Shown: positions 1 to 64,000 of the stretch, one piece after another
How the letters are laid out: every line of letters starts with the position of its first letter
Position numbering within the stretch: position 1 is the stretch's first letter
Origin: Microcoleus vaginatus WJT46-NPBG5
Lineage (GTDB): Bacteria; Cyanobacteriota; Cyanobacteriia; Cyanobacteriales; Oscillatoriaceae
DNA: 64,000 nt
Direction of reading: 5' to 3'
Assembly: GCA_019359355.1 (NCBI GenBank)
Contig: JAHHHM010000022.1
Span: 1-64,000 of the forward strand
The notes under the pieces: model-generated
Databases searched by the model: none
What the model was told of the DNA's origin: nothing
What the model saw: only the letters and a program-made list of their open reading frames with translations
Made by a program: the position numbers and the translations under genes

Positions 1-111
1 CGCAGTCCCGTCAACTGCTTGGTCAATATCGTTTGTGGATTGATTGCCTATTGCCACCAACCTAAAAAGCCCTCCATTGCTCTTGAGCACAATTTGCTTC
101 CCTCTGCTTAA
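1..111 (+). mobile_element. C-terminal end of an IS transposase (IS982-like), cut by window edge
   Basis: Frame 1 is open from the first base to a TAA at 109-111 and encodes about 36 residues. The tail reads [18 protein letters not shown], which resembles the end of cyanobacterial IS982-type transposases; the family name is from memory and could be another DDE group. Just after the stop, the stretch around 110-127 may be the terminal inverted repeat of the element, but the other end lies outside the window. The element ends where the acyl-CoA synthetase gene on the opposite strand loses its expected continuation, so it appears to be inserted in that gene. Confidence 0.5.
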
Positions 112-118
112 CCCGAAC

Positions 119-2165
119 TCACGTTACCATTAACTGTTCCAGCGCCGCCAAATCAACCGGCTGGCGTCCTCGCACTCCTTTTAAAGCGGTGTAAATTTTC
201 GTTTGTTCCATCATCCGCCGCGCCAAGGTGGTGTTGAGTGGCGGTAGCGCTAATGCACGATCTTTAAAAACTTCCACCAATTGTCCGCCGGTGCCAAATA
301 ACAAAACCGGCCCAAATTGGCGATCAAGGCTGCTGCCGATAATAATTTCGTAGCCTTCCAGTTTAAGCATCGGCTGAACTGTCACGCCTTGGAAATGCTC
401 AGCACCGACTTTTTCAGCGACGGAAGATTTTATTCCGCCATACGCGCCTCTGACGGTTTCCTCGTCTTGCAACAACAGCCGCACGCCACCGACATCGGTT
501 TTATGGGTAATTGTTTCAGAATAGAGCCTCAGAACGACTGGATAGCCAATTTCTTCCGCCAGTTGCACGGCTTCGTCTTCACTCCTAGCGATGCGCGTGT
601 CAACGGTAGGAATTCCATAAGCCGCGAGTAGTTGCTTCGATTCATACTCAGTGAGAATGGTTCTGCCGGCTTTACGTGCACTGTGGATAATATTGCCAGC
701 CATGAGAAGATCGCAAGCCTTTTCCCCACAATCTCTCGATAGTGCCGGCGTCTCATACAAACCCAGCAAATTGTAGGTGTAGCGCCACATATAGTTAAAG
801 ATATGAGCCGCTGAATCGGGATAAGGCAATGTAAAAATATTGGCGCGGTTGAGAATTGCCTCGCCGGCAGCCACGTCAGCACCTCCCATCCAACTTGCCA
901 AAATTGGCTTGCCATTTAATTCCGGTGTAACCAACTTGAGCTGTTCAGCCGTCTGAGTCGGATCACTCATCGCTTGCGGCGTGAGAATTGTCAGCAAGCC
1001 ATCACTATTGGGATCTTTTGCCGCAATTGCAATCGCTTTGGCGTATCGTTCCGGTTCCGCATCCCCCAAAATATCAATCGGGTTGCCGTGACTCCAATGC
1101 GCCGGCAGAAACTTATTCAGCGCAGTTATCGTTTCTGGCGATAATTGTGCCAATTCCCCACCCTCAGCAATTAAAGCATCGGTTGCCAGCACTCCCGGCC
1201 CGCCGGCATTGGTGAGAATGGTTAAACGTTTGCCTTTCGGACGCGGTTGCTTAGCCAGCACTTCCGCCATATTAAAGGTGTTAACTCGTAAGACACCACT
1301 GCGCCGGAAGGCGGCATCGAGAACCTCATCACTGCCGGCAAGTGCCCCTGTATGGGATGCGGCTGCCTTTGCTGCGGCATCTGTACGCCCAGATTTAATT
1401 ACAATAATCGGCTTACTCAGCGCTACTTCCCGCGCTGCCGAAAGAAACGCACGCGCATCGCCGATGGACTCCATATATATCACAATGCTTTGCGTCCGCA
1501 GATCGTCGCCGAGGTAATAAATTAAATCGCCCCAACCGACATCCAGCATCGAACCTATCGACATAAACGCACTGAACCCGACATTCTCGCGGAAACTCCA
1601 GTCGAGGATCGCGGTGCAGAGTGCGCCACTTTGCGAGATGAAGCCAACATTGCCGGGACGCGCCATCACACTAGCGAAGGTGGCATTTAAGCCGGTTAGG
1701 GGACTCATGACGCCCAGACAATTTGGGCCAATAATTCGCATCCGTCCCCGCCGCGCTTCTTTGAGCACTTGCTGTTCGAGTTCGATGCCTTTAGGGCCAA
1801 TTTCTCGGAAGCCGGCAGAAATAATAATTGCGCCTTTAACGCCGGCATCCACACATTCTTTAATCACGCCCGGTACAGTGGGTGCCGGTGTAACGACAAC
1901 CGCCAGATCAACGGCTTCCGGCACTTCTGCAATGGTTGGATAAGCTTTAATTCCCAAGACACTATGACGTTTGGGATTGACGGGGAAAACAGTCCCCCCA
2001 AACGGGTTGCCGATCAAGTTCCACAGGATAGTGCGCCCAACACTTCCAGGTTTTTCCGTTGCACCGATTACAGCAACGGTTTGCGGTGCGAAGATGGCAT
2101 CAAGGGGTTGACGTTCGTAGCGGAGAACGTCATGGGCAAAATCGGGGCTTGATAGGCGTTTGCAT
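119..2165 (-). pseudogene. Acyl-CoA synthetase (NDP-forming), frameshifted and 3'-truncated
   Basis: The protein matches the ADP-forming acetate/acyl-CoA ligase family: a CoA-binding Rossmann part, a succinyl-CoA-ligase-like part with a candidate phospho-histidine in [12 protein letters not shown], and an ATP-grasp part. A good start with an AGGAG site lies at 2165, but its frame closes after ten codons. The conserved [20 protein letters not shown] continues in the next frame up to 2018. The span 2165-2018 is 148 bases, so one extra base, most simply in the TTTT run (2138-2141, plus strand AAAA), explains it. At the 3' end the frame stops right after LEQLMV, where relatives continue for many residues, often into a GNAT domain. 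Corrected length would be about 681 residues. Probably non-functional unless the indel is a sequencing error. Confidence 0.8.
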
Positions 2166-2986
2166 CGCTCACTCCTGTGTTACTACCTCAAGCTTACGGG
2201 CCGGTTTTTCTCGCGTAGCGGGTTCATTCCGTACCTACAACCAGCCTAACTTTTAGTTTCGCCTTGAGGGTGTTTTTTTCAAGACATCTTTATTTATATT
2301 GCCCAGCTGTTCTAAAAGCTTTGCAAACCGCTAGAGATTTAGGACAATTTTTTATCCATCCTCCTCCTGCTCGCATCTATCCAGGGGTAGTGATTATTTT
2401 GAGCATTCAATTGGTTGCGCCCAGATGAGCTGTCCTGTCCTGTCCTGTTACGCAATCTTTGCCCCCGATCAATTTGATCGAGATTACTGTGAAGTTTGTA
2501 TAAAATCTTCGAGAGAAATGTAAAGACTTTTTTGGATAAAAGATTGAACTTTAAAAAACTTAATATTACCCACTTTTCTCTGTAGTATTCAATACAATAT
2601 TAATAAGAACTTAATTAGAAAAGCCCCAAAACAAAGGGGATAAAGTTTTTACAATTCAGCCAACCTCGAATCTGTGGTTTTTACGGAAACGGAAAAATAG
2701 TTGCCTTTATAAGCAATTTGCTTAAAGAAAGGTTTGATCCCCATTCCGATCTTGAGCCGGCCTAGAAGTAAAGATGCATAGATTGTCCACTGATTTGTGT
2801 CAATCCTTCCCCAATGCATATCAAGCTTAATACGGAAGGTGCAGGGTGCATTTCTAGCAATTTGCAAAGTTCAAAATTGCTTTATATATCGCTTAAATTA
2901 CTGTCTCGATCTAGGTTTTGATAGCGGTATTTATCCGTGATCTTACGGAGCGGGGCAATCAAATCTACAAACTGGAGTATCTAAAT
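2166..2986. other. Intergenic region upstream of pckA
   Basis: No convincing gene is present. In 2294-2428 the plus strand reads as a short open stretch ending in PPARIYPGVVIIL and a TGA. It faintly resembles the end of DUF5615 (PIN-like) proteins, so it may be a decayed fragment; this is speculative. A pentamer TGTCC repeats three times at 2431-2445. The part from about 2500 to 2650 is AT-rich and could hold the pckA promoter, but no clear -35/-10 pair was recognised. Confidence 0.4.
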
Positions 2987-4654
2987 ATGAACTATCACAG
3001 TAATGCCGGCAGCAACGGATATCAGGCCGGTTTGAACTCTAAAAGTGAAAAAGATAGCGAGATGTGGGGTTTAGAAGCGCTGGGAATAAAAAACCTCGGC
3101 CATGTCTATCACAACCTGCCGGTGTCAAAGTTGGTAGAACACGCCTTGGCCCGTGGGGAAGGTGTTTTAGCCGGCAATGGGGCATTTTGCGTCAACACCG
3201 GCAAATACACAGGTCGTTCCCCCAACGATAAATTTATCGTCGTTGAACCCAGCAGCCGGGATGAAATTCACTGGAACAAGCTCAACGTTCCCATCTCCGA
3301 AGATAATTTTGGCCGGCTATACCGGCGCGTACTTTCCTATGTCCAAGGACGGGATCTCTATCTCTTCGATGGCTATGTAGGCGCAGATCCGAACTACCGC
3401 GTTGGTGTCAGAATTATTAACGAGCTAGCTTCCCAAAATTTATTCGCTCACCAGATGTTCCTCAGACCCACTCCTGAAGAACTCGAACAGCATCACGCCG
3501 ACTTCACAGTGATTGCAGTTCCCGGCTTGCACGGAGATCCCGAAGAGGATGGCATTAACTCAGAAGCCTTCATCGTGATTCACTTTGCCAAAAAGCTGGT
3601 GCTCATCGGGGGTTCCAAGTATGCCGGTGAGATCAAAAAGTCGGTATTCTCCTTGATGAACTACTTCATGACAAAGCGGGACGTGCTGCCCATGCACTGT
3701 TCTGCCAACATGGATTCAGAAGGTCATACAGCTTTATTCTTCGGCCTTTCAGGCACCGGCAAAACCACCCTCTCAGCCGATCCCAATCTGCATCTGATTG
3801 GAGACGATGAGCATGGCTGGTCAAGTGACGGCGTTTTCAACTTTGAAGGCGGCTGCTACGCCAAAACGATTAAACTTTCCCAAGAAAATGAGCCTCAGAT
3901 ATGGGATGCGATTCGATTTGGGGCGATCATGGAAAATGTCGTCCTCGATCCCCACACGCGCACACCCGACTATGATGACGGCAGCTTAACGGAAAATACC
4001 AGAGTTGCTTATCCCGTCGAGTATATTCCCAACTGTCTGATCCCCGGCATGGGCGGGCATCCCAAGACGGTGATTTTCTTAACAGCAGATGCGTTTGGTG
4101 TGTTGCCGCCCATTTCTAAGCTGACCAAAGAACAGGCGATGTATCATTTCATGTCTGGTTATACCAGCAAACTCGCCGGTACTGAACGCGGAGTTACAGA
4201 ACCTCAAGCAACCTTCTCAGCCTGTTTCGGCAAACCATTTTTACCGCTGTCGGCGGCAGTTTACGCGCAAATGTTGGGCGAAAGACTGGATAAACACGGT
4301 GCAGGGGTGTATTTAATCAACACCGGCTGGTCTGGTGGGCCTTACGGCGTTGGCAAGCGCATCCCCATTAAATACACACGCGCAATGGTGTCAGCCGCGC
4401 TGAATGGACATCTGGATCGCGTCCAGTTCCACCCCCACCCAATCTTTAAGATATTGGTGCCGGCAACCGTTCCAGGGGTTCCCAGTGAGATTTTAGATCC
4501 GAGAAATACTTGGAGTGATGGGGCAGCTTATGACCGGCAGGCGAATCAGCTAGCACAGTTGTTTGTGGAAAACTTTAAACAATATAAGAAAGCTTGCCAG
4601 GATATTGTCGAACCGGCAGCCTCCGCCGAGGCGTGTGCGCTAATGGAAGTGTGA
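2987..4654 (+). CDS. pckA: Phosphoenolpyruvate carboxykinase (ATP)
   Basis: Interconverts oxaloacetate plus ATP and phosphoenolpyruvate plus CO2 plus ADP in the cytosol, linking C4 acids to gluconeogenesis. The 555-residue product is close to the roughly 540 usual for the ATP-type enzyme. Visible signatures are TGRSPNDKF (about 73-81), the kinase-1a P-loop GLSGTGKTT (about 252-260) and the metal-binding motif LIGDDEHGW (about 270-278). The ATG at 2987 follows GGAG at 2974-2977 and is preferred; the frame is open 23 codons further upstream from a TTG, but that extension is not conserved-looking. A strong terminator follows at 4726-4754, so the gene is probably monocistronic. Confidence 0.93.
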
Positions 4655-6027
<1,373 letters not shown>

Positions 6028-6219
6028 GCTAAAATACATTTAATTTGCTTCATTATTAGCAACTTAAATGCTTAGCAGCTCTCGTTTTTGATTCAGCCGG
6101 GATTAGGGAATTTGAGCATAATTGAATGCAAATTTCTACAAGCGACAAAAGTTCTCTATCCTGATCCCGGCAAATATTTTCTTTTAAAAAACAATGCGAT
6201 TTTAATGTTTTACAGCAGC

Positions 6220-7245
6220 TTAGGCTCGTTTACTTTCGCGCTCCTCGGCACTTTGTTCTGTATTAAACGTTTCTTCATTAACCATTCGTGGTCGCTCACC
6301 AACTCGACTGATTTTGAGAACATCGGTGAAGGTACGGCAATAAGTAGGTAAACCAAAGGTATCGGGACTCACCGGATTTAGATAAGTGAAATGCCGGTAG
6401 TTGACGCAGAAGCGATCCCAGGCAGCCATTTGAATGCGAAATATGGCAATTAAGAGATCGGCAAGCCAAGGATAAAGGGTGACGCGGAATGGAATTTTTG
6501 TATTGAGATAGGCACAAGCATCTTCAATGGCTTGATTAACCGTGACTCGCTCATTTCCCAAGACTAAATTTCGCGGTTCATCGGGTTGAGGGGGATGGTG
6601 GATGAGGTGCAGCACAACCTGAGCGATGTCTTGACCATGTATGAAGTGGAAACTGCCATCTGCTTTGAAAAAGCGAATCAAATTAATCCATTTCACCACA
6701 TCTGGCAAGCCGGCGGAAAGGTGAGAGTAGGGTTTGTTGCTATCTCCTCCTAAAACTAAGGTGGGAAATAGCGCTGTAATACGTTTATTGATGGGCAAAC
6801 GAGACAACTGGCGTAGGCATTCGTACTTGGAACGGATGTAGTCGGTTCCCAGTTCTTTGGCTTCTTTCAGTAATTCGTTATTACGATCTAAAACACTGGC
6901 GGTGGAAAAGTAGATAATTTGCTCGCAAACATCGGGATCGAGCAAGTTCATCAATCGAAGCGTTTTGGCAACATTGACATCAAACACTGCCTGAGAACCG
7001 CCCCAAGCGGTGGCTGCGAGAACGGCACAATCTATCGTTTTAAGCAGGTCGGCGTGTTGGTCAATGTGCAGCATATCCGCTTGGATCACGGTGACACCGG
7101 CACGGGTTTCGCAATTAATTTGAAGTTTTTCTGGGTTTCTAACGAGCAGGTAAAGCTCGTGGTTTGTCTTCTGAATCAGTGCTTCAGTAATGTAGTGACC
7201 AATACAGCCACTCGCGCCAGTGACTAAAATTCGCTTGGGAGCCAT
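6220..7245 (-). CDS. NAD-dependent epimerase/dehydratase family protein (extended SDR)
   Basis: A 341-residue Rossmann-fold protein. The N-terminal ILVTGASGCIG (6-16) is the dinucleotide-binding motif. STASV (about 115-119) followed by YIRSK (Tyr136, Lys140) forms the SDR catalytic set. The substrate cannot be told; relatives act on nucleotide sugars or other NAD(P)-linked substrates. It converges with gap and lies 161 bases downstream of hemE in the same orientation, so it might be co-transcribed with hemE, but the gap is long enough for its own promoter. No obvious membrane segment or signal peptide. Confidence 0.82.
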   Translation of the reverse strand: MAPKRILVTGASGCIGHYITEALIQKTNHELYLLVRNPEKLQINCETRAGVTVIQADMLHIDQHADLLKTIDCAVLAATAWGGSQAVFDVNVAKTLRLMNLLDPDVCEQIIYFSTASVLDRNNELLKEAKELGTDYIRSKYECLRQLSRLPINKRITALFPTLVLGGDSNKPYSHLSAGLPDVVKWINLIRFFKADGSFHFIHGQDIAQVVLHLIHHPPQPDEPRNLVLGNERVTVNQAIEDACAYLNTKIPFRVTLYPWLADLLIAIFRIQMAAWDRFCVNYRHFTYLNPVSPDTFGLPTYCRTFTDVLKISRVGERPRMVNEETFNTEQSAEERESKRA

Positions 7246-7397
7246 AGAATCAATTAATAAAAAGCAATCACTAAAAAGGTTTTATTAAGCGAGAAGTGAA
7301 AAGTGGGAGTGGCTAGCCAATGATGGAGGAGTTTAACTCTTCACCTTTAACTAACCTCTAGTTCCTAGTTCCCTCTCTTCACTTTCTTCTACATAAC

Positions 7398-7413
7398 TGC
7401 CTGATATCAGGCA
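7398..7413. repeat. Perfect palindrome over the hemE stop codon
   Basis: TGCCTGATATCAGGCA is a perfect 16-base palindrome. The hemE stop codon (7407-7409) lies inside it. There is no T-run beside it, so it is not a classical terminator. Confidence 0.6.
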
Positions 7414-8471
7414 TGGACAGCCAGTAATTTGTCCGCCTGCTTAGCTGTTTCAAAGAAGAAGGCGGCATTTTCTTCGGGGGTGCCTGGTAAGATGCCGTGA
7501 CCAAGATTTAAAATATGGCCACGATTGCCGGCTTTGCGAATGGTGTCGAGGATGCGTTCGCGGATAAAATCTTGGGAGCCAAATAAAACGCAGGGATCGA
7601 TATTTCCTTGCACTCCAATATTGGCACCGAGACGCTGCCGCGCTTCTGCGATATCGACTGTCCAATCTACACTGACAATATCCACACCCGATTTTGCCAT
7701 CCTCTCTAGTAGGCCGGCACTGCCATTAATGTAAAGGATCATGGGCGTATCGGGGTGAGTGGCTTTAACCTGTTGCACCACTCGTTGCTGGTAAGGCATG
7801 GCAAAAGTTTCGTAATCTTGGGGGCTAAGCTGGCCGGCCCAAGAGTCAAACATTTGCACGACTTGCGCCCCGCAGTCAATCTGATAACGGACGTAGGCGG
7901 CAATAGAGTCGGCGATTTTTCCAAGCAATTGATGCAGCATTGCCGGCTCGGAAAAAGCCATGCTTTTAATGATCGTGTAGTCTTTTGATGACTTACCCTC
8001 GATCGCGTAAGCTGCCAATGTCCACGGCGCACCCACAAAGCCAAGTACGGTTGCTTTGTCACCGACTTCTTGCCGCAATGTCTGCAAAATTTCCCGGATA
8101 AAAGGGAGAGATTCTGCCGGCTCAAGGGGATGGATTTTCTCGATTTGCTCTAAGCTGCGGATGGGCGGATCGATGATCGGCCCTTTGCTTTCGATGATAT
8201 CGAAGGGAATGCCCATTCCCGGCAGGGGTGTGAGGATATCGGAAAACAGAATCACACCATCTGGCTGAAATGCCCGAAACGGTTGCATTGAAATTTCAAT
8301 CGCCAGTTCGGGATTTTCGGAACGTTCCCGAAAAGAGGGGTACTTCTCCCGCAAATCGCGATAGACTTTCATATAGCGACCGGCTTGCCGCATCATCCAC
8401 ACGGGCGGACGGTCTAACACTTCTCCACGAGCGGCCCTTAGCAGATAGGGAATCTGGGTTGACCCAGTCAT
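7407..8471 (-). CDS. hemE: Uroporphyrinogen decarboxylase
   Basis: Decarboxylates the four acetate side chains of uroporphyrinogen III to give coproporphyrinogen III on the shared route to haem, chlorophyll and bilins. The 354-residue product is full length for HemE. The N-terminal signature [14 protein letters not shown] (about 21-34) contains the substrate-binding arginines. FSDILTP (with the functional Asp) and [16 protein letters not shown] follow, and the C-terminal [14 protein letters not shown] is typical. The ATG at 8471 begins the conserved start [17 protein letters not shown]. It is transcribed away from pstS. Confidence 0.95.
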
Positions 8472-8734
8472 CTAAACTTCACCTTAATTTTTTCTTGAAT
8501 GCCACTGTTCAGCTTACCACTCAAGAATTCCTCTTTTTAGTTTACATTTCTTCACAATTGGGCATCGAGCAGAGTTATGCCGGCGGCAGGCTGCCGGTGA
8601 AACTTTCAGCTAGTTGGAAAAATTGCTCGGCGCAGATAGTTTGATCTATAGCTTGGTCAATGGTCACTGCATTTTGGTTGACTAAGCGTTGCTGCGCTAC
8701 CTCCTCTAATGGAGAACTGCGCTAAGTTGATCTA

Positions 8735-8776
8735 CTTAAAACTCGGATGTTTAACATACTTTAATCAAATTAACAA
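8735..8776 (+). promoter_or_regulatory. Possible Pho-box cluster upstream of pstS
   Basis: The cyanobacterial Pho box is known as repeated octamers of the form PyTTAAPyPy(T/A). Here CTTAAAAC (8735), TTTAACAT (8750), TTTAATCA (8760) and ATTAACAA (8769) lie close together. Only TTTAATCA fits fully, and the spacings of 15, 10 and 9 differ from the usual 11. The placement before a pst operon is the main support. Confidence 0.3.
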
Positions 8777-8828
8777 AAATATACCTTAAGGAGGATCAAC
8801 TCACTTCTTCTAAGTGTATATTATGAAA

Positions 8829-8858
8829 ACTCCGGTAAACCGATAAGCGAACCGGAGT
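8829..8858. repeat. Inverted repeat in the pst upstream region
   Basis: ACTCCGGT (8829-8836) pairs perfectly with ACCGGAGT (8851-8858) around a 14-base loop. It could be a hairpin in a long pstS leader or a protein site. No T-run follows on the plus strand. Confidence 0.5.
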
Positions 8859-9030
8859 ATAAAAAATTAAGTTTCGTAAATTCTTGGAAAAGAGTTAGTC
8901 AACTCTCGCTCTTTCAAGAGTTCGCAAACAGTTAAAACTCTGGCTCTCGATGTTCACGGTTTTAATCATGCTGAAAAAAATTTATATAAATAGACCGAAC
9001 AATAAAATTTGAAAATTCAGGGGATTGTCT

Positions 9031-10062
9031 ATGTCTAGCCGCCTTCCTTTCTCGATTAGCACCCTTTCAAAAGCCTTATTAAATTATCGGGTTTTGCTGG
9101 TATTCCCGCTCATTTTTAGCTATGGCCTCACTGCTTGCAGTAGAGCTGAACAGAAGCTAAATCAAGTTAGCATTGATGGTGGAGCAGTAGGTTTTCCGAT
9201 CCATCAATCAGTGGCTGAAGAATTTCAAAAATTTAAACCTGACGCTCAGGTTAGTGTAGCTTCAAGTGGTACTGGCGGGGGCGTGAGCAAGTTTTGTGCT
9301 GGAGAAATTGATATTGTTGGAGCTTCGCGTTCTATTAAAGATGAAGAAATCGAAAGATGCAAAAAAAAGGGAATAGATTTTGTAGAGCTGCCTATTGCTT
9401 TAGACGGAATTGCTGTTATAGTTAATCGTCAGAATAATTTTGCAAAATGCTTGACGATTGAAGAACTCAACAAAATTTGGAACTCCAAATCAGATAGCAA
9501 AGTAACGAATTGGAATCAAGTTAATCCAAATTTTCCCGACCAGAAGCTAAAGCTTTATGCCCCCGCTTCTGATACTGGAACATTTGACTATTTCACACAA
9601 GCTGTCACCGGCAAAGCCAAAAATAGCCGCACAGACTACACTCCCAGTCACAATCAAAACGTCCTTGTGCAAGGAATTGGGGGAGATGGGAACGCTTTAG
9701 GATACGTTGGTATATCTTACTACATGGAAAACCAAGACAAGCTAAACTTGGTTGGAGTGGAAAGTCCAAAAGGAAACTGTGAAAAGCCAGTTCCTCTAGA
9801 TAATGTTGTGAGAAATACTTATCTACCTTTATCTCGTCCCCTCTTTATCTATGTCAGCAAGGTGTCTCTAGATACCAAACCACAAGTTAGAGCGTTTGTT
9901 GAGTTTTATCTTGAGAATTCTTGGAAATGGATCGAGCAAGTTGGTTATGTATCGCTTCCCGATGAGGCTTATCCCAAACTCAAACAAAAACTTGCCTCTG
10001 GTGAAACAGGTTCTAAATTCAAAGATGCAAAACCTGGTGAACCTATCGCAAATCTTCTTTAA
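9031..10062 (+). CDS. pstS: Phosphate ABC transporter substrate-binding lipoprotein PstS
   Basis: Binds phosphate in the periplasm and delivers it to PstCA. The 343-residue protein starts with a signal sequence ending in the lipobox LTAC (Cys about 36), so it is probably membrane-tethered. The mature part has the PstS phosphate loop [16 protein letters not shown] and the [12 protein letters not shown] segment. The ATG at 9031 has a GGGG purine block about 7 bases upstream; a TTG two codons earlier is also in frame. It heads a pstS-pstC-pstA-pstB cluster that should be induced by phosphate limitation through the SphS-SphR (PhoR-PhoB type) system. Confidence 0.93.
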
Positions 10063-10098
10063 GAGGAACAGTCAAGAAAAAGATTCCACTGTTGCCTC

Positions 10099-10116
10099 GC
10101 TTGTTTCAAAACAAGC
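10099..10116. repeat. Short hairpin between pstS and pstC
   Basis: GCTTGTTT and AAACAAGC are perfect complements separated by two bases, so 7 pairs with a 4-base loop are likely. It lies 37 bases after pstS and has no T-run. It may stabilise the pstS message or reduce read-through, which would fit the need for excess binding protein. Confidence 0.5.
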
Positions 10117-10222
10117 TTGAGCTAGGTAAGCGTTGAGTAGAGTGTTCATTTTCAAATATCTTTTTAAACTTGATGGCGCTCTCAATCACGCACACAGACA
10201 TCAATCGCGTCTTCTACTTATT

Positions 10223-11164
10223 ATGCAAAATACGAATTTCAGTGATGAGTTCAATCGGGAATCGATGCGTTCCCTGGAAAAAAATTCTTCTGAGGATATC
10301 CAGGAAAAAATCATTGAAGCGCTTTTATTCACTTGCGCCTTAATTTCGGTATTCACGACGTTTGGAATTGTTTTTATTATCTTTAGAGTGACCTTTGATT
10401 TTTTTCAAGAAGTTTCATTGGCTCAATTCTTTTTAGATACCAAGTGGACACCTTTATTTGCACAGAAACATTTTGGAGTTTGGCCTTTAATCAATGGAAC
10501 GTTCCTGACTACAGCGATTGCCATGCTTGTTGCCATTCCTCTGGGTTTATGTTCCGCTATCTATTTAGCTGAATATGCTTCACCCAAGGCGGCAGCTATT
10601 TTACGCCCAGCGGTTGAACTGCTGGCAGGAGTTCCTACTGTTGTCTATGGCTACTTTGCACTTTTATTCGTGACGCCGGTTCTGCGGCTGTTTCTTCCCT
10701 TAGAAGTTTTTAACGCGTTGAGCGCTGGGCTGATGATGGGAATTATGATTAGCCCTACCGTTGGCTCTATTAGCTTAGATGCCATAGAATCTGTGCCTCG
10801 CTCTTTGCGGGAAGGAGCTTACGCAATCGGCGTAACTAAATTGGAAACGATCATCAAAGTTGTCCTTCCTGCTGCTCTTTCTGGAATTGCTGCTTCGATT
10901 ATTCTGGGTATTTCTAGAGCTGTGGGTGAAACGATGACTGTCTTAATTGCCGCCGGCCAAGAGCCACGAATCAGCCTTAATCCCTTTCAATCAGTAGAAA
11001 CAATGACTGCTTATATGGCTCAAATTTCCGGAGGAGATAGCCCTCGTGGCAGTGCTAATTACAACACCTTATATGCTGTTGGAGCGGTTCTGTTTTTGCT
11101 GACTCTATTTTTAAACGTTGTCAGTCATTGGATTTCTAATCGCTACAAAGAAAAATACGACTAA
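10223..11164 (+). CDS. pstC: Phosphate ABC transporter permease PstC
   Basis: One of the two membrane channels of the high-affinity phosphate importer. The 313-residue form begins at the ATG 10223; the frame is open 30 codons further up to a TTG, but those residues look unlike PstC. Another in-frame ATG lies at 10265, and none of these starts has a clear ribosome-binding site. About six hydrophobic segments are visible. The cytoplasmic EAA-type loop SVPRSLREGAYAIGVTKLET (about 190-210) docks on the ATPase. It is six bases upstream of pstA, so the two are co-translated or nearly so. Confidence 0.9.
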   Translation: MQNTNFSDEFNRESMRSLEKNSSEDIQEKIIEALLFTCALISVFTTFGIVFIIFRVTFDFFQEVSLAQFFLDTKWTPLFAQKHFGVWPLINGTFLTTAIAMLVAIPLGLCSAIYLAEYASPKAAAILRPAVELLAGVPTVVYGYFALLFVTPVLRLFLPLEVFNALSAGLMMGIMISPTVGSISLDAIESVPRSLREGAYAIGVTKLETIIKVVLPAALSGIAASIILGISRAVGETMTVLIAAGQEPRISLNPFQSVETMTAYMAQISGGDSPRGSANYNTLYAVGAVLFLLTLFLNVVSHWISNRYKEKYD

Positions 11165-11169
11165 TAAAG

Positions 11170-12072
11170 ATGGCAAGTTCTATTTCTCGCAACAACTCCC
11201 AAAAACCTTCTGAAGAGTTCAGTCCCAATATTGAACAAAGAGAAACGACCGGCAAAATTTTTGAAATCATATTTTTGATAGGTTTATCTATCGGATTAGT
11301 AGTTCTTGCCGTCCTAGTTTTTGATGTCCTCAAAGATGGATTAGGCCGGCTGTTAACGCCTGGGTTTCTCACGGGAACTCCCTCACGATTTGCCGATCAA
11401 GGTGGCATACGCCCTGCTATTTTTGGCAGCATGCTTCTAGGGGGGCTAGTTATGCTCATTGCTGTACCTATCGGGGTAGGAGCAGCTTTGTATCTCGAAG
11501 AATATGCACCCAAAGCTTGGTGGACTGATATCATCGAGATTAACGTTAGCAATTTAGCTGGAGTCCCTTCAATTGTTTATGGCCTGCTAGGGTTAGGCGT
11601 TTTCAATTATCTTTTGAATTTTGGGCCGGCTTTGCTTTCTGGAGCGTTCACACTGTCTCTGCTGTCTTTACCAGTAATTATTGTGACAGCCAGAGAGGCA
11701 ATTCGAGCGGTTCCCGATTCTATACGGCAAGCTTCCTACGGTTTAGGCACAACGAAATGGCAGACTGTGTGGAATCATGTGTTACCTTATGCCGTCCCAG
11801 GGATTATGACAGGGGTAATTATTTCAGTTTCCCGCGCCATTGGCGATGCGGCTTCTCTAATTGTCGTTGGAGCTGTGAGTTTTCTCACATTTAATCCTGG
11901 TTTGTTTCAGCGCTTTATGGCCTTGCCCATCCAAATTTACACCTATATTACTCGCCCAGAGCCTGGTTTTTCTAACGCAGCAGCGGCGTCAATCATTGTT
12001 CTACTGCTCTTGATTATGGTTTTGAATGGCGGAGCAATTTACCTTCGGCAACGTTTCTCAACATTTAAATGA
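11170..12072 (+). CDS. pstA: Phosphate ABC transporter permease PstA
   Basis: Partner of PstC in the phosphate channel. The 300-residue protein has about six hydrophobic segments. Conserved pieces include GGIRPAIFGSMLLGG near residue 80, NLAGVPSIVYGLLGLGVF near 130, and the ATPase-docking loop AVPDSIRQASYGLGTTKWQT near 180. The N-terminal 30 residues are polar and cytoplasmic. It starts five bases after the pstC stop. The next gene, pstB, begins 113 bases later beyond a hairpin. Confidence 0.92.
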   Translation: MASSISRNNSQKPSEEFSPNIEQRETTGKIFEIIFLIGLSIGLVVLAVLVFDVLKDGLGRLLTPGFLTGTPSRFADQGGIRPAIFGSMLLGGLVMLIAVPIGVGAALYLEEYAPKAWWTDIIEINVSNLAGVPSIVYGLLGLGVFNYLLNFGPALLSGAFTLSLLSLPVIIVTAREAIRAVPDSIRQASYGLGTTKWQTVWNHVLPYAVPGIMTGVIISVSRAIGDAASLIVVGAVSFLTFNPGLFQRFMALPIQIYTYITRPEPGFSNAAAASIIVLLLLIMVLNGGAIYLRQRFSTFK

Positions 12073-12115
12073 ACCTCTGAGTTCAAAATTTTTCTAACCC
12101 GAGACTAGAGAGTTT

Positions 12116-12137
12116 TTAAGTTTTTCAAAAAACTTAA
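12116..12137. repeat. Hairpin between pstA and pstB
   Basis: TTAAGTTTTT (12116-12125) and AAAAACTTAA (12128-12137) are perfect complements around two bases. No clean T-run follows, so it may be a processing or stabilising stem within the operon. Confidence 0.5.
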
Positions 12138-12185
12138 GTTTCACTCCTGTAATTTCACTGTAATCGACATTAGGAAATCCGCGAT

Positions 12186-12995
12186 ATGCCCTCCAATCAG
12201 ACTACTCAAAACAAGCCAACTAATTCAATTTTTACCGCTCAAGGTGTTCAAGTTTATTACGGGGATTTTTTGGCCTTGCAGGCGGTCAACATTGAAATTC
12301 CTGAGAGACAAATTGTAGCTTTTATTGGCCCTTCAGGATGTGGCAAAAGCACCTTTTTGCGATGCTTCAATCGGATGAATGATTTAATACCTGGAGCCAG
12401 AGTAGAAGGCAAGATTAATTACCAGGGTAAAAACATTTATGATGACAAGATTAATCCGGTGAAAATCCGGCGTCAAGTTGGGATGGTATTTCAGAAACCA
12501 AATCCTTTTCCAAAGTCAATCTACGAAAACATTTCCTTTGGGCCGCGTGCTAATGGTTATAAGGGCAATATGGACGAACTGGTGGAGCAATCGCTCCGGC
12601 GAGCTGCGCTTTGGGATGAGGTGAAGGACAAGTTGAAAGAAAAGGGCACAGCTTTATCTGGAGGACAGCAGCAACGGCTTTGCATCGCCCGTGCAATCGC
12701 GATGAAGCCAGATGTGTTGTTGATGGATGAACCCTGTTCTGCGCTCGATCCAATTTCCACTCAGCAGGTTGAAGAACTGTGTCGGGAGTTGAAAGAACAA
12801 TACACCATGATTATGGTGACTCACAATATGCAGCAAGCCTCACGAATATCAGATTTAACTGCATTTTTCAACACAGTAACTGATGATACCGGCAAGCGCC
12901 GAGGAAAATTAGTTGAGTTCACTCCTACTGAGCAAATTTTTGCTTCTCCTAATACTAAAGAAGCTAAAGCCTACATCAGCGGTAAATTTGGTTAA
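12186..12995 (+). CDS. pstB: Phosphate ABC transporter ATP-binding protein PstB
   Basis: Hydrolyses ATP to drive phosphate import. The 269-residue protein has Walker [10 protein letters not shown] (about 48-56), the signature LSGGQQQR (about 157-164), Walker B VLLMDEP (about 176-182) and the H-loop MVTHNM. The conserved [17 protein letters not shown] is typical of PstB. It is the last pst gene in line, and the PPK2 gene follows after 75 bases. No phoU is seen nearby. Confidence 0.95.
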
Positions 12996-13070
12996 GTCTT
13001 GCAAGACCTCTGTTGGATTTTTTACCGACAGGTCTTAAAATCAACCAATTTCTTCAAATCTGGAGCCAAA

Positions 13071-14042
13071 ATGAGCCAGTTAAGTAATTCAAAAGATAAG
13101 AGTTCTGCTGCCACCGGCAGCGTAACGCAAGCAGAATCTTATAAAACTGAACAAGCGGCAGAAAAAGCGACGCGTGAATCTGCCGAGGAGATGGCACCTG
13201 AAAAAATTGTTGTAGACGAACCACCGCCTGAACCAGACTATCCTCGCTACCGGGTTTACCCCGGACAGCCTATCAGCTTGGCTAATCTCGATCCAAATGC
13301 CACCGAAGACTACAAGAAAAAGAAGCACGTTGAAAAGCAACTCGAAAAGCAGCGGCTGCGCTTGCAGAATTTACAAGAACGGTTATATGCCGAACACAAG
13401 CGCAGCTTGCTGATTGTGCTGCAAGCAATGGACACCGGCGGCAAAGATGGCACAATCAAACACGTATTTGGCGGACTTAATCCGCAAGGCTGCCAAGTGT
13501 GGTCATTCAAAAAGCCTAGTGATGAGGAATTAAATCACGACTTTTTGTGGCGCTACCACCAGCGGACACCACAGCGCGGGATGATCTCCATCTTCAACCG
13601 TTCCCATTACGAAGACGTGCTAGTTGTGCGAGTGAAGCAGTTGGTAGCTGAGAACGTTTGGCGAGAGCGCTATCACTTGATTAATGAGTTTGAGCATATG
13701 CTCTCTCTTAACAATATTGCAGTCGTTAAGTTTTTTCTTCATATTTCCAAAGATGAACAAAAACGACGCTTAGAAAGCCGGATCAAAGATCCAGATAAGC
13801 ATTGGAAGTTTTCAAGCAACGACTTGAAAGAGCGGGTGTTTTGGGATCACTATCAAGCGGCTTTCGAGGACATGATTAATAATTGCTCAACTGCCTATGC
13901 CCCTTGGTATATAGTGCCGGCTAATAATAAGTGGTATCGCAATTTAGTCGTGGCTCGTGTGATTGCAGACACGCTGGAGGCGATGAATCCGCAGTATCCT
14001 CCAGCAGAAATAGGCTTAGAAAATATTGTGGTTCCGGATTAA
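13071..14042 (+). CDS. ppk2: Polyphosphate kinase 2 family protein
   Basis: PPK2 enzymes transfer phosphate between polyphosphate and nucleotides, usually making NDP or NTP from polyphosphate. The 323-residue product starts at ATG 13071; 24 extra in-frame codons upstream read as the pstB-ppk2 spacer. After a charged low-complexity N-terminus of about 65 residues come the Walker-A-like AMDTGGKDG (about 119-127; Asp121 and Lys125 key), NPQGCQVWSFKKPS, and the Walker-B-like NRSHYEDVLVVRV. The segment EELNHDFLWRYHQ suggests the class III-like group, but this is inference. Its place directly behind pstB ties phosphate uptake to polyphosphate use, and it may share Pho control. Confidence 0.9.
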   Translation: MSQLSNSKDKSSAATGSVTQAESYKTEQAAEKATRESAEEMAPEKIVVDEPPPEPDYPRYRVYPGQPISLANLDPNATEDYKKKKHVEKQLEKQRLRLQNLQERLYAEHKRSLLIVLQAMDTGGKDGTIKHVFGGLNPQGCQVWSFKKPSDEELNHDFLWRYHQRTPQRGMISIFNRSHYEDVLVVRVKQLVAENVWRERYHLINEFEHMLSLNNIAVVKFFLHISKDEQKRRLESRIKDPDKHWKFSSNDLKERVFWDHYQAAFEDMINNCSTAYAPWYIVPANNKWYRNLVVARVIADTLEAMNPQYPPAEIGLENIVVPD

Positions 14043-14082
14043 GAATGGCTAATTCTGGTTCTAAAAGTTTTGGGGTGAAGTT

Positions 14083-15210
14083 ATGAAAATTCAAAATTCA
14101 AAATTCAAAATTCAAAAAGTTTTACAGACGATTAAGCAGTCGTGCCAACGATGGATAACAAGTGGATCAAACAAACGTTCTCTGTGGGGCTTTGTCTCCT
14201 TATTTTTGCTAGGAGCTAGCTTGAGCGTCGCTGTTGCTGCCTGCTCTGGAAGTAATGCAACCTCAGCACCCCAAAAGGATATAAAGCTATCCCTAGTTTC
14301 CTACTCAGTCACTCAAGCAGCTTACGAGCAAATCGTACCAAAATTTGTAGAAAAGTGGCAGAAAGAACATAATCAAAATGTCACAATTGAGCAGAGTTAT
14401 GGGGGATCTGGTTCCCAATCTAATGCAGTGATTGATGGCTCGAAAGAAGCAGATATTGTACACCTCTCACTCGCTCTTGACACCCAAAAAATACAGCAAG
14501 CCGGTTTAATTAAACCGGGTTGGGAAAGAAAAGCTCCTAGAGGTGGCATTGTTACCCGTTCCGTCGTCGCGATTGTTACCCGTCCTGATAATCCTAAAGG
14601 CATTAACAGTTGGGAAGACTTGGCACAAGATGACCTGAGTATCATTACAGCTAACCCCAAAACATCGGGCATTGCTATTTGGAATTTCTTAGCTTTATGG
14701 GGTTCAGTAACCCAAAAAGGGGGTGACGAGGCTCAAGCATTAGAGTTTACAACCAACGTGTATAAAAACGTTCCCGTACTAGCCAACAATGCGCGTCAGG
14801 CTAGCGAACTATTTTTCAAGCAAGGTAAGGGAGATGTCTTACTCAACTACGAAGATGAGGTAATTTATGCGGAGCAAAACGGTCACAAACTACCTTATAT
14901 CGTACCCAATGTTAACATTTCTATCGATAACCCTGTCGCCATTGTAGACAAAAATGTTGATAAGCACGGCACCAGAGAAGTTGCACAAGCATTTATCGAT
15001 TTTCTTTACACAAGTGAAGCTCAACAAGAATTTGCGAAGTTAGGATACCGTCCAGTCAACCCCAGCGTGGTTGCAGAAGTGGCTCAAAACTATCCCCAAC
15101 TTCAAACTCTCTTCACTGTACAAGATTTGGGTGGTTGGGATGATGTGCAAAATAAGTTCTTTGCCGAGGGGGCAATTTTTGACCAAATTCAGGTTGCCGG
15201 TAAGATCTGA
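14083..15210 (+). CDS. sbpA: Sulfate ABC transporter substrate-binding lipoprotein
   Basis: Periplasmic binding protein for sulfate, or possibly thiosulfate. The 375-residue protein carries the family pieces SYSVTQAAYEQIVPKFVEKW, SYGGSGSQSNAVI, ADIVHLSLALD and ARQASELFFKQGKGDVLLNYEDE. An unusually long N-terminus precedes a hydrophobic signal and a lipobox-like AVAAC (Cys about 54). The first codons come from a heptamer repeat (14088-14115) that reads KIQNSKFKIQK, so the true start is uncertain and could be further in. No cysT, cysW or cysA follows, so partners must be encoded elsewhere. A terminator hairpin lies at 15263-15323. Confidence 0.88.
   Translation: MKIQNSKFKIQKVLQTIKQSCQRWITSGSNKRSLWGFVSLFLLGASLSVAVAACSGSNATSAPQKDIKLSLVSYSVTQAAYEQIVPKFVEKWQKEHNQNVTIEQSYGGSGSQSNAVIDGSKEADIVHLSLALDTQKIQQAGLIKPGWERKAPRGGIVTRSVVAIVTRPDNPKGINSWEDLAQDDLSIITANPKTSGIAIWNFLALWGSVTQKGGDEAQALEFTTNVYKNVPVLANNARQASELFFKQGKGDVLLNYEDEVIYAEQNGHKLPYIVPNVNISIDNPVAIVDKNVDKHGTREVAQAFIDFLYTSEAQQEFAKLGYRPVNPSVVAEVAQNYPQLQTLFTVQDLGGWDDVQNKFFAEGAIFDQIQVAGKI
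14088..14115 (+). repeat. Heptamer tandem repeat AATTCAA x4 (STRR)
   Basis: Four perfect copies of AATTCAA lie immediately after the annotated sbpA start codon. Such short tandem repeats are usually intergenic in cyanobacteria; here they are part of the reading frame. Confidence 0.9.
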
Positions 15211-15262
15211 GTGATTTTAATTCGAGAGCGAGGTTTCGACGCTTCTAATCTTTAATATTTCC

Positions 15263-15323
15263 AAATAGCTAGTTGTATTTAAATTTTAGATCCAAAAAAT
15301 ATTAGAAACAACTAGCTATTTTT
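15263..15323 (+). terminator. Intrinsic terminator of sbpA
   Basis: AAATAGCTAGTTGT (15263-15276) is perfectly complementary to 15308-15321, a 14-bp stem with a 31-base AT-rich loop, ending in a T-run at 15319-15323. Confidence 0.7.
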
Positions 15324-15473
15324 AAAGAAGAAGAACCGATAAAGCTATTCCAAACTATTTTTAATTATTTTAGAGATTACATATCCATTAATAGCGACTA
15401 GATAAAAGTGCTTATAAACGCTTTTTAGAGGATTTTATTTGTACATTTCAACATAGAAATAAGGATGTAATCG

Positions 15474-15896
15474 ATGCATTTACTGTTTAAATCCCCCAAA
15501 GTAGATGCAGATAAGCTAAGGCGACGAAATCCGTCGCGGGTGCGGGAACATCAAGCAAACGAGCGCACTTACCTGGCATGGATGCGGACTGCAATTGCTC
15601 TAATGGGTTTTGGCGTCGTTATTGTGCGCCTTCGCACTTTCCAGCCGGCCCTTGGGCCTCATCCCGGCAATGGCTGGAAGTTGGGTTTAGTGTTTTCTTT
15701 AGTCGGTCTAATGACGGTGTTGCTCTCAACCGGCCACTACTTTGCCGTCCGCCGCGACATTGAGGAAGATACTTACGAGCCGGCAGACCGCTGGGTAATC
15801 CTGCTCAGCCTTGCTGTGATCCTTTTAGGAACTGGGGTGATCTATTTTGCCTTCGCAGCCCCTCTTAGCCCAATGAGTCCTGTTATACCTGAATAA
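15474..15896 (+). CDS. DUF202 (YidH-like) membrane protein
   Basis: A 140-residue protein with the DUF202 signature in VREHQANERTYLAWMRTAIA (about 23-42) followed by three hydrophobic segments (roughly 35-55, 75-92 and 103-125). The function of the family is unknown; E. coli YidH is the usual relative. The ATG at 15474 follows AAGGATG at a usable distance. It stands alone between two terminators and converges with the next gene. Confidence 0.85.
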   Translation: MHLLFKSPKVDADKLRRRNPSRVREHQANERTYLAWMRTAIALMGFGVVIVRLRTFQPALGPHPGNGWKLGLVFSLVGLMTVLLSTGHYFAVRRDIEEDTYEPADRWVILLSLAVILLGTGVIYFAFAAPLSPMSPVIPE

Positions 15897-16040
15897 TGGG
15901 CGCTGTGGTCGAGTGTCAAACTATTTGTCCCGCAGACACAGTGTTATCCTCAGCATCTTGAGCAGAGACAGAAGGAAGCTAACAGTTCTAATCCCTTGAA
16001 CATCAAAGAATCTTACTTTTTTTGAACTGAGCAACTACTT

Positions 16041-16087
16041 AAAAAAACTCTCTTTGGGAATATGTTGAATCCCAAAGAGAGTTTTTT
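16041..16087. terminator. Bidirectional intrinsic terminator
   Basis: An 18-bp perfect inverted repeat (16042-16059 with 16070-16087) around a 10-base loop. It begins with an A-run and ends with a T-run, so it can stop transcription from both sides. It lies between convergent genes ending at 15896 and 16169. Confidence 0.9.
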
Positions 16088-16168
16088 GAAAGTCTTATGA
16101 ATCTAAACTGTCAGTTATTTGACAATTAGAGAAAAAGTTGGACACTCAACAGCTAAACAAGTGTGGGT

Positions 16169-16798
16169 TTAGTCGTCAATTGGTGCGTTAGGAAGCTTCG
16201 CATCAATATCAGCTTGTGACAAAGCCGGAATTGACCAGTTGCCCTCACCGGCTTTGAAAACTTTGGCCGGCTCAATATTGAACTCAACAGCGCCCGTGTC
16301 TGGATTCGTCTTAGCCACTAGCTGAGTTCCACTCACGACTTTGAGCGCTAGCGGTTCCGAAAGTTCGGGTGCGTCCACAGAAGTCAAACCAGCAACTTTG
16401 GCTCCACTCGGCAGGTAAACGCCATCACAGTTCCAATCATCATCTGTGATTTGACCATTTCCAAGGAAGTAAAGGCTGCTTTCCTGGGCAGCTTTCTTAG
16501 GTTTATGAGCGTAGACAGCTAAGGTTTTTCCTGTCTCATTGCGGCACTGCCCCCAATCGTTTGCTGTTTCCAAGATGTACTTTTGCAGTTTCAATTCGCC
16601 CAGTTGTCGCTCAATTTCCTCTGGGGCATACTCAGATTGATTCGGGTTGTCCTTTGTCTGCAAAAGGTTATCAATTGCTTGATTAACCTCTGTGTAGTCA
16701 GGAGTTTTGGTCAAGTTCGGGTTAGCCCAGGAAGGTTGGACAATCACCAGATTGACTAGAAGGACTAGGGCTACCAAAGCCATTTTGAAGAGTTTCAT
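16169..16798 (-). CDS. Exported protein of unknown function, downstream of cadD
   Basis: A 209-residue protein with a clear signal peptide: MKLFKMALVALVLLVNLVIV and a likely cleavage after PSWA (about residue 26). The mature part is acidic and has two Cys in WGQCRNETG and DDWNCDG, which may form a disulfide. No known domain was recognised. The ATG at 16798 has AGGAGA six bases upstream; an upstream GTG would start inside that site. It begins 56 bases after the CadD-type gene in the same direction, so co-transcription is likely. A role around metal handling is possible only by context. Confidence 0.75.
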   Translation of the reverse strand: MKLFKMALVALVLLVNLVIVQPSWANPNLTKTPDYTEVNQAIDNLLQTKDNPNQSEYAPEEIERQLGELKLQKYILETANDWGQCRNETGKTLAVYAHKPKKAAQESSLYFLGNGQITDDDWNCDGVYLPSGAKVAGLTSVDAPELSEPLALKVVSGTQLVAKTNPDTGAVEFNIEPAKVFKAGEGNWSIPALSQADIDAKLPNAPIDD

Positions 16799-16854
16799 GA
16801 TGTTTCTCCTTTTCACGATTACAACGTCTTTTTAGAAAAATATTGCCGCCCGAC

Positions 16855-17565
16855 TCAATTTTCTTTTGCTTCCAGCAACAGCCCACTCATGGCATACAGT
16901 TTGACCAGTCCAGCCAAACACAAGCAACTAGCTGCCAACGCTATCGGAGTGAGCGAAGCACTGTCGAGGACAATAAACACACCTAAGCCAATCAAGACAA
17001 AGGGAACGAGATGGTTGCCGTAGCGGGTGAGCACATCGGCGACTGCCGGCTGAGAAGCCAACTTGTAAGTTGCGTAGCACCAAACCCCAACCAGTGACAG
17101 AAAGACTCCAATGATCGCCAGCAAACTTTCTAGGGCACTGTTGGCAAACAACGGCATATAGATACTGACATTGTCGCTACCATTGGCGATGGTAATAGAT
17201 GCCACGCTAAAGGTGTGGGGAGATAGAAAACGAGCGAAGGGAAAAGGTTTAGATAAATCTGTTTCCTCCTGCACCTCCTCTGGCGAATCACTGTCTGGAT
17301 TTAACAAACTGTTCAGCCCAACAGCAATCGGTGCAAAACCCAGAAGTCCAATCCAATGGGATGGCAAGACCAAGCCTCCCAAGAAGCCGGCTAAGCTGGC
17401 AACGACTAGGGTACTGAAACCGAGATACTGACCCATTACAATGTGTCGCCGGCGAAAGGTTGCATTCACCTGAGAGAACAAGAGTGTCAGGATCGCTAGA
17501 TCGTCAAGATTGGTGGCTGTGAAAGCTGTGATGCCGGTGGGGATTGCAGTGATAAATCCACTCAT
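16855..17565 (-). CDS. CadD-family cadmium resistance/transport protein
   Basis: A 236-residue integral membrane protein of the cadmium resistance transporter family (related to LysE-type exporters). About six hydrophobic segments are visible. Family motifs are TATNLDDLAILTLLF (about 16-30) and ANGSDNVSIYMPLF (about 127-140), whose acidic residues may bind metal. The loop between them is acidic (NPDSDSPEEVQEETD). The ATG at 17565 has AGGAGA upstream. The substrate may be Cd or another cation; cyanobacterial members are mostly uncharacterised. The exported protein at 16169-16798 follows directly. Confidence 0.82.
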   Translation of the reverse strand: MSGFITAIPTGITAFTATNLDDLAILTLLFSQVNATFRRRHIVMGQYLGFSTLVVASLAGFLGGLVLPSHWIGLLGFAPIAVGLNSLLNPDSDSPEEVQEETDLSKPFPFARFLSPHTFSVASITIANGSDNVSIYMPLFANSALESLLAIIGVFLSLVGVWCYATYKLASQPAVADVLTRYGNHLVPFVLIGLGVFIVLDSASLTPIALAASCLCLAGLVKLYAMSGLLLEAKEN

Positions 17566-18065
17566 TTCTATCTCTCCTTAATCAGGACGCCAGCGCGTTA
17601 TTCGCTAGCATCGGGTTCTATCTGTAACTGGTGAGTCAACGACAGCGCTTGTTAGCGGGCAATCGCTCACGTTGGTTTTACTTGCCAAACTGGACTGGCT
17701 CTCAGCAAGCATTTAGTTCGTAACGATAATTTCACTCTATGACTCCGGTTCCATAAAGTCAAATATTGTTTCTTTTACAATTAATCAATTTATGTTATCG
17801 TCCGTCTGACCTCAAGGGTTAAAAGCAGCAGCGTCTATATAGAAAGTTGAGCATATATAGATTTCAGGCGTTAATTGACGCTTCTAGCAGCGCTGCGAGC
17901 CTTGTTGCTTCTGGGTTACTTGTTCAATCACTTTTATTTATTATTATTAAAAATAAGAATATTTGACTTTATTAGTTAGAAGGCATTATTCTGAAATCAA
18001 TCAGGATTGAGGGCAAAAAATTAATCCAGATTTATTACAGGCAACACAGAGTCAAGAGGTGCAAC
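17566..18065. other. Divergent intergenic region cadD / DUF1003 gene
   Basis: About 500 bases without a supported gene; it should hold two divergent promoters. It is AT-rich from about 17920 onward. No metal-regulator operator (ArsR/SmtB-type 12-2-12 palindrome) was recognised. Confidence 0.4.
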
Positions 18066-18734
18066 ATGAATCCAGATAAATCAGTATCAAACCGTGTTGA
18101 AGTCAAACAAATGAAAATATCTACTCCTTCACAAAAAAAGCCATCAAAGGTAGAACAGTTACCGCTAGAAAATGACAAAGCGACCCCAGGACAGCGCCTT
18201 GCCGATGCGCTTGCGGCTAAAGTGGGATCTTGGGGATTTCTGACCGTACAAACTAGCATTCTAGCTGGGTGGGTTGGGATGAACATGATGCCTGGAGTGC
18301 CTCACTGGGACGAACAACCGTTCATCCTGCTCAACTTGGTGTTTTCCTTTGCCTCAGCCTACACTGCACCGATTGTCTTGATGAGTCAAAACCGGCAGTC
18401 TGATATAGAGCGTGAAAAAAATGAATATGACCACAAAGTGAATCGTCAATCTGCACAAAACGTTGAGCTGCTACATGAAAAAATAGACTCCCTGCAGGCT
18501 CAACAGCTAAAAGAACTGACTCAAATTGTTAAACAGCAGCAGCAGTCGCTCGATGAAATTAGGGCAAGTGTGGTGCCGGTGCTTAAGCAGCAGCAGCAGC
18601 CATCTCCCAATGAAATTAAAATGCTTGATCAACAGTTCCCTAATGGATATTCCATATACCTTCCCTTCAAATTTGATGAATTAGTTGAGAACAACACTCA
18701 AGAATTTAAATCGCTTATTCCTCCACAAAAATAA
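18066..18734 (+). CDS. DUF1003 membrane protein with coiled-coil tail
   Basis: A 222-residue protein. Residues about 40-110 match DUF1003: GQRLADALAAKVGSWGF, a first membrane segment, WDEQPFILLNLVFSFAS with a second, and the end motif APIVLMSQNRQSDIER. The tail (about 115-185) is a predicted coiled coil rich in Gln, encoded partly by CAG repeats around 18535-18600. The first 35 residues are polar. Function unknown. Confidence 0.85.
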   Translation: MNPDKSVSNRVEVKQMKISTPSQKKPSKVEQLPLENDKATPGQRLADALAAKVGSWGFLTVQTSILAGWVGMNMMPGVPHWDEQPFILLNLVFSFASAYTAPIVLMSQNRQSDIEREKNEYDHKVNRQSAQNVELLHEKIDSLQAQQLKELTQIVKQQQQSLDEIRASVVPVLKQQQQPSPNEIKMLDQQFPNGYSIYLPFKFDELVENNTQEFKSLIPPQK

Positions 18735-19562
18735 GCTTTAATTCAAGAATTTTGCAGAACTTTAGAACAGCTAAATGGCCCTTGCCGGTGAACTGCACAC
18801 TTCGCAATTCGCCAGCTTTAAGAGTTTCGAGAAAATCGATTAACGGTAAGGGCATTCTACGCACCATTCGCAGCAGTGTGTTGCGGCTCACAGTCAAACC
18901 TAATCATCGTGAGAGCGGGTTTTTGCTGATGGCAGCAGAAAAGTTCGTTACATCCGAGAAATTATTGATAAAAAAAGAGCTGTGTTACTGGAAGATTAGG
19001 ACAGACCCAGACACACTGCCTGAAAATTATAACTGCATTATAGTGCCCATTAAAGAAGTTTTTTCAAAAGTTTGGCTAATGTTATAACTATAAATTTTAA
19101 ACTTATGTAAGCTTTAAATAAAGCAAGATTGTGCAAATAAATAAATCTTCCATTAATAAAATATGCCAAAAATAAGCAGTAGCAATATTTTTTAGGCTGT
19201 TTTTAGCAGCATAATTTACGCAATTAAATTCTTTGAAAGCAAAGGAAGTAATGGGCGGTAATCACGAGCGGTAAATGCTGAGTGTAATCAGGCTTATTAA
19301 GCTGCTTCTGCTTGATGACTCTAAGCTTTGGGGCGTTTCTCTTAAGTCTGTTTAGGGGCAAATAGAGAAATTATCAAAAAAATATCGAATTGTCGGCCAC
19401 TTCCAATCTAATGCTGCGTCTACTTTATCGGGATCTCTAAACACGAAGTCTCAGTCTCACCCCATAGGATTAACCAGGCGCGGGATGTCAGAGACTTGTG
19501 AAACAGGATTGAATATGTTAGAGACGATTGACAGTCTTATGAAGGGGTTGGAGGCAAGCAAG
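18735..19562. other. Long intergenic region with a transposase relic
   Basis: About 830 bases. An ISL3-like relic lies at 18844-18903. An open frame at 18752-19087 has no family resemblance and runs over the relic, so it is not called. From about 19080 to 19240 the sequence is AT-rich. The leader of the DUF4214 gene probably begins near 19450. Confidence 0.4.
18844..18903 (-). pseudogene. Relic of an ISL3-type transposase
   Basis: The minus strand reads LGLTVSRNTLLRMVRRMPLP (18903-18844). This resembles the helix-turn-helix region of ISL3-family transposases, which typically have VSR-TLLR--RR-PLP. A stop lies just upstream in frame, and the following residues do not fit the family. Only this fragment remains. 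Confidence 0.45.
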
Positions 19563-20180
19563 ATGAAAGGCAAAATTCTGGCAAGTGCAGCGCTACTCTT
19601 CACCATGAGTTTAGCCGCGCCGGTGAAAGCAGCAAATGCCGTAAACTTTAATGGGATGCTGGCGAGTCAGGACTGTCAAATGTGCGGCGTGAACAGTCCG
19701 GCTTTGATCGCTCAAAGCAGCGATGACCGGCAAGTTTACGACGCGATTAACAGGATTTATAGAGAGGTACTGGGTCGAGACGCTGATTATCGGGGACTCA
19801 GAACTTGGGCGAGAGAGTTAGAAAATGGTGGGACGCTTCAAGACATCCGCGAGGAGATCGCCCGCAGTGATGAAGCTGAGAACAGGATCGAAGATATTTA
19901 TCGAGAAGTGCTAGGGCGAAATGCTGATTCTCGCGGCACCAGAACTTGGGTTAATGCGCTTGCCGGTGGTGCGAGTCTGCGTGATGTTCGCGAAAGAGTT
20001 GCTGACAGCCGAGAAGCGGAGGATGCGATCAATCGCCTCTATCGAGAAGTGCTGGGTCGAGATGCTGATCGTAAAGGAATGAAAACTTGGAAGCGCGAGT
20101 TAGGCGAGGGTGCGTCCCTCACCCAAATTCGTCGCGAAATTGGTAATAGTGCAGAAGCACGTCAGCGTAGAAGACGCTAA
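19563..20180 (+). CDS. Exported protein with three DUF4214-like repeats
   Basis: A 205-residue protein. A signal peptide (MKGKILASAALLFTMSLAAP, cleavage probably after VKA) precedes a short linker containing CQMC. Three repeats of 47 residues then follow, each with the core YREVLGR-AD--G--TW and ending in an arginine-rich helix. These match the DUF4214 fold, known from phycobilisome-linker-like and surface proteins. The C-terminus is basic (RQRRRR). The ATG at 19563 has GGAGG nine bases upstream; the frame is open 26 codons further but those residues spoil the signal peptide. Likely role: outer-membrane or extracellular binding; partner unknown. Confidence 0.8.
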   Translation: MKGKILASAALLFTMSLAAPVKAANAVNFNGMLASQDCQMCGVNSPALIAQSSDDRQVYDAINRIYREVLGRDADYRGLRTWARELENGGTLQDIREEIARSDEAENRIEDIYREVLGRNADSRGTRTWVNALAGGASLRDVRERVADSREAEDAINRLYREVLGRDADRKGMKTWKRELGEGASLTQIRREIGNSAEARQRRRR

Positions 20181-20204
20181 ATACCAAGCAAGTTTAACTG
20201 ACTT

Positions 20205-20291
20205 AGGGCTTACGCATTTCAATTCTGAAGAGGATTGAGAGGCAGATAGAGAAAAACTTCTCTGGCTTATTTAATTCACTGCGTAAGTCCT
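20205..20291. mobile_element. MITE-like element, 87 bp
   Basis: AGGGCTTACGCA (20205-20216) and TGCGTAAGTCCT (20280-20291) are terminal inverted repeats with one mismatch. Ends of the form AGGACTTACGCA are familiar from small non-autonomous elements in filamentous cyanobacteria. No ORF is inside. No clear target duplication was seen. Confidence 0.6.
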
Positions 20292-20419
20292 GATAGGGTC
20301 AAGTTTTATGCCGGCTGTTACGCTGATTCCCACCAGAGTGAAGACATTTTCTGCAGCGTTGAGCCGATGGGATTTTAATCAGCCGGCAGATAGGTTCTTA
20401 ATGGGTTAATTGGAATTTT

Positions 20420-21223
20420 TTAACCTGTAACAATTCGACGAAAACGAGCTTCTACTCCCATATAAATTCCATAAGCCATGAGACCAAGCGCCACGATCCC
20501 CAAAAGCCAAGGTCCATAAGGCTGTTGAGCTAGCGTATCTAGTGCGCCGCTCAATCCTCGCGCTTCGTTGGGGTTAGATTGCCGTGCCGCTTGGATCAGA
20601 AAGATGCCGGCGATGCTTAAAACAACGCCTCGTGCAGCCAAACCGAATCTCCCCACGCGTATTGCCCAAGTTTCCTGGGTGTTGCTCATCTGGCTTAATT
20701 TGAGTTCCTTACGGAATTTGGCGCTATAAGCTTTATAGAAATGATAAAAACCCATACCCAGTGTAATGGCTCCCAGAGTTCCCACTAGCCACTGACCGAA
20801 CGGCTGCGCCATTAAACGTGCCGTCGAGTCTGCTGTGGAATTGTCGCCACCGGCACTTCTTGAACCGAGGACGATTTTAACAGCACTCAAGGCTAAGCCG
20901 GTATAAATCAGGCCGCTAACCGCAGATCCCGCACGCGATGCAAGTCCCTTCGCGTCTGTACCTTTGTTCTCTGGATCTTTTAGCGCTTCTACAAAACGCC
21001 ACACCGCATAGCTGAGCAATCCAATAGCCACTAAACTCAGCAAAAATTTTCCAAACGGTTGCGTCACAATTGTCTCTAACGCGCCTTGAGTATCAGTTGT
21101 TTGGCCACCTGTGCCCATCGCCGCCTGTAGCGCTAGTAAGCCAACAATTCCATAGACGATTCCTTTAGCTGCATAACCAAACCGCGCTAAACGTTCAATC
21201 CATAAAGAAGCACTTTGTCTCAT
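20420..21223 (-). CDS. DUF1206 membrane protein
   Basis: A 267-residue protein of three tandem DUF1206 modules (about 10-80, 95-170 and 185-260), each with two hydrophobic segments, six in all. Each module opens with a pattern like RFGYAAKGIVYGIVG, seen again as RAGSAVSGLIYTGLA and RFGLAARGVVLSIAG, and carries a QPFG or QPYG turn (TQPFGKFLLS, AQPFGQWLVG, QQPYGPWLLG). Function unknown. It is transcribed away from the following region and has no close partner. Confidence 0.88.
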   Translation of the reverse strand: MRQSASLWIERLARFGYAAKGIVYGIVGLLALQAAMGTGGQTTDTQGALETIVTQPFGKFLLSLVAIGLLSYAVWRFVEALKDPENKGTDAKGLASRAGSAVSGLIYTGLALSAVKIVLGSRSAGGDNSTADSTARLMAQPFGQWLVGTLGAITLGMGFYHFYKAYSAKFRKELKLSQMSNTQETWAIRVGRFGLAARGVVLSIAGIFLIQAARQSNPNEARGLSGALDTLAQQPYGPWLLGIVALGLMAYGIYMGVEARFRRIVTG

Positions 21224-21888
21224 AAGATTTAGATGAAATTACACCCATGCTTGTACTGGCACCTCTTTCACATTGACATCTACCTGAGGAGATAGCTTCA
21301 GTGTTTTGATCAAAAAAGACTAAAAAGGAGGTGTCGTGAAGCCGGCGCAAAAGCTCAAACTGGGAGCCAAAACTACAACTCCCAACTGTTTAACAGCAAA
21401 TTGCGATATTCCAGGTTAGGAACCACTGTTGACGTTAAGCCAGAAGCAGGGTTAGGAAGATGAAAATTCTTCTGGCTATCTTCCTTTTAGGGAGAAAACT
21501 CTACCTATGCGTTAATCTGCGGGTTTTTAATCTAAGTAATTAATTTTTACGCTAAGTTTAATGCTGTAAAATTTTTAACTAATTTTACCAGGTTGAAACT
21601 TTCAATATTAAAATCAAAATTAGGAAGTCAAAAAATTATTTTATTTAATTTTGTTTTATCTATGGGTTCAGAATGATCTCGCTTTTAGCCGAATCACCCA
21701 AATACTTCACACAAAATCGCTGATTTCCTAAAGTTGATTGCCTATACTTTAAGAGATATGACCTCAGACGTTAGAGGCACTATTCAAGCCAATACTTAGG
21801 GAAGATGGTAACCGGCAATCAATCCTGTAACACTATTTACAGCACTGGAGTGAACTCGTTCCCTGATGAGTCTGCCAGGGGGAAAGCT
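21224..21888. other. Intergenic region with competing hairpins
   Basis: About 660 bases before a possible small ORF. An interleaved pair of inverted repeats lies at 21438-21485. The stretch 21520-21660 is very AT-rich. It probably holds the DUF1206 promoter (leftward); no other gene is seen. Confidence 0.4.
21438..21485 (+). ncRNA. Interleaved inverted repeats (possible RNA switch)
   Basis: AGCCAGAAG (21438-21446) pairs perfectly with 21469-21477, and AGGAAGAT (21454-21461) pairs perfectly with 21478-21485. The order a-b-a'-b' has pseudoknot topology. The last two arms touch directly, leaving no linker to span the first stem, so the two full stems probably compete. TTT follows the second stem. 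No known RNA family was recognised. Confidence 0.35.
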
Positions 21889-22041
21889 ATGTTAAAAGAA
21901 TTTCGTGATTTTGCCTCTTTGTTCGGACTGCTGTGCTTGCTTTACTTCTGGCAAAATCCTGCAAACTTTGCCTCACTTAGTCCAGTGGGTGCTCAGTGGA
22001 GTCAGTTTTACGGCACCTTGCAACAAGTAGAAAAAAGGTAA
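21889..22041 (+). CDS. Possible small protein, 50 residues
   Basis: ATG 21889 is preceded by a purine-rich GGGGGAAAG. The short product has a hydrophobic centre (FASLFGLLCLLYFW, about 7-20) and a polar tail, like a small membrane peptide. The frame is open 28 codons further upstream. No family was recognised, so it may be chance. Confidence 0.35.
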   Translation: MLKEFRDFASLFGLLCLLYFWQNPANFASLSPVGAQWSQFYGTLQQVEKR

Positions 22042-22205
22042 GTTTTTCTGGGTCTTTTTCAGGATCTGATTTCGCAAACAAACAGAACAGTTCCACCCAA
22101 CGATTGAGTTTTCTCGAAAAACAGTTTCAGGAAATCTTAACTCAGACTTTTTAAGAGTAGCCGCCTAGAATGACGCTGCTGTGTGAAGAATATCGTCAGT
22201 TAGTT

Positions 22206-22257
22206 ATCCCCCCAAGGACTGTTACCCCTCAGTAAAGGGCGACAGTCCTTGGGGGAT
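22206..22257. repeat. Long stem-loop of 16 bp
   Basis: 22206-22222 and 22242-22257 (ACAGTCCTTGGGGGAT) are complementary over 16 pairs with a single bulged C. The loop itself contains CCCC and GGG that can pair further. No T-run follows on either side. Confidence 0.7.
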
Positions 22258-22460
22258 GTGGCCCTCTTCCGTTAAGCTGACAGATGATGCATTAATAAAA
22301 GAGGCTATCTATGTGTTTTTTATCGGCTACCCTCTTTGAGGGAGTGGTGTTCGTTTCAGGGTGCATCTTATCGATTCTTGATTGACTCTTTTCCATCAAT
22401 AGCTAGCATCGGCATCGCTGCTTAGTTCCTCTGATGATGGTTTAAACCTTAGCAATTGAC

Positions 22461-22493
22461 AAGCCCTCCAGACTCTCGCTGGGGGGCTTTGCA
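22461..22493 (+). terminator. Terminator-like hairpin
   Basis: AAGCCCTCCAG (22461-22471) pairs with CTGGGGGGCTT (22479-22489) with one G-U pair, followed by a short TTT. It would end a plus-strand transcript coming from the 21.9-22.4 kb region. Confidence 0.55.
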
Positions 22494-22603
22494 TTAGGAT
22501 GAACTTGCAATTAAAGTTTTCTAATTATCGGTTAAGGTGATAGCGGAGAGTCCTCACGAGGCTCGATTACCCAATACCAGTTCATGTTAAGGCAGGTGTA
22601 AAA

Positions 22604-23560
22604 ATGCAGCCCACATCAAAAATTTTGTCGGGTTTGATGGGTTTATGTGTGGGCGATGCGTTGGGCGTGCCGGTGGAATTTACCAGCCGTGCGGAAAGGG
22701 TTAAGATGCCGATAACAGAAATGACCGGCTATGGGACTTATAACCAACCACCCGGCACTTGGTCAGATGATAGTTCCCTGACATTTTGCTTAGCAGACTC
22801 TCTGTGCACCGGCTTTTCTTTAGAAGCAATTGCCAAGTCTTTCTGCCGATGGTACAACGAAGCGTACTGGACGCCTTACGGAGAAGCTTTTGACGTTGGC
22901 AACACCACCAGACAAGCAATTACAAACTTACAACGGGGTGTCCCACCTCTCGATGCCGGCCTTACAAGTGCATCAAGCAATGGTAATGGTTCATTGATGC
23001 GAATTCTTCCGCTATCATTTTATTATCAAGTTCTCGATTTTTCAGAATTAATTGAGCGAGTCCATCAAGTTTCTCGAATTACTCACGGTCATTGGCGATC
23101 ACAAATAGCCTGTGGGATTTATACCAGTATAGCCATAAAATTATTACAAGGGTTAGATCCTAAACCTGCTTATTTGCAAGGCATCGAAAAGATTAAAACA
23201 ATTTATACGAAACCTGCGACTGTCCGAGAAATCAACTCTCATTTCCAACGAGTTTTTAGTGGTAACATCGACACATTATCTATCGATGAAATTCAATCAT
23301 CAGGATATGTTATTCACACATTAGAAGCCGCTTTGTGGAGTTTGTTAAATACTTCTTCTTATGCTGAATCTGTGCTAAAAGCCGTGAATTTAGGCGAAGA
23401 TACCGATACCACCGCAGCCGTCACCGGCGGTTTAGCCGGCATCTACTACGGTTTAGAAAATATCCCCAAAGAATGGGTCGCTCAAATAGCCAGAAAAGAT
23501 GATATCGTCGCCTTAGCAAGTCGCCTGGAAGCAGCCATTAACAGCTCTAGCAACAAGTAA
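22604..23560 (+). CDS. ADP-ribosylglycohydrolase family protein (DraG-like)
   Basis: Members remove ADP-ribose from proteins or small molecules using two Mg ions. The 318-residue protein shows GLCVGDALGVPVEF (about 13-26), the metal site TWSDDSS (about 52-58; Asp55 and Asp56) and the C-terminal metal motif GEDTDTTAAVTGGLAG (about 265-280). The all-helical length is standard. No nitrogenase genes are nearby, so it is not assigned as the dinitrogenase-reductase activator. No neighbour on the same transcript. Confidence 0.88.
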   Translation: MQPTSKILSGLMGLCVGDALGVPVEFTSRAERVKMPITEMTGYGTYNQPPGTWSDDSSLTFCLADSLCTGFSLEAIAKSFCRWYNEAYWTPYGEAFDVGNTTRQAITNLQRGVPPLDAGLTSASSNGNGSLMRILPLSFYYQVLDFSELIERVHQVSRITHGHWRSQIACGIYTSIAIKLLQGLDPKPAYLQGIEKIKTIYTKPATVREINSHFQRVFSGNIDTLSIDEIQSSGYVIHTLEAALWSLLNTSSYAESVLKAVNLGEDTDTTAAVTGGLAGIYYGLENIPKEWVAQIARKDDIVALASRLEAAINSSSNK

Positions 23561-25421
<1,861 letters not shown>

Positions 25422-25550
25422 TCACAAGGCGAGGATGTGGTAATTCTCCACGTCCCTAGCTTGCTGACCCGAAGCGGTGGGATGGCTGCACCAACTGAAG
25501 GTACGGGCATTGGTAAATTTTCCCATGCCCCATCCCCTGTGTTCCATTCG

Positions 25551-25578
25551 CAACTGACAACTGACAACAGACAACTAA
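25551..25578 (+). repeat. Heptamer repeat CAACTGA x4 before atpC
   Basis: CAACTGA, CAACTGA, CAACAGA and CAACTAA follow one another without gaps, ending three bases before the atpC start codon. The repeat occupies the place where a ribosome-binding site would be, and no GGAG-like site is seen. Confidence 0.9.
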
Positions 25579-25581
25579 CCT

Positions 25582-25995
25582 ATGACATTAACAGTTCGCG
25601 TAATTGCGCCCGGTACAACGGTTTGGGATGCCACCGCTCAAGAAGTCATTCTGCCCAGCACCACCGGCCAACTCGGTATTTTATCGGGACACGCTCCCCT
25701 ACTGACAGCTCTCGATACCGGCGTGATGCGAGTCCGTCCCGATAAAGAGTGGGTGGCAATTGCCTTGATGGGTGGCTTTGCGGAAGTTGAAAACGACGAA
25801 GTCACCATTCTGGTTAATGGTGCACAGCGCGGCGAATCTATCAATCTTGAAGAAGCGCGTACAGCTTATAACCAAGCCCAAACCCGCGTCAATCAATCCC
25901 AGAGTGGCAACCGGCAAGAGCAAATTCAGGCCATGCAAGCACTCAAACGCGCCCGCGCCCGCTTTCAGGCTGCCGGCGGTATGGTGCAAGTCTAA
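25582..25995 (+). CDS. atpC: ATP synthase F1 subunit epsilon
   Basis: Rotor-stalk subunit that links the gamma shaft to the c-ring and can inhibit ATP hydrolysis. The 137-residue protein has the N-terminal beta-sandwich with [25 protein letters not shown] (opening and closing residues about 24-48) and a C-terminal helical hairpin (about 88-130). Full length. Translation start is odd because the STRR directly precedes the ATG; translation may depend on coupling or on an unstructured leader. Confidence 0.95.
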
Positions 25996-26067
25996 GGAAA
26001 CTAACAACAGAGGATAGAGGCATAATCACCCCGCTTCACTCTGTTATTAGGCTCTAGTCCCTATTCC

Positions 26068-26367
26068 CTAAACTCCCGCTTCAGATAGCAAAGGCTGCAT
26101 CGTTTCCCAAGATAGCCCTTGCTGGATGTATTGGGGGTTATTTGGGTTATAGGGACTTGCCAGCCGGTCAATCGTGAGAAGTATTGCTTGATCTGGCAAC
26201 ACCGGCACCTCTGGATCGAAAGCGGTTGCGCGCATCAGTGAACTAGAAAAGCCCTTAAAAATCGCAATTTGATCCGCTTCTCCTTCTATCTCAGCCGTTA
26301 CGATCAAAACTTCCTGCGGTCGCTTGGCTGTATATTTTTCCAAGCGCTGCCCAATCGAATTGTTCAT
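26068..26367 (-). CDS. Small conserved cyanobacterial protein (possibly DUF7734)
   Basis: A 99-residue soluble protein without signal peptide or membrane segment. The sequence (KRPQEVLIVTAEIEGEADQI, FKGFSSSLMRATAFDPEVPV) reads like a compact cyanobacterial and chloroplast family that I recall as DUF7734; the name is not certain. No catalytic motif was recognised. It lies 69 bases downstream of the DUF3177 gene in the same direction, so they may form an operon, and it converges with atpC. Confidence 0.7.
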   Translation of the reverse strand: MNNSIGQRLEKYTAKRPQEVLIVTAEIEGEADQIAIFKGFSSSLMRATAFDPEVPVLPDQAILLTIDRLASPYNPNNPQYIQQGLSWETMQPLLSEAGV

Positions 26368-26436
26368 TTCTACTGTTAATTGCTAACTCTTCAATAACGA
26401 TTAGCGATTAGAAAGCAACTAAGGACAAGGAATAAA

Positions 26437-27033
26437 TCAGTGACCCGTCGCAGATCGCCCCTGTAATTTCAGCTTCACCAACACAAAGTAGCTCAGGGAC
26501 ACCACGTAAATCAACAAACCCACAACACCCAGAAACCCTAGAAACTGGACTGTCGTATTCGCGTGGAAATACTGTTTAAACAGCAACGGTGGATCGATCC
26601 AAACTTGACAAAACCGGCTACTCAGTGCAGTTTTATCTACCGCACAACGCAGGAAAGGAATTTGGAATAGCGCACCCAAAGCGCTATAAACGGTAATCGC
26701 CCATCGCCAAGATGTAAAAGCCAGCTTCAAAGGGGACGGGGATTGATCGTCAATTTCTTCATTAATATCCACCCAAAACCACAAAGATATGGGGATCAAG
26801 ACCCGAGCAATTACCGTGGCGACAAAGCTTAGAGGGATCGACGCAATCATTAAATAAAGCGTAATAGCAAGCAAGCTAGCCACCCGCCAATAAATAATTA
26901 ACAAACGGACAATCGCCTCAGATTTTTGGACAAACGCCCAAATTAGCAAAATCAAGGGGATTACAATTGTAAATACAACCGCCAGCCGGTAATCTATCCA
27001 AACTAACGATTTAAACCAAGGTTCAGCAGGCAT
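26437..27033 (-). CDS. DUF3177 family membrane protein
   Basis: A 198-residue protein restricted, as far as I know, to cyanobacteria. Four to five hydrophobic segments are visible (about 14-34, 42-60, 64-86, 110-126 and 162-186). Residues FLRCAVDKTALSSRFCQVWIDPP between segments form a lumenal or cytoplasmic loop with two Cys. Function unknown. Probably co-transcribed with the 99-residue gene downstream. Confidence 0.8.
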   Translation of the reverse strand: MPAEPWFKSLVWIDYRLAVVFTIVIPLILLIWAFVQKSEAIVRLLIIYWRVASLLAITLYLMIASIPLSFVATVIARVLIPISLWFWVDINEEIDDQSPSPLKLAFTSWRWAITVYSALGALFQIPFLRCAVDKTALSSRFCQVWIDPPLLFKQYFHANTTVQFLGFLGVVGLLIYVVSLSYFVLVKLKLQGRSATGH

Positions 27034-27111
27034 AGTTATTCAAAAAACAATCTTAGAGGAATCTATTGCCGATTCCCAGGCTAGCATTTTATTCTCACAA
27101 TATCTCCTAGC

Positions 27112-27158
27112 ACAAAAAACAAGCAACTGGAATCTTGTATGCAGTATTCCAGTTGCTT
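27112..27158 (-). terminator. Intrinsic terminator of cp12
   Basis: A 13-bp perfect stem (27121-27133 with 27146-27158) and a 12-base loop. On the minus strand it is followed by GTTTTTT. It lies about 50 bases after the cp12 stop. Confidence 0.85.
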
Positions 27159-27206
27159 ACCAGTTATCGGCTTTTCCGGAGTATTTGCCTAAAGCTTCAA
27201 CCGACT

Positions 27207-27428
27207 TTACTCGTCATAGATCCGGCATTCAGCCGCATCAGGGTTGTCATCGCAGTATTTCTCAAGGGAATTCTTCGGCTTACTTTGACGTTGATGGGAG
27301 GCTTCAGCTTGCAGTTCTTCAACGACATCCCATGCAGCCGCACACTCACCGGAGGTTGCGCCATTAGTATCACAGGCAGCGCGAGCCTGTTCGCGCTCTT
27401 GTTCAATTTGTTTCTCGATGTTGCTCAT
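27207..27428 (-). CDS. cp12: Calvin cycle protein CP12
   Basis: Small, largely disordered redox switch that locks NADP-GAPDH and phosphoribulokinase into an inactive complex in the dark. The 73-residue protein has the two Cys pairs expected (Cys19/Cys29 and Cys59/Cys68), the core AAWDVVEELQAEASH (about 31-45), and the C-terminal YCDDNPDAAECRIYDE that enters the GAPDH active site. It is monocistronic with its own terminator. The gap gene of this window is of the NAD type, so it is not the expected partner. Confidence 0.96.
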   Translation of the reverse strand: MSNIEKQIEQEREQARAACDTNGATSGECAAAWDVVEELQAEASHQRQSKPKNSLEKYCDDNPDAAECRIYDE

Positions 27429-28142
27429 AGATTTGGTGGTTTCAACAACGTTCTGTTAGTACCGGCAGAATTTCAAGATTTACTGCTCTTGAAATTTCAC
27501 TCAGGTGTTGCCCCAGCAGACATTAAAACGCTGAAATGCTAGCAAGCTAGAATGCTGATTTTGCAATCGTTCTAACCTACTCTGCCCGCTCGCCTTTCGG
27601 CTACAACTTTCAAACGTTCAAACTCTATTCTGGATAGGCGCTCACTCACTATTGACACATAAATACAGCAGCCAGACTGTATCGCTCTGTATTTTTTAAG
27701 GTTTTGCCGTCAACCGAGCCTCGAAGTAAGTTTACACCTGAGTGCTGTCTCTATTAAATATGTTAACTCATGTTAAGAACGGATTTTCCCACTTCTTTAC
27801 CCAGGCCCGCTTGTCTTCCACTCTATCTTCCTGAGCCGCTGTAGCCTACCATAGTCTGTGAGTCGCAAATACTTGCAGGCTAAACTAAAGCAGAGGTATA
27901 GCAGCCATCCTTCTCACACTGGCGCTCCTCTTCGGTGTGGTTCAACCGATTTAATCCTTGGAAGCCCCCGAATTCGACCTTACCATTTTGCGTTAGATTT
28001 ACAAAGGATGAAAAGTAAATGCAAATCCTACAGCTATTAACTAGCCTAGGTAACAGACCATTGAACTCCAGTCCAACTCTAAATTCTAAACTTTAAAATG
28101 GTATAACCCTACGCTGTGAGAATTTCTCCGAGGGTAGAACCG
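27429..28142. other. Intergenic region cp12 / FIST gene
   Basis: About 710 bases between divergent genes. No gene, tRNA or known RNA was recognised. The promoter of cp12 is expected within the left third. Just before the FIST gene, 28076-28098 is an imperfect CTAAA-type repeat similar to the one before the VKOR gene at 60989. Confidence 0.4.
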
Positions 28143-29381
28143 ATGGCAGACCAGATGAAGTGGACAAACGCCTTATCAACCCGTTCTTCGTTGGAAGCGG
28201 CAGTCAAAGAAGTTGTAGAACAAGCGCAACAGTCGTTGGACGCACCGGCAGATTTAGGGCTGGTATTTATTTCATCGGCCTTTGCCAGTGAGTATTCCCG
28301 GCTAATGCCCTTATTGCAAGAGTATTTATCAGTGCCGGCCTTAATTGGCTGTGGCGGCGGCGGCATCATCGGCATGAACCGGCAAAGCACGACCCAAGAA
28401 ATCGAAGGAGAACCCGCCCTGAGTCTGACTCTAGCGCATTTGCCTGGAGTAGCCGTCCGGGCCTTTCATATCGCTAATGAAGACTTGCCCGACTTGGATA
28501 GCGCCCCAAACACCTGGGTCGATCTCATCGGCGTTGAGCCGGCAGATCAGCCTCAATTCATCCTCCTGTCAGATCCCTTCACATCTGGCATTAACGACCT
28601 GATCGAAGGACTTGATTTTGCGTACCCCGGTGCCTCCAAAATTGGGGGTTTGGCCAGCGGCAGTGGCATGGGATCTGGCATCGGATTGTTCTCTAACTAT
28701 CGGCTGCACCGAGACGGCACGGTTGGCCTCGCCCTCAGTGGCAATATCATCATGGAAACCATCGTGGCCCAAGGATGCCGGCCCATTGGCCAAACTTACC
28801 ACGTCAGTGCCGGTGAACGGAATGTCGTGCTAGGACTGGAAGAGCAAGCCATTGGGTGCGCCAAATCTCGAACCCCCTTAGAAGTGCTGCGCGAATTGAT
28901 TCAAAGCCTCAACGAAGAAGACCGGCAACTCGCCCAGAACTCCCTATTTGTTGGCGTAGCGCGGGATGAATTTAAACAAGAACTTGATCGCGGCGACTTC
29001 TTAATCCGGACTTTGCTTGGAGTAGACCCCAAAGCCGGTGCCATTGCCATTGGAGATCGCGTCAGACCTGGACAGCGCATTCAATTCCACCTCCGCGACG
29101 CCCGAACCTCAGCCGAAGACCTGGAAATGCTCCTAGAACGCTATCAGAGACAGGCTTCTTCAACAGGTCTTCCTGCCGGCGTCGGCGCTTTAATGTTCTC
29201 CTGTGTAGGGCGCGGAGAAGGGCTTTACGGCAAAGCCAATTTTGACTCCCAACTGTTCAACCAGTATCTCAAAAATATCCCACTCAGTGGCTTCTTCTGC
29301 AATGGCGAAATTGGCCCCGTCTGCGGCAGCACCTTCTTGCACGGCTATACCTCAGTCTTTGGGATTTGCCGGCAACCCTAA
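28143..29381 (+). CDS. FIST domain sensory protein
   Basis: FIST domains are proposed small-ligand sensors found in signal proteins. The 412-residue protein has a FIST N part (about 25-215; GLVFISSAFASEY, LIGCGGGGIIG, KIGGLASGSGMG) and a FIST C part (about 220-400; LPAGVGALMFSCVGRGEGLY, PLSGFFCNGEIGPVCGSTFLHGYT). No output domain is attached. The ATG at 28143 is chosen; nine upstream in-frame codons lie in the leader. A CheC-like gene follows after 110 bases in the same direction, which suggests that the two act together in signalling. Confidence 0.87.
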   Translation: MADQMKWTNALSTRSSLEAAVKEVVEQAQQSLDAPADLGLVFISSAFASEYSRLMPLLQEYLSVPALIGCGGGGIIGMNRQSTTQEIEGEPALSLTLAHLPGVAVRAFHIANEDLPDLDSAPNTWVDLIGVEPADQPQFILLSDPFTSGINDLIEGLDFAYPGASKIGGLASGSGMGSGIGLFSNYRLHRDGTVGLALSGNIIMETIVAQGCRPIGQTYHVSAGERNVVLGLEEQAIGCAKSRTPLEVLRELIQSLNEEDRQLAQNSLFVGVARDEFKQELDRGDFLIRTLLGVDPKAGAIAIGDRVRPGQRIQFHLRDARTSAEDLEMLLERYQRQASSTGLPAGVGALMFSCVGRGEGLYGKANFDSQLFNQYLKNIPLSGFFCNGEIGPVCGSTFLHGYTSVFGICRQP

Positions 29382-29491
29382 GAAAGGATAAAACGTAAAT
29401 AGTCAACCATCCAAGGAAGAATTTTCCATCTTCTTTCCCTGTCCCAGCGATCCAGTTCCCTCTTCTAACTACACACAACTGACCCCCGACA

Positions 29492-30097
29492 ATGACCATT
29501 AAACCAACATCTGAGCAGATAAATACTTTGCAAAAGCTGTTCAACACCGGCGTTGAGCGAGCCAATACAATGTTGAATTATCTGACAGAATGGCCGCTTC
29601 ACTTGCAGATGTCTGCGATTGAAATATTGTCGTCTCAGCAGCTGCAAGCCAAACTAGAGCAGCGAGTTAATACGGAATATGTCGCTGCAATGGAACTAGC
29701 CGTCAGAGGAGAATTTGAGGCAGTTGCTCAGCTAATTTTTCCCGCAGATAGTGCTGCTACCCTTGTAGAAGTGCTCGCCGATCCTGACCGGCGAAACCTC
29801 GACCAAGACACTCTCAAAATGAAAACCCTTAGCGAAGTCGGAAATATTTTCTTCAATGGGCTAATGGGTTCTCTGAGTAATGTCATCAATGGAGGCATTA
29901 CTTATATGGCTCCCACCTATAAAGAAAATACAGTCAAGCATTTATTGGCATCAAGTGATTCAAATATTAAAGCAGTTGCAATATTAGGAAGAATTCAATT
30001 TAAAATTGAACAAATTCAAGTGAAAGGAGAGATTATTTTATTTTTAAAAATTTATCCGTTTGAAAATTTACTAGAAGACATCACTCAGAATAAATAG
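29492..30097 (+). CDS. CheC/CheX-like chemotaxis phosphatase
   Basis: A 201-residue protein. CheC-family enzymes dephosphorylate CheY-P through an E-x-x-N motif. Here TLSEVGNIFFNGLMGSLSNV (about 112-131) carries Glu115 and Asn118 in the right setting. An N-terminal half-repeat, FNTGVERANTMLNYLTEWP (about 17-35), resembles the first CheC motif but lacks the Glu/Asn pair, so one active site is expected. No receptor, CheA or CheY gene is nearby. Together with the FIST gene it may form a two-gene signalling module. Confidence 0.72.
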   Translation: MTIKPTSEQINTLQKLFNTGVERANTMLNYLTEWPLHLQMSAIEILSSQQLQAKLEQRVNTEYVAAMELAVRGEFEAVAQLIFPADSAATLVEVLADPDRRNLDQDTLKMKTLSEVGNIFFNGLMGSLSNVINGGITYMAPTYKENTVKHLLASSDSNIKAVAILGRIQFKIEQIQVKGEIILFLKIYPFENLLEDITQNK

Positions 30098-30340
30098 TAG
30101 ATTATTGACTGTTAGTAAATTAGCGAGGCTGAGGTTATAGATTTTAAATAATTTTGCTAACAATTTATTTTGATAAAATTGTGGAAGCCATCAAGAAGTT
30201 CTGCCGGCACTTAGATTTTGCTTATTTTTCTAAAAAATGTTAATAAGGGCGAATTGAGCTAGTAAAATTTTCCATTAGACAAATAACCTTAGCTCAAAAC
30301 CCGCCCGTGGCATCAAAAAAATCTTCGCTGGGTGCAGATA

Positions 30341-31429
30341 TTAAAGCAAGAGTGTCGCGTGGTTGTCGATGCTGTCAGTCGCGCTAAACGCTTCAAAATA
30401 TCGGCGCACTGGTGAGGGAAAATCAGAGAAATCAAACATCGCATCACCCATCGCAATATCTGCCCAAAAATAGCGCAGACTGGCAACCAGCGGTTCTGCC
30501 TGTGCCGGCGGCAAATTTAAAGGCGCTTCTGTTAAAAGTCGCATCATAAAAGGATAACTGCGCTCACCCATCCACTCTCGCGATTGCTGTGGCAACGCCG
30601 GCATATCAGGCACAGCCTCCACCCGATGGGTTTCAATTTGCAACTGCTTTTTACCTTGCGCGTCCATTTGAAATTGCAAAACTCGATAGGGATGCGGATA
30701 ACTTACTAAAGAGCCGGTCGTGATATCGTAGATCCCATGATTTTCCGCAACATCCTGAACGTGTAAATGGCCGGTAAAGACCAACTGCGCCCCCGCCTGC
30801 CGCAGCAATTCTAACAGTGCCGGTGCATTCTCCAGCATATAGCGCCGGCCTAAAGAATGGCGCGATTGCCCCGGTAGATGTTCTACAACATTGTGATGCA
30901 CCATTACCATCACCACCGGCTCATCAGCAGCACTTAAAACTTCTTTCAGCCACGCGATCTGCTCATCATCCAAACGCCCAAAAGGCAGTTGTTTGCCTTC
31001 CCCATCAAACTGGTTAGAATTCAAACAGATCAGCCGCACTCCCGGCAAAATTTCGTGGGTGTAATAAAGCTGTTGCGGGTTGTCATAACCTTGCCGCAGA
31101 TAGTAACTAGGAAAATCTGCCAAACCAATGGATCGCTCATTGGGCAGCAGTTGCGGGACATCATGATTTCCCGGCACCACGTAAACTGGAAAAGGCAGTT
31201 GAGCGAGCCGATCAGACAGCCAAGCATGATTCTCCGGTTCACCATGCTGTGTCAAGTCCCCCGGTAGCAACAGAAAATCAAGATCCAGCTTAGCTAGATG
31301 CTTGAAGACAATTTCCAGCGCCGGAATACTGACTTCTACCAGATGAAAGCGGCTAGGATGATCCCATATCGTGTGAGGAAGCCCAATGTGGGGGTCACTC
31401 ACTACCGCAAAGCGAAAATTTAGATTCAT
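30341..31429 (-). CDS. Calcineurin-like metallophosphoesterase
   Basis: A 362-residue protein with all metal-binding motifs in order: SDPHIG (Asp12, His14), LLPGDLTQHG (Asp58), VPGNHD (Asn88, His89), MVMVHHN, and FTGHLHVQD. The fold and the spacing resemble the 3',5'-cyclic nucleotide phosphodiesterase (CpdA)-like group, but the substrate is not certain. The C-terminal 90 residues are an extra domain without recognised motifs. It converges with the CheC-like gene across 243 bases and is divergent from the coiled-coil gene. Confidence 0.87.
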   Translation of the reverse strand: MNLNFRFAVVSDPHIGLPHTIWDHPSRFHLVEVSIPALEIVFKHLAKLDLDFLLLPGDLTQHGEPENHAWLSDRLAQLPFPVYVVPGNHDVPQLLPNERSIGLADFPSYYLRQGYDNPQQLYYTHEILPGVRLICLNSNQFDGEGKQLPFGRLDDEQIAWLKEVLSAADEPVVMVMVHHNVVEHLPGQSRHSLGRRYMLENAPALLELLRQAGAQLVFTGHLHVQDVAENHGIYDITTGSLVSYPHPYRVLQFQMDAQGKKQLQIETHRVEAVPDMPALPQQSREWMGERSYPFMMRLLTEAPLNLPPAQAEPLVASLRYFWADIAMGDAMFDFSDFPSPVRRYFEAFSATDSIDNHATLLL

Positions 31430-31731
31430 AATGAAAACTTAACAAAATGAGATGCTGTAAATTTCCCGTGTTCCGTAAGGCGAGGGCTAGGAACGTTAGG
31501 CTAGGGAAGATATTCCTGTAACAATTTTTACTGCTTACAGTGAAATTTGGTCTTTCCAATAGTCTTAACTCGCACAGTGCCGGCAGAAAATTCCCACAAA
31601 AGCTGATTTTGTCGCTTGCTGAGTAAGAAACTGTTGGCGCAAAAAAAAAGTGGTAGCGGGTTTAGCGGGAAAACAATTGACAAAATCACACAAGTCTGTA
31701 AATAGAATTTTAAAATCTCCGGATCGGATCG
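31430..31731. other. Divergent intergenic region
   Basis: About 300 bases with no supported gene or strong inverted repeat. It should hold promoters for the metallophosphoesterase and the coiled-coil gene. Confidence 0.4.
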
Positions 31732-33210
31732 ATGAGTGAAACTGATATGTCTAGCAACCAACATTTCCCAGAGGCAAACGACTCAGAGCGTGTACTCACA
31801 TCCCAACAGACGGATGAACCGGCTAACCAGTCAGAACAAGACGCCGAAGACTGGCTAACTGTTAATTTCCCGAACGCCATCAGGATCGATGAAATCGAGG
31901 GCAAAATTGTTGAGGAACCGGCACCGCCCCCCGTGCCAGAACAGCCCCAGACAACAGCCATTGCACCTTGGTCAACTTCCGCACCGTTTTTGTCAGAAAG
32001 TGATGCCGGCATAACGAATCTTGGCGAGCTCATCGCACTGGTTCAACAACTTCGCCAGCGCAACTATGAACTAAGCCAGCGCGTGATTTCTGTCGAAAAC
32101 GCACTTCATAACTGTCAAAATGCAGTGCAGATGCAGCAAACGCTCTCCCAATCCCAAGAAACTCTATTAACCCAAAGAACCCAAGATTTAGAAGCCGCTC
32201 AAGCGCACATCATCCAGCTTACTCACAAACTCGAAACCGCCTATCAAGAATCCCAGTGCCAGAAACAATTGATTTCTAGCTTGTCAGAGCAGTTAGAAAT
32301 CAGTCAGCAACGACTGGCTCAAATCGAGCGGGAATGCACCGTCACACAGCAGCGATACAGCGAACAGTCTCACCGGCTTCTGCAAACAGAAACTACCTGC
32401 CGGGATTTACGAGCACGTCTACACCGGCAGCAACGCCACACCTTGCAATTAAAAGCCGCTCTGGAAAAATGTTTAGAGATGCCTGAGTCCTCAAATGCAT
32501 CGAAAGAAGCCGCATTTAGGGAAGAGACGAATAGCGAAATCATCGCAGCAGGGGAAGAAGAACTCAAGGAAACGGAAGATCAAGAAAGAACAATAGAAGC
32601 GCTCACTCAACAACTCAACTTCCAACATCCAACCGTTGATGCGCCGGTGCCCATTGCCAGTAAAGCAGATCCCATCAAACCTTGGGCGGCACCACCGGCA
32701 GAGATGGGTGAGCCGGCAACTTCTCAACCTTTAGATTCCCCAACCACACCTGTAACTGCGGATCTGACGGTGAATGATTATCTAAGCACCCCAAGCGAGC
32801 CGGCAGACTCTTACGACTCAAGCCCAGCAGCCAACAACACCGAAACTCGTCTGTGGCAAGAGTTAGCCCAATTGATAGACTCAGCCGCCTCCCTGGCAAA
32901 TCTCCACTCACCGGCTGCCCTTACCCCAGCAGAGCCGGCATTCGCACCGGCTGCTAATCAAAATAGTGAAGTTGGAGAACTCGTAAATACAGAAGGAGAA
33001 CACCCAGCACGGGAACGGGGCCAAAATTTAATCTTCAACCCACCCAATCCAAAATCCGATGCTCCCGAACCCCAGCCGGCAGCCACCAGCAAAGCTTCAG
33101 ACACCACACTCCCAAATTGGCCATCGCCAATCGTTTATCCCCAACAGCCCCCCAAAAAGCGGCAATCACTCGCGGCAATTGACCTGCCAACCTTTCCCCG
33201 AATCAAGTAA
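31732..33210 (+). CDS. Large coiled-coil protein of unknown function
   Basis: A 492-residue protein in three parts. Residues 1-95 are acidic and disordered. Residues about 95-235 form a long Gln/Glu-rich coiled coil with frequent heptads (QLRQRNYELSQRVISVENAL, ISSLSEQLEISQQRLAQIE). Residues about 240-492 are a Pro/Ala/Thr/Ser-rich tail ending in a basic SLAAIDLPTFPRIK. No signal peptide or membrane segment. The layout suggests a scaffolding or cytoskeletal role, but no family was recognised. A second in-frame ATG lies five codons in. No clear ribosome-binding site. Confidence 0.75.
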   Translation: MSETDMSSNQHFPEANDSERVLTSQQTDEPANQSEQDAEDWLTVNFPNAIRIDEIEGKIVEEPAPPPVPEQPQTTAIAPWSTSAPFLSESDAGITNLGELIALVQQLRQRNYELSQRVISVENALHNCQNAVQMQQTLSQSQETLLTQRTQDLEAAQAHIIQLTHKLETAYQESQCQKQLISSLSEQLEISQQRLAQIERECTVTQQRYSEQSHRLLQTETTCRDLRARLHRQQRHTLQLKAALEKCLEMPESSNASKEAAFREETNSEIIAAGEEELKETEDQERTIEALTQQLNFQHPTVDAPVPIASKADPIKPWAAPPAEMGEPATSQPLDSPTTPVTADLTVNDYLSTPSEPADSYDSSPAANNTETRLWQELAQLIDSAASLANLHSPAALTPAEPAFAPAANQNSEVGELVNTEGEHPARERGQNLIFNPPNPKSDAPEPQPAATSKASDTTLPNWPSPIVYPQQPPKKRQSLAAIDLPTFPRIK

Positions 33211-33327
33211 AAATCAGCCTTGGGCGTGGGGAATTTTGGAATGAGCAGGGGGAGATGGAAAGAAGCTAACAGACACCCCCTAATCTCCGAATCCCCGCCC
33301 ATTCCCAAAAAATAAGTGGGTTAAACT

Positions 33328-35490
33328 CTATAAAAACTCCCCTTCACACTTCGCAACTCGCCTTTCCCTGCCCAGCGCTGAGAGCTGAGCACTCTTCTGA
33401 GGACGCCCTAAGCCATCCGTGAGCGCGTAACTGATAGCCAGGAGCCACAGCCAAAGCGCGGGGTAACGCGGTTCTAGCCAAGGCTGAACCCGCCGGCTGA
33501 ACGGTGGCACCCACCACCACAGCCAGCTATTGAGAGACTCAAGGGTAAAGTTCAGGTACGCACCTCCCCAGCGCAGCACATCTTGGAGGTTGACAAAATT
33601 TAGAATCCATATTAAGAGAGATGGATTTTTCCAAGCTGCTTCTAGGGCGAGCCGGTTAAACATCAGCCAATCGACCCGGTCTTTAATAAACGTCTCAGCC
33701 ACGACTTCTTTTTGCTGGGCTAGAATCCCGAAAAAGGTATTCAAGATGGCATTAATCTGCTGGGGTTGGATGAATTTACCCGTCGGCACCATCATGCCTT
33801 TAGAAAACAGCCAAGTCACAGAGACGTTGCTTTGATAGGCGCGAATTTGGTTCAAATGACCGGCACTGAGGAGATCGTGCTTGAGTGCAGTATCCAGCAG
33901 TTCAGTTAAGCGCGGCAAATTGCGAACCAAAGAACCAAAGCCGGTGAAGACAAGGGGAGATTGGAGAGAGGCGGCATCGCCAATCGCAATCAGCCGGTCA
34001 ACGGCCACTTTGCGATCACTGCTGCCCATACTAAAATGGCCCGGAATGTAACCGAACGTCGCTTTTTTCCAAACTAGCTTGTCCATATCGCATCGGCGAT
34101 ACTCTGGCAAAATCGTGAAAAAGTCCTCGTACATCTCCAGCAAGGAACCGGGATTTGTGCGGTTTACCTGATGGTAGTGGAACAAATAAACCGTCAGTTC
34201 CTCACCGGCAGCCGGAAATAACTCCCAAATCAGCTGCCGGCCCCGCGAGATATCTCCATGAGTGTTGAGCACATCCCCATACTGGGAATCCCACACCCCT
34301 GGCTCAAATCCGCTATCAATCACTGCACCCACGGTCGGGCATACACTGTCAAATGCGCGCCCACCGTTGAGCTGCCAAGCAATGGGAGAAGCGGTTCCCA
34401 TCGCATCCACCAGCAAACGACCTGTCGCTTGCCCTTCACTGCCGGTGGGCAAATGCTTGGTTTGAACGGCAACTTGAGCCGGTTCGACATCCGCCCGGAT
34501 AAACTCGGTTTCATCCCAAATCTCACCGCCGGCAGATTTAAGTTTTTCTCCACACAAGCGCAGCAGATGTTCAGCATCCAGCGCTACATTCAGCACCTTC
34601 GGGGTATGGAGAACCGGCGCTTTTGCTATCGGTGGATTATTGGCATCAAAAAACTTGTGAAACCCATCTTTGTATTCCCGTGCGATTATACTTTCCACCT
34701 CAACCGGGGTAAACAAACCCAAATCTATTAAGCTTTGGATCTCATTGCGGGAAATATTCCACTCGCGATTCATACGGCCAAACGGCAGCCGTTCCAGTAG
34801 CAACACCCGGTAGCCTAACTTCGCCATTACCGCCGCGTGGATCACGCCCAAAGCGCCCCCCACATAGATTAGGTCATAAGAAGAGTTCCGAGAAGATCGC
34901 TCTCCTTCTCCCCCTCTTCCTCTCTCCCTCTCTTCCCCAGAGAACACAACCTGACGCGGTTTTTGCGGATTCCGCACCCCCTCCCGCCAGCGTTGTTCCC
35001 ACCAGTAGACGCGCTTGAGGTCATATTCACCATTGGGGAATTTCTGAAAGTATTTAACGGTTTGTGGGTAAGCCGGTGCGAGTGCCTCAAAGATAGACTG
35101 CTGCGACAGATCGACTGCCGGTGGTTCTGGATATTGATGGGGGAACTGCTGTCTCAGGCCGGCAGTCAGATTTTCCAACAGTTGGCTTTCTCGAACTACC
35201 TGCTTTTCTGCCCAGCGAAACACCTTCAAATACGTTGTTCGCTGCACCGACCAAACAAAGACTGACAGTTCCTCCGTTGGTAAGGGCAAAGTTGAGGCAG
35301 TGAGAGAGGTTTGACTGTCCCCCTCTTCTCCTCTCCCTCTTTCCCCGCCTTGGTTCTGGGAAAACTGCACTCGGATGCCGTCAGGGGTGAGCAGTTTTTC
35401 CCCAGTTCCTGGCTGAAAATCTTGTTGCAACCAGCGTCTTACGGCATCTCTATCCGGGGTTGGAATTTCCAAGTAGAGGATTTCTTTCAT
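33328..35490 (-). CDS. FAD-dependent oxidoreductase, CruA/CruP lycopene cyclase family
   Basis: A 720-residue flavoprotein. The dinucleotide-binding stretch YDLIYVGGALGVIHAAVMAK (about 205-224) is followed by LLLERLPFGRMNREWNISRNE, a hallmark of CruA/CruP proteins. GDAASLQSPLVFTGFGSL (about 500-517) is the second FAD motif. The C-terminus has hydrophobic Trp-rich stretches (LNSWLWWWVPPF, ALWLWLLAISYAL) that probably contact the membrane. CruP-type proteins are linked to carotenoid metabolism; cyclase activity here is unproven. Two low-complexity Arg/Gly/Glu insertions at about 49-58 and 184-197 are encoded by polypurine repeats and look like inserted repeat DNA. Confidence 0.8.
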   Translation of the reverse strand: MKEILYLEIPTPDRDAVRRWLQQDFQPGTGEKLLTPDGIRVQFSQNQGGERGRGEEGDSQTSLTASTLPLPTEELSVFVWSVQRTTYLKVFRWAEKQVVRESQLLENLTAGLRQQFPHQYPEPPAVDLSQQSIFEALAPAYPQTVKYFQKFPNGEYDLKRVYWWEQRWREGVRNPQKPRQVVFSGEERERGRGGEGERSSRNSSYDLIYVGGALGVIHAAVMAKLGYRVLLLERLPFGRMNREWNISRNEIQSLIDLGLFTPVEVESIIAREYKDGFHKFFDANNPPIAKAPVLHTPKVLNVALDAEHLLRLCGEKLKSAGGEIWDETEFIRADVEPAQVAVQTKHLPTGSEGQATGRLLVDAMGTASPIAWQLNGGRAFDSVCPTVGAVIDSGFEPGVWDSQYGDVLNTHGDISRGRQLIWELFPAAGEELTVYLFHYHQVNRTNPGSLLEMYEDFFTILPEYRRCDMDKLVWKKATFGYIPGHFSMGSSDRKVAVDRLIAIGDAASLQSPLVFTGFGSLVRNLPRLTELLDTALKHDLLSAGHLNQIRAYQSNVSVTWLFSKGMMVPTGKFIQPQQINAILNTFFGILAQQKEVVAETFIKDRVDWLMFNRLALEAAWKNPSLLIWILNFVNLQDVLRWGGAYLNFTLESLNSWLWWWVPPFSRRVQPWLEPRYPALWLWLLAISYALTDGLGRPQKSAQLSALGRERRVAKCEGEFL
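34900..34939. repeat. Polypyrimidine/polypurine repeat inside coding sequence
   Basis: A nearly pure CT tract on the plus strand that encodes an EERERGRGGEGERSS-type insert just before the Rossmann motif of the CruP-like protein. It shares CCCCCTCTTC with the tract at 35318-35347. Confidence 0.8.
35318..35347. repeat. Second polypyrimidine/polypurine repeat in the same gene
   Basis: Another nearly pure CT tract, encoding GGERGRGEEGDS near residue 49-60 of the CruP-like protein. It is related to the tract at 34900-34939 and also keeps the reading frame. Confidence 0.8.
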
Positions 35491-35651
35491 CTAGGGTGCA
35501 TTAACTCCGATAAATAACCTAAAGACAGAGTAGACAACGGTACAAAGTGCGCTACACTTCCGGATACTGAATTAAAACAGCTTAAAAAAAGTTTACACAG
35601 TTCTCATAGTTTCTTAGTTTCTTAACCCAAAATAAATTGCTTTAACTTGCC

Positions 35652-35885
35652 ATGAATTATCCCATTCCCAGCAATCAACAAGAAATTGTGGCGATGCAAA
35701 CCGAGCCGGTCGATGAAGAGTTGGTCGCGGCTGCCATCGCCGGCGTAATTAAAATTACTCGCTCTGAAGGTCGTTCCTTAGACCAATTAATGGCTGAGGT
35801 GCTAGCCGACGACAATCTCCTCGACAAGGTGCAAAGACGCTGGCTCAGCGATGTTGTGGCTCAGGCTTGGGAATGTCTGTCTTAG
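35652..35885 (+). CDS. Small conserved cyanobacterial protein
   Basis: A 77-residue acidic, helical protein. The segment PVDEELVAAAIAGVIKITRSEGRSLDQL reads as conserved among cyanobacteria from memory, but no function is known to me. No signal or metal motif. The first ATG (35652) gives 77 residues; a second ATG at 35694 would give 63 and starts at the conserved part, so the true start is uncertain. It converges with the MgtC gene. Confidence 0.7.
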   Translation: MNYPIPSNQQEIVAMQTEPVDEELVAAAIAGVIKITRSEGRSLDQLMAEVLADDNLLDKVQRRWLSDVVAQAWECLS

Positions 35886-35943
35886 TCTTGAGTACCCAGT
35901 GCGCTGAGCGAGAAAGAGAAAGTCACAAATTGGAAAATCAGCG

Positions 35944-36396
35944 CTACTTTTTTTCTAGTAGCTTAAATATTCTGAGAATCAATAAACATAGGGTGACCCC
36001 TATTATTCCGAGTTGCCATAAACCACAACCGGCAGCAACCCCTAAAGCCGCTGAAACCCAAATTGCTGCCGCTGAGGTTAAGCCGCGAATTTTAAACTTT
36101 CCAGTTTCCTGCTGAGACTGGCTAATAATTTCCCCAGCCCCAAGAAAACCTATGCCGGTTGAGACTCCCTGCATCACCCGGCTGATAGTGTCGGAAACAT
36201 CTTCAGCGGTTCCGAGTTGGAGAGGGACGATCACAAAAATTGCGGCCCCAAGGCTAACCAACGTATGTGTTCTTAAGCCCGCCGGTTTTCCCTTGAGTTG
36301 ACGTTCCCAACCAATGCCGGCACCGAAAAGCATTGCAAGGCCAAGCCGGAAAATTATACCGATCCAATCATTAGGGGCTAGCACGTTACAAACCAA
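35944..36396 (-). CDS. MgtC/SapB family membrane protein
   Basis: A 150-residue protein with about four hydrophobic segments. The family pattern RLGLAMLFGAGIGWERQLKG (about 17-36), GLRTHTLVSLGAAIF, GVSTGIGFLGAGEII and GLTSAAAIWVSAALGVAAG is clear. MgtC-type proteins are linked to growth at low magnesium and to regulation of other transporters; the exact role here is unknown. No ATG is available: the start is either TTG 36396 or GTG 36384. The C-terminal cytoplasmic domain of longer MgtC proteins is absent, as in SapB types. Confidence 0.85.
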   Translation of the reverse strand: MVCNVLAPNDWIGIIFRLGLAMLFGAGIGWERQLKGKPAGLRTHTLVSLGAAIFVIVPLQLGTAEDVSDTISRVMQGVSTGIGFLGAGEIISQSQQETGKFKIRGLTSAAAIWVSAALGVAAGCGLWQLGIIGVTLCLLILRIFKLLEKK

Positions 36397-36498
36397 ACCT
36401 CAGAAGAAGAACCGATGCCGGCATCCATTGCGTTGATAGCAATTGTCAGCGTAATTGCTATAAATTTCCTAAAATGGTAATTCGTCGAGCGCTCAAAA

Positions 36499-37605
36499 TT
36501 ACTGGAGTTCGACTTCTCGCTTGACATCAATTAATACGCGATCACCCCGCATCAGCTGATACTCGCCGCGCCAGACGCCTGGAATCAGGGGGCGCTCTTT
36601 ATTATTGCGTTTGCCGGCATAGTTCATCCACACCCGATTTGATTCATCAATCTCTCGTTTATCGTCCACAATGGCTTTACCATCAGGAGCAAATATCCGG
36701 ACTTGCTGAGTATCTCCTTTGAGGACGCCATAGGCGTGCACCCAAAATAATAAGGCAGGACTATCCTGTGGGAACGTTGTCTCAGTAAAGCGTCCTTCCC
36801 ACAGGTCATTCATTTTGGGGGGTTGAGTGGAAAAACCGGCACGGATCAGGCCGGTGGGTGTGTAAGCAATGGGTTGATCCCATAACGGGCGCGCCTCGAT
36901 TTTGCAGCCGGTTTCATCAGTTGGCCCAACAAAGGGGTCTACAACTTTACCTTGGTAACGAACACTGAGGTGTACATGGGGAAAAGAAGCTAAGCCTGAG
37001 GAGCCGATCATGCCCAATACAGCGCCTTTTTCAACCTCGGTTCCCGCTTGGGCAACCACGCTACCATTGCGGAGGTGGCAGTATTGAGTTTGCCAGCCGT
37101 TGGCGTGTTCGATGACCACACCATTGCCACACTCTTTGCCTTCTACGGCGTCTTTAGTCGTCAGATCTTCAACGCGTCGGTCGGGTTCTCCATCGCGTAC
37201 GCGCAGCACTTTACCGGCTGCTGAGGCTTTGACAGCAACACCGGCTGCCATCGTCTTTTCGTCAGGAATGGCAAAGTCTGTGCCATTGTGCTCGTCATAG
37301 GTTAAGCGACCGCAATTAAAATCAACGGCTTCTGGGCCTGGATCGCGGTCTAAATGGTGCATGATAAAGCAATCTTTGCCAAGCTTGCAGTCAATTGGGA
37401 TACCTAATTGGAAATCACTATTTGATTGAGCAATTGTGGGTGCTGAGATGGCTGCCGGTTTTGCATTGGATTGAGTGATCGTGGGTGCTAAGGTAGCTGC
37501 CGGCTTTGCAATTGTCGTTGACTGTTGACCAAGGCAACTGGGCAGACTGGACAGCGCAACGGTGAGCAGGAAGATAAAAAAATGTTTTTTGGATACTGAA
37601 ATCAT
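36499..37605 (-). CDS. M23-family peptidase (LytM domain) lipoprotein
   Basis: A 368-residue exported protein. The signal sequence ends in a lipobox-like SLPSC (Cys24). A tandem repeat (33-62) forms a linker. The M23 zinc ligands are in HNGTDF (His106, Asp110) and HVHLSVR (His210, His212), with GNGVVIEHANGWQTQYCHL between them. The last 130 residues are a separate beta-rich domain ending in a DRVLIDVKREVELQ strand. It likely cuts or binds peptidoglycan cross-links at the cell envelope. Divergent from the PAP2 gene. Confidence 0.87.
   Translation of the reverse strand: MISVSKKHFFIFLLTVALSSLPSCLGQQSTTIAKPAATLAPTITQSNAKPAAISAPTIAQSNSDFQLGIPIDCKLGKDCFIMHHLDRDPGPEAVDFNCGRLTYDEHNGTDFAIPDEKTMAAGVAVKASAAGKVLRVRDGEPDRRVEDLTTKDAVEGKECGNGVVIEHANGWQTQYCHLRNGSVVAQAGTEVEKGAVLGMIGSSGLASFPHVHLSVRYQGKVVDPFVGPTDETGCKIEARPLWDQPIAYTPTGLIRAGFSTQPPKMNDLWEGRFTETTFPQDSPALLFWVHAYGVLKGDTQQVRIFAPDGKAIVDDKREIDESNRVWMNYAGKRNNKERPLIPGVWRGEYQLMRGDRVLIDVKREVELQ
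37420..37509. repeat. 45-bp tandem repeat, two copies, in the M23 gene
   Basis: It encodes AKPAATLAPTITQSN and AKPAAISAPTIAQSN, two 15-residue units in the linker between lipobox and catalytic domain. Confidence 0.85.
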
Positions 37606-37871
37606 TGTCGCTATGACCGTTTAAGTAGGAAGCTTTGACGAAGGTTGTGGAAGCAGGTTTCGTTGAAGCCAAGATTGAAGCGCTTGCCGGTGTGGTCAAT
37701 CTGCTAAGTTTTTCGGCAGGATGAATAAAAGCGATAACGGCTTTCAGTAAGCCAAACGCCTACTGCCGCACTGCGGAGAAAGAAGGCTGGCTAAGAAGCC
37801 GGTGTTATCCAAGTTTGGGCTAATTTGCTGTAGACGACTCACCCCTGTGCTCACCCTAGCTACTACACATC

Positions 37872-38561
37872 ATGCGTTATAAGCTTTTATCATTGCTCTC
37901 GACAATTCGGATTGTGGGACTGCTAGTTGCCGCCTTCGCGATGTGGGGTTTTGTCCAAATCGCTGATGAAGTGCTCGATAAGGAAACTCAAGCCATTGAC
38001 ACGGCAATTTTACTCGCTCTGAAGCGCTCTCACACTCCGCTGCTGGATCAATTGATGCTTGGTGTGACGTTTTTGGGGGAACCGACTTTTTTGCTGGTAA
38101 TCTGTCTTTGCTTAGGAGTTTTGTTGCTATTCGTCAAGCGCCAGACAGAAGCCACAACTTTAGCGATTGCGGCTGCCGGCGCAGTTGGCTTAAATTATTT
38201 GCTTAAAGTTCTATTTTCCCGTGACAGGCCGGCTTTGTGGGAGCGCGTGATTGATGTGGGTCAATACAGTTTCCCTAGCGGTCATGCAATGGTTTCGATG
38301 GTGATTTACGGTTTAATTGGGTTTTTGGTGGCAAATCGCTTTCCCCGGTGGCGCTGGTTGATTGTGACGCTGACAATTGGGTTAATTACGGCGATTGGGT
38401 TAAGCCGGCTTTATCTAGGCGTTCACTGGCCAACTGATGTGGTTGCGGGATATTCAGCCGGCTTGGTATGGCTGCTGACTTGTATTCTCAGTCTGGAAGT
38501 TTGGAGTTTTTATCGTTCTGCTGCCGGTGAAAATGAGGATCAATCTTTAAGTCAAAATTAA
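37872..38561 (+). CDS. PAP2-family phosphatase, membrane-bound
   Basis: A 229-residue protein with about six hydrophobic segments. The three PAP2 phosphatase motifs are present: KVLFSRDRP (Lys112, Arg119, Pro120), PSGH (135-138, His138), and SRLYLGVHWPTD (Arg179, His185, Asp189). Members remove phosphate from lipid phosphates such as undecaprenyl pyrophosphate or phosphatidic acid; the substrate is not certain. A terminator follows at 38641-38677, so the gene is monocistronic. Confidence 0.9.
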   Translation: MRYKLLSLLSTIRIVGLLVAAFAMWGFVQIADEVLDKETQAIDTAILLALKRSHTPLLDQLMLGVTFLGEPTFLLVICLCLGVLLLFVKRQTEATTLAIAAAGAVGLNYLLKVLFSRDRPALWERVIDVGQYSFPSGHAMVSMVIYGLIGFLVANRFPRWRWLIVTLTIGLITAIGLSRLYLGVHWPTDVVAGYSAGLVWLLTCILSLEVWSFYRSAAGENEDQSLSQN

Positions 38562-38640
38562 AAGATTTTGTCAAGGTTCTGCGGGAGTAATCTTTAATCT
38601 CTCGATCTTGCTAATCCCTATTCTCTGGTTCATTAATTTT

Positions 38641-38677
38641 CGAGAAACCTTTACCATATAAGGGTTTCTCGTTTTTT
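38641..38677 (+). terminator. Intrinsic terminator of the PAP2 gene
   Basis: CGAGAAACC (38641-38649) pairs with GGTTTCTCG (38663-38671) and is followed by six T (38672-38677). Confidence 0.88.
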
Positions 38678-38819
38678 ATAACAATGTTAAGAATTTCTTA
38701 TATTTGGATACTCTCAAAAAAAAACAGTAACGTTCGTAACAAATTTATAAGTCTTCATGACTTTTTCATATTTAACCGTTAACTTAATAATAGATAGTCA
38801 GCTTGGTGAGGAAGAAGTT

Positions 38820-39122
38820 ATGGTTGCGGTACAAATCAGGATGGATGAAGATTTAGACCAGGAAGAAGCGATTAAATATCGCTCTGGCCAAAAGGTTGAG
38901 CTAAAGCAGCGTCCTGGTGTTGTCCATACCATTGCTGAGTATGATCCCATGATGGTGCCGCCCATCTGGTTAGAAAATGACCCCCAGCCCAGATATCCTG
39001 AAGAATTAAGATTAGTTCGTCATTCTCCTGTAAGCGTCGGTTCGGTGCAGCTACCAGGAGGTTGCAAGGTACGGTATTTAGATGTGCAAGGGCGCGTGCG
39101 GGTGATCAGCAAAACCTGCTGA
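38820..39122 (+). CDS. Hypothetical protein, 100 residues
   Basis: ATG 38820 is preceded by a purine-rich GAGGAAGAAG; the frame is open 21 codons further up to another ATG (38757). The product MVAVQIRMDEDLDQEEAIKY begins acidic and contains a beta-rich rest (QKVELKQRPGVVHTIAEYD, GGCKVRYLDVQGRVRVISK). No membrane segment. Family not recognised. The coding statistics look genuine, and the gene has its own space between the PAP2 terminator and a MITE. Confidence 0.6.
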   Translation: MVAVQIRMDEDLDQEEAIKYRSGQKVELKQRPGVVHTIAEYDPMMVPPIWLENDPQPRYPEELRLVRHSPVSVGSVQLPGGCKVRYLDVQGRVRVISKTC

Positions 39123-39254
39123 TAAATTAAGTATTTTTGCTGACTATCGGTGCCGTGCGTGAACCAAGCCGACGGCACTCATTATTAAACCGCAGATGAA
39201 CGAACTATCCGTTTATCTGCGGTTTCTGCTTTGGAATGTTGTTAAAGGGTGTGA

Positions 39255-39370
39255 TACCCAATCCGGTTAGGGTTAGCAACCCAAAAATCGAGTGCCACAG
39301 ACACACCCGCCCGAATTGCCGACTGTGTTTCACTCCCCAAAAAAAGAGTCACAGTTAACCGGATTGGGTA
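39255..39370. mobile_element. MITE, 116 bp, with TA target duplication
   Basis: ATACCCAATCCGGTTA (39254-39269) and its exact complement at 39356-39371 form 16-bp perfect terminal inverted repeats. The ends can be read as TA-CCCAATCC and GGATTGGG-TA, fitting the TA target preference of IS630/Tc1-mariner elements. No ORF is inside. It sits 25 bases beyond the last gene of the AraC-linked cassette. Confidence 0.8.
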
Positions 39371-39394
39371 TTACTCCTTCGAGGTTCCACTCAG

Positions 39395-40456
39395 TTATTC
39401 AGATTTCAGAGATGCCAGATCAATTACAAAGCGATATTTCACATCGGACTTGAGCAGTCGCTCGTAGGCTTCGTTGACCTTCTGGATGGGGATGACTTCA
39501 ACATCGGCGGTGATATTGTGTTCACCGCAAAAGTCGAGCATCTCTTGGGTTTCCGCGATGCCGCCGATCATAGACCCAGAAAGACTGCGGCGACCCATAA
39601 TCAGACTAAATGCCGCGACATCTAGAGGCTTTTCAGGCGCACCAACCAGGGTGATGTTACCGTCGAGGCGGAGCAGGTTGAGATAAGCATTAATGTCGTG
39701 CTTGGCGGCGACGGTATCGAGGATAAAATCGAAGCTACCAGCGTGCTTTTGCATCTCGTCAGCATTGTGGGAAACAACAACTTCATCGGCACCCAGGCGG
39801 AGCGCGTCTTCTTTCTTGTCGGGGGACGTGGTAAAGACAACAACGTGCGCTCCCATTGCATGAGCAAGCTTCACGCCCATGTGCCCCAATCCGCCCAGAC
39901 CGACCACACCTACTTTCTTACCCTCTGTGACTCCCCAATGACGCAGTGGCGAATACGTGGTAATGCCTGCACACAGAAGCGGCGCAACTCCAGCTAGATC
40001 GAGGTTTGGGGGAACGCGCAGCACGAAGCGTTGATCGACAACAATGCTATTGGAATAGCCACCATAGGTAACTGGAGCGGTCTTGTGCTTGTCTGGGGAG
40101 TTGTAGGTGAAGATCGCATTTTGGCAAAACTGCTCAAAGCCAGCCTTGCAATTGGGACAGTGACCATCCGAATCGACCATGCAGCCAACTCCCACTAGAT
40201 CGCCCGACTTGAACTGGGTTACTGCTGAACCGACTTGAGTGACCCGTCCAACAATCTCATGACCGGGAACGATCGGGTAGGTTGTGGACATGAAATCGCT
40301 CCACTCGTCCCGCACTGAATGGAGGTCGGAGTGGCAGATGCCACAGAAGAGAATTTCAATCTGAACGTCGTGCTCAGTAGGATCGCGCCGTGCGATCGTG
40401 TCGGAGGCCAGCGGTGATGTTGCACTGACTGCGGAGTAAGCTTTGGCGTTGTACAT
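39395..40456 (-). CDS. Zinc-dependent NAD(P) alcohol dehydrogenase
   Basis: A 353-residue medium-chain dehydrogenase of the cinnamyl-alcohol/YahK-like group. The catalytic zinc site is in FCGICHSDLH (Cys41) and PGHEIVG (His66, Glu67). The structural zinc loop has Cys100, Cys103 and Cys111 (DGHCPNCKAGFEQFC). GLGGLGHMGVKLAHAMGA (about 187-204) is the cofactor motif. Such enzymes reduce a broad range of aldehydes, usually with NADPH. It is the last gene of a minus-strand group behind the hydrolase and SDR, divergent from the AraC regulator. Base composition lacks the GCCGGC common elsewhere, suggesting transfer. Confidence 0.93.
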   Translation of the reverse strand: MYNAKAYSAVSATSPLASDTIARRDPTEHDVQIEILFCGICHSDLHSVRDEWSDFMSTTYPIVPGHEIVGRVTQVGSAVTQFKSGDLVGVGCMVDSDGHCPNCKAGFEQFCQNAIFTYNSPDKHKTAPVTYGGYSNSIVVDQRFVLRVPPNLDLAGVAPLLCAGITTYSPLRHWGVTEGKKVGVVGLGGLGHMGVKLAHAMGAHVVVFTTSPDKKEDALRLGADEVVVSHNADEMQKHAGSFDFILDTVAAKHDINAYLNLLRLDGNITLVGAPEKPLDVAAFSLIMGRRSLSGSMIGGIAETQEMLDFCGEHNITADVEVIPIQKVNEAYERLLKSDVKYRFVIDLASLKSE

Positions 40457-40490
40457 AATATTGATGCTCCAATCTGGAAGATAAGCTGCT

Positions 40491-40610
40491 TTACTTGTAC
40501 TCGGTCTTGAATCTGTCCTGGTATTGTTCGTCGCTGACTTTTTCCAGCCAGTCCACGAGTTTGCCGTCGAGTACCTCCTGAGTAGCGAGATGAGTCATCG
40601 CCGTTGGCGG
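40491..40610 (-). pseudogene. Remnant of a cupin-domain protein (C-terminal 39 residues)
   Basis: The minus strand reads [20 protein letters not shown] and on to [15 protein letters not shown] and a TAA (40493-40491). This resembles the end of cupin proteins of the (R)-mandelonitrile-lyase/quercetinase-like type, which end in THIAIQE-LDGK-V-W-E-VSDEQY. The rest of the cupin is missing: only about 70 bases separate it from the SDR stop. A deletion probably removed the front of a former operon gene. Confidence 0.65.
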
Positions 40611-40678
40611 TGAAGGTGACGATGGCGACAATGCTTTGTTGTCGTGCGTTTAGGGTTTGATCGGGTTGGCGACGAACA

Positions 40679-41452
40679 TTACTGCACCGTTTGACCGCCA
40701 TCGACGACTAGGGCGTGTCCGACGACAAAGGCAGCCGCGTCCGAACACAGCCAGACGACAGCCGCAGCGATCTCCTCAGGCTTGCCCATCCGTCCGATCG
40801 GCTCCTCCGCGATTACCTGTTCGCGTCCTTCAGCAGTGCCGCCAGTGAAGCGATCCATCATTGGTGTATCAATGTAACCGGGGGCAACGGCGTTGACACG
40901 GATGTTCTGCGAGGCGTAGTCGAGAGCCGCCGACTTGGTGAGTCCGATCACGCCGTGTTTTGCTGCGGTGTATGCGGCTCCGCCCTTGATGCCTATGACA
41001 CCGGCTCCCGATGACGTGTTCACGATCGCGCCACCGCCTTGCTTGAGTAACAGCGGGATTTCATACTTCATGCACAGAAAAACGCCGCGCAGGTTGATGT
41101 CTACGATCCGATCCCACTCTTCCTCTTCGATTTCCGCTGTTGCTGCATTCTTCTGTTCCACACCAGCGTTATTAAAAGCAAAGTCTAACCGTCCGAAGGT
41201 CTCGATGGTCTTGTCCAGAGCCGCCTTCACGTCCTCGGCTTGCGTTACGTTGCATATGACGGCGATCGCTCGTCCGCCTAGGTCTTCGATCATACGTGCC
41301 GTTTCTTGATTGCCCTGTTCCGAAACGTCGGCGACCACCACATGAGCGCCTTTACGGGCAAACGCCAGCGCCGTAGCTCGACCAATGCCGTTCGCTGCTC
41401 CGGTTACAAAGGCCACCTTGCCTATGAAATTTCCATTCGAGTTGGGTAGCAT
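40679..41452 (-). CDS. SDR-family oxidoreductase
   Basis: A 257-residue classical short-chain dehydrogenase. It shows the cofactor motif TGAANGIG (17-24), NNAG (94-97), the catalytic Ser in NTSSGAG (about 147), and YTAAK (Tyr161, Lys165). The Asp in VVADVS after the second strand suggests NAD preference. The substrate is unknown; close relatives are labelled glucose 1-dehydrogenase or 3-oxoacyl reductase. It starts 25 bases after the hydrolase gene and is part of the same minus-strand cassette. Confidence 0.92.
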
Positions 41453-41477
41453 GATTTATCTGCTGCCAGTTGCTCGC

Positions 41478-42590
41478 TTATTCGCTGAGATGTGTTGTGA
41501 AGAAGGACTGAAGCTTGTCCCAAGGAATGAGATTCACCCGAGCGTACAAATCGACATGGCCAGCGTTCGCAACGAAGTAGAGTTCCTTTGGCTCGGCTGC
41601 GCGCTTGTAAGCATCTTCACTGAACTCTCTGGAGTGTGCCTCTGCGCCCGTGATGAACAGCATGGGACGAGGCGAAATCGTCTCGATGTCATTGAACGGG
41701 TAAAAGTTCAGGAATTTGACGTTGCTGGTAAGTGTCGGGTGCGTTGTAAGTTTCGGTGACGAACCTTTGGGGGTGTATTCGCCCCGGGGAGTGCGGTAGA
41801 AGTCATAAAACTCGCGCTCAATAGCGGTGGAGTTCTCATTCAGTTCATGCACGGTTCCGCTTGTGTATTTGGTCTCGTCGCCCGTGAACTCCATATAGCG
41901 TTGCTCAGACGCCTCTGCGATGGCTTTCTTTCTCTGTTCGAGGGTCGTAGAATGCCTAAGCCCGTTACGGTTGGCCGCACCCATGTCATACATACTGACC
42001 GTCGCAATGGCCTTCAGACGCGGGTCGATCTTGGCGGCGCTGATGACGAAACTGCCACTGCCGCAAATCCCGAGAACGCCAATCCGGTTCCTATCAACGA
42101 ATGGTCGAGTGCCCAGAAAATCGACCGCAGCACTGAAATCCTCGGCATAAATATCCGGCGAAACAACGTTGCGGGGCCGCCCCTCACTCTCGCCCCAGAA
42201 GGACAAATCGAGGGACAAGGTGACGAATCCCTGCTCAGCCAGCTTTTGGGCATACAGATTTGAGCTCTGTTCTTTGACGGCACCCATTGGGTGTCCGACT
42301 ATGATTGCGGGATTCTTGGCGTTCTGATTCAAGTCTTTGGGAATGAAGAGATTCCCGACAACTTGCATGTAGTATTGGTTTTTGAACGTAACTTTTTGCA
42401 TGGTCACCTGGTTGCTCTTATAGAAGTTGTCTGCCCCCTCGACCACAGCGGACTGCTGCGCGAGTGCTTGGGGGTTCTTACCCGATACGTGTGTTTTGTC
42501 GAGTGCAAATGCCGCCGCTGTGCAGATTGCACTCATCAAGAGGGTTGGTATTAGAACGCGGCCTTTCATTGAGTTCTCCATCTGTTTCAT
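41478..42590 (-). CDS. Alpha/beta hydrolase, dienelactone-hydrolase-like, exported
   Basis: A 370-residue protein. The N-terminus has a hydrophobic segment (RVLIPTLLMSAICTAAAFAL, about 11-30) that fits a signal peptide. The oxyanion region is VGHPMGAVKEQ. The nucleophile elbow is GICGSGS with Cys176 in place of the usual Ser, as in dienelactone hydrolases. The catalytic His is in AGHVDLY (about 345). The ATG at 42590 has GAGGAA upstream; 15 further in-frame codons are not used. First gene of the cassette, with a 359-base divergent promoter region facing the AraC gene. Confidence 0.85.
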   Translation of the reverse strand: MKQMENSMKGRVLIPTLLMSAICTAAAFALDKTHVSGKNPQALAQQSAVVEGADNFYKSNQVTMQKVTFKNQYYMQVVGNLFIPKDLNQNAKNPAIIVGHPMGAVKEQSSNLYAQKLAEQGFVTLSLDLSFWGESEGRPRNVVSPDIYAEDFSAAVDFLGTRPFVDRNRIGVLGICGSGSFVISAAKIDPRLKAIATVSMYDMGAANRNGLRHSTTLEQRKKAIAEASEQRYMEFTGDETKYTSGTVHELNENSTAIEREFYDFYRTPRGEYTPKGSSPKLTTHPTLTSNVKFLNFYPFNDIETISPRPMLFITGAEAHSREFSEDAYKRAAEPKELYFVANAGHVDLYARVNLIPWDKLQSFFTTHLSE

Positions 42591-42949
42591 TTCCGTTCCT
42601 CGATGTTTGTGCTTCGTCATGCAAAGCTTTCCCACAGCGACAGATGTCTGCCGTGGATTTGAGGATGCTTCTCGTGCGATCGTGAGAAAGCTTGACCAAA
42701 CAAATTTGAGTTTTCTCTTGAAGAGAAATCCAGACGCTTACAAGCAGCCGGAATCGCTTTTCATTGCTTTAACCTCATTCTATGAATCCTGAAAGGCAAG
42801 CAATAAAACGATCGTCTAAGATCGTTGTACAATCCTGCAAACCTATAGCAGTTTCGATTCAAGGCACGCTAGATTTTTGTCCAGACCTGGCACTGCCAAC
42901 CCTTTCTGGACATTGATGGGTCTAAATTTTGTTTGAATCGGTATTAAAA
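42591..42949. other. Divergent control region of the AraC-linked cassette
   Basis: About 360 bases without a supported gene between the hydrolase and the AraC regulator. It should hold both promoters and the AraC operator. No clear direct-repeat operator was recognised by eye. Confidence 0.45.
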
Positions 42950-43957
42950 ATGGACGCTACAAGAACGAGTGGAAAGTCCGATAGAGCATTGATGAATGCT
43001 TCTCATGCAAAGCGTGAGGCAGACCGGGCGCAAGCCAACCGAGAGGAATTGACGGAGCGGATTGCACAAGCGATTCATCAGGATGGAACGAGCGAGCCGC
43101 TGAAGGGTTTGCATCTGCACCGATTCTCCTCGCCGATGGAAGCTTGTCATACTGCCTCTATCCCATCCTTTTGTGTGCTCGCTCAGGGTAGCAAAGAAAT
43201 CCTGCTAGGCAGCGATCGCTATCAGTACGACCCGGCACATTATCTACTGGTGACGGTCGAACTGCCGATCATCAGCCAAATTCTGGAAGCGTCCAAGGCG
43301 CAACCGTGCCTGAGCTTTCGCCTCGATCTCGATGCCACCCTGGTCGGTTCGGTCATGGTTGAGGCGGGCTATCCCTCAGTACAAAGGGGTGCCAATGTCA
43401 AAGCGATCGACGTCAGTCCACTGGATGCTAATCTGCTGGATGCGGTGGTGCGGCTCGTCAGGCTTCTAGACTCTCCGGCTGAAACTCATGTGCTCGCACC
43501 CTTAATTAAGCGGGAAATCATCTACCGGCTCCTAATGGGAACGCAAGGGAATCGGCTGCGCCAGATTGCTGTTCTCGGTGGCTACACCCACCACATTGCC
43601 AGAGCCGTCGATCGCCTTCGGAAGGACTTTAACCAGCCGCTTCGCATTGAAGACATCGCCCGAGAGTTGGGTATGAGCGTTTCAGGCTTTCACCATCACT
43701 TCAAGTCTGTCACTGCCATGAGTCCGTTGCAGTTCCAGAAGCAACTGCGGCTCCAGGAGGCTCGCCGTCTGATGTTGGGGCAAAACCTGGATGCGACCAG
43801 TGTTGCCTACCGCGTGGGGTATGACGATGCCTCGCACTTTAATCGGGAGTACAAGCGGCTCTTTGGCGCGCCACCGATGCGCGATGTGGAGCGATTGCGA
43901 GAAGCGACTAGGAACACTGCTATTGCAGTTGAAGAGTTAGTTAGAACAAAGACTTGA
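42950..43957 (+). CDS. AraC-family transcriptional regulator
   Basis: A 335-residue regulator. Residues about 45-200 match the AraC_N ligand domain (HRFSSPMEACHTASIPSFCV, GSKEILLGSDRYQYDPAHYL, TVELPIISQI). The DNA-binding part (about 225-325) has two helix-turn-helix units, IEDIARELGMSVSGFHHHFK and ATSVAYRVGYDDASHFNREYK. The N-terminal domain type is shared with the YqhC group that controls aldehyde reductases, which fits the divergent alcohol dehydrogenase, SDR and hydrolase. Likely activator of that cassette in response to a small carbonyl or aromatic compound; the ligand is unknown. An ATG at 42950 is preferred over a TTG seven codons upstream. Confidence 0.92.
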   Translation: MDATRTSGKSDRALMNASHAKREADRAQANREELTERIAQAIHQDGTSEPLKGLHLHRFSSPMEACHTASIPSFCVLAQGSKEILLGSDRYQYDPAHYLLVTVELPIISQILEASKAQPCLSFRLDLDATLVGSVMVEAGYPSVQRGANVKAIDVSPLDANLLDAVVRLVRLLDSPAETHVLAPLIKREIIYRLLMGTQGNRLRQIAVLGGYTHHIARAVDRLRKDFNQPLRIEDIARELGMSVSGFHHHFKSVTAMSPLQFQKQLRLQEARRLMLGQNLDATSVAYRVGYDDASHFNREYKRLFGAPPMRDVERLREATRNTAIAVEELVRTKT

Positions 43958-44260
43958 AGGCATTATCCACGGTATCCCAGAAATTTTCAAAGAGGTGTTC
44001 GCTGTCAGGGGCAGGCATTGTCAGGAGCCATCGCTCTCTTAATTTTCTTGATTATATGTCCTAACCTAACTATTCCTTCAATTGCTATAGACCAGCGATT
44101 TCATTTAATTAACTTGACCGACTTAATCAGTTGCTTTAGCCTGATGCCGGCAGTTAGAGCAATTCATTCTGCGCGGATATCAACACAGTCTGCGAATATT
44201 ATCTGGCGGCGCAGTATTTGGCCTCGTATTGTGGAAAAGACTTGAAACCGGCACCAGCGA
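43958..44260. other. Intergenic region after the AraC gene
   Basis: About 300 bases. An open frame at 44018-44245 shows no family features and is not called. No terminator hairpin was recognised. Confidence 0.35.
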
Positions 44261-45442
44261 ATGACAACAGACGAGCAATTTTTACCCACGGCAAAACAAC
44301 CCCCGCGCCTAATGTCTCTCGATGTGTTTCGAGGCATTGCAATCACCGGCATGATTTTAGTCAACAATCCAGGTAGCTGGGATTATGTTTATGCTCCCCT
44401 AAAACACGCAGAATGGCACGGCTGCACCCCAACAGACTTAGTTTTTCCCTTCTTCTTATTTATTGTCGGTGTGGCAATGGCTTTCTCCCTCTGCAAATAC
44501 ACCCCAGAAAATCGCCCAACTGCTGCCATTTATAGGCGGATCGTCCGCAGATGTGTCTTTTTATTTGCCCTTGGGTTATTACTAGCCGTTATTTCTTTAA
44601 TTCTCGATTGGCTGTTTAATGCGAAACCCCTTGATTTCAGCACCATTCGCATTATGGGTGTCTTGCAGCGCATCAGTTTGTGTTACTTGATATCTAGCGC
44701 GATTATTCTCCACCTACCGCGCAAAACTCAATGGGTACTTGCAGCCATAATATTGCTAGGATATTGGGCACTAATGCAACTCATTCCCGTACCCGGATAT
44801 GGTGCCGGCAACCTCTCTCCCCACGGCGAAGGCAGCTTAGCGGCTTACATTGATCGGCTAATTTTTACCCCTGCACACTTGCTAAAGCGTGACATCGGAT
44901 TCGATCCAGAAGGACTATTTAGCACCATTCCTGCCGTCGTTAGTGTTCTTATTGGTTACTTTACAGGGGAGTGGGTGCGCCGGCACAAGGTACAAACAGA
45001 AATTAGCGTGCAATTGGCGATTGCCGGCCTTTGTTGCGTAATTGTCGGGCATTTATGGGGGTTGATATTTCCCATCAATAAGCAGCTTTGGACAAGTTCC
45101 TACGTCATTTTTACCAGTGGTTGGGCGTTACTGTTGCTTGTCGGCTTGTACGATATTTTAGAAGTTCGCAACTGGCGTAAGTGGGCATGGCCATTTGAAG
45201 TAATGGGGTTGAATGCTATTTTTCTTTTCCTCGCCTCTGGTACTGTTGCCCGCTTTCTAATTAAGACTCATATCGGTGCCGGTCAAGATGCCCCGACAAC
45301 TTACACTTGGATCTACGAGAACTTATTTCGACCGTGGGCCGGCGCGGTAAACGGTTCCCTCGCTTTTGCTATCACGACCGTCTTTCTGTGGTGGTTAATT
45401 CTTTATTTCATGTACCGAAAAAAGTGGTTTTTAAAGCTTTGA
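44261..45442 (+). CDS. Heparan-alpha-glucosaminide N-acetyltransferase-like membrane protein
   Basis: A 393-residue polytopic protein with about ten hydrophobic segments. The N-terminal RLMSLDVFRGIAITGMILVN (about 16-35) and the following LKHAEWHGCTPTDLVFPFFLFIVGVAMAFS are the signature of the HGSNAT/DUF5009 family, which contains the active-site His (HAEWHG). Bacterial members are thought to acetylate glycans from acetyl-CoA across the membrane; the substrate here is unknown. It ends in a basic YRKKWFLKL. Stands alone. Confidence 0.87.
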   Translation: MTTDEQFLPTAKQPPRLMSLDVFRGIAITGMILVNNPGSWDYVYAPLKHAEWHGCTPTDLVFPFFLFIVGVAMAFSLCKYTPENRPTAAIYRRIVRRCVFLFALGLLLAVISLILDWLFNAKPLDFSTIRIMGVLQRISLCYLISSAIILHLPRKTQWVLAAIILLGYWALMQLIPVPGYGAGNLSPHGEGSLAAYIDRLIFTPAHLLKRDIGFDPEGLFSTIPAVVSVLIGYFTGEWVRRHKVQTEISVQLAIAGLCCVIVGHLWGLIFPINKQLWTSSYVIFTSGWALLLLVGLYDILEVRNWRKWAWPFEVMGLNAIFLFLASGTVARFLIKTHIGAGQDAPTTYTWIYENLFRPWAGAVNGSLAFAITTVFLWWLILYFMYRKKWFLKL

Positions 45443-45794
45443 AAGAAAACCTCATTATTTAATCTTAGCAATTTTTTGATTGCCCTACTCTGTGATTAGT
45501 TAGTGACGGCTCAATAAAAAAAAAGCTTGGTATGCCGGCATCTTGCCAGCTAAAACTTGAACACCGATGGAGCATTGCTGCTATTTTTACATAAATTTAA
45601 AACCTTGGTTAGAGAACTACTCTCTACAAGAATTAGAGACGTTATATTGAGCAAAATAGAATAGAAAGTATCAACCCCACCTACGATTATCTGTGGATTT
45701 TAAGCCAAAAAATTATATTTTATTCCCTCAAATCCTACAAAAAAGGCAAAAGAACGGAGTCTTTCTTTTGCCTTATCTATTTTCAATTTTGCCT
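45443..45794. other. Convergent intergenic region
   Basis: About 350 bases between convergent genes. It contains the PHP-gene terminator (45737-45774) and an A-run at 45518-45526. No gene seen. Confidence 0.5.
45737..45774 (-). terminator. Intrinsic terminator of the PHP gene
   Basis: AAGGCAAAAGAA (45743-45754) pairs perfectly with 45763-45774. On the minus strand a T-run (45744-45739) follows the stem. Confidence 0.88.
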
Positions 45795-46559
45795 TTAAAG
45801 TCGCTGAAGCAAATTTTTCCCGTGAGTATCAGTTCCACAGGTTTTTAATAACCCATAAGAGGCACTAAATTGTTCCACGACCTGCGTTTGTTTAGGGCTA
45901 GAACGCCAAGGATTTGGATTATTGTAAGCGTAGTAAGCTTCCACACCATCAATCCCTAATTCAGCCGCTGCTGGAATTAACTTCGTTTCTGAGATGCGAT
46001 ACCGTGCGGGATGCGCTAAAACTGCCAAACCCCCAGCTTCCTGAATTGCAGAAATTACAAAGCCGGCTTGATAATCACTTCCCTGTGTTCCCTTTCCTTG
46101 TAAATAAGGCTGCATACGCGGGTGCTCTGGGTCAAAAGCATAGCCTAAAATGTGTACCTCACATCCTAGTAAATCAGCATTTACTTCAACGCCAACCCAC
46201 AGGTGGGGCGCTTGTGGGTATTCAGAATTGAGAATTGAGGAATGAGAATGATTTTTCTCATAATTCACTTTCAATTCTTTTTGATCTTTTTGCCATTGGT
46301 CTAACCAGTGTTGGGCCAGCTTATAGCCGTTAACACTGTGGTGATCGGTAATTGCCAGCCCTTTAAGACCAATTGCGATGGCTTGTTCAATCAACATCTG
46401 TGGCTGTAGCTGGCCGTCAGAGTGGACTGTATGCATATGAAAGTTATAGGAACGCGGACAACTTTCTGCATGAATCGTTTTAAAGACTTGCTTTAGTGCC
46501 GGCATATTCTGTGCTGCCGGCTTGGGCGAAGCAAAAGCCTGAGCAAGATTGACTGCCAT
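45795..46559 (-). CDS. PHP-domain phosphoesterase
   Basis: A 254-residue protein. Metal-binding PHP motifs are FHMHTVHSDG (His41, His43, Asp48), AITDHHSVNGY, GVEVNA, VLAHPARYR, and the C-terminal GTDTHG. Stand-alone PHP proteins hydrolyse small phosphate esters such as 3',5'-nucleoside bisphosphates; the substrate is not certain. The stretch NHSHSSILNSEY (about 105-116) is encoded by an AATTGAGAATTGAG-type repeat at 46222-46250, an unusual insert. It is divergent from the ABC ATPase gene by 69 bases and ends at its own terminator. Confidence 0.88.
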   Translation of the reverse strand: MAVNLAQAFASPKPAAQNMPALKQVFKTIHAESCPRSYNFHMHTVHSDGQLQPQMLIEQAIAIGLKGLAITDHHSVNGYKLAQHWLDQWQKDQKELKVNYEKNHSHSSILNSEYPQAPHLWVGVEVNADLLGCEVHILGYAFDPEHPRMQPYLQGKGTQGSDYQAGFVISAIQEAGGLAVLAHPARYRISETKLIPAAAELGIDGVEAYYAYNNPNPWRSSPKQTQVVEQFSASYGLLKTCGTDTHGKNLLQRL

Positions 46560-46628
46560 GACTGCCTCAAAAGGAGTGGGTTCTTGTCTAATATATCTAA
46601 ATATTTCTAAAACGGGAGTGACCGCAGG

Positions 46629-47357
46629 GTGCTAAAAGTCGCCTTTACCAAAAAGTTGTCTAATGCATCAGGCCCTACAGCCCCTCCATTTCGGCTGCAT
46701 ATCGAATTTGAAGTTCCTAGTGGCTTGATTGTGCTATTTGGACAGTCTGGCTGTGGAAAAAGTTCCACCCTCATGGCGATCGCCGGCTTAATGTATCCAG
46801 ATTGGGGTTATATAAAAGTATCAGAGACAACATTTTTAGATACAGACCGGCACATCAATTTACCAGCGCATCGGCGACAAGTTGGATATGTTTTTCAAAA
46901 TTATGCATTATTTCCCCATCTAAATGTTGCTGAAAATATCAGTTTTGGGTTAAACCACTGGCACCGGCACCACCGCCAACAGCGAATTGCAGAATTAGTT
47001 GAGCTGTTAGAACTTCAAGACTTGGTGCATCTGCCGGTGAGGCAAATCTCTGGGGGACAGGCTCAACGAGTTGCCATTGCCCGTGCTGTTGCACCCTACC
47101 CAAAAATCCTTTTATTAGATGAACCGTTCAGTGCCCTTGATGATGAGTTGAGAGCGACTCTGAGAGCGGAGTTGAAAATTATTCAGCATCGCTTAAATTT
47201 ACCCATTGTACTGGTCACACATTCACGTTCAGAGGCGATGGAACTTGCTGATCATGTCGTCACTTTAGCAGCTGGTAAAGTTGTCGAGGTCGGTTTAGCA
47301 AAGCAATTGCTCGATTCTCGTTCTGAGCGAATTCACTCTAATTTTCGTTGGGGTTAG
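46629..47357 (+). CDS. Orphan ABC transporter ATPase (ModC/CysA-like)
   Basis: A 242-residue ATPase with Walker A GQSGCGKSS (about 38-46), VGYVFQNYALFPHLNVAENI, the signature ISGGQAQR, Walker B ILLLDEP and the H-loop VTHSRSEA. The INLPAHRRQVGYVFQ region is closest to molybdate (ModC) and sulfate (CysA) importers. It lacks the C-terminal TOBE/MOP domain of full ModC. No permease or binding-protein gene is next to it. The start is the GTG at 46629; no strong ribosome-binding site is seen. Confidence 0.82.
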   Translation: MLKVAFTKKLSNASGPTAPPFRLHIEFEVPSGLIVLFGQSGCGKSSTLMAIAGLMYPDWGYIKVSETTFLDTDRHINLPAHRRQVGYVFQNYALFPHLNVAENISFGLNHWHRHHRQQRIAELVELLELQDLVHLPVRQISGGQAQRVAIARAVAPYPKILLLDEPFSALDDELRATLRAELKIIQHRLNLPIVLVTHSRSEAMELADHVVTLAAGKVVEVGLAKQLLDSRSERIHSNFRWG

Positions 47358-47369
47358 ACGGGGTTAGAT

Positions 47370-47406
47370 TTTGGATTTTGGATTTTAAAATTATCCAAAA
47401 TCCAAA
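47370..47406. repeat. Inverted repeat between convergent genes
   Basis: TTTGGATTTTGGAT (47370-47383) pairs perfectly with 47393-47406 around nine bases. It is built from the TTTTGGA-type short repeat. No long T-run, so it is only a possible bidirectional terminator. Confidence 0.6.
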
Positions 47407-47422
47407 CCTAGCTTGCTATTCA

Positions 47423-48694
47423 TCATTCGGTCACCGGCCCTGAGTTGCGGGCTTCCCAGGCCAGGTTTAACAGCTGAGTCCAGCGCTTTTGCAACTGTTT
47501 CGGCGTGCACTTTAAGACTTGGGCAATTTCTTGTTCACTCTTTTGGGCACGCTTGAGGTCTAATAACTGCCGGTCTTGGGGGGTGAGTTTGTTCATAAAC
47601 ACGTCCCACTGTTGGGGAGGCATTCCCAAATTTTGATCTAAATCCGCACCCAACCACTGATGCACCAGTTTCCAATTGTGAGAGCGAGCAAACTTTTCAA
47701 CATGGTACTTAAAGCGCTGTTGCAGGTAGTCCCGCTGACGTGAACTAAGGTTGAGGACTTCATCAATCTCTTGAGCAGCCATGTCTTGAAGTTTTAACAC
47801 CAGGTAATCCACACAGTCCGATTGACCTTGAGATTCCAGATATTGTACGAGTTCCGAGACAACCCGATCCCGTAAAACGGCCTCAGCGGGGTCAATCGTT
47901 TCGGAGATCATCTGTTCTCGCACTTGTTGCGCGGCATGAGAGCGATTTTGCACTTCTGCATCTTCGCCTTTGGGGAATTCAATCGCTTGTTCAATATCAA
48001 GAACTGTCTCCGCCGGCTGGTTGTTGGCAAATCCTTGAGCACGCAGCACTACCAACTGTTGGGCACCGCGACCGGGCAAGTTGATCCGACGCTTGGCAAA
48101 GTGTTCCGTAAAAGCCATATACTCGGCTAGTTCCAACTGGGTGCGCGGCGTGTAATCTTCTGTGAGTTGGTTTTCCCGGCGGAAAGCTCGCAAAGATTCC
48201 ATATAAAAGCCTTGCAGAAAGTCTTCGATCAGGTTGTAACGACCTTGAAAGCCCAAGCGTGAGCGCAACGGAGCAACATGGCGATAAACCATTGAACTGA
48301 GGGTGCTGTGCAGTTCCACGCGGCCTTGTTTGGAACCGAGTTGATAATAATCTAGGCATTTTTGCATCCGGTGCCGTGCCAAGACTTGCTGCCAAGAGTG
48401 AACTTGACCGGAGTTTTGGATGCGGGCGCTTTTTTGGCAAATCCGCTCGATTTCCTTGGCAATCCGCATGGCGACTGCCGGCACGCTTCTGGAAGATGAT
48501 TGGATTTTTTCGTGCAGTTCCCGGACAAGCTGGTTGGCTAGGGTTTGGGTGTCGATTCCTCCTAGGGAATTCATTTCTAGGGGTTCTGACTCGTTGCCCT
48601 GCCGAGGAGCATTATTGGGAGTACCGGATGGTGCAGGGTTGATGCTGAAATTGTTGGAAGTTTGGTAGAAGGAATTTGCAAGTGGGGAGTTCAT
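47423..48694 (-). CDS. hetZ: HetZ-family cell differentiation protein
   Basis: A 423-residue protein closely resembling HetZ of Anabaena, which acts early in heterocyst differentiation together with HetR and HetP. Matching stretches include RIAKEIERICQKSARIQNSG (about 77-96), KCLDYYQLGSKQGRVELHST, LELAEYMAFTEHFAKRRINL, and QEIDEVLNLSSRQRDYLQQR. The C-terminal part (about 340-415) resembles a sigma-70 region 4-like helix-turn-helix (KSEQEIAQVLKCTPKQLQKR). The first 40 residues are disordered. Orthologues also occur in filamentous species without heterocysts. No patU, hetP or PatX-type RGSGR peptide gene was found beside it. A HetR-like site lies about 0.3 kb upstream. Confidence 0.85.
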   Translation of the reverse strand: MNSPLANSFYQTSNNFSINPAPSGTPNNAPRQGNESEPLEMNSLGGIDTQTLANQLVRELHEKIQSSSRSVPAVAMRIAKEIERICQKSARIQNSGQVHSWQQVLARHRMQKCLDYYQLGSKQGRVELHSTLSSMVYRHVAPLRSRLGFQGRYNLIEDFLQGFYMESLRAFRRENQLTEDYTPRTQLELAEYMAFTEHFAKRRINLPGRGAQQLVVLRAQGFANNQPAETVLDIEQAIEFPKGEDAEVQNRSHAAQQVREQMISETIDPAEAVLRDRVVSELVQYLESQGQSDCVDYLVLKLQDMAAQEIDEVLNLSSRQRDYLQQRFKYHVEKFARSHNWKLVHQWLGADLDQNLGMPPQQWDVFMNKLTPQDRQLLDLKRAQKSEQEIAQVLKCTPKQLQKRWTQLLNLAWEARNSGPVTE

Positions 48695-49411
48695 GATTTT
48701 GCCTCTGGGGACGCACCGTAGCGATAAGCAGTAATAAAGTCGTAGGCAGTTAGGGGAGGAAGCGTGTGAGGAGTGAGTTTCACCCGCCGTCTTAACTTTC
48801 TACTCTTCGACTGTATGAAACTGCCATTGTCTGCGGTGACGCCGCTGTGGCACTAACCCAACCTATGCGATATCGAGTTGCCACCCTCGAAAGTAACTGT
48901 TTGCCGGCCTTATACGGATATCCGAAATCCCTCTCGTTTCCAGGGGCGCAAACCCTTGCTGGATAATCACTCTCTGCCATAAAGACTGCTTGCAAACCAG
49001 TTAGCTAGGTGGGGGGTGTCACCCCTCAGTGTAGTGGACGATTCCCTAACTGGTCTACGTTCCCTAAACCGGCACAGCAACTGTCACATTTATTGTGGGG
49101 ATTCAAAAAGGTCATTGTAGTGATTGAATTTGGCCGGTCAGCTTCCATGAAAAAAGCCTGTAGATTCAATCATCTAGGAGTTGGAGTTTGCTCGTCTTTC
49201 TGCGTCGCCGGCGCTCTCCAACTGTGTCTGGCTTGAGCCTTAGTATCGCTGAATACAAAGCTTCTCTTCCTTCTGTTGACCCACCCATCAGGATATCAAG
49301 CAAAGAAGTAAGTCCACAGTCCTGAGCAAGACAGTGGCAGAGTAAAAGTTTTTAGGGGTGAGTGCTGAGTGGGATGGAAGGTGGGGTGAAGGGAAAAAAG
49401 CCCCATATTCC
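48695..49411. other. Long hetZ upstream region
   Basis: About 715 bases between hetZ and the TsaC-like gene. It contains a HetR-like operator (49008-49030) and a CGGATATCCG palindrome (48915-48924). Open frames at 48792-48995 (minus) and 49009-49236 (plus) have no family features. A long leader is expected for hetZ. Confidence 0.5.
49008..49030 (-). promoter_or_regulatory. HetR-like operator upstream of hetZ
   Basis: On the minus strand the site reads GAGGGGT-GAC-ACCCCCC within 49027-49011. The known HetR target upstream of hetP and hetZ in Anabaena has the core GAGGGGT-N3-ACCCCTC (from memory). The first arm matches fully and the second at six of seven positions. The centre GGGGTGTCACCCC (49013-49025) is a perfect palindrome. 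It lies about 314-336 bases before the hetZ start. Confidence 0.6.
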
Positions 49412-50074
49412 CTATTCGCTGACGCCTGATACCCAAGTCGCTACGGCTTGCCATCCTAAACCTTGTCGCACAACCACGGCTTCTGGGCCGGTTAAATCTA
49501 AAATGGTGGAAACCTGATATCCTGGCTCTTGGCCACTGTCCACGATCACATCGACTAATTTGTCTAGCCGGTCAAACAGTTCTGCCCGCCCAGGGGGGTT
49601 GTCGAGCGCCGGCTTTGTTTCATCATCATTCAGCAAGTGAGCTGAGGTGGAAATGATAGGATTACCCAGCGACTGTAACAACGACTGACACACTGCATGC
49701 TCAGGAACCCGAATGCCGGTGGTTTTCCGCTTGGGGTTCATCACGAGCTTGGGCACCAATTTGGTTGCCGGCATCAAGAATGTGTAAGTTCCGGGTATCA
49801 AATGCTTCATGAGGCGATAAGCTTCATTTGTCACCACCGCGTAGTGCGCCACATTCGAGAGGGAAGGACACAGGAAGGTGAGGGGCTTGTCGTTGGATAG
49901 CTGCTTGATGCGTCGCACACGTTCTACTGCTGCCTTAACGTTGAGGTCGCAACCAATGGCATACACTGTATCGGTGGGATATAGCATGACTGCTCCATTC
50001 CGAAGCGCATCCTTAATCTCCTCGATTTTGCGTGCTTGGGGTGTGTCGGGATGAATTTCGTAAAGAGTAGCCAT
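49412..50074 (-). CDS. TsaC/Sua5/YciO-family protein (threonylcarbamoyl-AMP synthase-like)
   Basis: A 220-residue YrdC-fold protein. Family motifs are LRNGAVMLYPTDTVYAIGCD (about 24-43), RIKQLSNDKPLTFLC, GTYTFLMPATK, RKTTGIRVPEH and NPIISTSAHL. TsaC makes threonylcarbamoyl-AMP for the t6A base in tRNA. The sequence KPLTFLCPSLSN and the overall form are nearer to YciO-like paralogues, so the activity is not certain. The ATG at 50074 is chosen; 19 further in-frame codons would be translated from a heptamer repeat and are rejected. Divergent from larC by only 56 bases. Confidence 0.85.
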   Translation of the reverse strand: MATLYEIHPDTPQARKIEEIKDALRNGAVMLYPTDTVYAIGCDLNVKAAVERVRRIKQLSNDKPLTFLCPSLSNVAHYAVVTNEAYRLMKHLIPGTYTFLMPATKLVPKLVMNPKRKTTGIRVPEHAVCQSLLQSLGNPIISTSAHLLNDDETKPALDNPPGRAELFDRLDKLVDVIVDSGQEPGYQVSTILDLTGPEAVVVRQGLGWQAVATWVSGVSE

Positions 50075-50084
50075 AACAATAGAG

Positions 50085-50105
50085 TTGAGTGTTGAGTGTT
50101 GAGTG
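50085..50105 (+). repeat. Heptamer repeat TTGAGTG x3 between divergent genes
   Basis: Three perfect copies fill most of the 56-base gap between the TsaC-like gene and larC, leaving little room for two separate promoters. Confidence 0.9.
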
Positions 50106-50130
50106 CAGTTCTCCCCATTCTCAATGAACA

Positions 50131-51591
50131 ATGAAGAAAATCGCTTACCTCGAATGTCCCACCGGCATTGCTGGTGATATGTGCCTGGGTGCTCTCGTCA
50201 GTGCCGGCGTTCCTTTAGATTACCTCATCGAAAAGTTGAACGGTTTGGGCATTTCTGAAGAGTACCAGTTACGCGCTGAACTTGTCCATCGCAATGGTCA
50301 GCAAGCCACTAAAGTTTATGTTGACTTAAAACAGACAGTTTTGCATCCTATTTCAGCGGATTCTGCGGCAGTTGTGCCTCTAGCAAGTGACGAACCGGCT
50401 GAACCGCCGACGTTTAGCAATCATCACCACTCCCACGGCGAAAACCACAACCCGGATCGCCGGCACGATGCTGATGCCAACCATAGGCACACGCGTCATC
50501 TGCCAGAGATTGAGCGGATGATTGCCTCAGCTCGATTGCCGGCACGGGCGCAAGCATGGAGTTTAGCGGTCTTTCGCAAGCTGGCACAGGCGGAAGGGGC
50601 GGTGCATGGCATTCCGCCTCAGCGGGTGCATTTCCATGAGGTGGGTGCTACGGATGCAATTGTGGATATTGTGGGTACGTGTTTGGGGTTAGATTGGCTG
50701 GGAATTGATGAACTTTACTGCTCTGCTTTACCCACCGGCGGCGGTACGGTGAGGGCAGCACATGGCGAGTTGCCGGTGCCAACACCGGCAGTGTTGAAGT
50801 TGTGGGAAATGAGGCAGGTGCCGGTTTACAGCAATGGTGTTGAGCGCGAGTTGGTGACGCCGACGGGTGCTGCAATTGCAGTTACTTTAGCCAAAGGTTT
50901 TGGTTCTGTGCCGGCTATGGCAATAAATCGCCTAGGATCGGGTGCCGGTACTCGCCAGTTGGCAATTCCTAATATTCTGCGTTTATGGATTGGAAAAAAA
51001 GTCAAAGGGAAAAAGTTAAAAGTTAAAATAAAAGGAAAAAAAGGCAAAGCTGAACAGGTATTTTCTTCTAGCTTAGTTATCGAAAACTCAATGGCTATGC
51101 GTCCTTGGTCTTTGGCAAATGGTCAGAAACAAAGGACAAATGAGAGCCAAATTGTTTCGGTGCTGGAAACACAAATAGACGATCTGAGTCCGCAAGCGAT
51201 AGGTTATGTCTTTGATGCCTTATTTGATGCCGGCGCGTTGGATGTGTTCACGCAATCCATCGGGATGAAGAAATGCCGGCCTGGGATTTTGCTGACAGTG
51301 ATTTGTCTGCCAGAAAATCAGGCGGCTTGTGAGGCGACAATTTTTCGGGAAACAACAACTTTAGGGATTCGCCGGCAGACTCAGGAACGAGCCATTTTAC
51401 AGCGAGAAATAGAGCCGATTCAGACACCTTTAGGCCAGGTGCGCGTCAAGGTTGCTAAGTCTGGGGATACCATTACTAACGTGCAACCTGAATACGAAGA
51501 TTGTGCTCAGTTGGCAAAACAGCACAATCTCAGTTGGCGTGAAGTGCATCGCATCGTTTTACAAAGTTGGTATAGCCAAAGTCAGCAGTAA
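50131..51591 (+). CDS. larC: LarC-type nickel insertion protein (nickel-pincer cofactor)
   Basis: LarC inserts nickel into the pincer cofactor of lactate racemase-type enzymes. The 486-residue protein has the start YLECPTGIAGDMCLGAL (about 5-21), a His-rich metal-binding loop (HHHSHGENH and RRHDADANHRH, about 98-120), RVHFHEVGATDAIVDIVG, and the C-terminal part from about 345 (LETQIDDLSPQAIGYVFDAL, KKCRPGILLTVI). Between these two halves a Lys-rich linker (about 287-330) is encoded by an A-rich repeat. In Lactobacillus the two halves are joined by a programmed frameshift; here they are one frame. larA, larB and larE are not in the window, so the target enzyme is unknown. Confidence 0.88.
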   Translation: MKKIAYLECPTGIAGDMCLGALVSAGVPLDYLIEKLNGLGISEEYQLRAELVHRNGQQATKVYVDLKQTVLHPISADSAAVVPLASDEPAEPPTFSNHHHSHGENHNPDRRHDADANHRHTRHLPEIERMIASARLPARAQAWSLAVFRKLAQAEGAVHGIPPQRVHFHEVGATDAIVDIVGTCLGLDWLGIDELYCSALPTGGGTVRAAHGELPVPTPAVLKLWEMRQVPVYSNGVERELVTPTGAAIAVTLAKGFGSVPAMAINRLGSGAGTRQLAIPNILRLWIGKKVKGKKLKVKIKGKKGKAEQVFSSSLVIENSMAMRPWSLANGQKQRTNESQIVSVLETQIDDLSPQAIGYVFDALFDAGALDVFTQSIGMKKCRPGILLTVICLPENQAACEATIFRETTTLGIRRQTQERAILQREIEPIQTPLGQVRVKVAKSGDTITNVQPEYEDCAQLAKQHNLSWREVHRIVLQSWYSQSQQ

Positions 51592-51618
51592 AACACAAAC
51601 GTTATCTAGAAAGAAACG

Positions 51619-51651
51619 ACTCCGCCCTTCTTAGCAAGAGCGGAGTTTTTT
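51619..51651 (+). terminator. Intrinsic terminator of larC
   Basis: ACTCCGC (51619-51625) pairs with GCGGAGT (51640-51646), followed by a T-run to 51651. It lies between convergent genes. Confidence 0.88.
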
Positions 51652-51739
51652 GTGTCCCTGTCTTTCAGTCAAGCTTCAGTTGTTAGAGAATTTCCCGACA
51701 ACCATTGCTCAAGAAACTAAATTTTTATCGCTTCCGGAC

Positions 51740-52108
51740 TTACTGCCGGTCGGACTTGGTAGGAGTTCTTGTGCCAGGAGCGCTGGGGTTATCAGGATTC
51801 AGCGTTTCTTCAGCATTCTGCTTGATCACTTTGGGGATATTCTTGCCCAAATTCTTAAGGTTTTTTAGGCCGGTGTCACCGATTTTGTCGCTATTGATAT
51901 CTTCGGCCTTGTCTTGAATTTTCTTGATAGTACCGCTGTCTACTTGCTCAGCCGAAGCATCGGTACGATTGAGTAATGGAACAGCTTGCGCTTGAATATC
52001 GTTGCCGATGCCAAAAGAAGAACTCACAAAAATTGTAACGGCTGCCAAAACAACCGTGACGATTTGACGCAAGCGAATGTTTTGTATCCAAGAAATTAAT
52101 CGATTCAT
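51740..52108 (-). CDS. Exported paralogue 1 of a three-gene family (probably DUF6658)
   Basis: A 122-residue protein. The N-terminus MNRLISWIQNIRLRQIVTVV and the following hydrophobic stretch match the starts of the next two genes. A likely signal cleavage follows AQA (about residue 41). Then come LLNRTDASAEQ (the NRT motif shared by the family) and a charged helical tail (IKKIQDKAEDINSDKIG, NLKNLGKNIPKVIKQ). The ATG at 52108 has AGGAG upstream. Function unknown; an envelope or stress role is inferred from the paralogues. Confidence 0.75.
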   Translation of the reverse strand: MNRLISWIQNIRLRQIVTVVLAAVTIFVSSSFGIGNDIQAQAVPLLNRTDASAEQVDSGTIKKIQDKAEDINSDKIGDTGLKNLKNLGKNIPKVIKQNAEETLNPDNPSAPGTRTPTKSDRQ

Positions 52109-52583
52109 GGGGTTTCTCCTAATAAGGTTTGTTAGATTTAGAGAGAAGGCTCTTTGACTCAACTCAACTCTTTTTTCTTATTTTATTTAAGCATAATTTT
52201 AAAAGAATTGCATCTTTAATTAGAAGTTTTAGGGGATAAAATTTTCTCTTCTATTTCATTAATTTCTAACTTAAGCTATTACCCGGATAGCCATTTACAA
52301 AGGGTTTTTATGGGGTTGCTTATCTTTAGGTTAAATCTTAAAATTCCCAGCTTAATAGTTAGCAAATTTTTATTTATAAAACTTTTTTCAAGTTTTTCTG
52401 CTTACCGAGTTATGCCGGCCTCTTATTTTTACATAATACCGACTGAAGACAATCAGCGGCTTTAAGTTTTCAACCCAGGCAAAACAATGTGAAAAAATCT
52501 CAGGCAAGTTTGGATAATCACTAGGCAAACTTGCCTGTTCCGGAAGGAGATTTTTTATTGTGCTCGTTAATTAATCGAGTTAA
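52109..52583. other. Intergenic region between exported paralogues 1 and 2
   Basis: About 475 bases, strongly AT-rich from 52160 to 52400. It contains the terminator of paralogue 2 (52490-52537) and should contain the promoter of paralogue 1. Confidence 0.5.
52490..52537 (-). terminator. Intrinsic terminator of exported paralogue 2
   Basis: A 12-bp perfect stem (52501-52512 with 52526-52537). On the minus strand it is followed by AGATTTTTTC. Confidence 0.88.
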
Positions 52584-53240
52584 TTAATCGAGATTGTCAG
52601 CAGCTTTTTCTACGGCTTGCTTGGTATTAGAAACGTCTTCGCTGACTTTAGATTTGACACCACTAGCAGCCTTGTCAGCCGCTTGCTTGGTATTAGAAAC
52701 GTCTTCACTGACTTTGGACTTAACCTTGCTGGCAGTCTTGTCAGCCGCTTCCTTGCTTCCATCAAGGGCGTCTTGAGTATTTTCTTTTAAATTCTCTGTA
52801 CCCTTTTGAGTTCTTTCAGCGAAACCTTCAGCATTACGCTGAACCCTATTGACGGCCTTGTCAGCGCCTTCTTTCACATTCTCGGCTGCCTCTGGCGCAT
52901 CATTAACCGCACGTCTGATCGCTTCTGCGGGATTGCCGGTTCTGTTCTTTATGTTCTGCTGAGCATTGTCCACCAAACCTTTGGCTTTGGCGTCGGCTGC
53001 GGTTGGATCTCTTCTGGGATCAGTATCGCGGTACTCGTTCATGCCGCCTTGGTATTCATTCCCCATCACCTGATCAGGAACTTCTTCCCGGATTTTGTCG
53101 GCAGTGTTGCCACTGTCGCCAAAGCCGAAGATTCCCGCGTTAGCCGCAGGCATCGTAACAAATACCATCAGGCCGGCTAAAAACACACTAAAAATGTGGC
53201 TTAGTCGCAGGCTTTTTACGAATGCAATCACTTTCTTCAT
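52584..53240 (-). CDS. Exported paralogue 2, LEA-like repeats (probably DUF6658)
   Basis: A 218-residue protein. The start MKKVIAFVKSLRLSHIFSVF is followed by a signal peptide with likely cleavage after ANA (about residue 36). Residues about 95-218 are amphipathic, Lys/Ala/Glu-rich and cysteine-free, like LEA group 3 desiccation proteins. The end holds two 22-residue repeats with the core KVKSKVSEDVSNTKQAADKA. The NRTGNPAEAIRRA segment corresponds to the NRTD motif of its paralogues. The ATG at 53240 has GGAG nine bases upstream. A role in envelope protection during drying or salt stress is inference. Confidence 0.78.
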   Translation of the reverse strand: MKKVIAFVKSLRLSHIFSVFLAGLMVFVTMPAANAGIFGFGDSGNTADKIREEVPDQVMGNEYQGGMNEYRDTDPRRDPTAADAKAKGLVDNAQQNIKNRTGNPAEAIRRAVNDAPEAAENVKEGADKAVNRVQRNAEGFAERTQKGTENLKENTQDALDGSKEAADKTASKVKSKVSEDVSNTKQAADKAASGVKSKVSEDVSNTKQAVEKAADNLD

Positions 53241-53688
53241 AGACATACTCCGTTGTTGAGGTTGATCGAATCAAACCGCTTTAGAATCATCTCTATCGCG
53301 GTATTATTTACTAACTTTGTACTAATTTTGTGGTAAAAGGCTCTCTGTCCCTTACACCTCTCAAGCATAATGTTGCGAGTGTGTGCGCTGCCTCTATCGG
53401 AAGTCACATTCTTGCCGGCGACTCGATTTAGCTTTGGTGTGACGCTAAAAAGCACTGAAGATGCACACCCCAGTTTTAGGCCAAATTCAGCTTGGGGATC
53501 AGCGCATAAATGCGCGGCGGACGCAGATTACACCTATAACACCGGCACCTTCGCCTTCTCAATGCCACATCAAGCGCCTACCGAAAATAGCAAGCGAAGC
53601 AACTAAAAGTAGAGAAACCCGTTTTGTAAAAAAAACGGGTTCCTTGCATTCACTTCCGGTTGCTGAGATAAACAAACGAGATGATTGC
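53241..53688. other. Intergenic region between exported paralogues 2 and 3
   Basis: About 450 bases without a supported gene. A hairpin at 53616-53641 probably ends the paralogue 3 transcript. The promoter of paralogue 2 is expected near 53260-53340, which is AT-rich. Confidence 0.45.
53616..53641 (-). terminator. Probable terminator of exported paralogue 3
   Basis: AACCCGTTTT (53616-53625) pairs perfectly with AAAACGGGTT (53632-53641). The T-run on the minus strand is short (TTTCTCT), so strength is uncertain. Confidence 0.6.
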
Positions 53689-54330
53689 TTACCTTGCCGG
53701 CGATTTATATTCCTTTGGGGCTGTTTTGGTTGCTGAGTAGGAATTACCAGTCACCTTCTCTATACCCCCCATCACAGGCGATTTGGGTTGCATTTCAGCG
53801 CCGCTAGCCGATTCTTCGATACCATCTTTAATGAATTGAGAGGCATCTTTAAACGTTGCACCAACTCTCTCTAAAATCTTGGCATCTGGATCGGTGCGGT
53901 TAATGATGGGTTGAGACTTTGCAGGAATCTGAGGGGCTTCTAGCAGTGATTGATCTCCGCCCAGTTCTTTGTCAAACTTATCGGTTTCAAGGGGTTCAGA
54001 GCCGGGGTAGAGTAACCTAGAGGCATTGCTTTCGCTATTGCTGACAGCGATCAGTCGATCCAGTTGAGGCAGATCGGCTCGATCGCGATCAGATTTGACT
54101 GGAGTATTCACTTTCGGGTCAGTGGACATCTTGAAGTTACTAGCATTATCCCCACCACCCTTGTGCGGATTATTTTGGCCACCAGCTTGAACCGGCGGAT
54201 TCATTGGACGAGCGCCTGTCGCGTCGCCGGCGTTACAAGCGGTGCTAGTCAGCAGCAGCACGCCTGCAAAAAATGCGGTCAAAATTTGAACGAACCGCAG
54301 TTTTTTAAAAAAAGCAGTTAACTTTTTCAC
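53689..54330 (-). CDS. Exported paralogue 3, lipoprotein (probably DUF6658)
   Basis: A 213-residue protein. The start MKKLTAFFKKLRFVQILTAF and the next hydrophobic residues match the other two paralogues. The signal ends in a lipobox-like LTSTAC (Cys32), so this member is probably lipid-anchored. A Gly/Asn/Pro-rich stretch (ARPMNPPVQAGGQNNPHKGG) follows, then IINRTDPDAKILERVGATFK with the shared NRTD motif. The start is a GTG at 54330 with a GGAAG upstream. Function unknown. Confidence 0.75.
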   Translation of the reverse strand: MKKLTAFFKKLRFVQILTAFFAGVLLLTSTACNAGDATGARPMNPPVQAGGQNNPHKGGGDNASNFKMSTDPKVNTPVKSDRDRADLPQLDRLIAVSNSESNASRLLYPGSEPLETDKFDKELGGDQSLLEAPQIPAKSQPIINRTDPDAKILERVGATFKDASQFIKDGIEESASGAEMQPKSPVMGGIEKVTGNSYSATKTAPKEYKSPAR

Positions 54331-54843
54331 AAATTACTTCCCATTTGCTTTCAACAATTGTCAACAAGTTTATAGATAAGAGGGCAATCATTTCCTCTAG
54401 CCCAAGTCACATTTTGATTGTCAGTTATTATTAAAGCTGTCTAACCTTAGAGAGATTTAAATAAGTAACCAAGTTCATCAATAGAATTGCGCTACACCCG
54501 AAACTTTATACTATTTTTGATTTTGATTTTGGATTTTAAATTAGAAATTTACCTATATAAATAAAGACTTCCGCTGTTTGTCAAATCGGCAAATTTTTCG
54601 CAAAATGCTATAGCGTTGTTTTTCTATAAACTACTTATAAAGATATAAAGACATAAAGAGATTAATGTAATTACATTGGCAATCAGCTACCAAGCAAAAA
54701 GGTTAAGCTTAAAAGATGAGTTTGCTTATTTTCAAGAAAGAATGTGTGTTGACACCGGCATCGCACGGGGTGCTTTTAAAAGCAGATGCCGGTGAGCTTT
54801 TGACTGAAGCGCCTCGCCTGGTGCCGGTGAAACTCGCACACTT
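54331..54843. other. Intergenic region before the tautomerase gene
   Basis: About 510 AT-rich bases. A TTTTGATTTTGATTTTGG-type short repeat lies near 54514-54533. No gene or known RNA was recognised. Confidence 0.4.
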
Positions 54844-55197
54844 CTAGCCGAAGGTTGAGCTATTCCAGCCCCACATCGAACCCTTGGCATCTGCAAATTC
54901 AATGTAGATACGATTGGCAGGCACACCAAGCGTTTGGTTGATCTCTTGGCAAAAATCCTGGCTCATAGACTTGGTTTGAGCTGGATTCATGCTACCAACA
55001 CTTTTAATTTCGATGTAACAAACAGGCTCAACAGTCCCGGCAAATGTCATTGCCACATCCGGTTCAAAAGCCGTCATCACATAAGATTCTGGTTTGCCGG
55101 TATGCTTAGCCAACTTAGCAGAAAGGCTTTTGAGCAATCCCTGCACCGCAGACTTTTCAGGGGCGGAAATGGAGGTTTGAACTTTGATTAAAGGCAT
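54844..55197 (-). CDS. MIF-family tautomerase
   Basis: A 117-residue protein of the macrophage-migration-inhibitory-factor fold. Pro2, the catalytic base after Met removal, is present in MPLIKVQTSI. The conserved end NRIYIEFADAKGSMWGWNSSTFG-like tail includes the characteristic Trp and Asn residues. Members act as phenylpyruvate-type keto-enol tautomerases and form trimers. The ATG at 55197 is preferred because Pro must follow Met; 18 further in-frame codons are not used. Downstream of the flavin reductase gene by 120 bases in the same direction. Confidence 0.9.
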   Translation of the reverse strand: MPLIKVQTSISAPEKSAVQGLLKSLSAKLAKHTGKPESYVMTAFEPDVAMTFAGTVEPVCYIEIKSVGSMNPAQTKSMSQDFCQEINQTLGVPANRIYIEFADAKGSMWGWNSSTFG

Positions 55198-55317
55198 AAT
55201 ATTTTCGCACTCAAGAATTTGTAGGGGCGAGTGTGAGCAACTCGCCCGCACAATGCAAAGCTAACAAAAGGTTAATTGCAAAGGCGCATCTGGCAGATGG
55301 CAGATGAGACTTCGCAA

Positions 55318-55800
55318 TTAGCCACCATATTGCCAGCCGGTGCTTTCGAGCAAGAGGGGTTCGCCCTCGCGATGGATGCCGGCACCAACCACTTCACCGA
55401 CATAAACGGTGTGATCGCCATGTTCCACCGATCCCACCACTCTGCACTCTACATAACCCAAGGAGTCTGAAATGATGGGGCAGCCGGTTTCTTCTCCTGG
55501 ATAAAATTCCACATCCTCAAACTTATTGCCCACACGGCGTTGTGGCTTAAAGAATTTTTGAGCGACTTCTTTTTGTCCCGCCTCCAAAAAGCTGAGTGCA
55601 AAGACACCACTCGCCTTAATCATGGCGTGAGATTTAGAATCCTGCTTCACACAATTCACAACCAGCGGGGGTTGAAAAGAAGCTTGCATCACCCAACTGG
55701 CGGTGAAGCCGTTAACATCTTCGCCATCCTTAACGCCGCACACATAGAGTCCGTGGGGAATCTTGCGTAGAATTGTTTTTTTCGCTTGTTCGTCCAGCAA
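55318..55800 (-). CDS. Flavin reductase domain protein
   Basis: A 160-residue FMN-binding split-barrel protein. Its sequence (GLYVCGVKDGEDVNGFTASWVMQASF, PPLVVNCVKQDSKSHAMI, SGVFALSFLEAGQ) closely resembles the C-terminal flavin-reductase module of cyanobacterial flavodiiron proteins, but here it stands alone. It probably reduces FMN with NAD(P)H or acts as an oxidoreductase. The only suitable start is the TTG at 55800 and no ribosome-binding site is obvious. No flavodiiron gene is adjacent. Confidence 0.85.
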   Translation of the reverse strand: MLDEQAKKTILRKIPHGLYVCGVKDGEDVNGFTASWVMQASFQPPLVVNCVKQDSKSHAMIKASGVFALSFLEAGQKEVAQKFFKPQRRVGNKFEDVEFYPGEETGCPIISDSLGYVECRVVGSVEHGDHTVYVGEVVGAGIHREGEPLLLESTGWQYGG

Positions 55801-55961
55801 AGGTCTACACGCCGATACTACACCGCTCAGTGTATCAATCTGCTGCCGGCAAACTCAAGTCCACTTCAAGCCTGATGGGAAGGATCGGCTTGCTGTCACC
55901 TGTGTGACACCAGCAGGGGTATTTCCCTCAAACCACCAAAACCGGCGCTGCCGGCTCGGAC

Positions 55962-56345
55962 TTACCGTCTTTCCTTGCCAAACAGCCCTTTGACTGCATC
56001 CATAAAATTTTCTTCCTTGTAATCCTTAAACTCACCCGCATCAAACCAGATGCCATAGCACACGGGGCATTTTTCATACCAAATGTGAGGCTGGTTGAGT
56101 TCCACCATCTTCGTCATTTTTGTGCGACATTTTGGGCAATTGATATCACCAATTTCATTAAACTTACTGCCAGTTTCTGGCTCGCCGACATCCAACGTTT
56201 CAGAGCCTTCTACTTCTTTTAGTTGCTGGGCTTCAAGAGAATCAAACCAAATTCCTTTACAATCGACACACCGCTCCACTTCAATATTTGCATAAACAAC
56301 TTGTTCTAAGTCTCCTTGACATTTGGGGCAGTTTAACTCGGTCAT
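55962..56345 (-). CDS. TFIIB-type zinc-finger (zf-TFIIB) protein
   Basis: A 127-residue protein with two zinc-finger modules. The first is CPKCQG with CVDCKGIWFD (about 6-35); the second is CPKCRT with CPVCYGIWFD (about 70-102). Each has the C-x2-C pairs followed by G-I-W-F-D, typical of the zf-TFIIB family. The tail is charged (FMDAVKGLFGKERR). Function unknown; maybe nucleic-acid or protein binding. It lies 33 bases downstream of cobM in the same direction and may share its transcript. Confidence 0.87.
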   Translation of the reverse strand: MTELNCPKCQGDLEQVVYANIEVERCVDCKGIWFDSLEAQQLKEVEGSETLDVGEPETGSKFNEIGDINCPKCRTKMTKMVELNQPHIWYEKCPVCYGIWFDAGEFKDYKEENFMDAVKGLFGKERR

Positions 56346-56378
56346 TTTTTTGTCCTTTCAATCACAACTATTTTGATT

Positions 56379-57224
56379 TCATGCAGATGGCGATAGTTTA
56401 TCAGTTCCGATGCTAGCCGGTCGAAACAGGTGGGCGTGTTCTGGATTGTAAAGACGAGAACGCGCTGTTTCTGCTGTTTCTACTGTTGCTAATGCTGGAC
56501 TGATGACATAAAGTGTGGTGCGAATCAAGTCTTCCTGCTGGGTGAGTGCGGCCATTTGGTGCAGGGGAACCTGGAAAATTTTCTCATCGGGCCAGCCCAG
56601 CCGGTAACAAATGGCCACCGGCATTTCGGCTGGGTAATGTTCCATTAATTTCTGCTGGGCGTCTTCGACATGGCGGGCGCTGAGGTAAAGACATAAGCTC
56701 GCTTTATGGGCTGCTAGGGAGGCTAATTCCTCGGAGTCTGGGACGCCGGTGCGACCGGCAATGCGAGTTAAGATAATTGTCTGCACCAGTCCCGGCACTG
56801 TCAGCTCAACTTTTAGCTTGGCTGCTGCTGCTTGAAACGCGCTAATTCCAGGGATGACTTCAAAAGGAATGCCGGCTTCTGCTAAGGCTTGCATTTGCTC
56901 ATGGACAGCACCGTAAAGGCAAGGATCGCCCGAATGCAGTCGTACGACAGACTGCTGCGCTTGCACCCGTGCAATCATCACCGGCAGAATTTCTTCTAGG
57001 GTTTTATTGGCAGTTCGGATAATTTCAGCATCAGAACGGACGCCCTGTAAAATTTGTTTGGGCACCAAAGAATCGGCAAACAAAATAACATCGGCTTCAG
57101 CCAATATTTTCTGAGCTTTGACCGTGAGTAAATCGGGATCGCCAGGGCCGGCACCCACAATATAAACTGCCGGGGCCAAGGAAACTTTTGAACCTGTGAC
57201 TTCGTTAGAATTTTGAATCTTCAA
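56379..57224 (-). CDS. cobM: Precorrin-4 C(11)-methyltransferase
   Basis: SAM-dependent methylation step of cobalamin (B12) synthesis. The 281-residue protein has the start VYIVGAGPGDPDLLTVKAQ (about 21-39), the SAM region RLHSGDPCLYGAVHEQ, IPGISAFQAAAAKL and the CYRLGWPDEKI segment. The annotated start is the TTG at 57224, whose first codons (MKIQNS) resemble the short repeat also seen at sbpA. A TTG at 57179 would begin closer to the conserved part. No cobalamin riboswitch signature was recognised upstream, and no other cob genes are adjacent. Confidence 0.92.
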   Translation of the reverse strand: MKIQNSNEVTGSKVSLAPAVYIVGAGPGDPDLLTVKAQKILAEADVILFADSLVPKQILQGVRSDAEIIRTANKTLEEILPVMIARVQAQQSVVRLHSGDPCLYGAVHEQMQALAEAGIPFEVIPGISAFQAAAAKLKVELTVPGLVQTIILTRIAGRTGVPDSEELASLAAHKASLCLYLSARHVEDAQQKLMEHYPAEMPVAICYRLGWPDEKIFQVPLHQMAALTQQEDLIRTTLYVISPALATVETAETARSRLYNPEHAHLFRPASIGTDKLSPSA

Positions 57225-57697
57225 GAGTTTGGAATTTGGAATGAGGATAGGGGTGGGTTTAAGGCGAGTGAGACTAAAAACACTTTCCGGTTAGCACCCG
57301 TTCAGATTTCTAAGTTTCGAGACCCGCACCAGAAGATAGGTTACTGGATTGTCGTTGTTCGCTGACAGTTCTAGAGTGCACCGCGAAAAAAATGCCGGCA
57401 ACCAGCCAGCACCCTAGCTACGCCACAAAACGATAGCCAGAGCCTCAACAGCTTTAAACAAAGCCCTTTAAATTCAGCCGTTTCAGTGCCGGTGAACTTC
57501 TAGCCCTCAGCGTTTTTTGCTGAGCGCTCAACATTTAACCAGAAGTTAATCACACAAGGCGGGAACTGGAAGTGAACTTTGAAATTCTTCACAAATAGAG
57601 TCCCTGTGATAGTATCTGGATGGTTTAAGGCGGCAAATGGCTGCCGAAAGGCTAAAGCTTTGTGGTGGAGGAGGAGAATCCAGGAGTGCAAGATCGC
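57225..57697. other. Divergent intergenic region cobM / Gfo-Idh-MocA gene
   Basis: About 470 bases. A small CTCAGC/GCTGAG hairpin with a T-rich loop lies at 57506-57524. No gene and no known riboswitch motif were recognised. Confidence 0.4.
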
Positions 57698-58768
57698 ATG
57701 TCAGTGGGATGTTCAAACGCTTATGTACCGCGAAATCAACCCGAACCCATCCGCATTGGGGTGATAGGGGTTGGGAACATGGGACAGCATCACACCCGCG
57801 TTCTTAGCTTGTTGAAAGACGTAGAGCTAGTGGGTGTGGCCGACATTAGTGTAGAGCGGGGTCTAGACACTGCCAGTAAATATCGGATTCGCTTTTTTGA
57901 AGATTATCGTGACCTCCTCCCCCATGTGGAGGCCGTTTGTATTGCCGTTCCAACAAGACTGCATCACTCCGTAGGCATGACTTGTCTCCATGCCGGTGTT
58001 CATGTCTTGATTGAAAAGCCGATTGCCGCCAGCATTACGGAGGCTGAATCTCTGGTCAATGCTGCCGCTGAATCAGGCTGCATTCTACAAGTGGGGCATA
58101 TTGAACGCTTTAACCCAGCCTTCCAAGAACTCAGCAAGGTACTAAAGACAGAAGAATTGCTGGCTTTAGAAGCTCATCGCATGAGTCCTTATTCTCACCG
58201 GGCTAACGATGTGTCTGTTGTCTTGGATCTGATGATTCACGACATTGACCTGCTTTTAGAGCTGGCAGAAGCTCCTGTGGTTAAGCTAACGGCTAGTGGC
58301 AGTCGCGCTTCTGGTTCTGGATTTTTAGATTATGTGACCGCGACCCTTGGCTTTGCGAATGGGATTGTGGCCACGCTGACGGCAAGCAAAGTTACTCACC
58401 GAAAACTGCGGCGAATTGTGGCTCATTGCAAAAATTCGCTGACAGAGGCGGATTTTTTGAATAATGAAATCTTGATTCACCGGCAAACAACTGCCAACTA
58501 CATGACGGACTATGGCCAAGTGCTTTACCGGCAGGATGGTCTGATTGAAAAGGTCTATACCAGCAACATTGAGCCGCTTCACGCAGAGTTAGAGCATTTT
58601 GTCAACTGCGTCCGGGGGGGGAATCAACCTTCTGTCGGCGGGCAGCAAGCTCTCAAAGCTTTGCGTTTAGCCAGTGTGATTGAGCAAATGGCCCTTGATG
58701 GCAAGGTGTGGTACTCCTCAGATGCGGATCGCAGTTCCTTACATCCTTCCACCGTTACGGTTATGTGA
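57698..58768 (+). CDS. Gfo/Idh/MocA-family oxidoreductase
   Basis: A 356-residue NAD(P)-dependent sugar-type dehydrogenase. The Rossmann motif is IGVIGVGNMGQHH (about 20-32). The EKPIAASITEAE segment (about 112-123) carries the conserved Glu-Lys-Pro with the catalytic Lys. VGHIERFNPAFQE and DLMIHDIDLLLELAE (His/Asp pair) are further family marks. The substrate cannot be told; related enzymes act on UDP-sugars or inositols. The ATG at 57698 has AGGAG 11 bases upstream; a GTG 12 codons earlier is also in frame. It converges with the SGNH gene. Confidence 0.88.
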   Translation: MSVGCSNAYVPRNQPEPIRIGVIGVGNMGQHHTRVLSLLKDVELVGVADISVERGLDTASKYRIRFFEDYRDLLPHVEAVCIAVPTRLHHSVGMTCLHAGVHVLIEKPIAASITEAESLVNAAAESGCILQVGHIERFNPAFQELSKVLKTEELLALEAHRMSPYSHRANDVSVVLDLMIHDIDLLLELAEAPVVKLTASGSRASGSGFLDYVTATLGFANGIVATLTASKVTHRKLRRIVAHCKNSLTEADFLNNEILIHRQTTANYMTDYGQVLYRQDGLIEKVYTSNIEPLHAELEHFVNCVRGGNQPSVGGQQALKALRLASVIEQMALDGKVWYSSDADRSSLHPSTVTVM

Positions 58769-58810
58769 TGAAATCGGCTGGAAGGGAAGAGTGGCTAGTG
58801 GCTAAGGGCA

Positions 58811-59770
58811 TTAATCCTCGGCTTCTAGCTGTTTTGGCTGCAATAGCCGCCTCAGTTCCTTGCTGATGAGTTCACAGACTTTTTGGTTGCCGGTGGGACT
58901 AAGGTGAATGTGGTCTCGGTAGAGACTTTCTGGCTGCTGGGCTGCATTGAAAATGGGCTGAAAATCAATGTAGGTTATTTGCTCGTTTTGAGTAAAGTCC
59001 GTGAGACGCAGACGGGCCTTTTTTTCGTAATCCAACGAACCGGGCTGTCCAATTTCACGCAATAAAGGGGTCGTGGCCAGCAAAAATTGGCCATTATTTT
59101 CTTTGACAATTTCCTTAATTTTTTGTATAGCTTCCAAGTTGCGACCGACCCGATCGCCGGTTTCTGCCTGCACGGCTTGTAATTCAGGGGAAACCGGCGG
59201 CGAAGGCAAAACGTAACGGCTCAACACTTCCACCAAGGCTAAAGGAGGTTGCCGGCTCGGATAGTTGCGATCTTGGCCCACCGGCAGCGAAGTGGGTGCC
59301 GTGGCAAACAAATCATCGGTATTAATCAGCAACACCACTGCCTGAGCGTCAAATGTGCCAAACCGTTCTAAATAAGCCAATTCATTTCTCGGTCCCCAAG
59401 AATTGGCAGAAGCATTGAAAACTTCAACTGCTCCTTCTCCCCTTCCTAACTCACGAGCCATCATTGCGGAAATCGTCGCCTCCCGATCCGTCCACCAGCC
59501 GCCATTTGCCACAGAATCTCCCAGCAGTAATACCCGCAAGGTAGAAGCCGGTCGAGTTGCCGATACCGGCGCACTTCGCATGGAATACTGATTAATTTCA
59601 ATTCGCTTGCCAAACCGGCGAGTGTGCTGGTTCGGCGCTAAAAGATAGCCAATTTTCTCATCTGGAATATAAATGAGGGTTCTGCCAAAACCAAATAGCA
59701 GGCGCAGGCTCACCTCTAATAGCGTCAAGAGGCCAACGCCAATGGCCAAAATGAGCAGCGCAATTTTCAT
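58811..59770 (-). CDS. SGNH/GDSL-family hydrolase, membrane-anchored
   Basis: A 319-residue protein. An N-terminal hydrophobic segment (KIALLILAIGVGLLTLLEVS, about 2-21) anchors or exports it. The block I motif LLLGDSVANGGWW (about 81-93) has the nucleophile Ser. NASANSWGPRNELAYL is the block III-like region with Asn. The catalytic Asp and His are in YRDHIHLSPTGNQ near the end. Such proteins hydrolyse acyl esters, often on lipids or glycans. It is not obviously in an operon. Confidence 0.85.
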   Translation of the reverse strand: MKIALLILAIGVGLLTLLEVSLRLLFGFGRTLIYIPDEKIGYLLAPNQHTRRFGKRIEINQYSMRSAPVSATRPASTLRVLLLGDSVANGGWWTDREATISAMMARELGRGEGAVEVFNASANSWGPRNELAYLERFGTFDAQAVVLLINTDDLFATAPTSLPVGQDRNYPSRQPPLALVEVLSRYVLPSPPVSPELQAVQAETGDRVGRNLEAIQKIKEIVKENNGQFLLATTPLLREIGQPGSLDYEKKARLRLTDFTQNEQITYIDFQPIFNAAQQPESLYRDHIHLSPTGNQKVCELISKELRRLLQPKQLEAED

Positions 59771-60098
59771 TTCAGATCCGCTGGGACAATTAATTAAAAA
59801 AAGAAAAATATTCTAAGTGCCGATCACAGGAAAATTGATCACGGCAAATTAATCGAGTGACAACCAAATCAGACCAGAGGCTGAATACCTAACAGAGCAA
59901 GCTGGAAAATTACCAACTTTAGTAGCGGCAAATTCTGCATCAAACTGGTTATAGGGTGCCCGCTCTCAGTTATAGTACAGTACAGAGACTTGCTCTAAGC
60001 TCTCAAGCAGAGATGAACGGCAAGCGTGAATCTCATTGCCTGTATTTAGAAGTGTATGTGGTTGACTCAATTTACTACCGAGTCCGAATCGTAAAATT
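59771..60098. other. Divergent intergenic region SGNH gene / btpA
   Basis: About 330 bases. TATAGT at 59971-59976 could be a -10 element for btpA, about 125 bases before the start; no clear -35 was recognised. No gene is seen. Confidence 0.35.
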
Positions 60099-60944
60099 GT
60101 GGACTTAAATCAGATATTCAAAACACCAAATCCAATTATTGGGGTGGTACATTTATTGCCGCTACCGACATCTCCCCGGTGGGGTGGCAGCCTTAGAGCT
60201 GTGATTGATCGAGCGGAACAAGAAGCAACGGCCTTGGCATCCGGTGGCGTTAACGCGTTGATCGTGGAAAATTTTTTTGACGCGCCGTTTACCAGTGGCC
60301 GAGTCGATCCGGCTGTGGTCAGTGCCATGACACTGATCATTGGGCATCTGATGAATTTGGTGACGTTGCCGGTGGGGATCAATGTGTTACGCAACGACGC
60401 CCACAGCGCGTTGGCCATTGCCTCCAATGTGGGAGCCAAATTTATCCGCGTCAACGTCTTAACCGGCGTCATGGCGACCGATCAAGGGTTAATTGAAGGA
60501 CAAGCCCATCAACTTCTGCGCTACCGACGGGAATTGGGCAGTGATGTCAAAATCCTGGCAGATGTACTGGTCAAGCACGCGCGGCCTTTGGGTTCCCCCA
60601 ATCTCACCACAGCCGTGCAAGAGACAATAGAACGGGGTTTAGCCGATGGCGTGATTCTCTCCGGTTGGGCAACCGGCAGTCCCCCCAATTTAGAAGACTT
60701 AGAACTGGCCACAGCAGCCGCGAAGGGCACGCCGGTGTTCATTGGCAGCGGGGCCAATTGGGAAAATATCCCCACCCTGATACAAGCAGCAGACGGCGTT
60801 ATTGTCTCCAGTTCCCTGAAGCGACATGGACGCATAGAACAACCCATCGATCCGATTCGGGTTAGCCAATTTGTGGAAGCCACGCGCCGCAGCGTCTCGG
60901 AAAAGCCAGCCCCCAAACCCGTTTCCTCTTTTACCGTTCATTAG
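60099..60944 (+). CDS. btpA: Photosystem I biogenesis protein BtpA
   Basis: Needed in Synechocystis for stable accumulation of the photosystem I reaction-centre proteins, acting at the thylakoid surface. The 281-residue protein has the family pattern PIIGVVHLLPLPTSPRWGG (about 12-30), VNALIVENFFDAPF, VGINVLRNDAHSALAIA, VKILADVLVKHA and GVIVSSSLKRHGRIEQPID. The fold is a TIM-barrel type. Translation begins at a GTG (60099). VKOR follows after 77 bases in the same direction, probably in one operon; both serve thylakoid protein assembly. Confidence 0.95.
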   Translation: MDLNQIFKTPNPIIGVVHLLPLPTSPRWGGSLRAVIDRAEQEATALASGGVNALIVENFFDAPFTSGRVDPAVVSAMTLIIGHLMNLVTLPVGINVLRNDAHSALAIASNVGAKFIRVNVLTGVMATDQGLIEGQAHQLLRYRRELGSDVKILADVLVKHARPLGSPNLTTAVQETIERGLADGVILSGWATGSPPNLEDLELATAAAKGTPVFIGSGANWENIPTLIQAADGVIVSSSLKRHGRIEQPIDPIRVSQFVEATRRSVSEKPAPKPVSSFTVH

Positions 60945-60988
60945 CGCCCAGGAACCGATCAAACACAAACGACAAACGACGCATTAAA

Positions 60989-61014
60989 ATCTAAACTCTA
61001 AATCTAAACTCTAA
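60989..61014 (+). repeat. 13-bp tandem repeat, two copies, before the VKOR gene
   Basis: ATCTAAACTCTAA occurs twice without a gap, ending seven bases before the VKOR start codon, where a ribosome-binding site would be expected. A related imperfect repeat precedes the FIST gene near 28076. Confidence 0.9.
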
Positions 61015-61021
61015 AGTTGAC

Positions 61022-61978
61022 ATGATTCGCCGACGTTCTACTCCCTGGATTCATCGCTGGTCGCGTGTCCTGATCGCGGCGATAGCAGCTGCCGGTGCTT
61101 TAGAAACAGCCTTTCTCACAGTCGTCAAATTGACCGGCAATGTTGGTGCTGTCTGCCCTACAAGCGGCTGTAACCAGGTACTCAACAGCCCTTACGCTCA
61201 AGTTTTTGGCATACCTTTGACGCTGTTAGGGTTTTTGGCCTATACCGCTATGGCGGTGATGGCGGCTGCCCCTTTGGCCTTCAATCCCGCCAATCAGAAA
61301 GAACTGCGATCTAAACTGGAAAACTTGACTTGGCCATTGTTATTTGCCGGTGGCATTGCAATGGTGATTTTCAGCGGCTATTTAATGTATCTGCTGATTT
61401 TTGTCATTAAAGAATTCTGTTTCTATTGCCTCGCCTCAGCCTTATTTTCACTCGCACTATTTGTGCTGACCCTAATAGGCCGGGAATGGGAAGATATTGG
61501 TCAAATCGTTTTCACCGGCATCATCGTCGGGATGGTGACGCTCATTGGGACATTGGGGATATACGCGAACGCCAACTCACCTGTGGGAACGGACTCTGCT
61601 GTTAATTCCTCAGGTTCCGGACAAGCAGGCCCACCCGTCACTACTACTTCTGGGGAAGCAGAAATTGCTTTAGCACGCCATCTCACCCAAGTCGGGGCCA
61701 AGGAATACGGGGCTTTTTGGTGTCCACATTGCCACGAGCAAAAGCAACTGTTTGGCAAAGAAGCATTTGCGCTGGCGGACTATGTTGAATGTGACCCCGA
61801 AGGCCGCAATGCTCGCGCTCAAATGTGTATAGACGCCAAAGTTCAAGGCTACCCAACTTGGGAAATTAACGGCAAATTTTATCAGGGCGTACAATCTTTA
61901 GAGAAACTAGCCGATCTCTCCGGTTACAACGGCCCGCGTAACTTTAAGAACACCATCGCCACGCCCACAGTGCCTTAA
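61022..61978 (+). CDS. VKOR-thioredoxin fusion (disulfide-forming enzyme)
   Basis: Makes disulfide bonds in lumenal and periplasmic proteins, passing electrons to quinone. The 318-residue protein has a VKOR part with about five membrane segments, the loop Cys pair Cys45/Cys50 and the active-site pair FCFYC (Cys133, Cys136). A linker (about 185-212) leads to a thioredoxin-like domain with FWCPHC (Cys234, Cys237). This fusion is typical of cyanobacteria and plants (LTO1), where it is linked to photosystem assembly, matching its neighbour btpA. Confidence 0.94.
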   Translation: MIRRRSTPWIHRWSRVLIAAIAAAGALETAFLTVVKLTGNVGAVCPTSGCNQVLNSPYAQVFGIPLTLLGFLAYTAMAVMAAAPLAFNPANQKELRSKLENLTWPLLFAGGIAMVIFSGYLMYLLIFVIKEFCFYCLASALFSLALFVLTLIGREWEDIGQIVFTGIIVGMVTLIGTLGIYANANSPVGTDSAVNSSGSGQAGPPVTTTSGEAEIALARHLTQVGAKEYGAFWCPHCHEQKQLFGKEAFALADYVECDPEGRNARAQMCIDAKVQGYPTWEINGKFYQGVQSLEKLADLSGYNGPRNFKNTIATPTVP

Positions 61979-62060
61979 AAGTCACTCAAGCTACAAAACC
62001 CTAGAATAGAAGCTGAAACTCTGGTGCAGCTAATATTCTGTTGAGGGAGTAGAAGTTACT

Positions 62061-62372
62061 ATGGCTAACCTAAGTACCGCAGAAGCAATCGAAGAACTCG
62101 CGGCTGAGATTGGCGAGAACGTTTACATGGACATCGCCAAGTGGCACCTCCATTTACGTGAAGCTCATCTTCACACCGTTCTTGCTGAACGTCTTTACCC
62201 GCTGCTGAGTGGTAGAACTATCGACGAAGACCAGGTTCTACCGATCCTGCAAAATATCCCTGTGAAATTAGGGGGTGGCAAACGGGAAGTTTCTCTTTTG
62301 GATTTGCTGCCGATGCAATCTCAAGTTCAGCTCATGGACATCTTAGAAGAGTATCAGCGCAAGATTAGCTAA
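62061..62372 (+). CDS. DUF3181 family protein
   Basis: A 103-residue soluble helical protein. The sequence (EELAAEIGENVYMDIAKWHL, AERLYPLLSGRTIDEDQVLP, EVSLLDLLPMQSQVQLMDIL) fits the cyanobacterial DUF3181 family. Function unknown. The ATG follows GAGGGAG at a usable distance. It follows VKOR by 82 bases in the same direction and may be read from the same or its own promoter. Confidence 0.85.
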   Translation: MANLSTAEAIEELAAEIGENVYMDIAKWHLHLREAHLHTVLAERLYPLLSGRTIDEDQVLPILQNIPVKLGGGKREVSLLDLLPMQSQVQLMDILEEYQRKIS

Positions 62373-62649
62373 GTCTGATGAGAAAATGGCAGGGCTATGC
62401 GGTTTGACCTCTGGCTGAGGCTGATTAACCAGCAAGCTAAAACCTTGAGGCTAAAACAAAAACTGCCTTGAATTTGGAAATCAATCAGACAACTGTTAGG
62501 GCAAGTTCAGTGTTATGTCCGCAGCTCACTGTGAGCCACTGAACTTGCAATAGTCATTTATAGGCTTTTTTGTCAAGGGCTTGATGGGATCGCAGCAGAC
62601 GACTACTGTGATCGCAACGGACTTTTGCCCAGACGAGGAGCCAAAATGT

Positions 62650-64000
62650 ATGGCAAAAAAGAAAAGAGTGCCAAACACCGGCAAAGGCTTCGGTGCCGGC
62701 ACTCAACAACTCATGGCCGGCTTAGTCAAAGCCGAAAGCTTGATCCGCCGCAAAAATTGGCTTCAAGCTTTGGAAATCTTACAGGCTTTGGAAGATCGCT
62801 ATCCCAACGAGCCAGACGTGCTGATTAGCCAAGTGAACCTCTACCTGGAAATTGGTGACATCCAGCACTATCAGCATACTTGCGAGCGCCTGCTAAAAAT
62901 TGACCCAAACAACGCCAATGCCACCCTAGGGTTAGCCGGCTCCTATCTGGCCAACTTCCGCCCCATGTTGGCCATCAGAACCTTTCGCCGATTTGTTGAG
63001 CGGTGGCCAAATGACCGACGCATTGCCGATGTTAACCAGACCATTGCGGAACTGGAACCCAAAATCACTGAAATGGTTGCAGAAATGGGGTTAACCGGCG
63101 AAGAGGCTATCGAACTGGCAACTCTTCATGAACAAGCCCAATGCTGCTTAGAACTAGGGAAATATCTGGAATGCCGGCAGCTTGAGGAACAGATATTAGA
63201 ACGCCGGCCCGATTTCACATCAGCACTCAACAACATCAGCCAAGCCTACGTGATGGAAGGCCAAATCGAGCCAGCGATTACCACCAGCCAGCGCGTCCTT
63301 GAAATTGATCCCAAAAACTATCACGCCCTCTCCAACCTCAGCCGTTACCTGTGCCTGAGTGGCCGGCTTGACGAAGCTAAACAGCAGGCTGAGCAACTTA
63401 AATCCATTGAATCTGATGCCGCAGATATCTGGGTAAAAAAAGCAGAAGCCTTCAGTTTCCTGGGCGACGATCAAAGCGTTCTGGATGCCTTCGTCGGCGC
63501 TGAAAAAACCGGCAGCCTGGAAACTGCCGTCTCTAGTCCCTTCCTTTATCATCTGGCAGCCGTTGCCCACCTAAGGCAGGGAAACCAAGATCGCGCCCGT
63601 CAATACTGGCAGCAAGCGCTCAAAATCAACGCCGGATTTGGATTAGCCCAATCCAACCTCAACGATCTCAACCAGCCGGTGAGTCAACGTCACTGTCCCT
63701 GGCCATTTCCTTTGGCAAACTGGGTCAGCCAGCACGCGGTTAACGAACTCCTTGAACAGGTGAGATCCGGGTTTCGCGAGGACGATGAAGAAGCCGCCAC
63801 ACAGACAACCCAACGCTATCTGCAACACCATCCAGAGATGGTGAGCCTAGTGCCGATGCTGCTGGATCGGGGCGATCCCCCTGGGCGCGAGTTTGCCTTG
63901 CGTCTTGCGAAAATGGCTAAGACGCCGGAGATGCTGGAAGCGCTCAAAGACTTTGCCTTGAGTGATCGCGGTCCTGATGAAAGCCGGCATGAAGCGTCAA
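62650..64000 (+). CDS. Tetratricopeptide-repeat protein, 3' end beyond window
   Basis: The frame is open from ATG 62650 to the window end (450 codons). The start MAKKKRVPNTGKGFGAGTQQ is basic. Helical pairs of the TPR type follow: ALEILQALEDRYPNEPDVLI, CCLELGKYLECRQLEEQILE, ALNNISQAYVMEGQIEPAIT, and YHLAAVAHLRQGNQDRARQY. AGGAG lies 10 bases before this ATG; an overlapping ATG four bases earlier is in another frame and is not used. No signal peptide. TPR proteins are scaffolds; a partner cannot be inferred. A C-terminal domain may lie outside the window. Confidence 0.85.
   Translation, partial: MAKKKRVPNTGKGFGAGTQQLMAGLVKAESLIRRKNWLQALEILQALEDRYPNEPDVLISQVNLYLEIGDIQHYQHTCERLLKIDPNNANATLGLAGSYLANFRPMLAIRTFRRFVERWPNDRRIADVNQTIAELEPKITEMVAEMGLTGEEAIELATLHEQAQCCLELGKYLECRQLEEQILERRPDFTSALNNISQAYVMEGQIEPAITTSQRVLEIDPKNYHALSNLSRYLCLSGRLDEAKQQAEQLKSIESDAADIWVKKAEAFSFLGDDQSVLDAFVGAEKTGSLETAVSSPFLYHLAAVAHLRQGNQDRARQYWQQALKINAGFGLAQSNLNDLNQPVSQRHCPWPFPLANWVSQHAVNELLEQVRSGFREDDEEAATQTTQRYLQHHPEMVSLVPMLLDRGDPPGREFALRLAKMAKTPEMLEALKDFALSDRGPDESRHEAS

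Follow-up and report, generated by a model that had tools for sequence, protein, structure and literature searches.

HetR is the master regulator of heterocysts, which are nitrogen-fixing cells. In the 64-kb cyanobacterial window considered here (the whole stretch of DNA that was analyzed), the initial annotation recorded a HetR-like palindrome upstream of a gene that it named hetZ, concluded that the HetR-HetZ link is present, and proposed that the site bears on an ancestral role of the circuit if the organism does not form heterocysts. The locus thus raises three questions: whether the palindrome is a site for HetR, which gene it would control, and whether the arrangement is older than heterocysts.

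The palindrome and the gene behind it

The palindrome is found on the minus strand at 49027..49011 and reads GAGGGGTGACACCCCCC, which is one base off the consensus GAGGGGTN3ACCCCTC (one mismatch in 14 specified bases). Its centre, GGGGTG-A-CACCCC, forms a perfect 6+1+6 palindrome, and the site is located 317-333 bp upstream of the ATG at position 48694; the sequence, symmetry, coordinates and distance to the gene reported in the initial annotation all hold. When the consensus was searched with up to one mismatch, this site was the single match in the window. The recognition core GGGN5CCC, which is indispensable for HetR binding (PMC4649674), is present as GGG-TGACA-CCC. Furthermore, a comparison with the crystallised HetR site gcGAGGGGTctaACCCCTCat revealed a single difference in the arms, t18 to c, at a base for which no contact has been reported (PMC4649674). 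The features of the locus are the following:

47423..48694, minus strand: HetZ-related protein gene, 423 aa, start codon ATG at 48694, assigned by profile scores, tree and alignment
48695..49411, minus strand: intergenic promoter region of 717 bp between the tsaC/sua5-like gene and HetZ-related, which houses the operator
49010..49028, minus strand: HetR-type operator in its 19-bp form, TGAGGGGTGACACCCCCCA, with the 17-bp core at 49011-49027; it fits GGGN5CCC and is kept in 6/7 family loci
49243..49256, minus strand: GTATTCAGCGATAC, matching GTAN8TAC, the consensus for NtcA; located within this promoter region and kept in the genus only
49412..50071, minus strand: L-threonylcarbamoyladenylate synthase gene (TIGR00057), the upstream neighbour, also found as the neighbour in relative G005

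The NtcA-like sequence may be a chance match, as by our own estimate about 0.2 such matches are expected in 717 bp. No terminator-like site was found in the 717-bp region and no DIF1 motif was found upstream of HetZ-related. As recorded previously, the gap upstream of HetZ-related holds no RGSGR peptide gene, but such a gene, patX, is present elsewhere in the genome.

The name hetZ was not borne out for the gene behind the operator. Its product scored 664.5 bits against the HetZ-related model NF037964, above the cut-off of 612, and 513.6 bits against the HetZ model NF037963, under the curated cut-off of 550. In a quick tree, HetZ-related proteins formed one clade with 100% support, with the members of the Oscillatoria princeps/PCC 10802 family, to which the genome belongs, grouped inside. 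Because the gene falls on the HetZ-related side by both profile and tree, the identification as hetZ was ruled out and the label needs correction to HetZ-related. The ATG at 48694 is the right start codon, since the N-terminus MNSPLANSF is kept across the family in the alignment. The next gene downstream is on the opposite strand, and patU thus does not follow directly. The genome carries three genes of the HetZ superfamily: HetZ-related in the window, true HetZ on contig C41 (662.5 bits) and HetZ-related 2 on contig C16. True hetZ is followed by an overlapping 337-aa open reading frame at the place where patU is expected, and this frame had no NCBIfam model match. A literature search to which key subscription papers were inaccessible retrieved no paper on HetZ-related, and a published mention is possible.

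Elsewhere in the window, at 51740-54330 on the minus strand, three neighbouring genes encode small proteins (140, 220 and 213 aa) whose hydrophobic N-termini resemble one another; they may represent a tandem family encoding secreted proteins.

HetR in the host genome and conservation of the operator

The same genome encodes HetR as a single copy (contig C6; 573 bits, cut-off 489), in which the DNA-contact residues Arg62, His69, Glu71, Lys73, Arg74 and Lys76 are all retained. The patX gene, encoding 60 aa (...HRGSGRVGG), occupies positions 85531-85713 of the same contig (locus L028) and ends about 650 bp before hetR; a DIF1 motif, TCCGGA, precedes its start by 61 bp (-61). We found no nifH over the cut-off in the genome, which is 99.6% complete (best match 220 bits, cut-off 394), and most likely, therefore, the host is a filamentous cyanobacterium that does not fix nitrogen. 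The condition set in the initial annotation, that the organism does not form heterocysts, is likewise most likely true. The nearest named relatives in the search were Oscillatoria princeps RMCB-10 and Oscillatoria sp. PCC 10802, with 80% identity in HetZ-related. The role of HetR in filamentous cyanobacteria that lack heterocysts has been called a mystery (PMC11298460).

Conservation among close relatives, proposed earlier as a check on the site, was observed: an operator occupies the equivalent position, some 290-340 bp upstream of the ATG, in six of the seven HetZ-related loci of the Oscillatoria princeps/PCC 10802 family (G000, G001, G002, G003, G005 and G006), which represent three genera. 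Two of these six operators contain one mismatch (TAGGGGT...). The arms are kept while the spacer varies (GAC, AAA, GTT, GTG and CTA; GTT and GTG are the N3 of TAGGGGTGTTACCCC and TAGGGGTGTGACCCC). The seventh locus, G004, has no operator at that place and carries GGGGGGCTACTCCCCCC some 200 bp further upstream. Little of the intergenic region can be aligned between genera apart from blocks near the start codon, the operator itself, which comes out slightly shifted in the alignment, and, immediately preceding the operator, a sequence resembling GACCAGTT..GGAA.TGTC. Outside the family, none of 77 HetZ-related upstream regions contained a sequence with fewer than three mismatches to the palindrome, which is no better than the control pattern, and the loose GGGN5CCC occurred before HetZ-related at about chance frequency by our own estimate.

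The match to the known site, the presence of HetR with its contact residues and the conservation within the family argue for the HetR-type operator predicted initially. We consider it likely that the palindrome is bound by HetR and puts HetZ-related under its control as part of a regulon of about nine strict sites. A HetR dimer would engage the palindrome via two HTH motifs, one per GGG/CCC half, and the transcription of HetZ-related would be placed under HetR. The RGSGR peptide derived from PatX, whose gene is located 5′ of hetR, would set the activity of HetR by lifting it off the DNA, and by analogy with Anabaena hetZ and hetP, activation of HetZ-related would be the more likely sign. The operator would then belong to a HetR regulon operating in a non-diazotrophic filamentous cyanobacterium.

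Origin of the site and other readings of the palindrome

The site could also be a HetR-HetZ link inherited from before heterocysts. In support of this, related filamentous genomes contain HetR, HetZ and HetZ-related together, and HetR-PatX is regarded as a pair older than heterocysts (PMC12756182). To follow the site across lineages, we used the published hetZ site, GAGGGTC(A/T)AGCCCAGCAG, as quoted in PMC4192349, as a positive control. Of 12 genomes chosen as Nostocales, 8 carry it upstream of true hetZ, between -531 and -546 relative to the profile start, and G041 has it there as well; HetZ-related genes of the same Nostocales genomes have no such site upstream. Conversely, true hetZ of the Oscillatoria princeps/PCC 10802 family, including the copy on C41, is preceded by neither the Nostocales hetZ site nor the strict palindrome; the loose GGGN5CCC was present before it only in G005, G006 and G007. 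These distributions suggest that HetR acts on different HetZ paralogues, on hetZ in Nostocales and on HetZ-related in the Oscillatoria family, which favours a lineage-specific link over an ancestral relic. The simplest account is that the family acquired the site before HetZ-related at its base and that the site then moved or was lost in G004; operator loss in all other lineages is possible but less simple. An ancestral circuit would need this gain at the base of the family or loss everywhere else, and it is unlikely on this account. As only one family has the operator before HetZ-related and all others lack it there, the site provides no evidence of an ancestral HetR-HetZ link, and the ancestral role suggested initially is not supported. 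The claim that the HetR-HetZ link is present here stands in part: a HetR-type operator exists in a genome with HetR, but it is not the Anabaena link as such, given that it precedes a paralogue and that hetZ on C41 lacks the site.

We then asked how the palindrome is distributed in relation to HetR. In the 6.46-Mb genome, GRGGGGTN3ACCCCYC yielded nine perfect sites and the reversed control pattern, by which the chance level was judged instead of by shuffles, yielded none; several of the nine sites are nearest to gene 3′ ends. Among 60 related genomes, the 34 with HetR contained 85 perfect sites (control 16), while the 26 without HetR contained five (control 7), four of them in one fragmented assembly, G015, in which hetR was not found, possibly owing to an assembly gap. 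At least one site was present in 26 of the 34 HetR-positive genomes versus 2 of the 26 HetR-negative ones (Fisher p = 6.5e-8, not corrected for relatedness). Outside the search pattern, the base at +1 is A in 85% of the flanks (T on the other side; 82 distinct sites), which extends the consensus to TGAGGGGTN3ACCCCTCA. Hexamers like TATAAT were enriched at 3-11 bases behind the sites compared with greater distances. The case for a -10 box at a fixed distance behind the operators was weak, given the AT-richness near the sites and the duplicated units, and no -10 element was conserved at a constant spacing across all family members.

A different regulator that occurs in the same filamentous lineages and recognizes the same site might account for this distribution, as phylogeny is linked both to the presence of HetR and to the number of palindromes. 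G015, with four sites and no hetR found, would fit such a regulator, and so would the small-RNA units of genus g2 described below, in which the repeat has another spacing. However, all positions contacted in the crystallised HetR-DNA complex are matched and the contact residues of HetR are unchanged, and we regard a second regulator as improbable. We judge it still harder to see in the palindrome a small dispersed repeat or an RNA hairpin that serves in termination or processing. In favour of these readings, a stem of 7 bp closed by a 3-nt loop is possible for GAGGGGT/ACCCCYC, some sites adjoin gene 3′ ends, and G009 has six near-identical copies. Nevertheless, the promoter region contains no T-run and no terminator was called there, the flanks vary by site beyond the extended TGA...TCA, the spacer varies freely, and site enrichment tracks HetR, which makes this reading very unlikely. 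Chance is a negligible explanation even for a short, GC-rich motif, in view of nine exact sites versus zero for the control and of conservation in six genomes of three genera.

It should be noted that the number of palindromes varies among relatives. At up to one mismatch, G003 and G006 (Oscillatoria princeps RMCB-10 and PCC 10802) contain 46 and 30 palindromes, with 13 and 8 for the control, and the putative HetR regulon may therefore be larger in that genus. In G009, six of seven perfect sites have the spacer GAA/TTC and five of the six are near contig ends; here a repeat element carrying the palindrome is likely.

Further candidate targets and comparison with known systems

Several other operators recur in the genus of the window. 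One is located 81-82 bp before a gene for a Coq4-domain protein (on contig C14 in this genome); the identification of this target as hetP was rejected, as it matches the Coq4 domain only and no NCBIfam model. Another precedes a pentapeptide-repeat gene of the Alr5209 family by 111-114 bp. In this genome it is the perfect operator GAGGGGTGTCACCCCTC at C10:67176-67192, 3.2 kb past the end of the window and 114 bp before the gene; G001, G003 and G004 also have a site before this gene, the last two at other distances. Further operators are located between the genes for a 195-aa protein of unknown function and an alpha/beta hydrolase, an arrangement shared with G004, in the gatB-argJ gap, where the site has one mismatch in this genome, and 154 bp before a gene for a protein with a cNMP-binding domain.

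Behind purD, contig C24 (locus L022) carries a tandem array at 4362-4960 consisting of three 157-bp units and one degenerate unit. In each of the three exact units, a strict HetR-type operator is accompanied by a -10-like TANANT hexamer and by a stretch of about 60 nt that ends in a terminator; we take this stretch as a putative small RNA with an intrinsic terminator. Among the 60 genomes, the stretch, GATGCACCCTGATGGA..GCCCAG, was found in 7 of the 8 family members and nowhere else. A search of seven loci around HetR-type operators, the array included, against Rfam returned no match, and no DIF1 motif was seen in the C24 units. In these units the operator takes up roughly the position expected for a -35 box, which is compatible with repression as well as with activation in which that box is missing. 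In genus g2, the small-RNA units contain an inverted repeat with other spacing, GGGGTGTN6ACACCCC, and this difference calls for caution.

The HetR sites before Anabaena hetP and hetZ, the HetR-PatX pair and the unknown role of HetR in non-heterocystous filaments are already published. The present analysis provides a short list of strict, conserved operators as candidate direct HetR targets in one non-heterocystous lineage, and suggests that the best-known downstream HetR link falls on another HetZ paralogue in that lineage. It is conceivable, although we advance it tentatively, that the HetR network has been rewired, with hetZ as the target in heterocyst formers and with HetZ-related, the Coq4-domain and pentapeptide-repeat genes and the small-RNA array as targets here; HetR and PatX might then govern a complete regulon unrelated to nitrogen fixation, serving for example filament breakage or hormogonia.

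Among known systems, the hetP site of Anabaena PCC 7120 (GAGGGGTCTAACCCCTC) resembles the window operator in its arms, 3-nt spacer and GGGN5CCC core, and a 17-mer identical to it occurs in the relatives G005, G016 and G043 and at the C14 site of this genome. It differs from the window operator in one arm (CCCCTC versus CCCCCC) and in the spacer (CTA versus GAC), and it is a HetZ paralogue that stands behind the window operator. The Nostocales hetZ site (GGGTCTAGCCCAGCA) likewise represents HetR input on a gene of the HetZ superfamily, several hundred bp from the start codon; that site, however, is imperfect and asymmetric and belongs to true hetZ, while the window operator is a near-perfect palindrome on HetZ-related. 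Finally, NsiR1 of Nostoc is a HetR-dependent tandem array of small RNAs with DIF1 promoters, in 12 copies (PMC9045159). The C24 array has a similar layout, in that tandem units of about 60 nt, which in C24 end in terminators, are linked to HetR, for C24 putatively. In contrast to NsiR1, which is located before hetF, it lies behind purD and carries HetR-type operators with no DIF1 motif seen.
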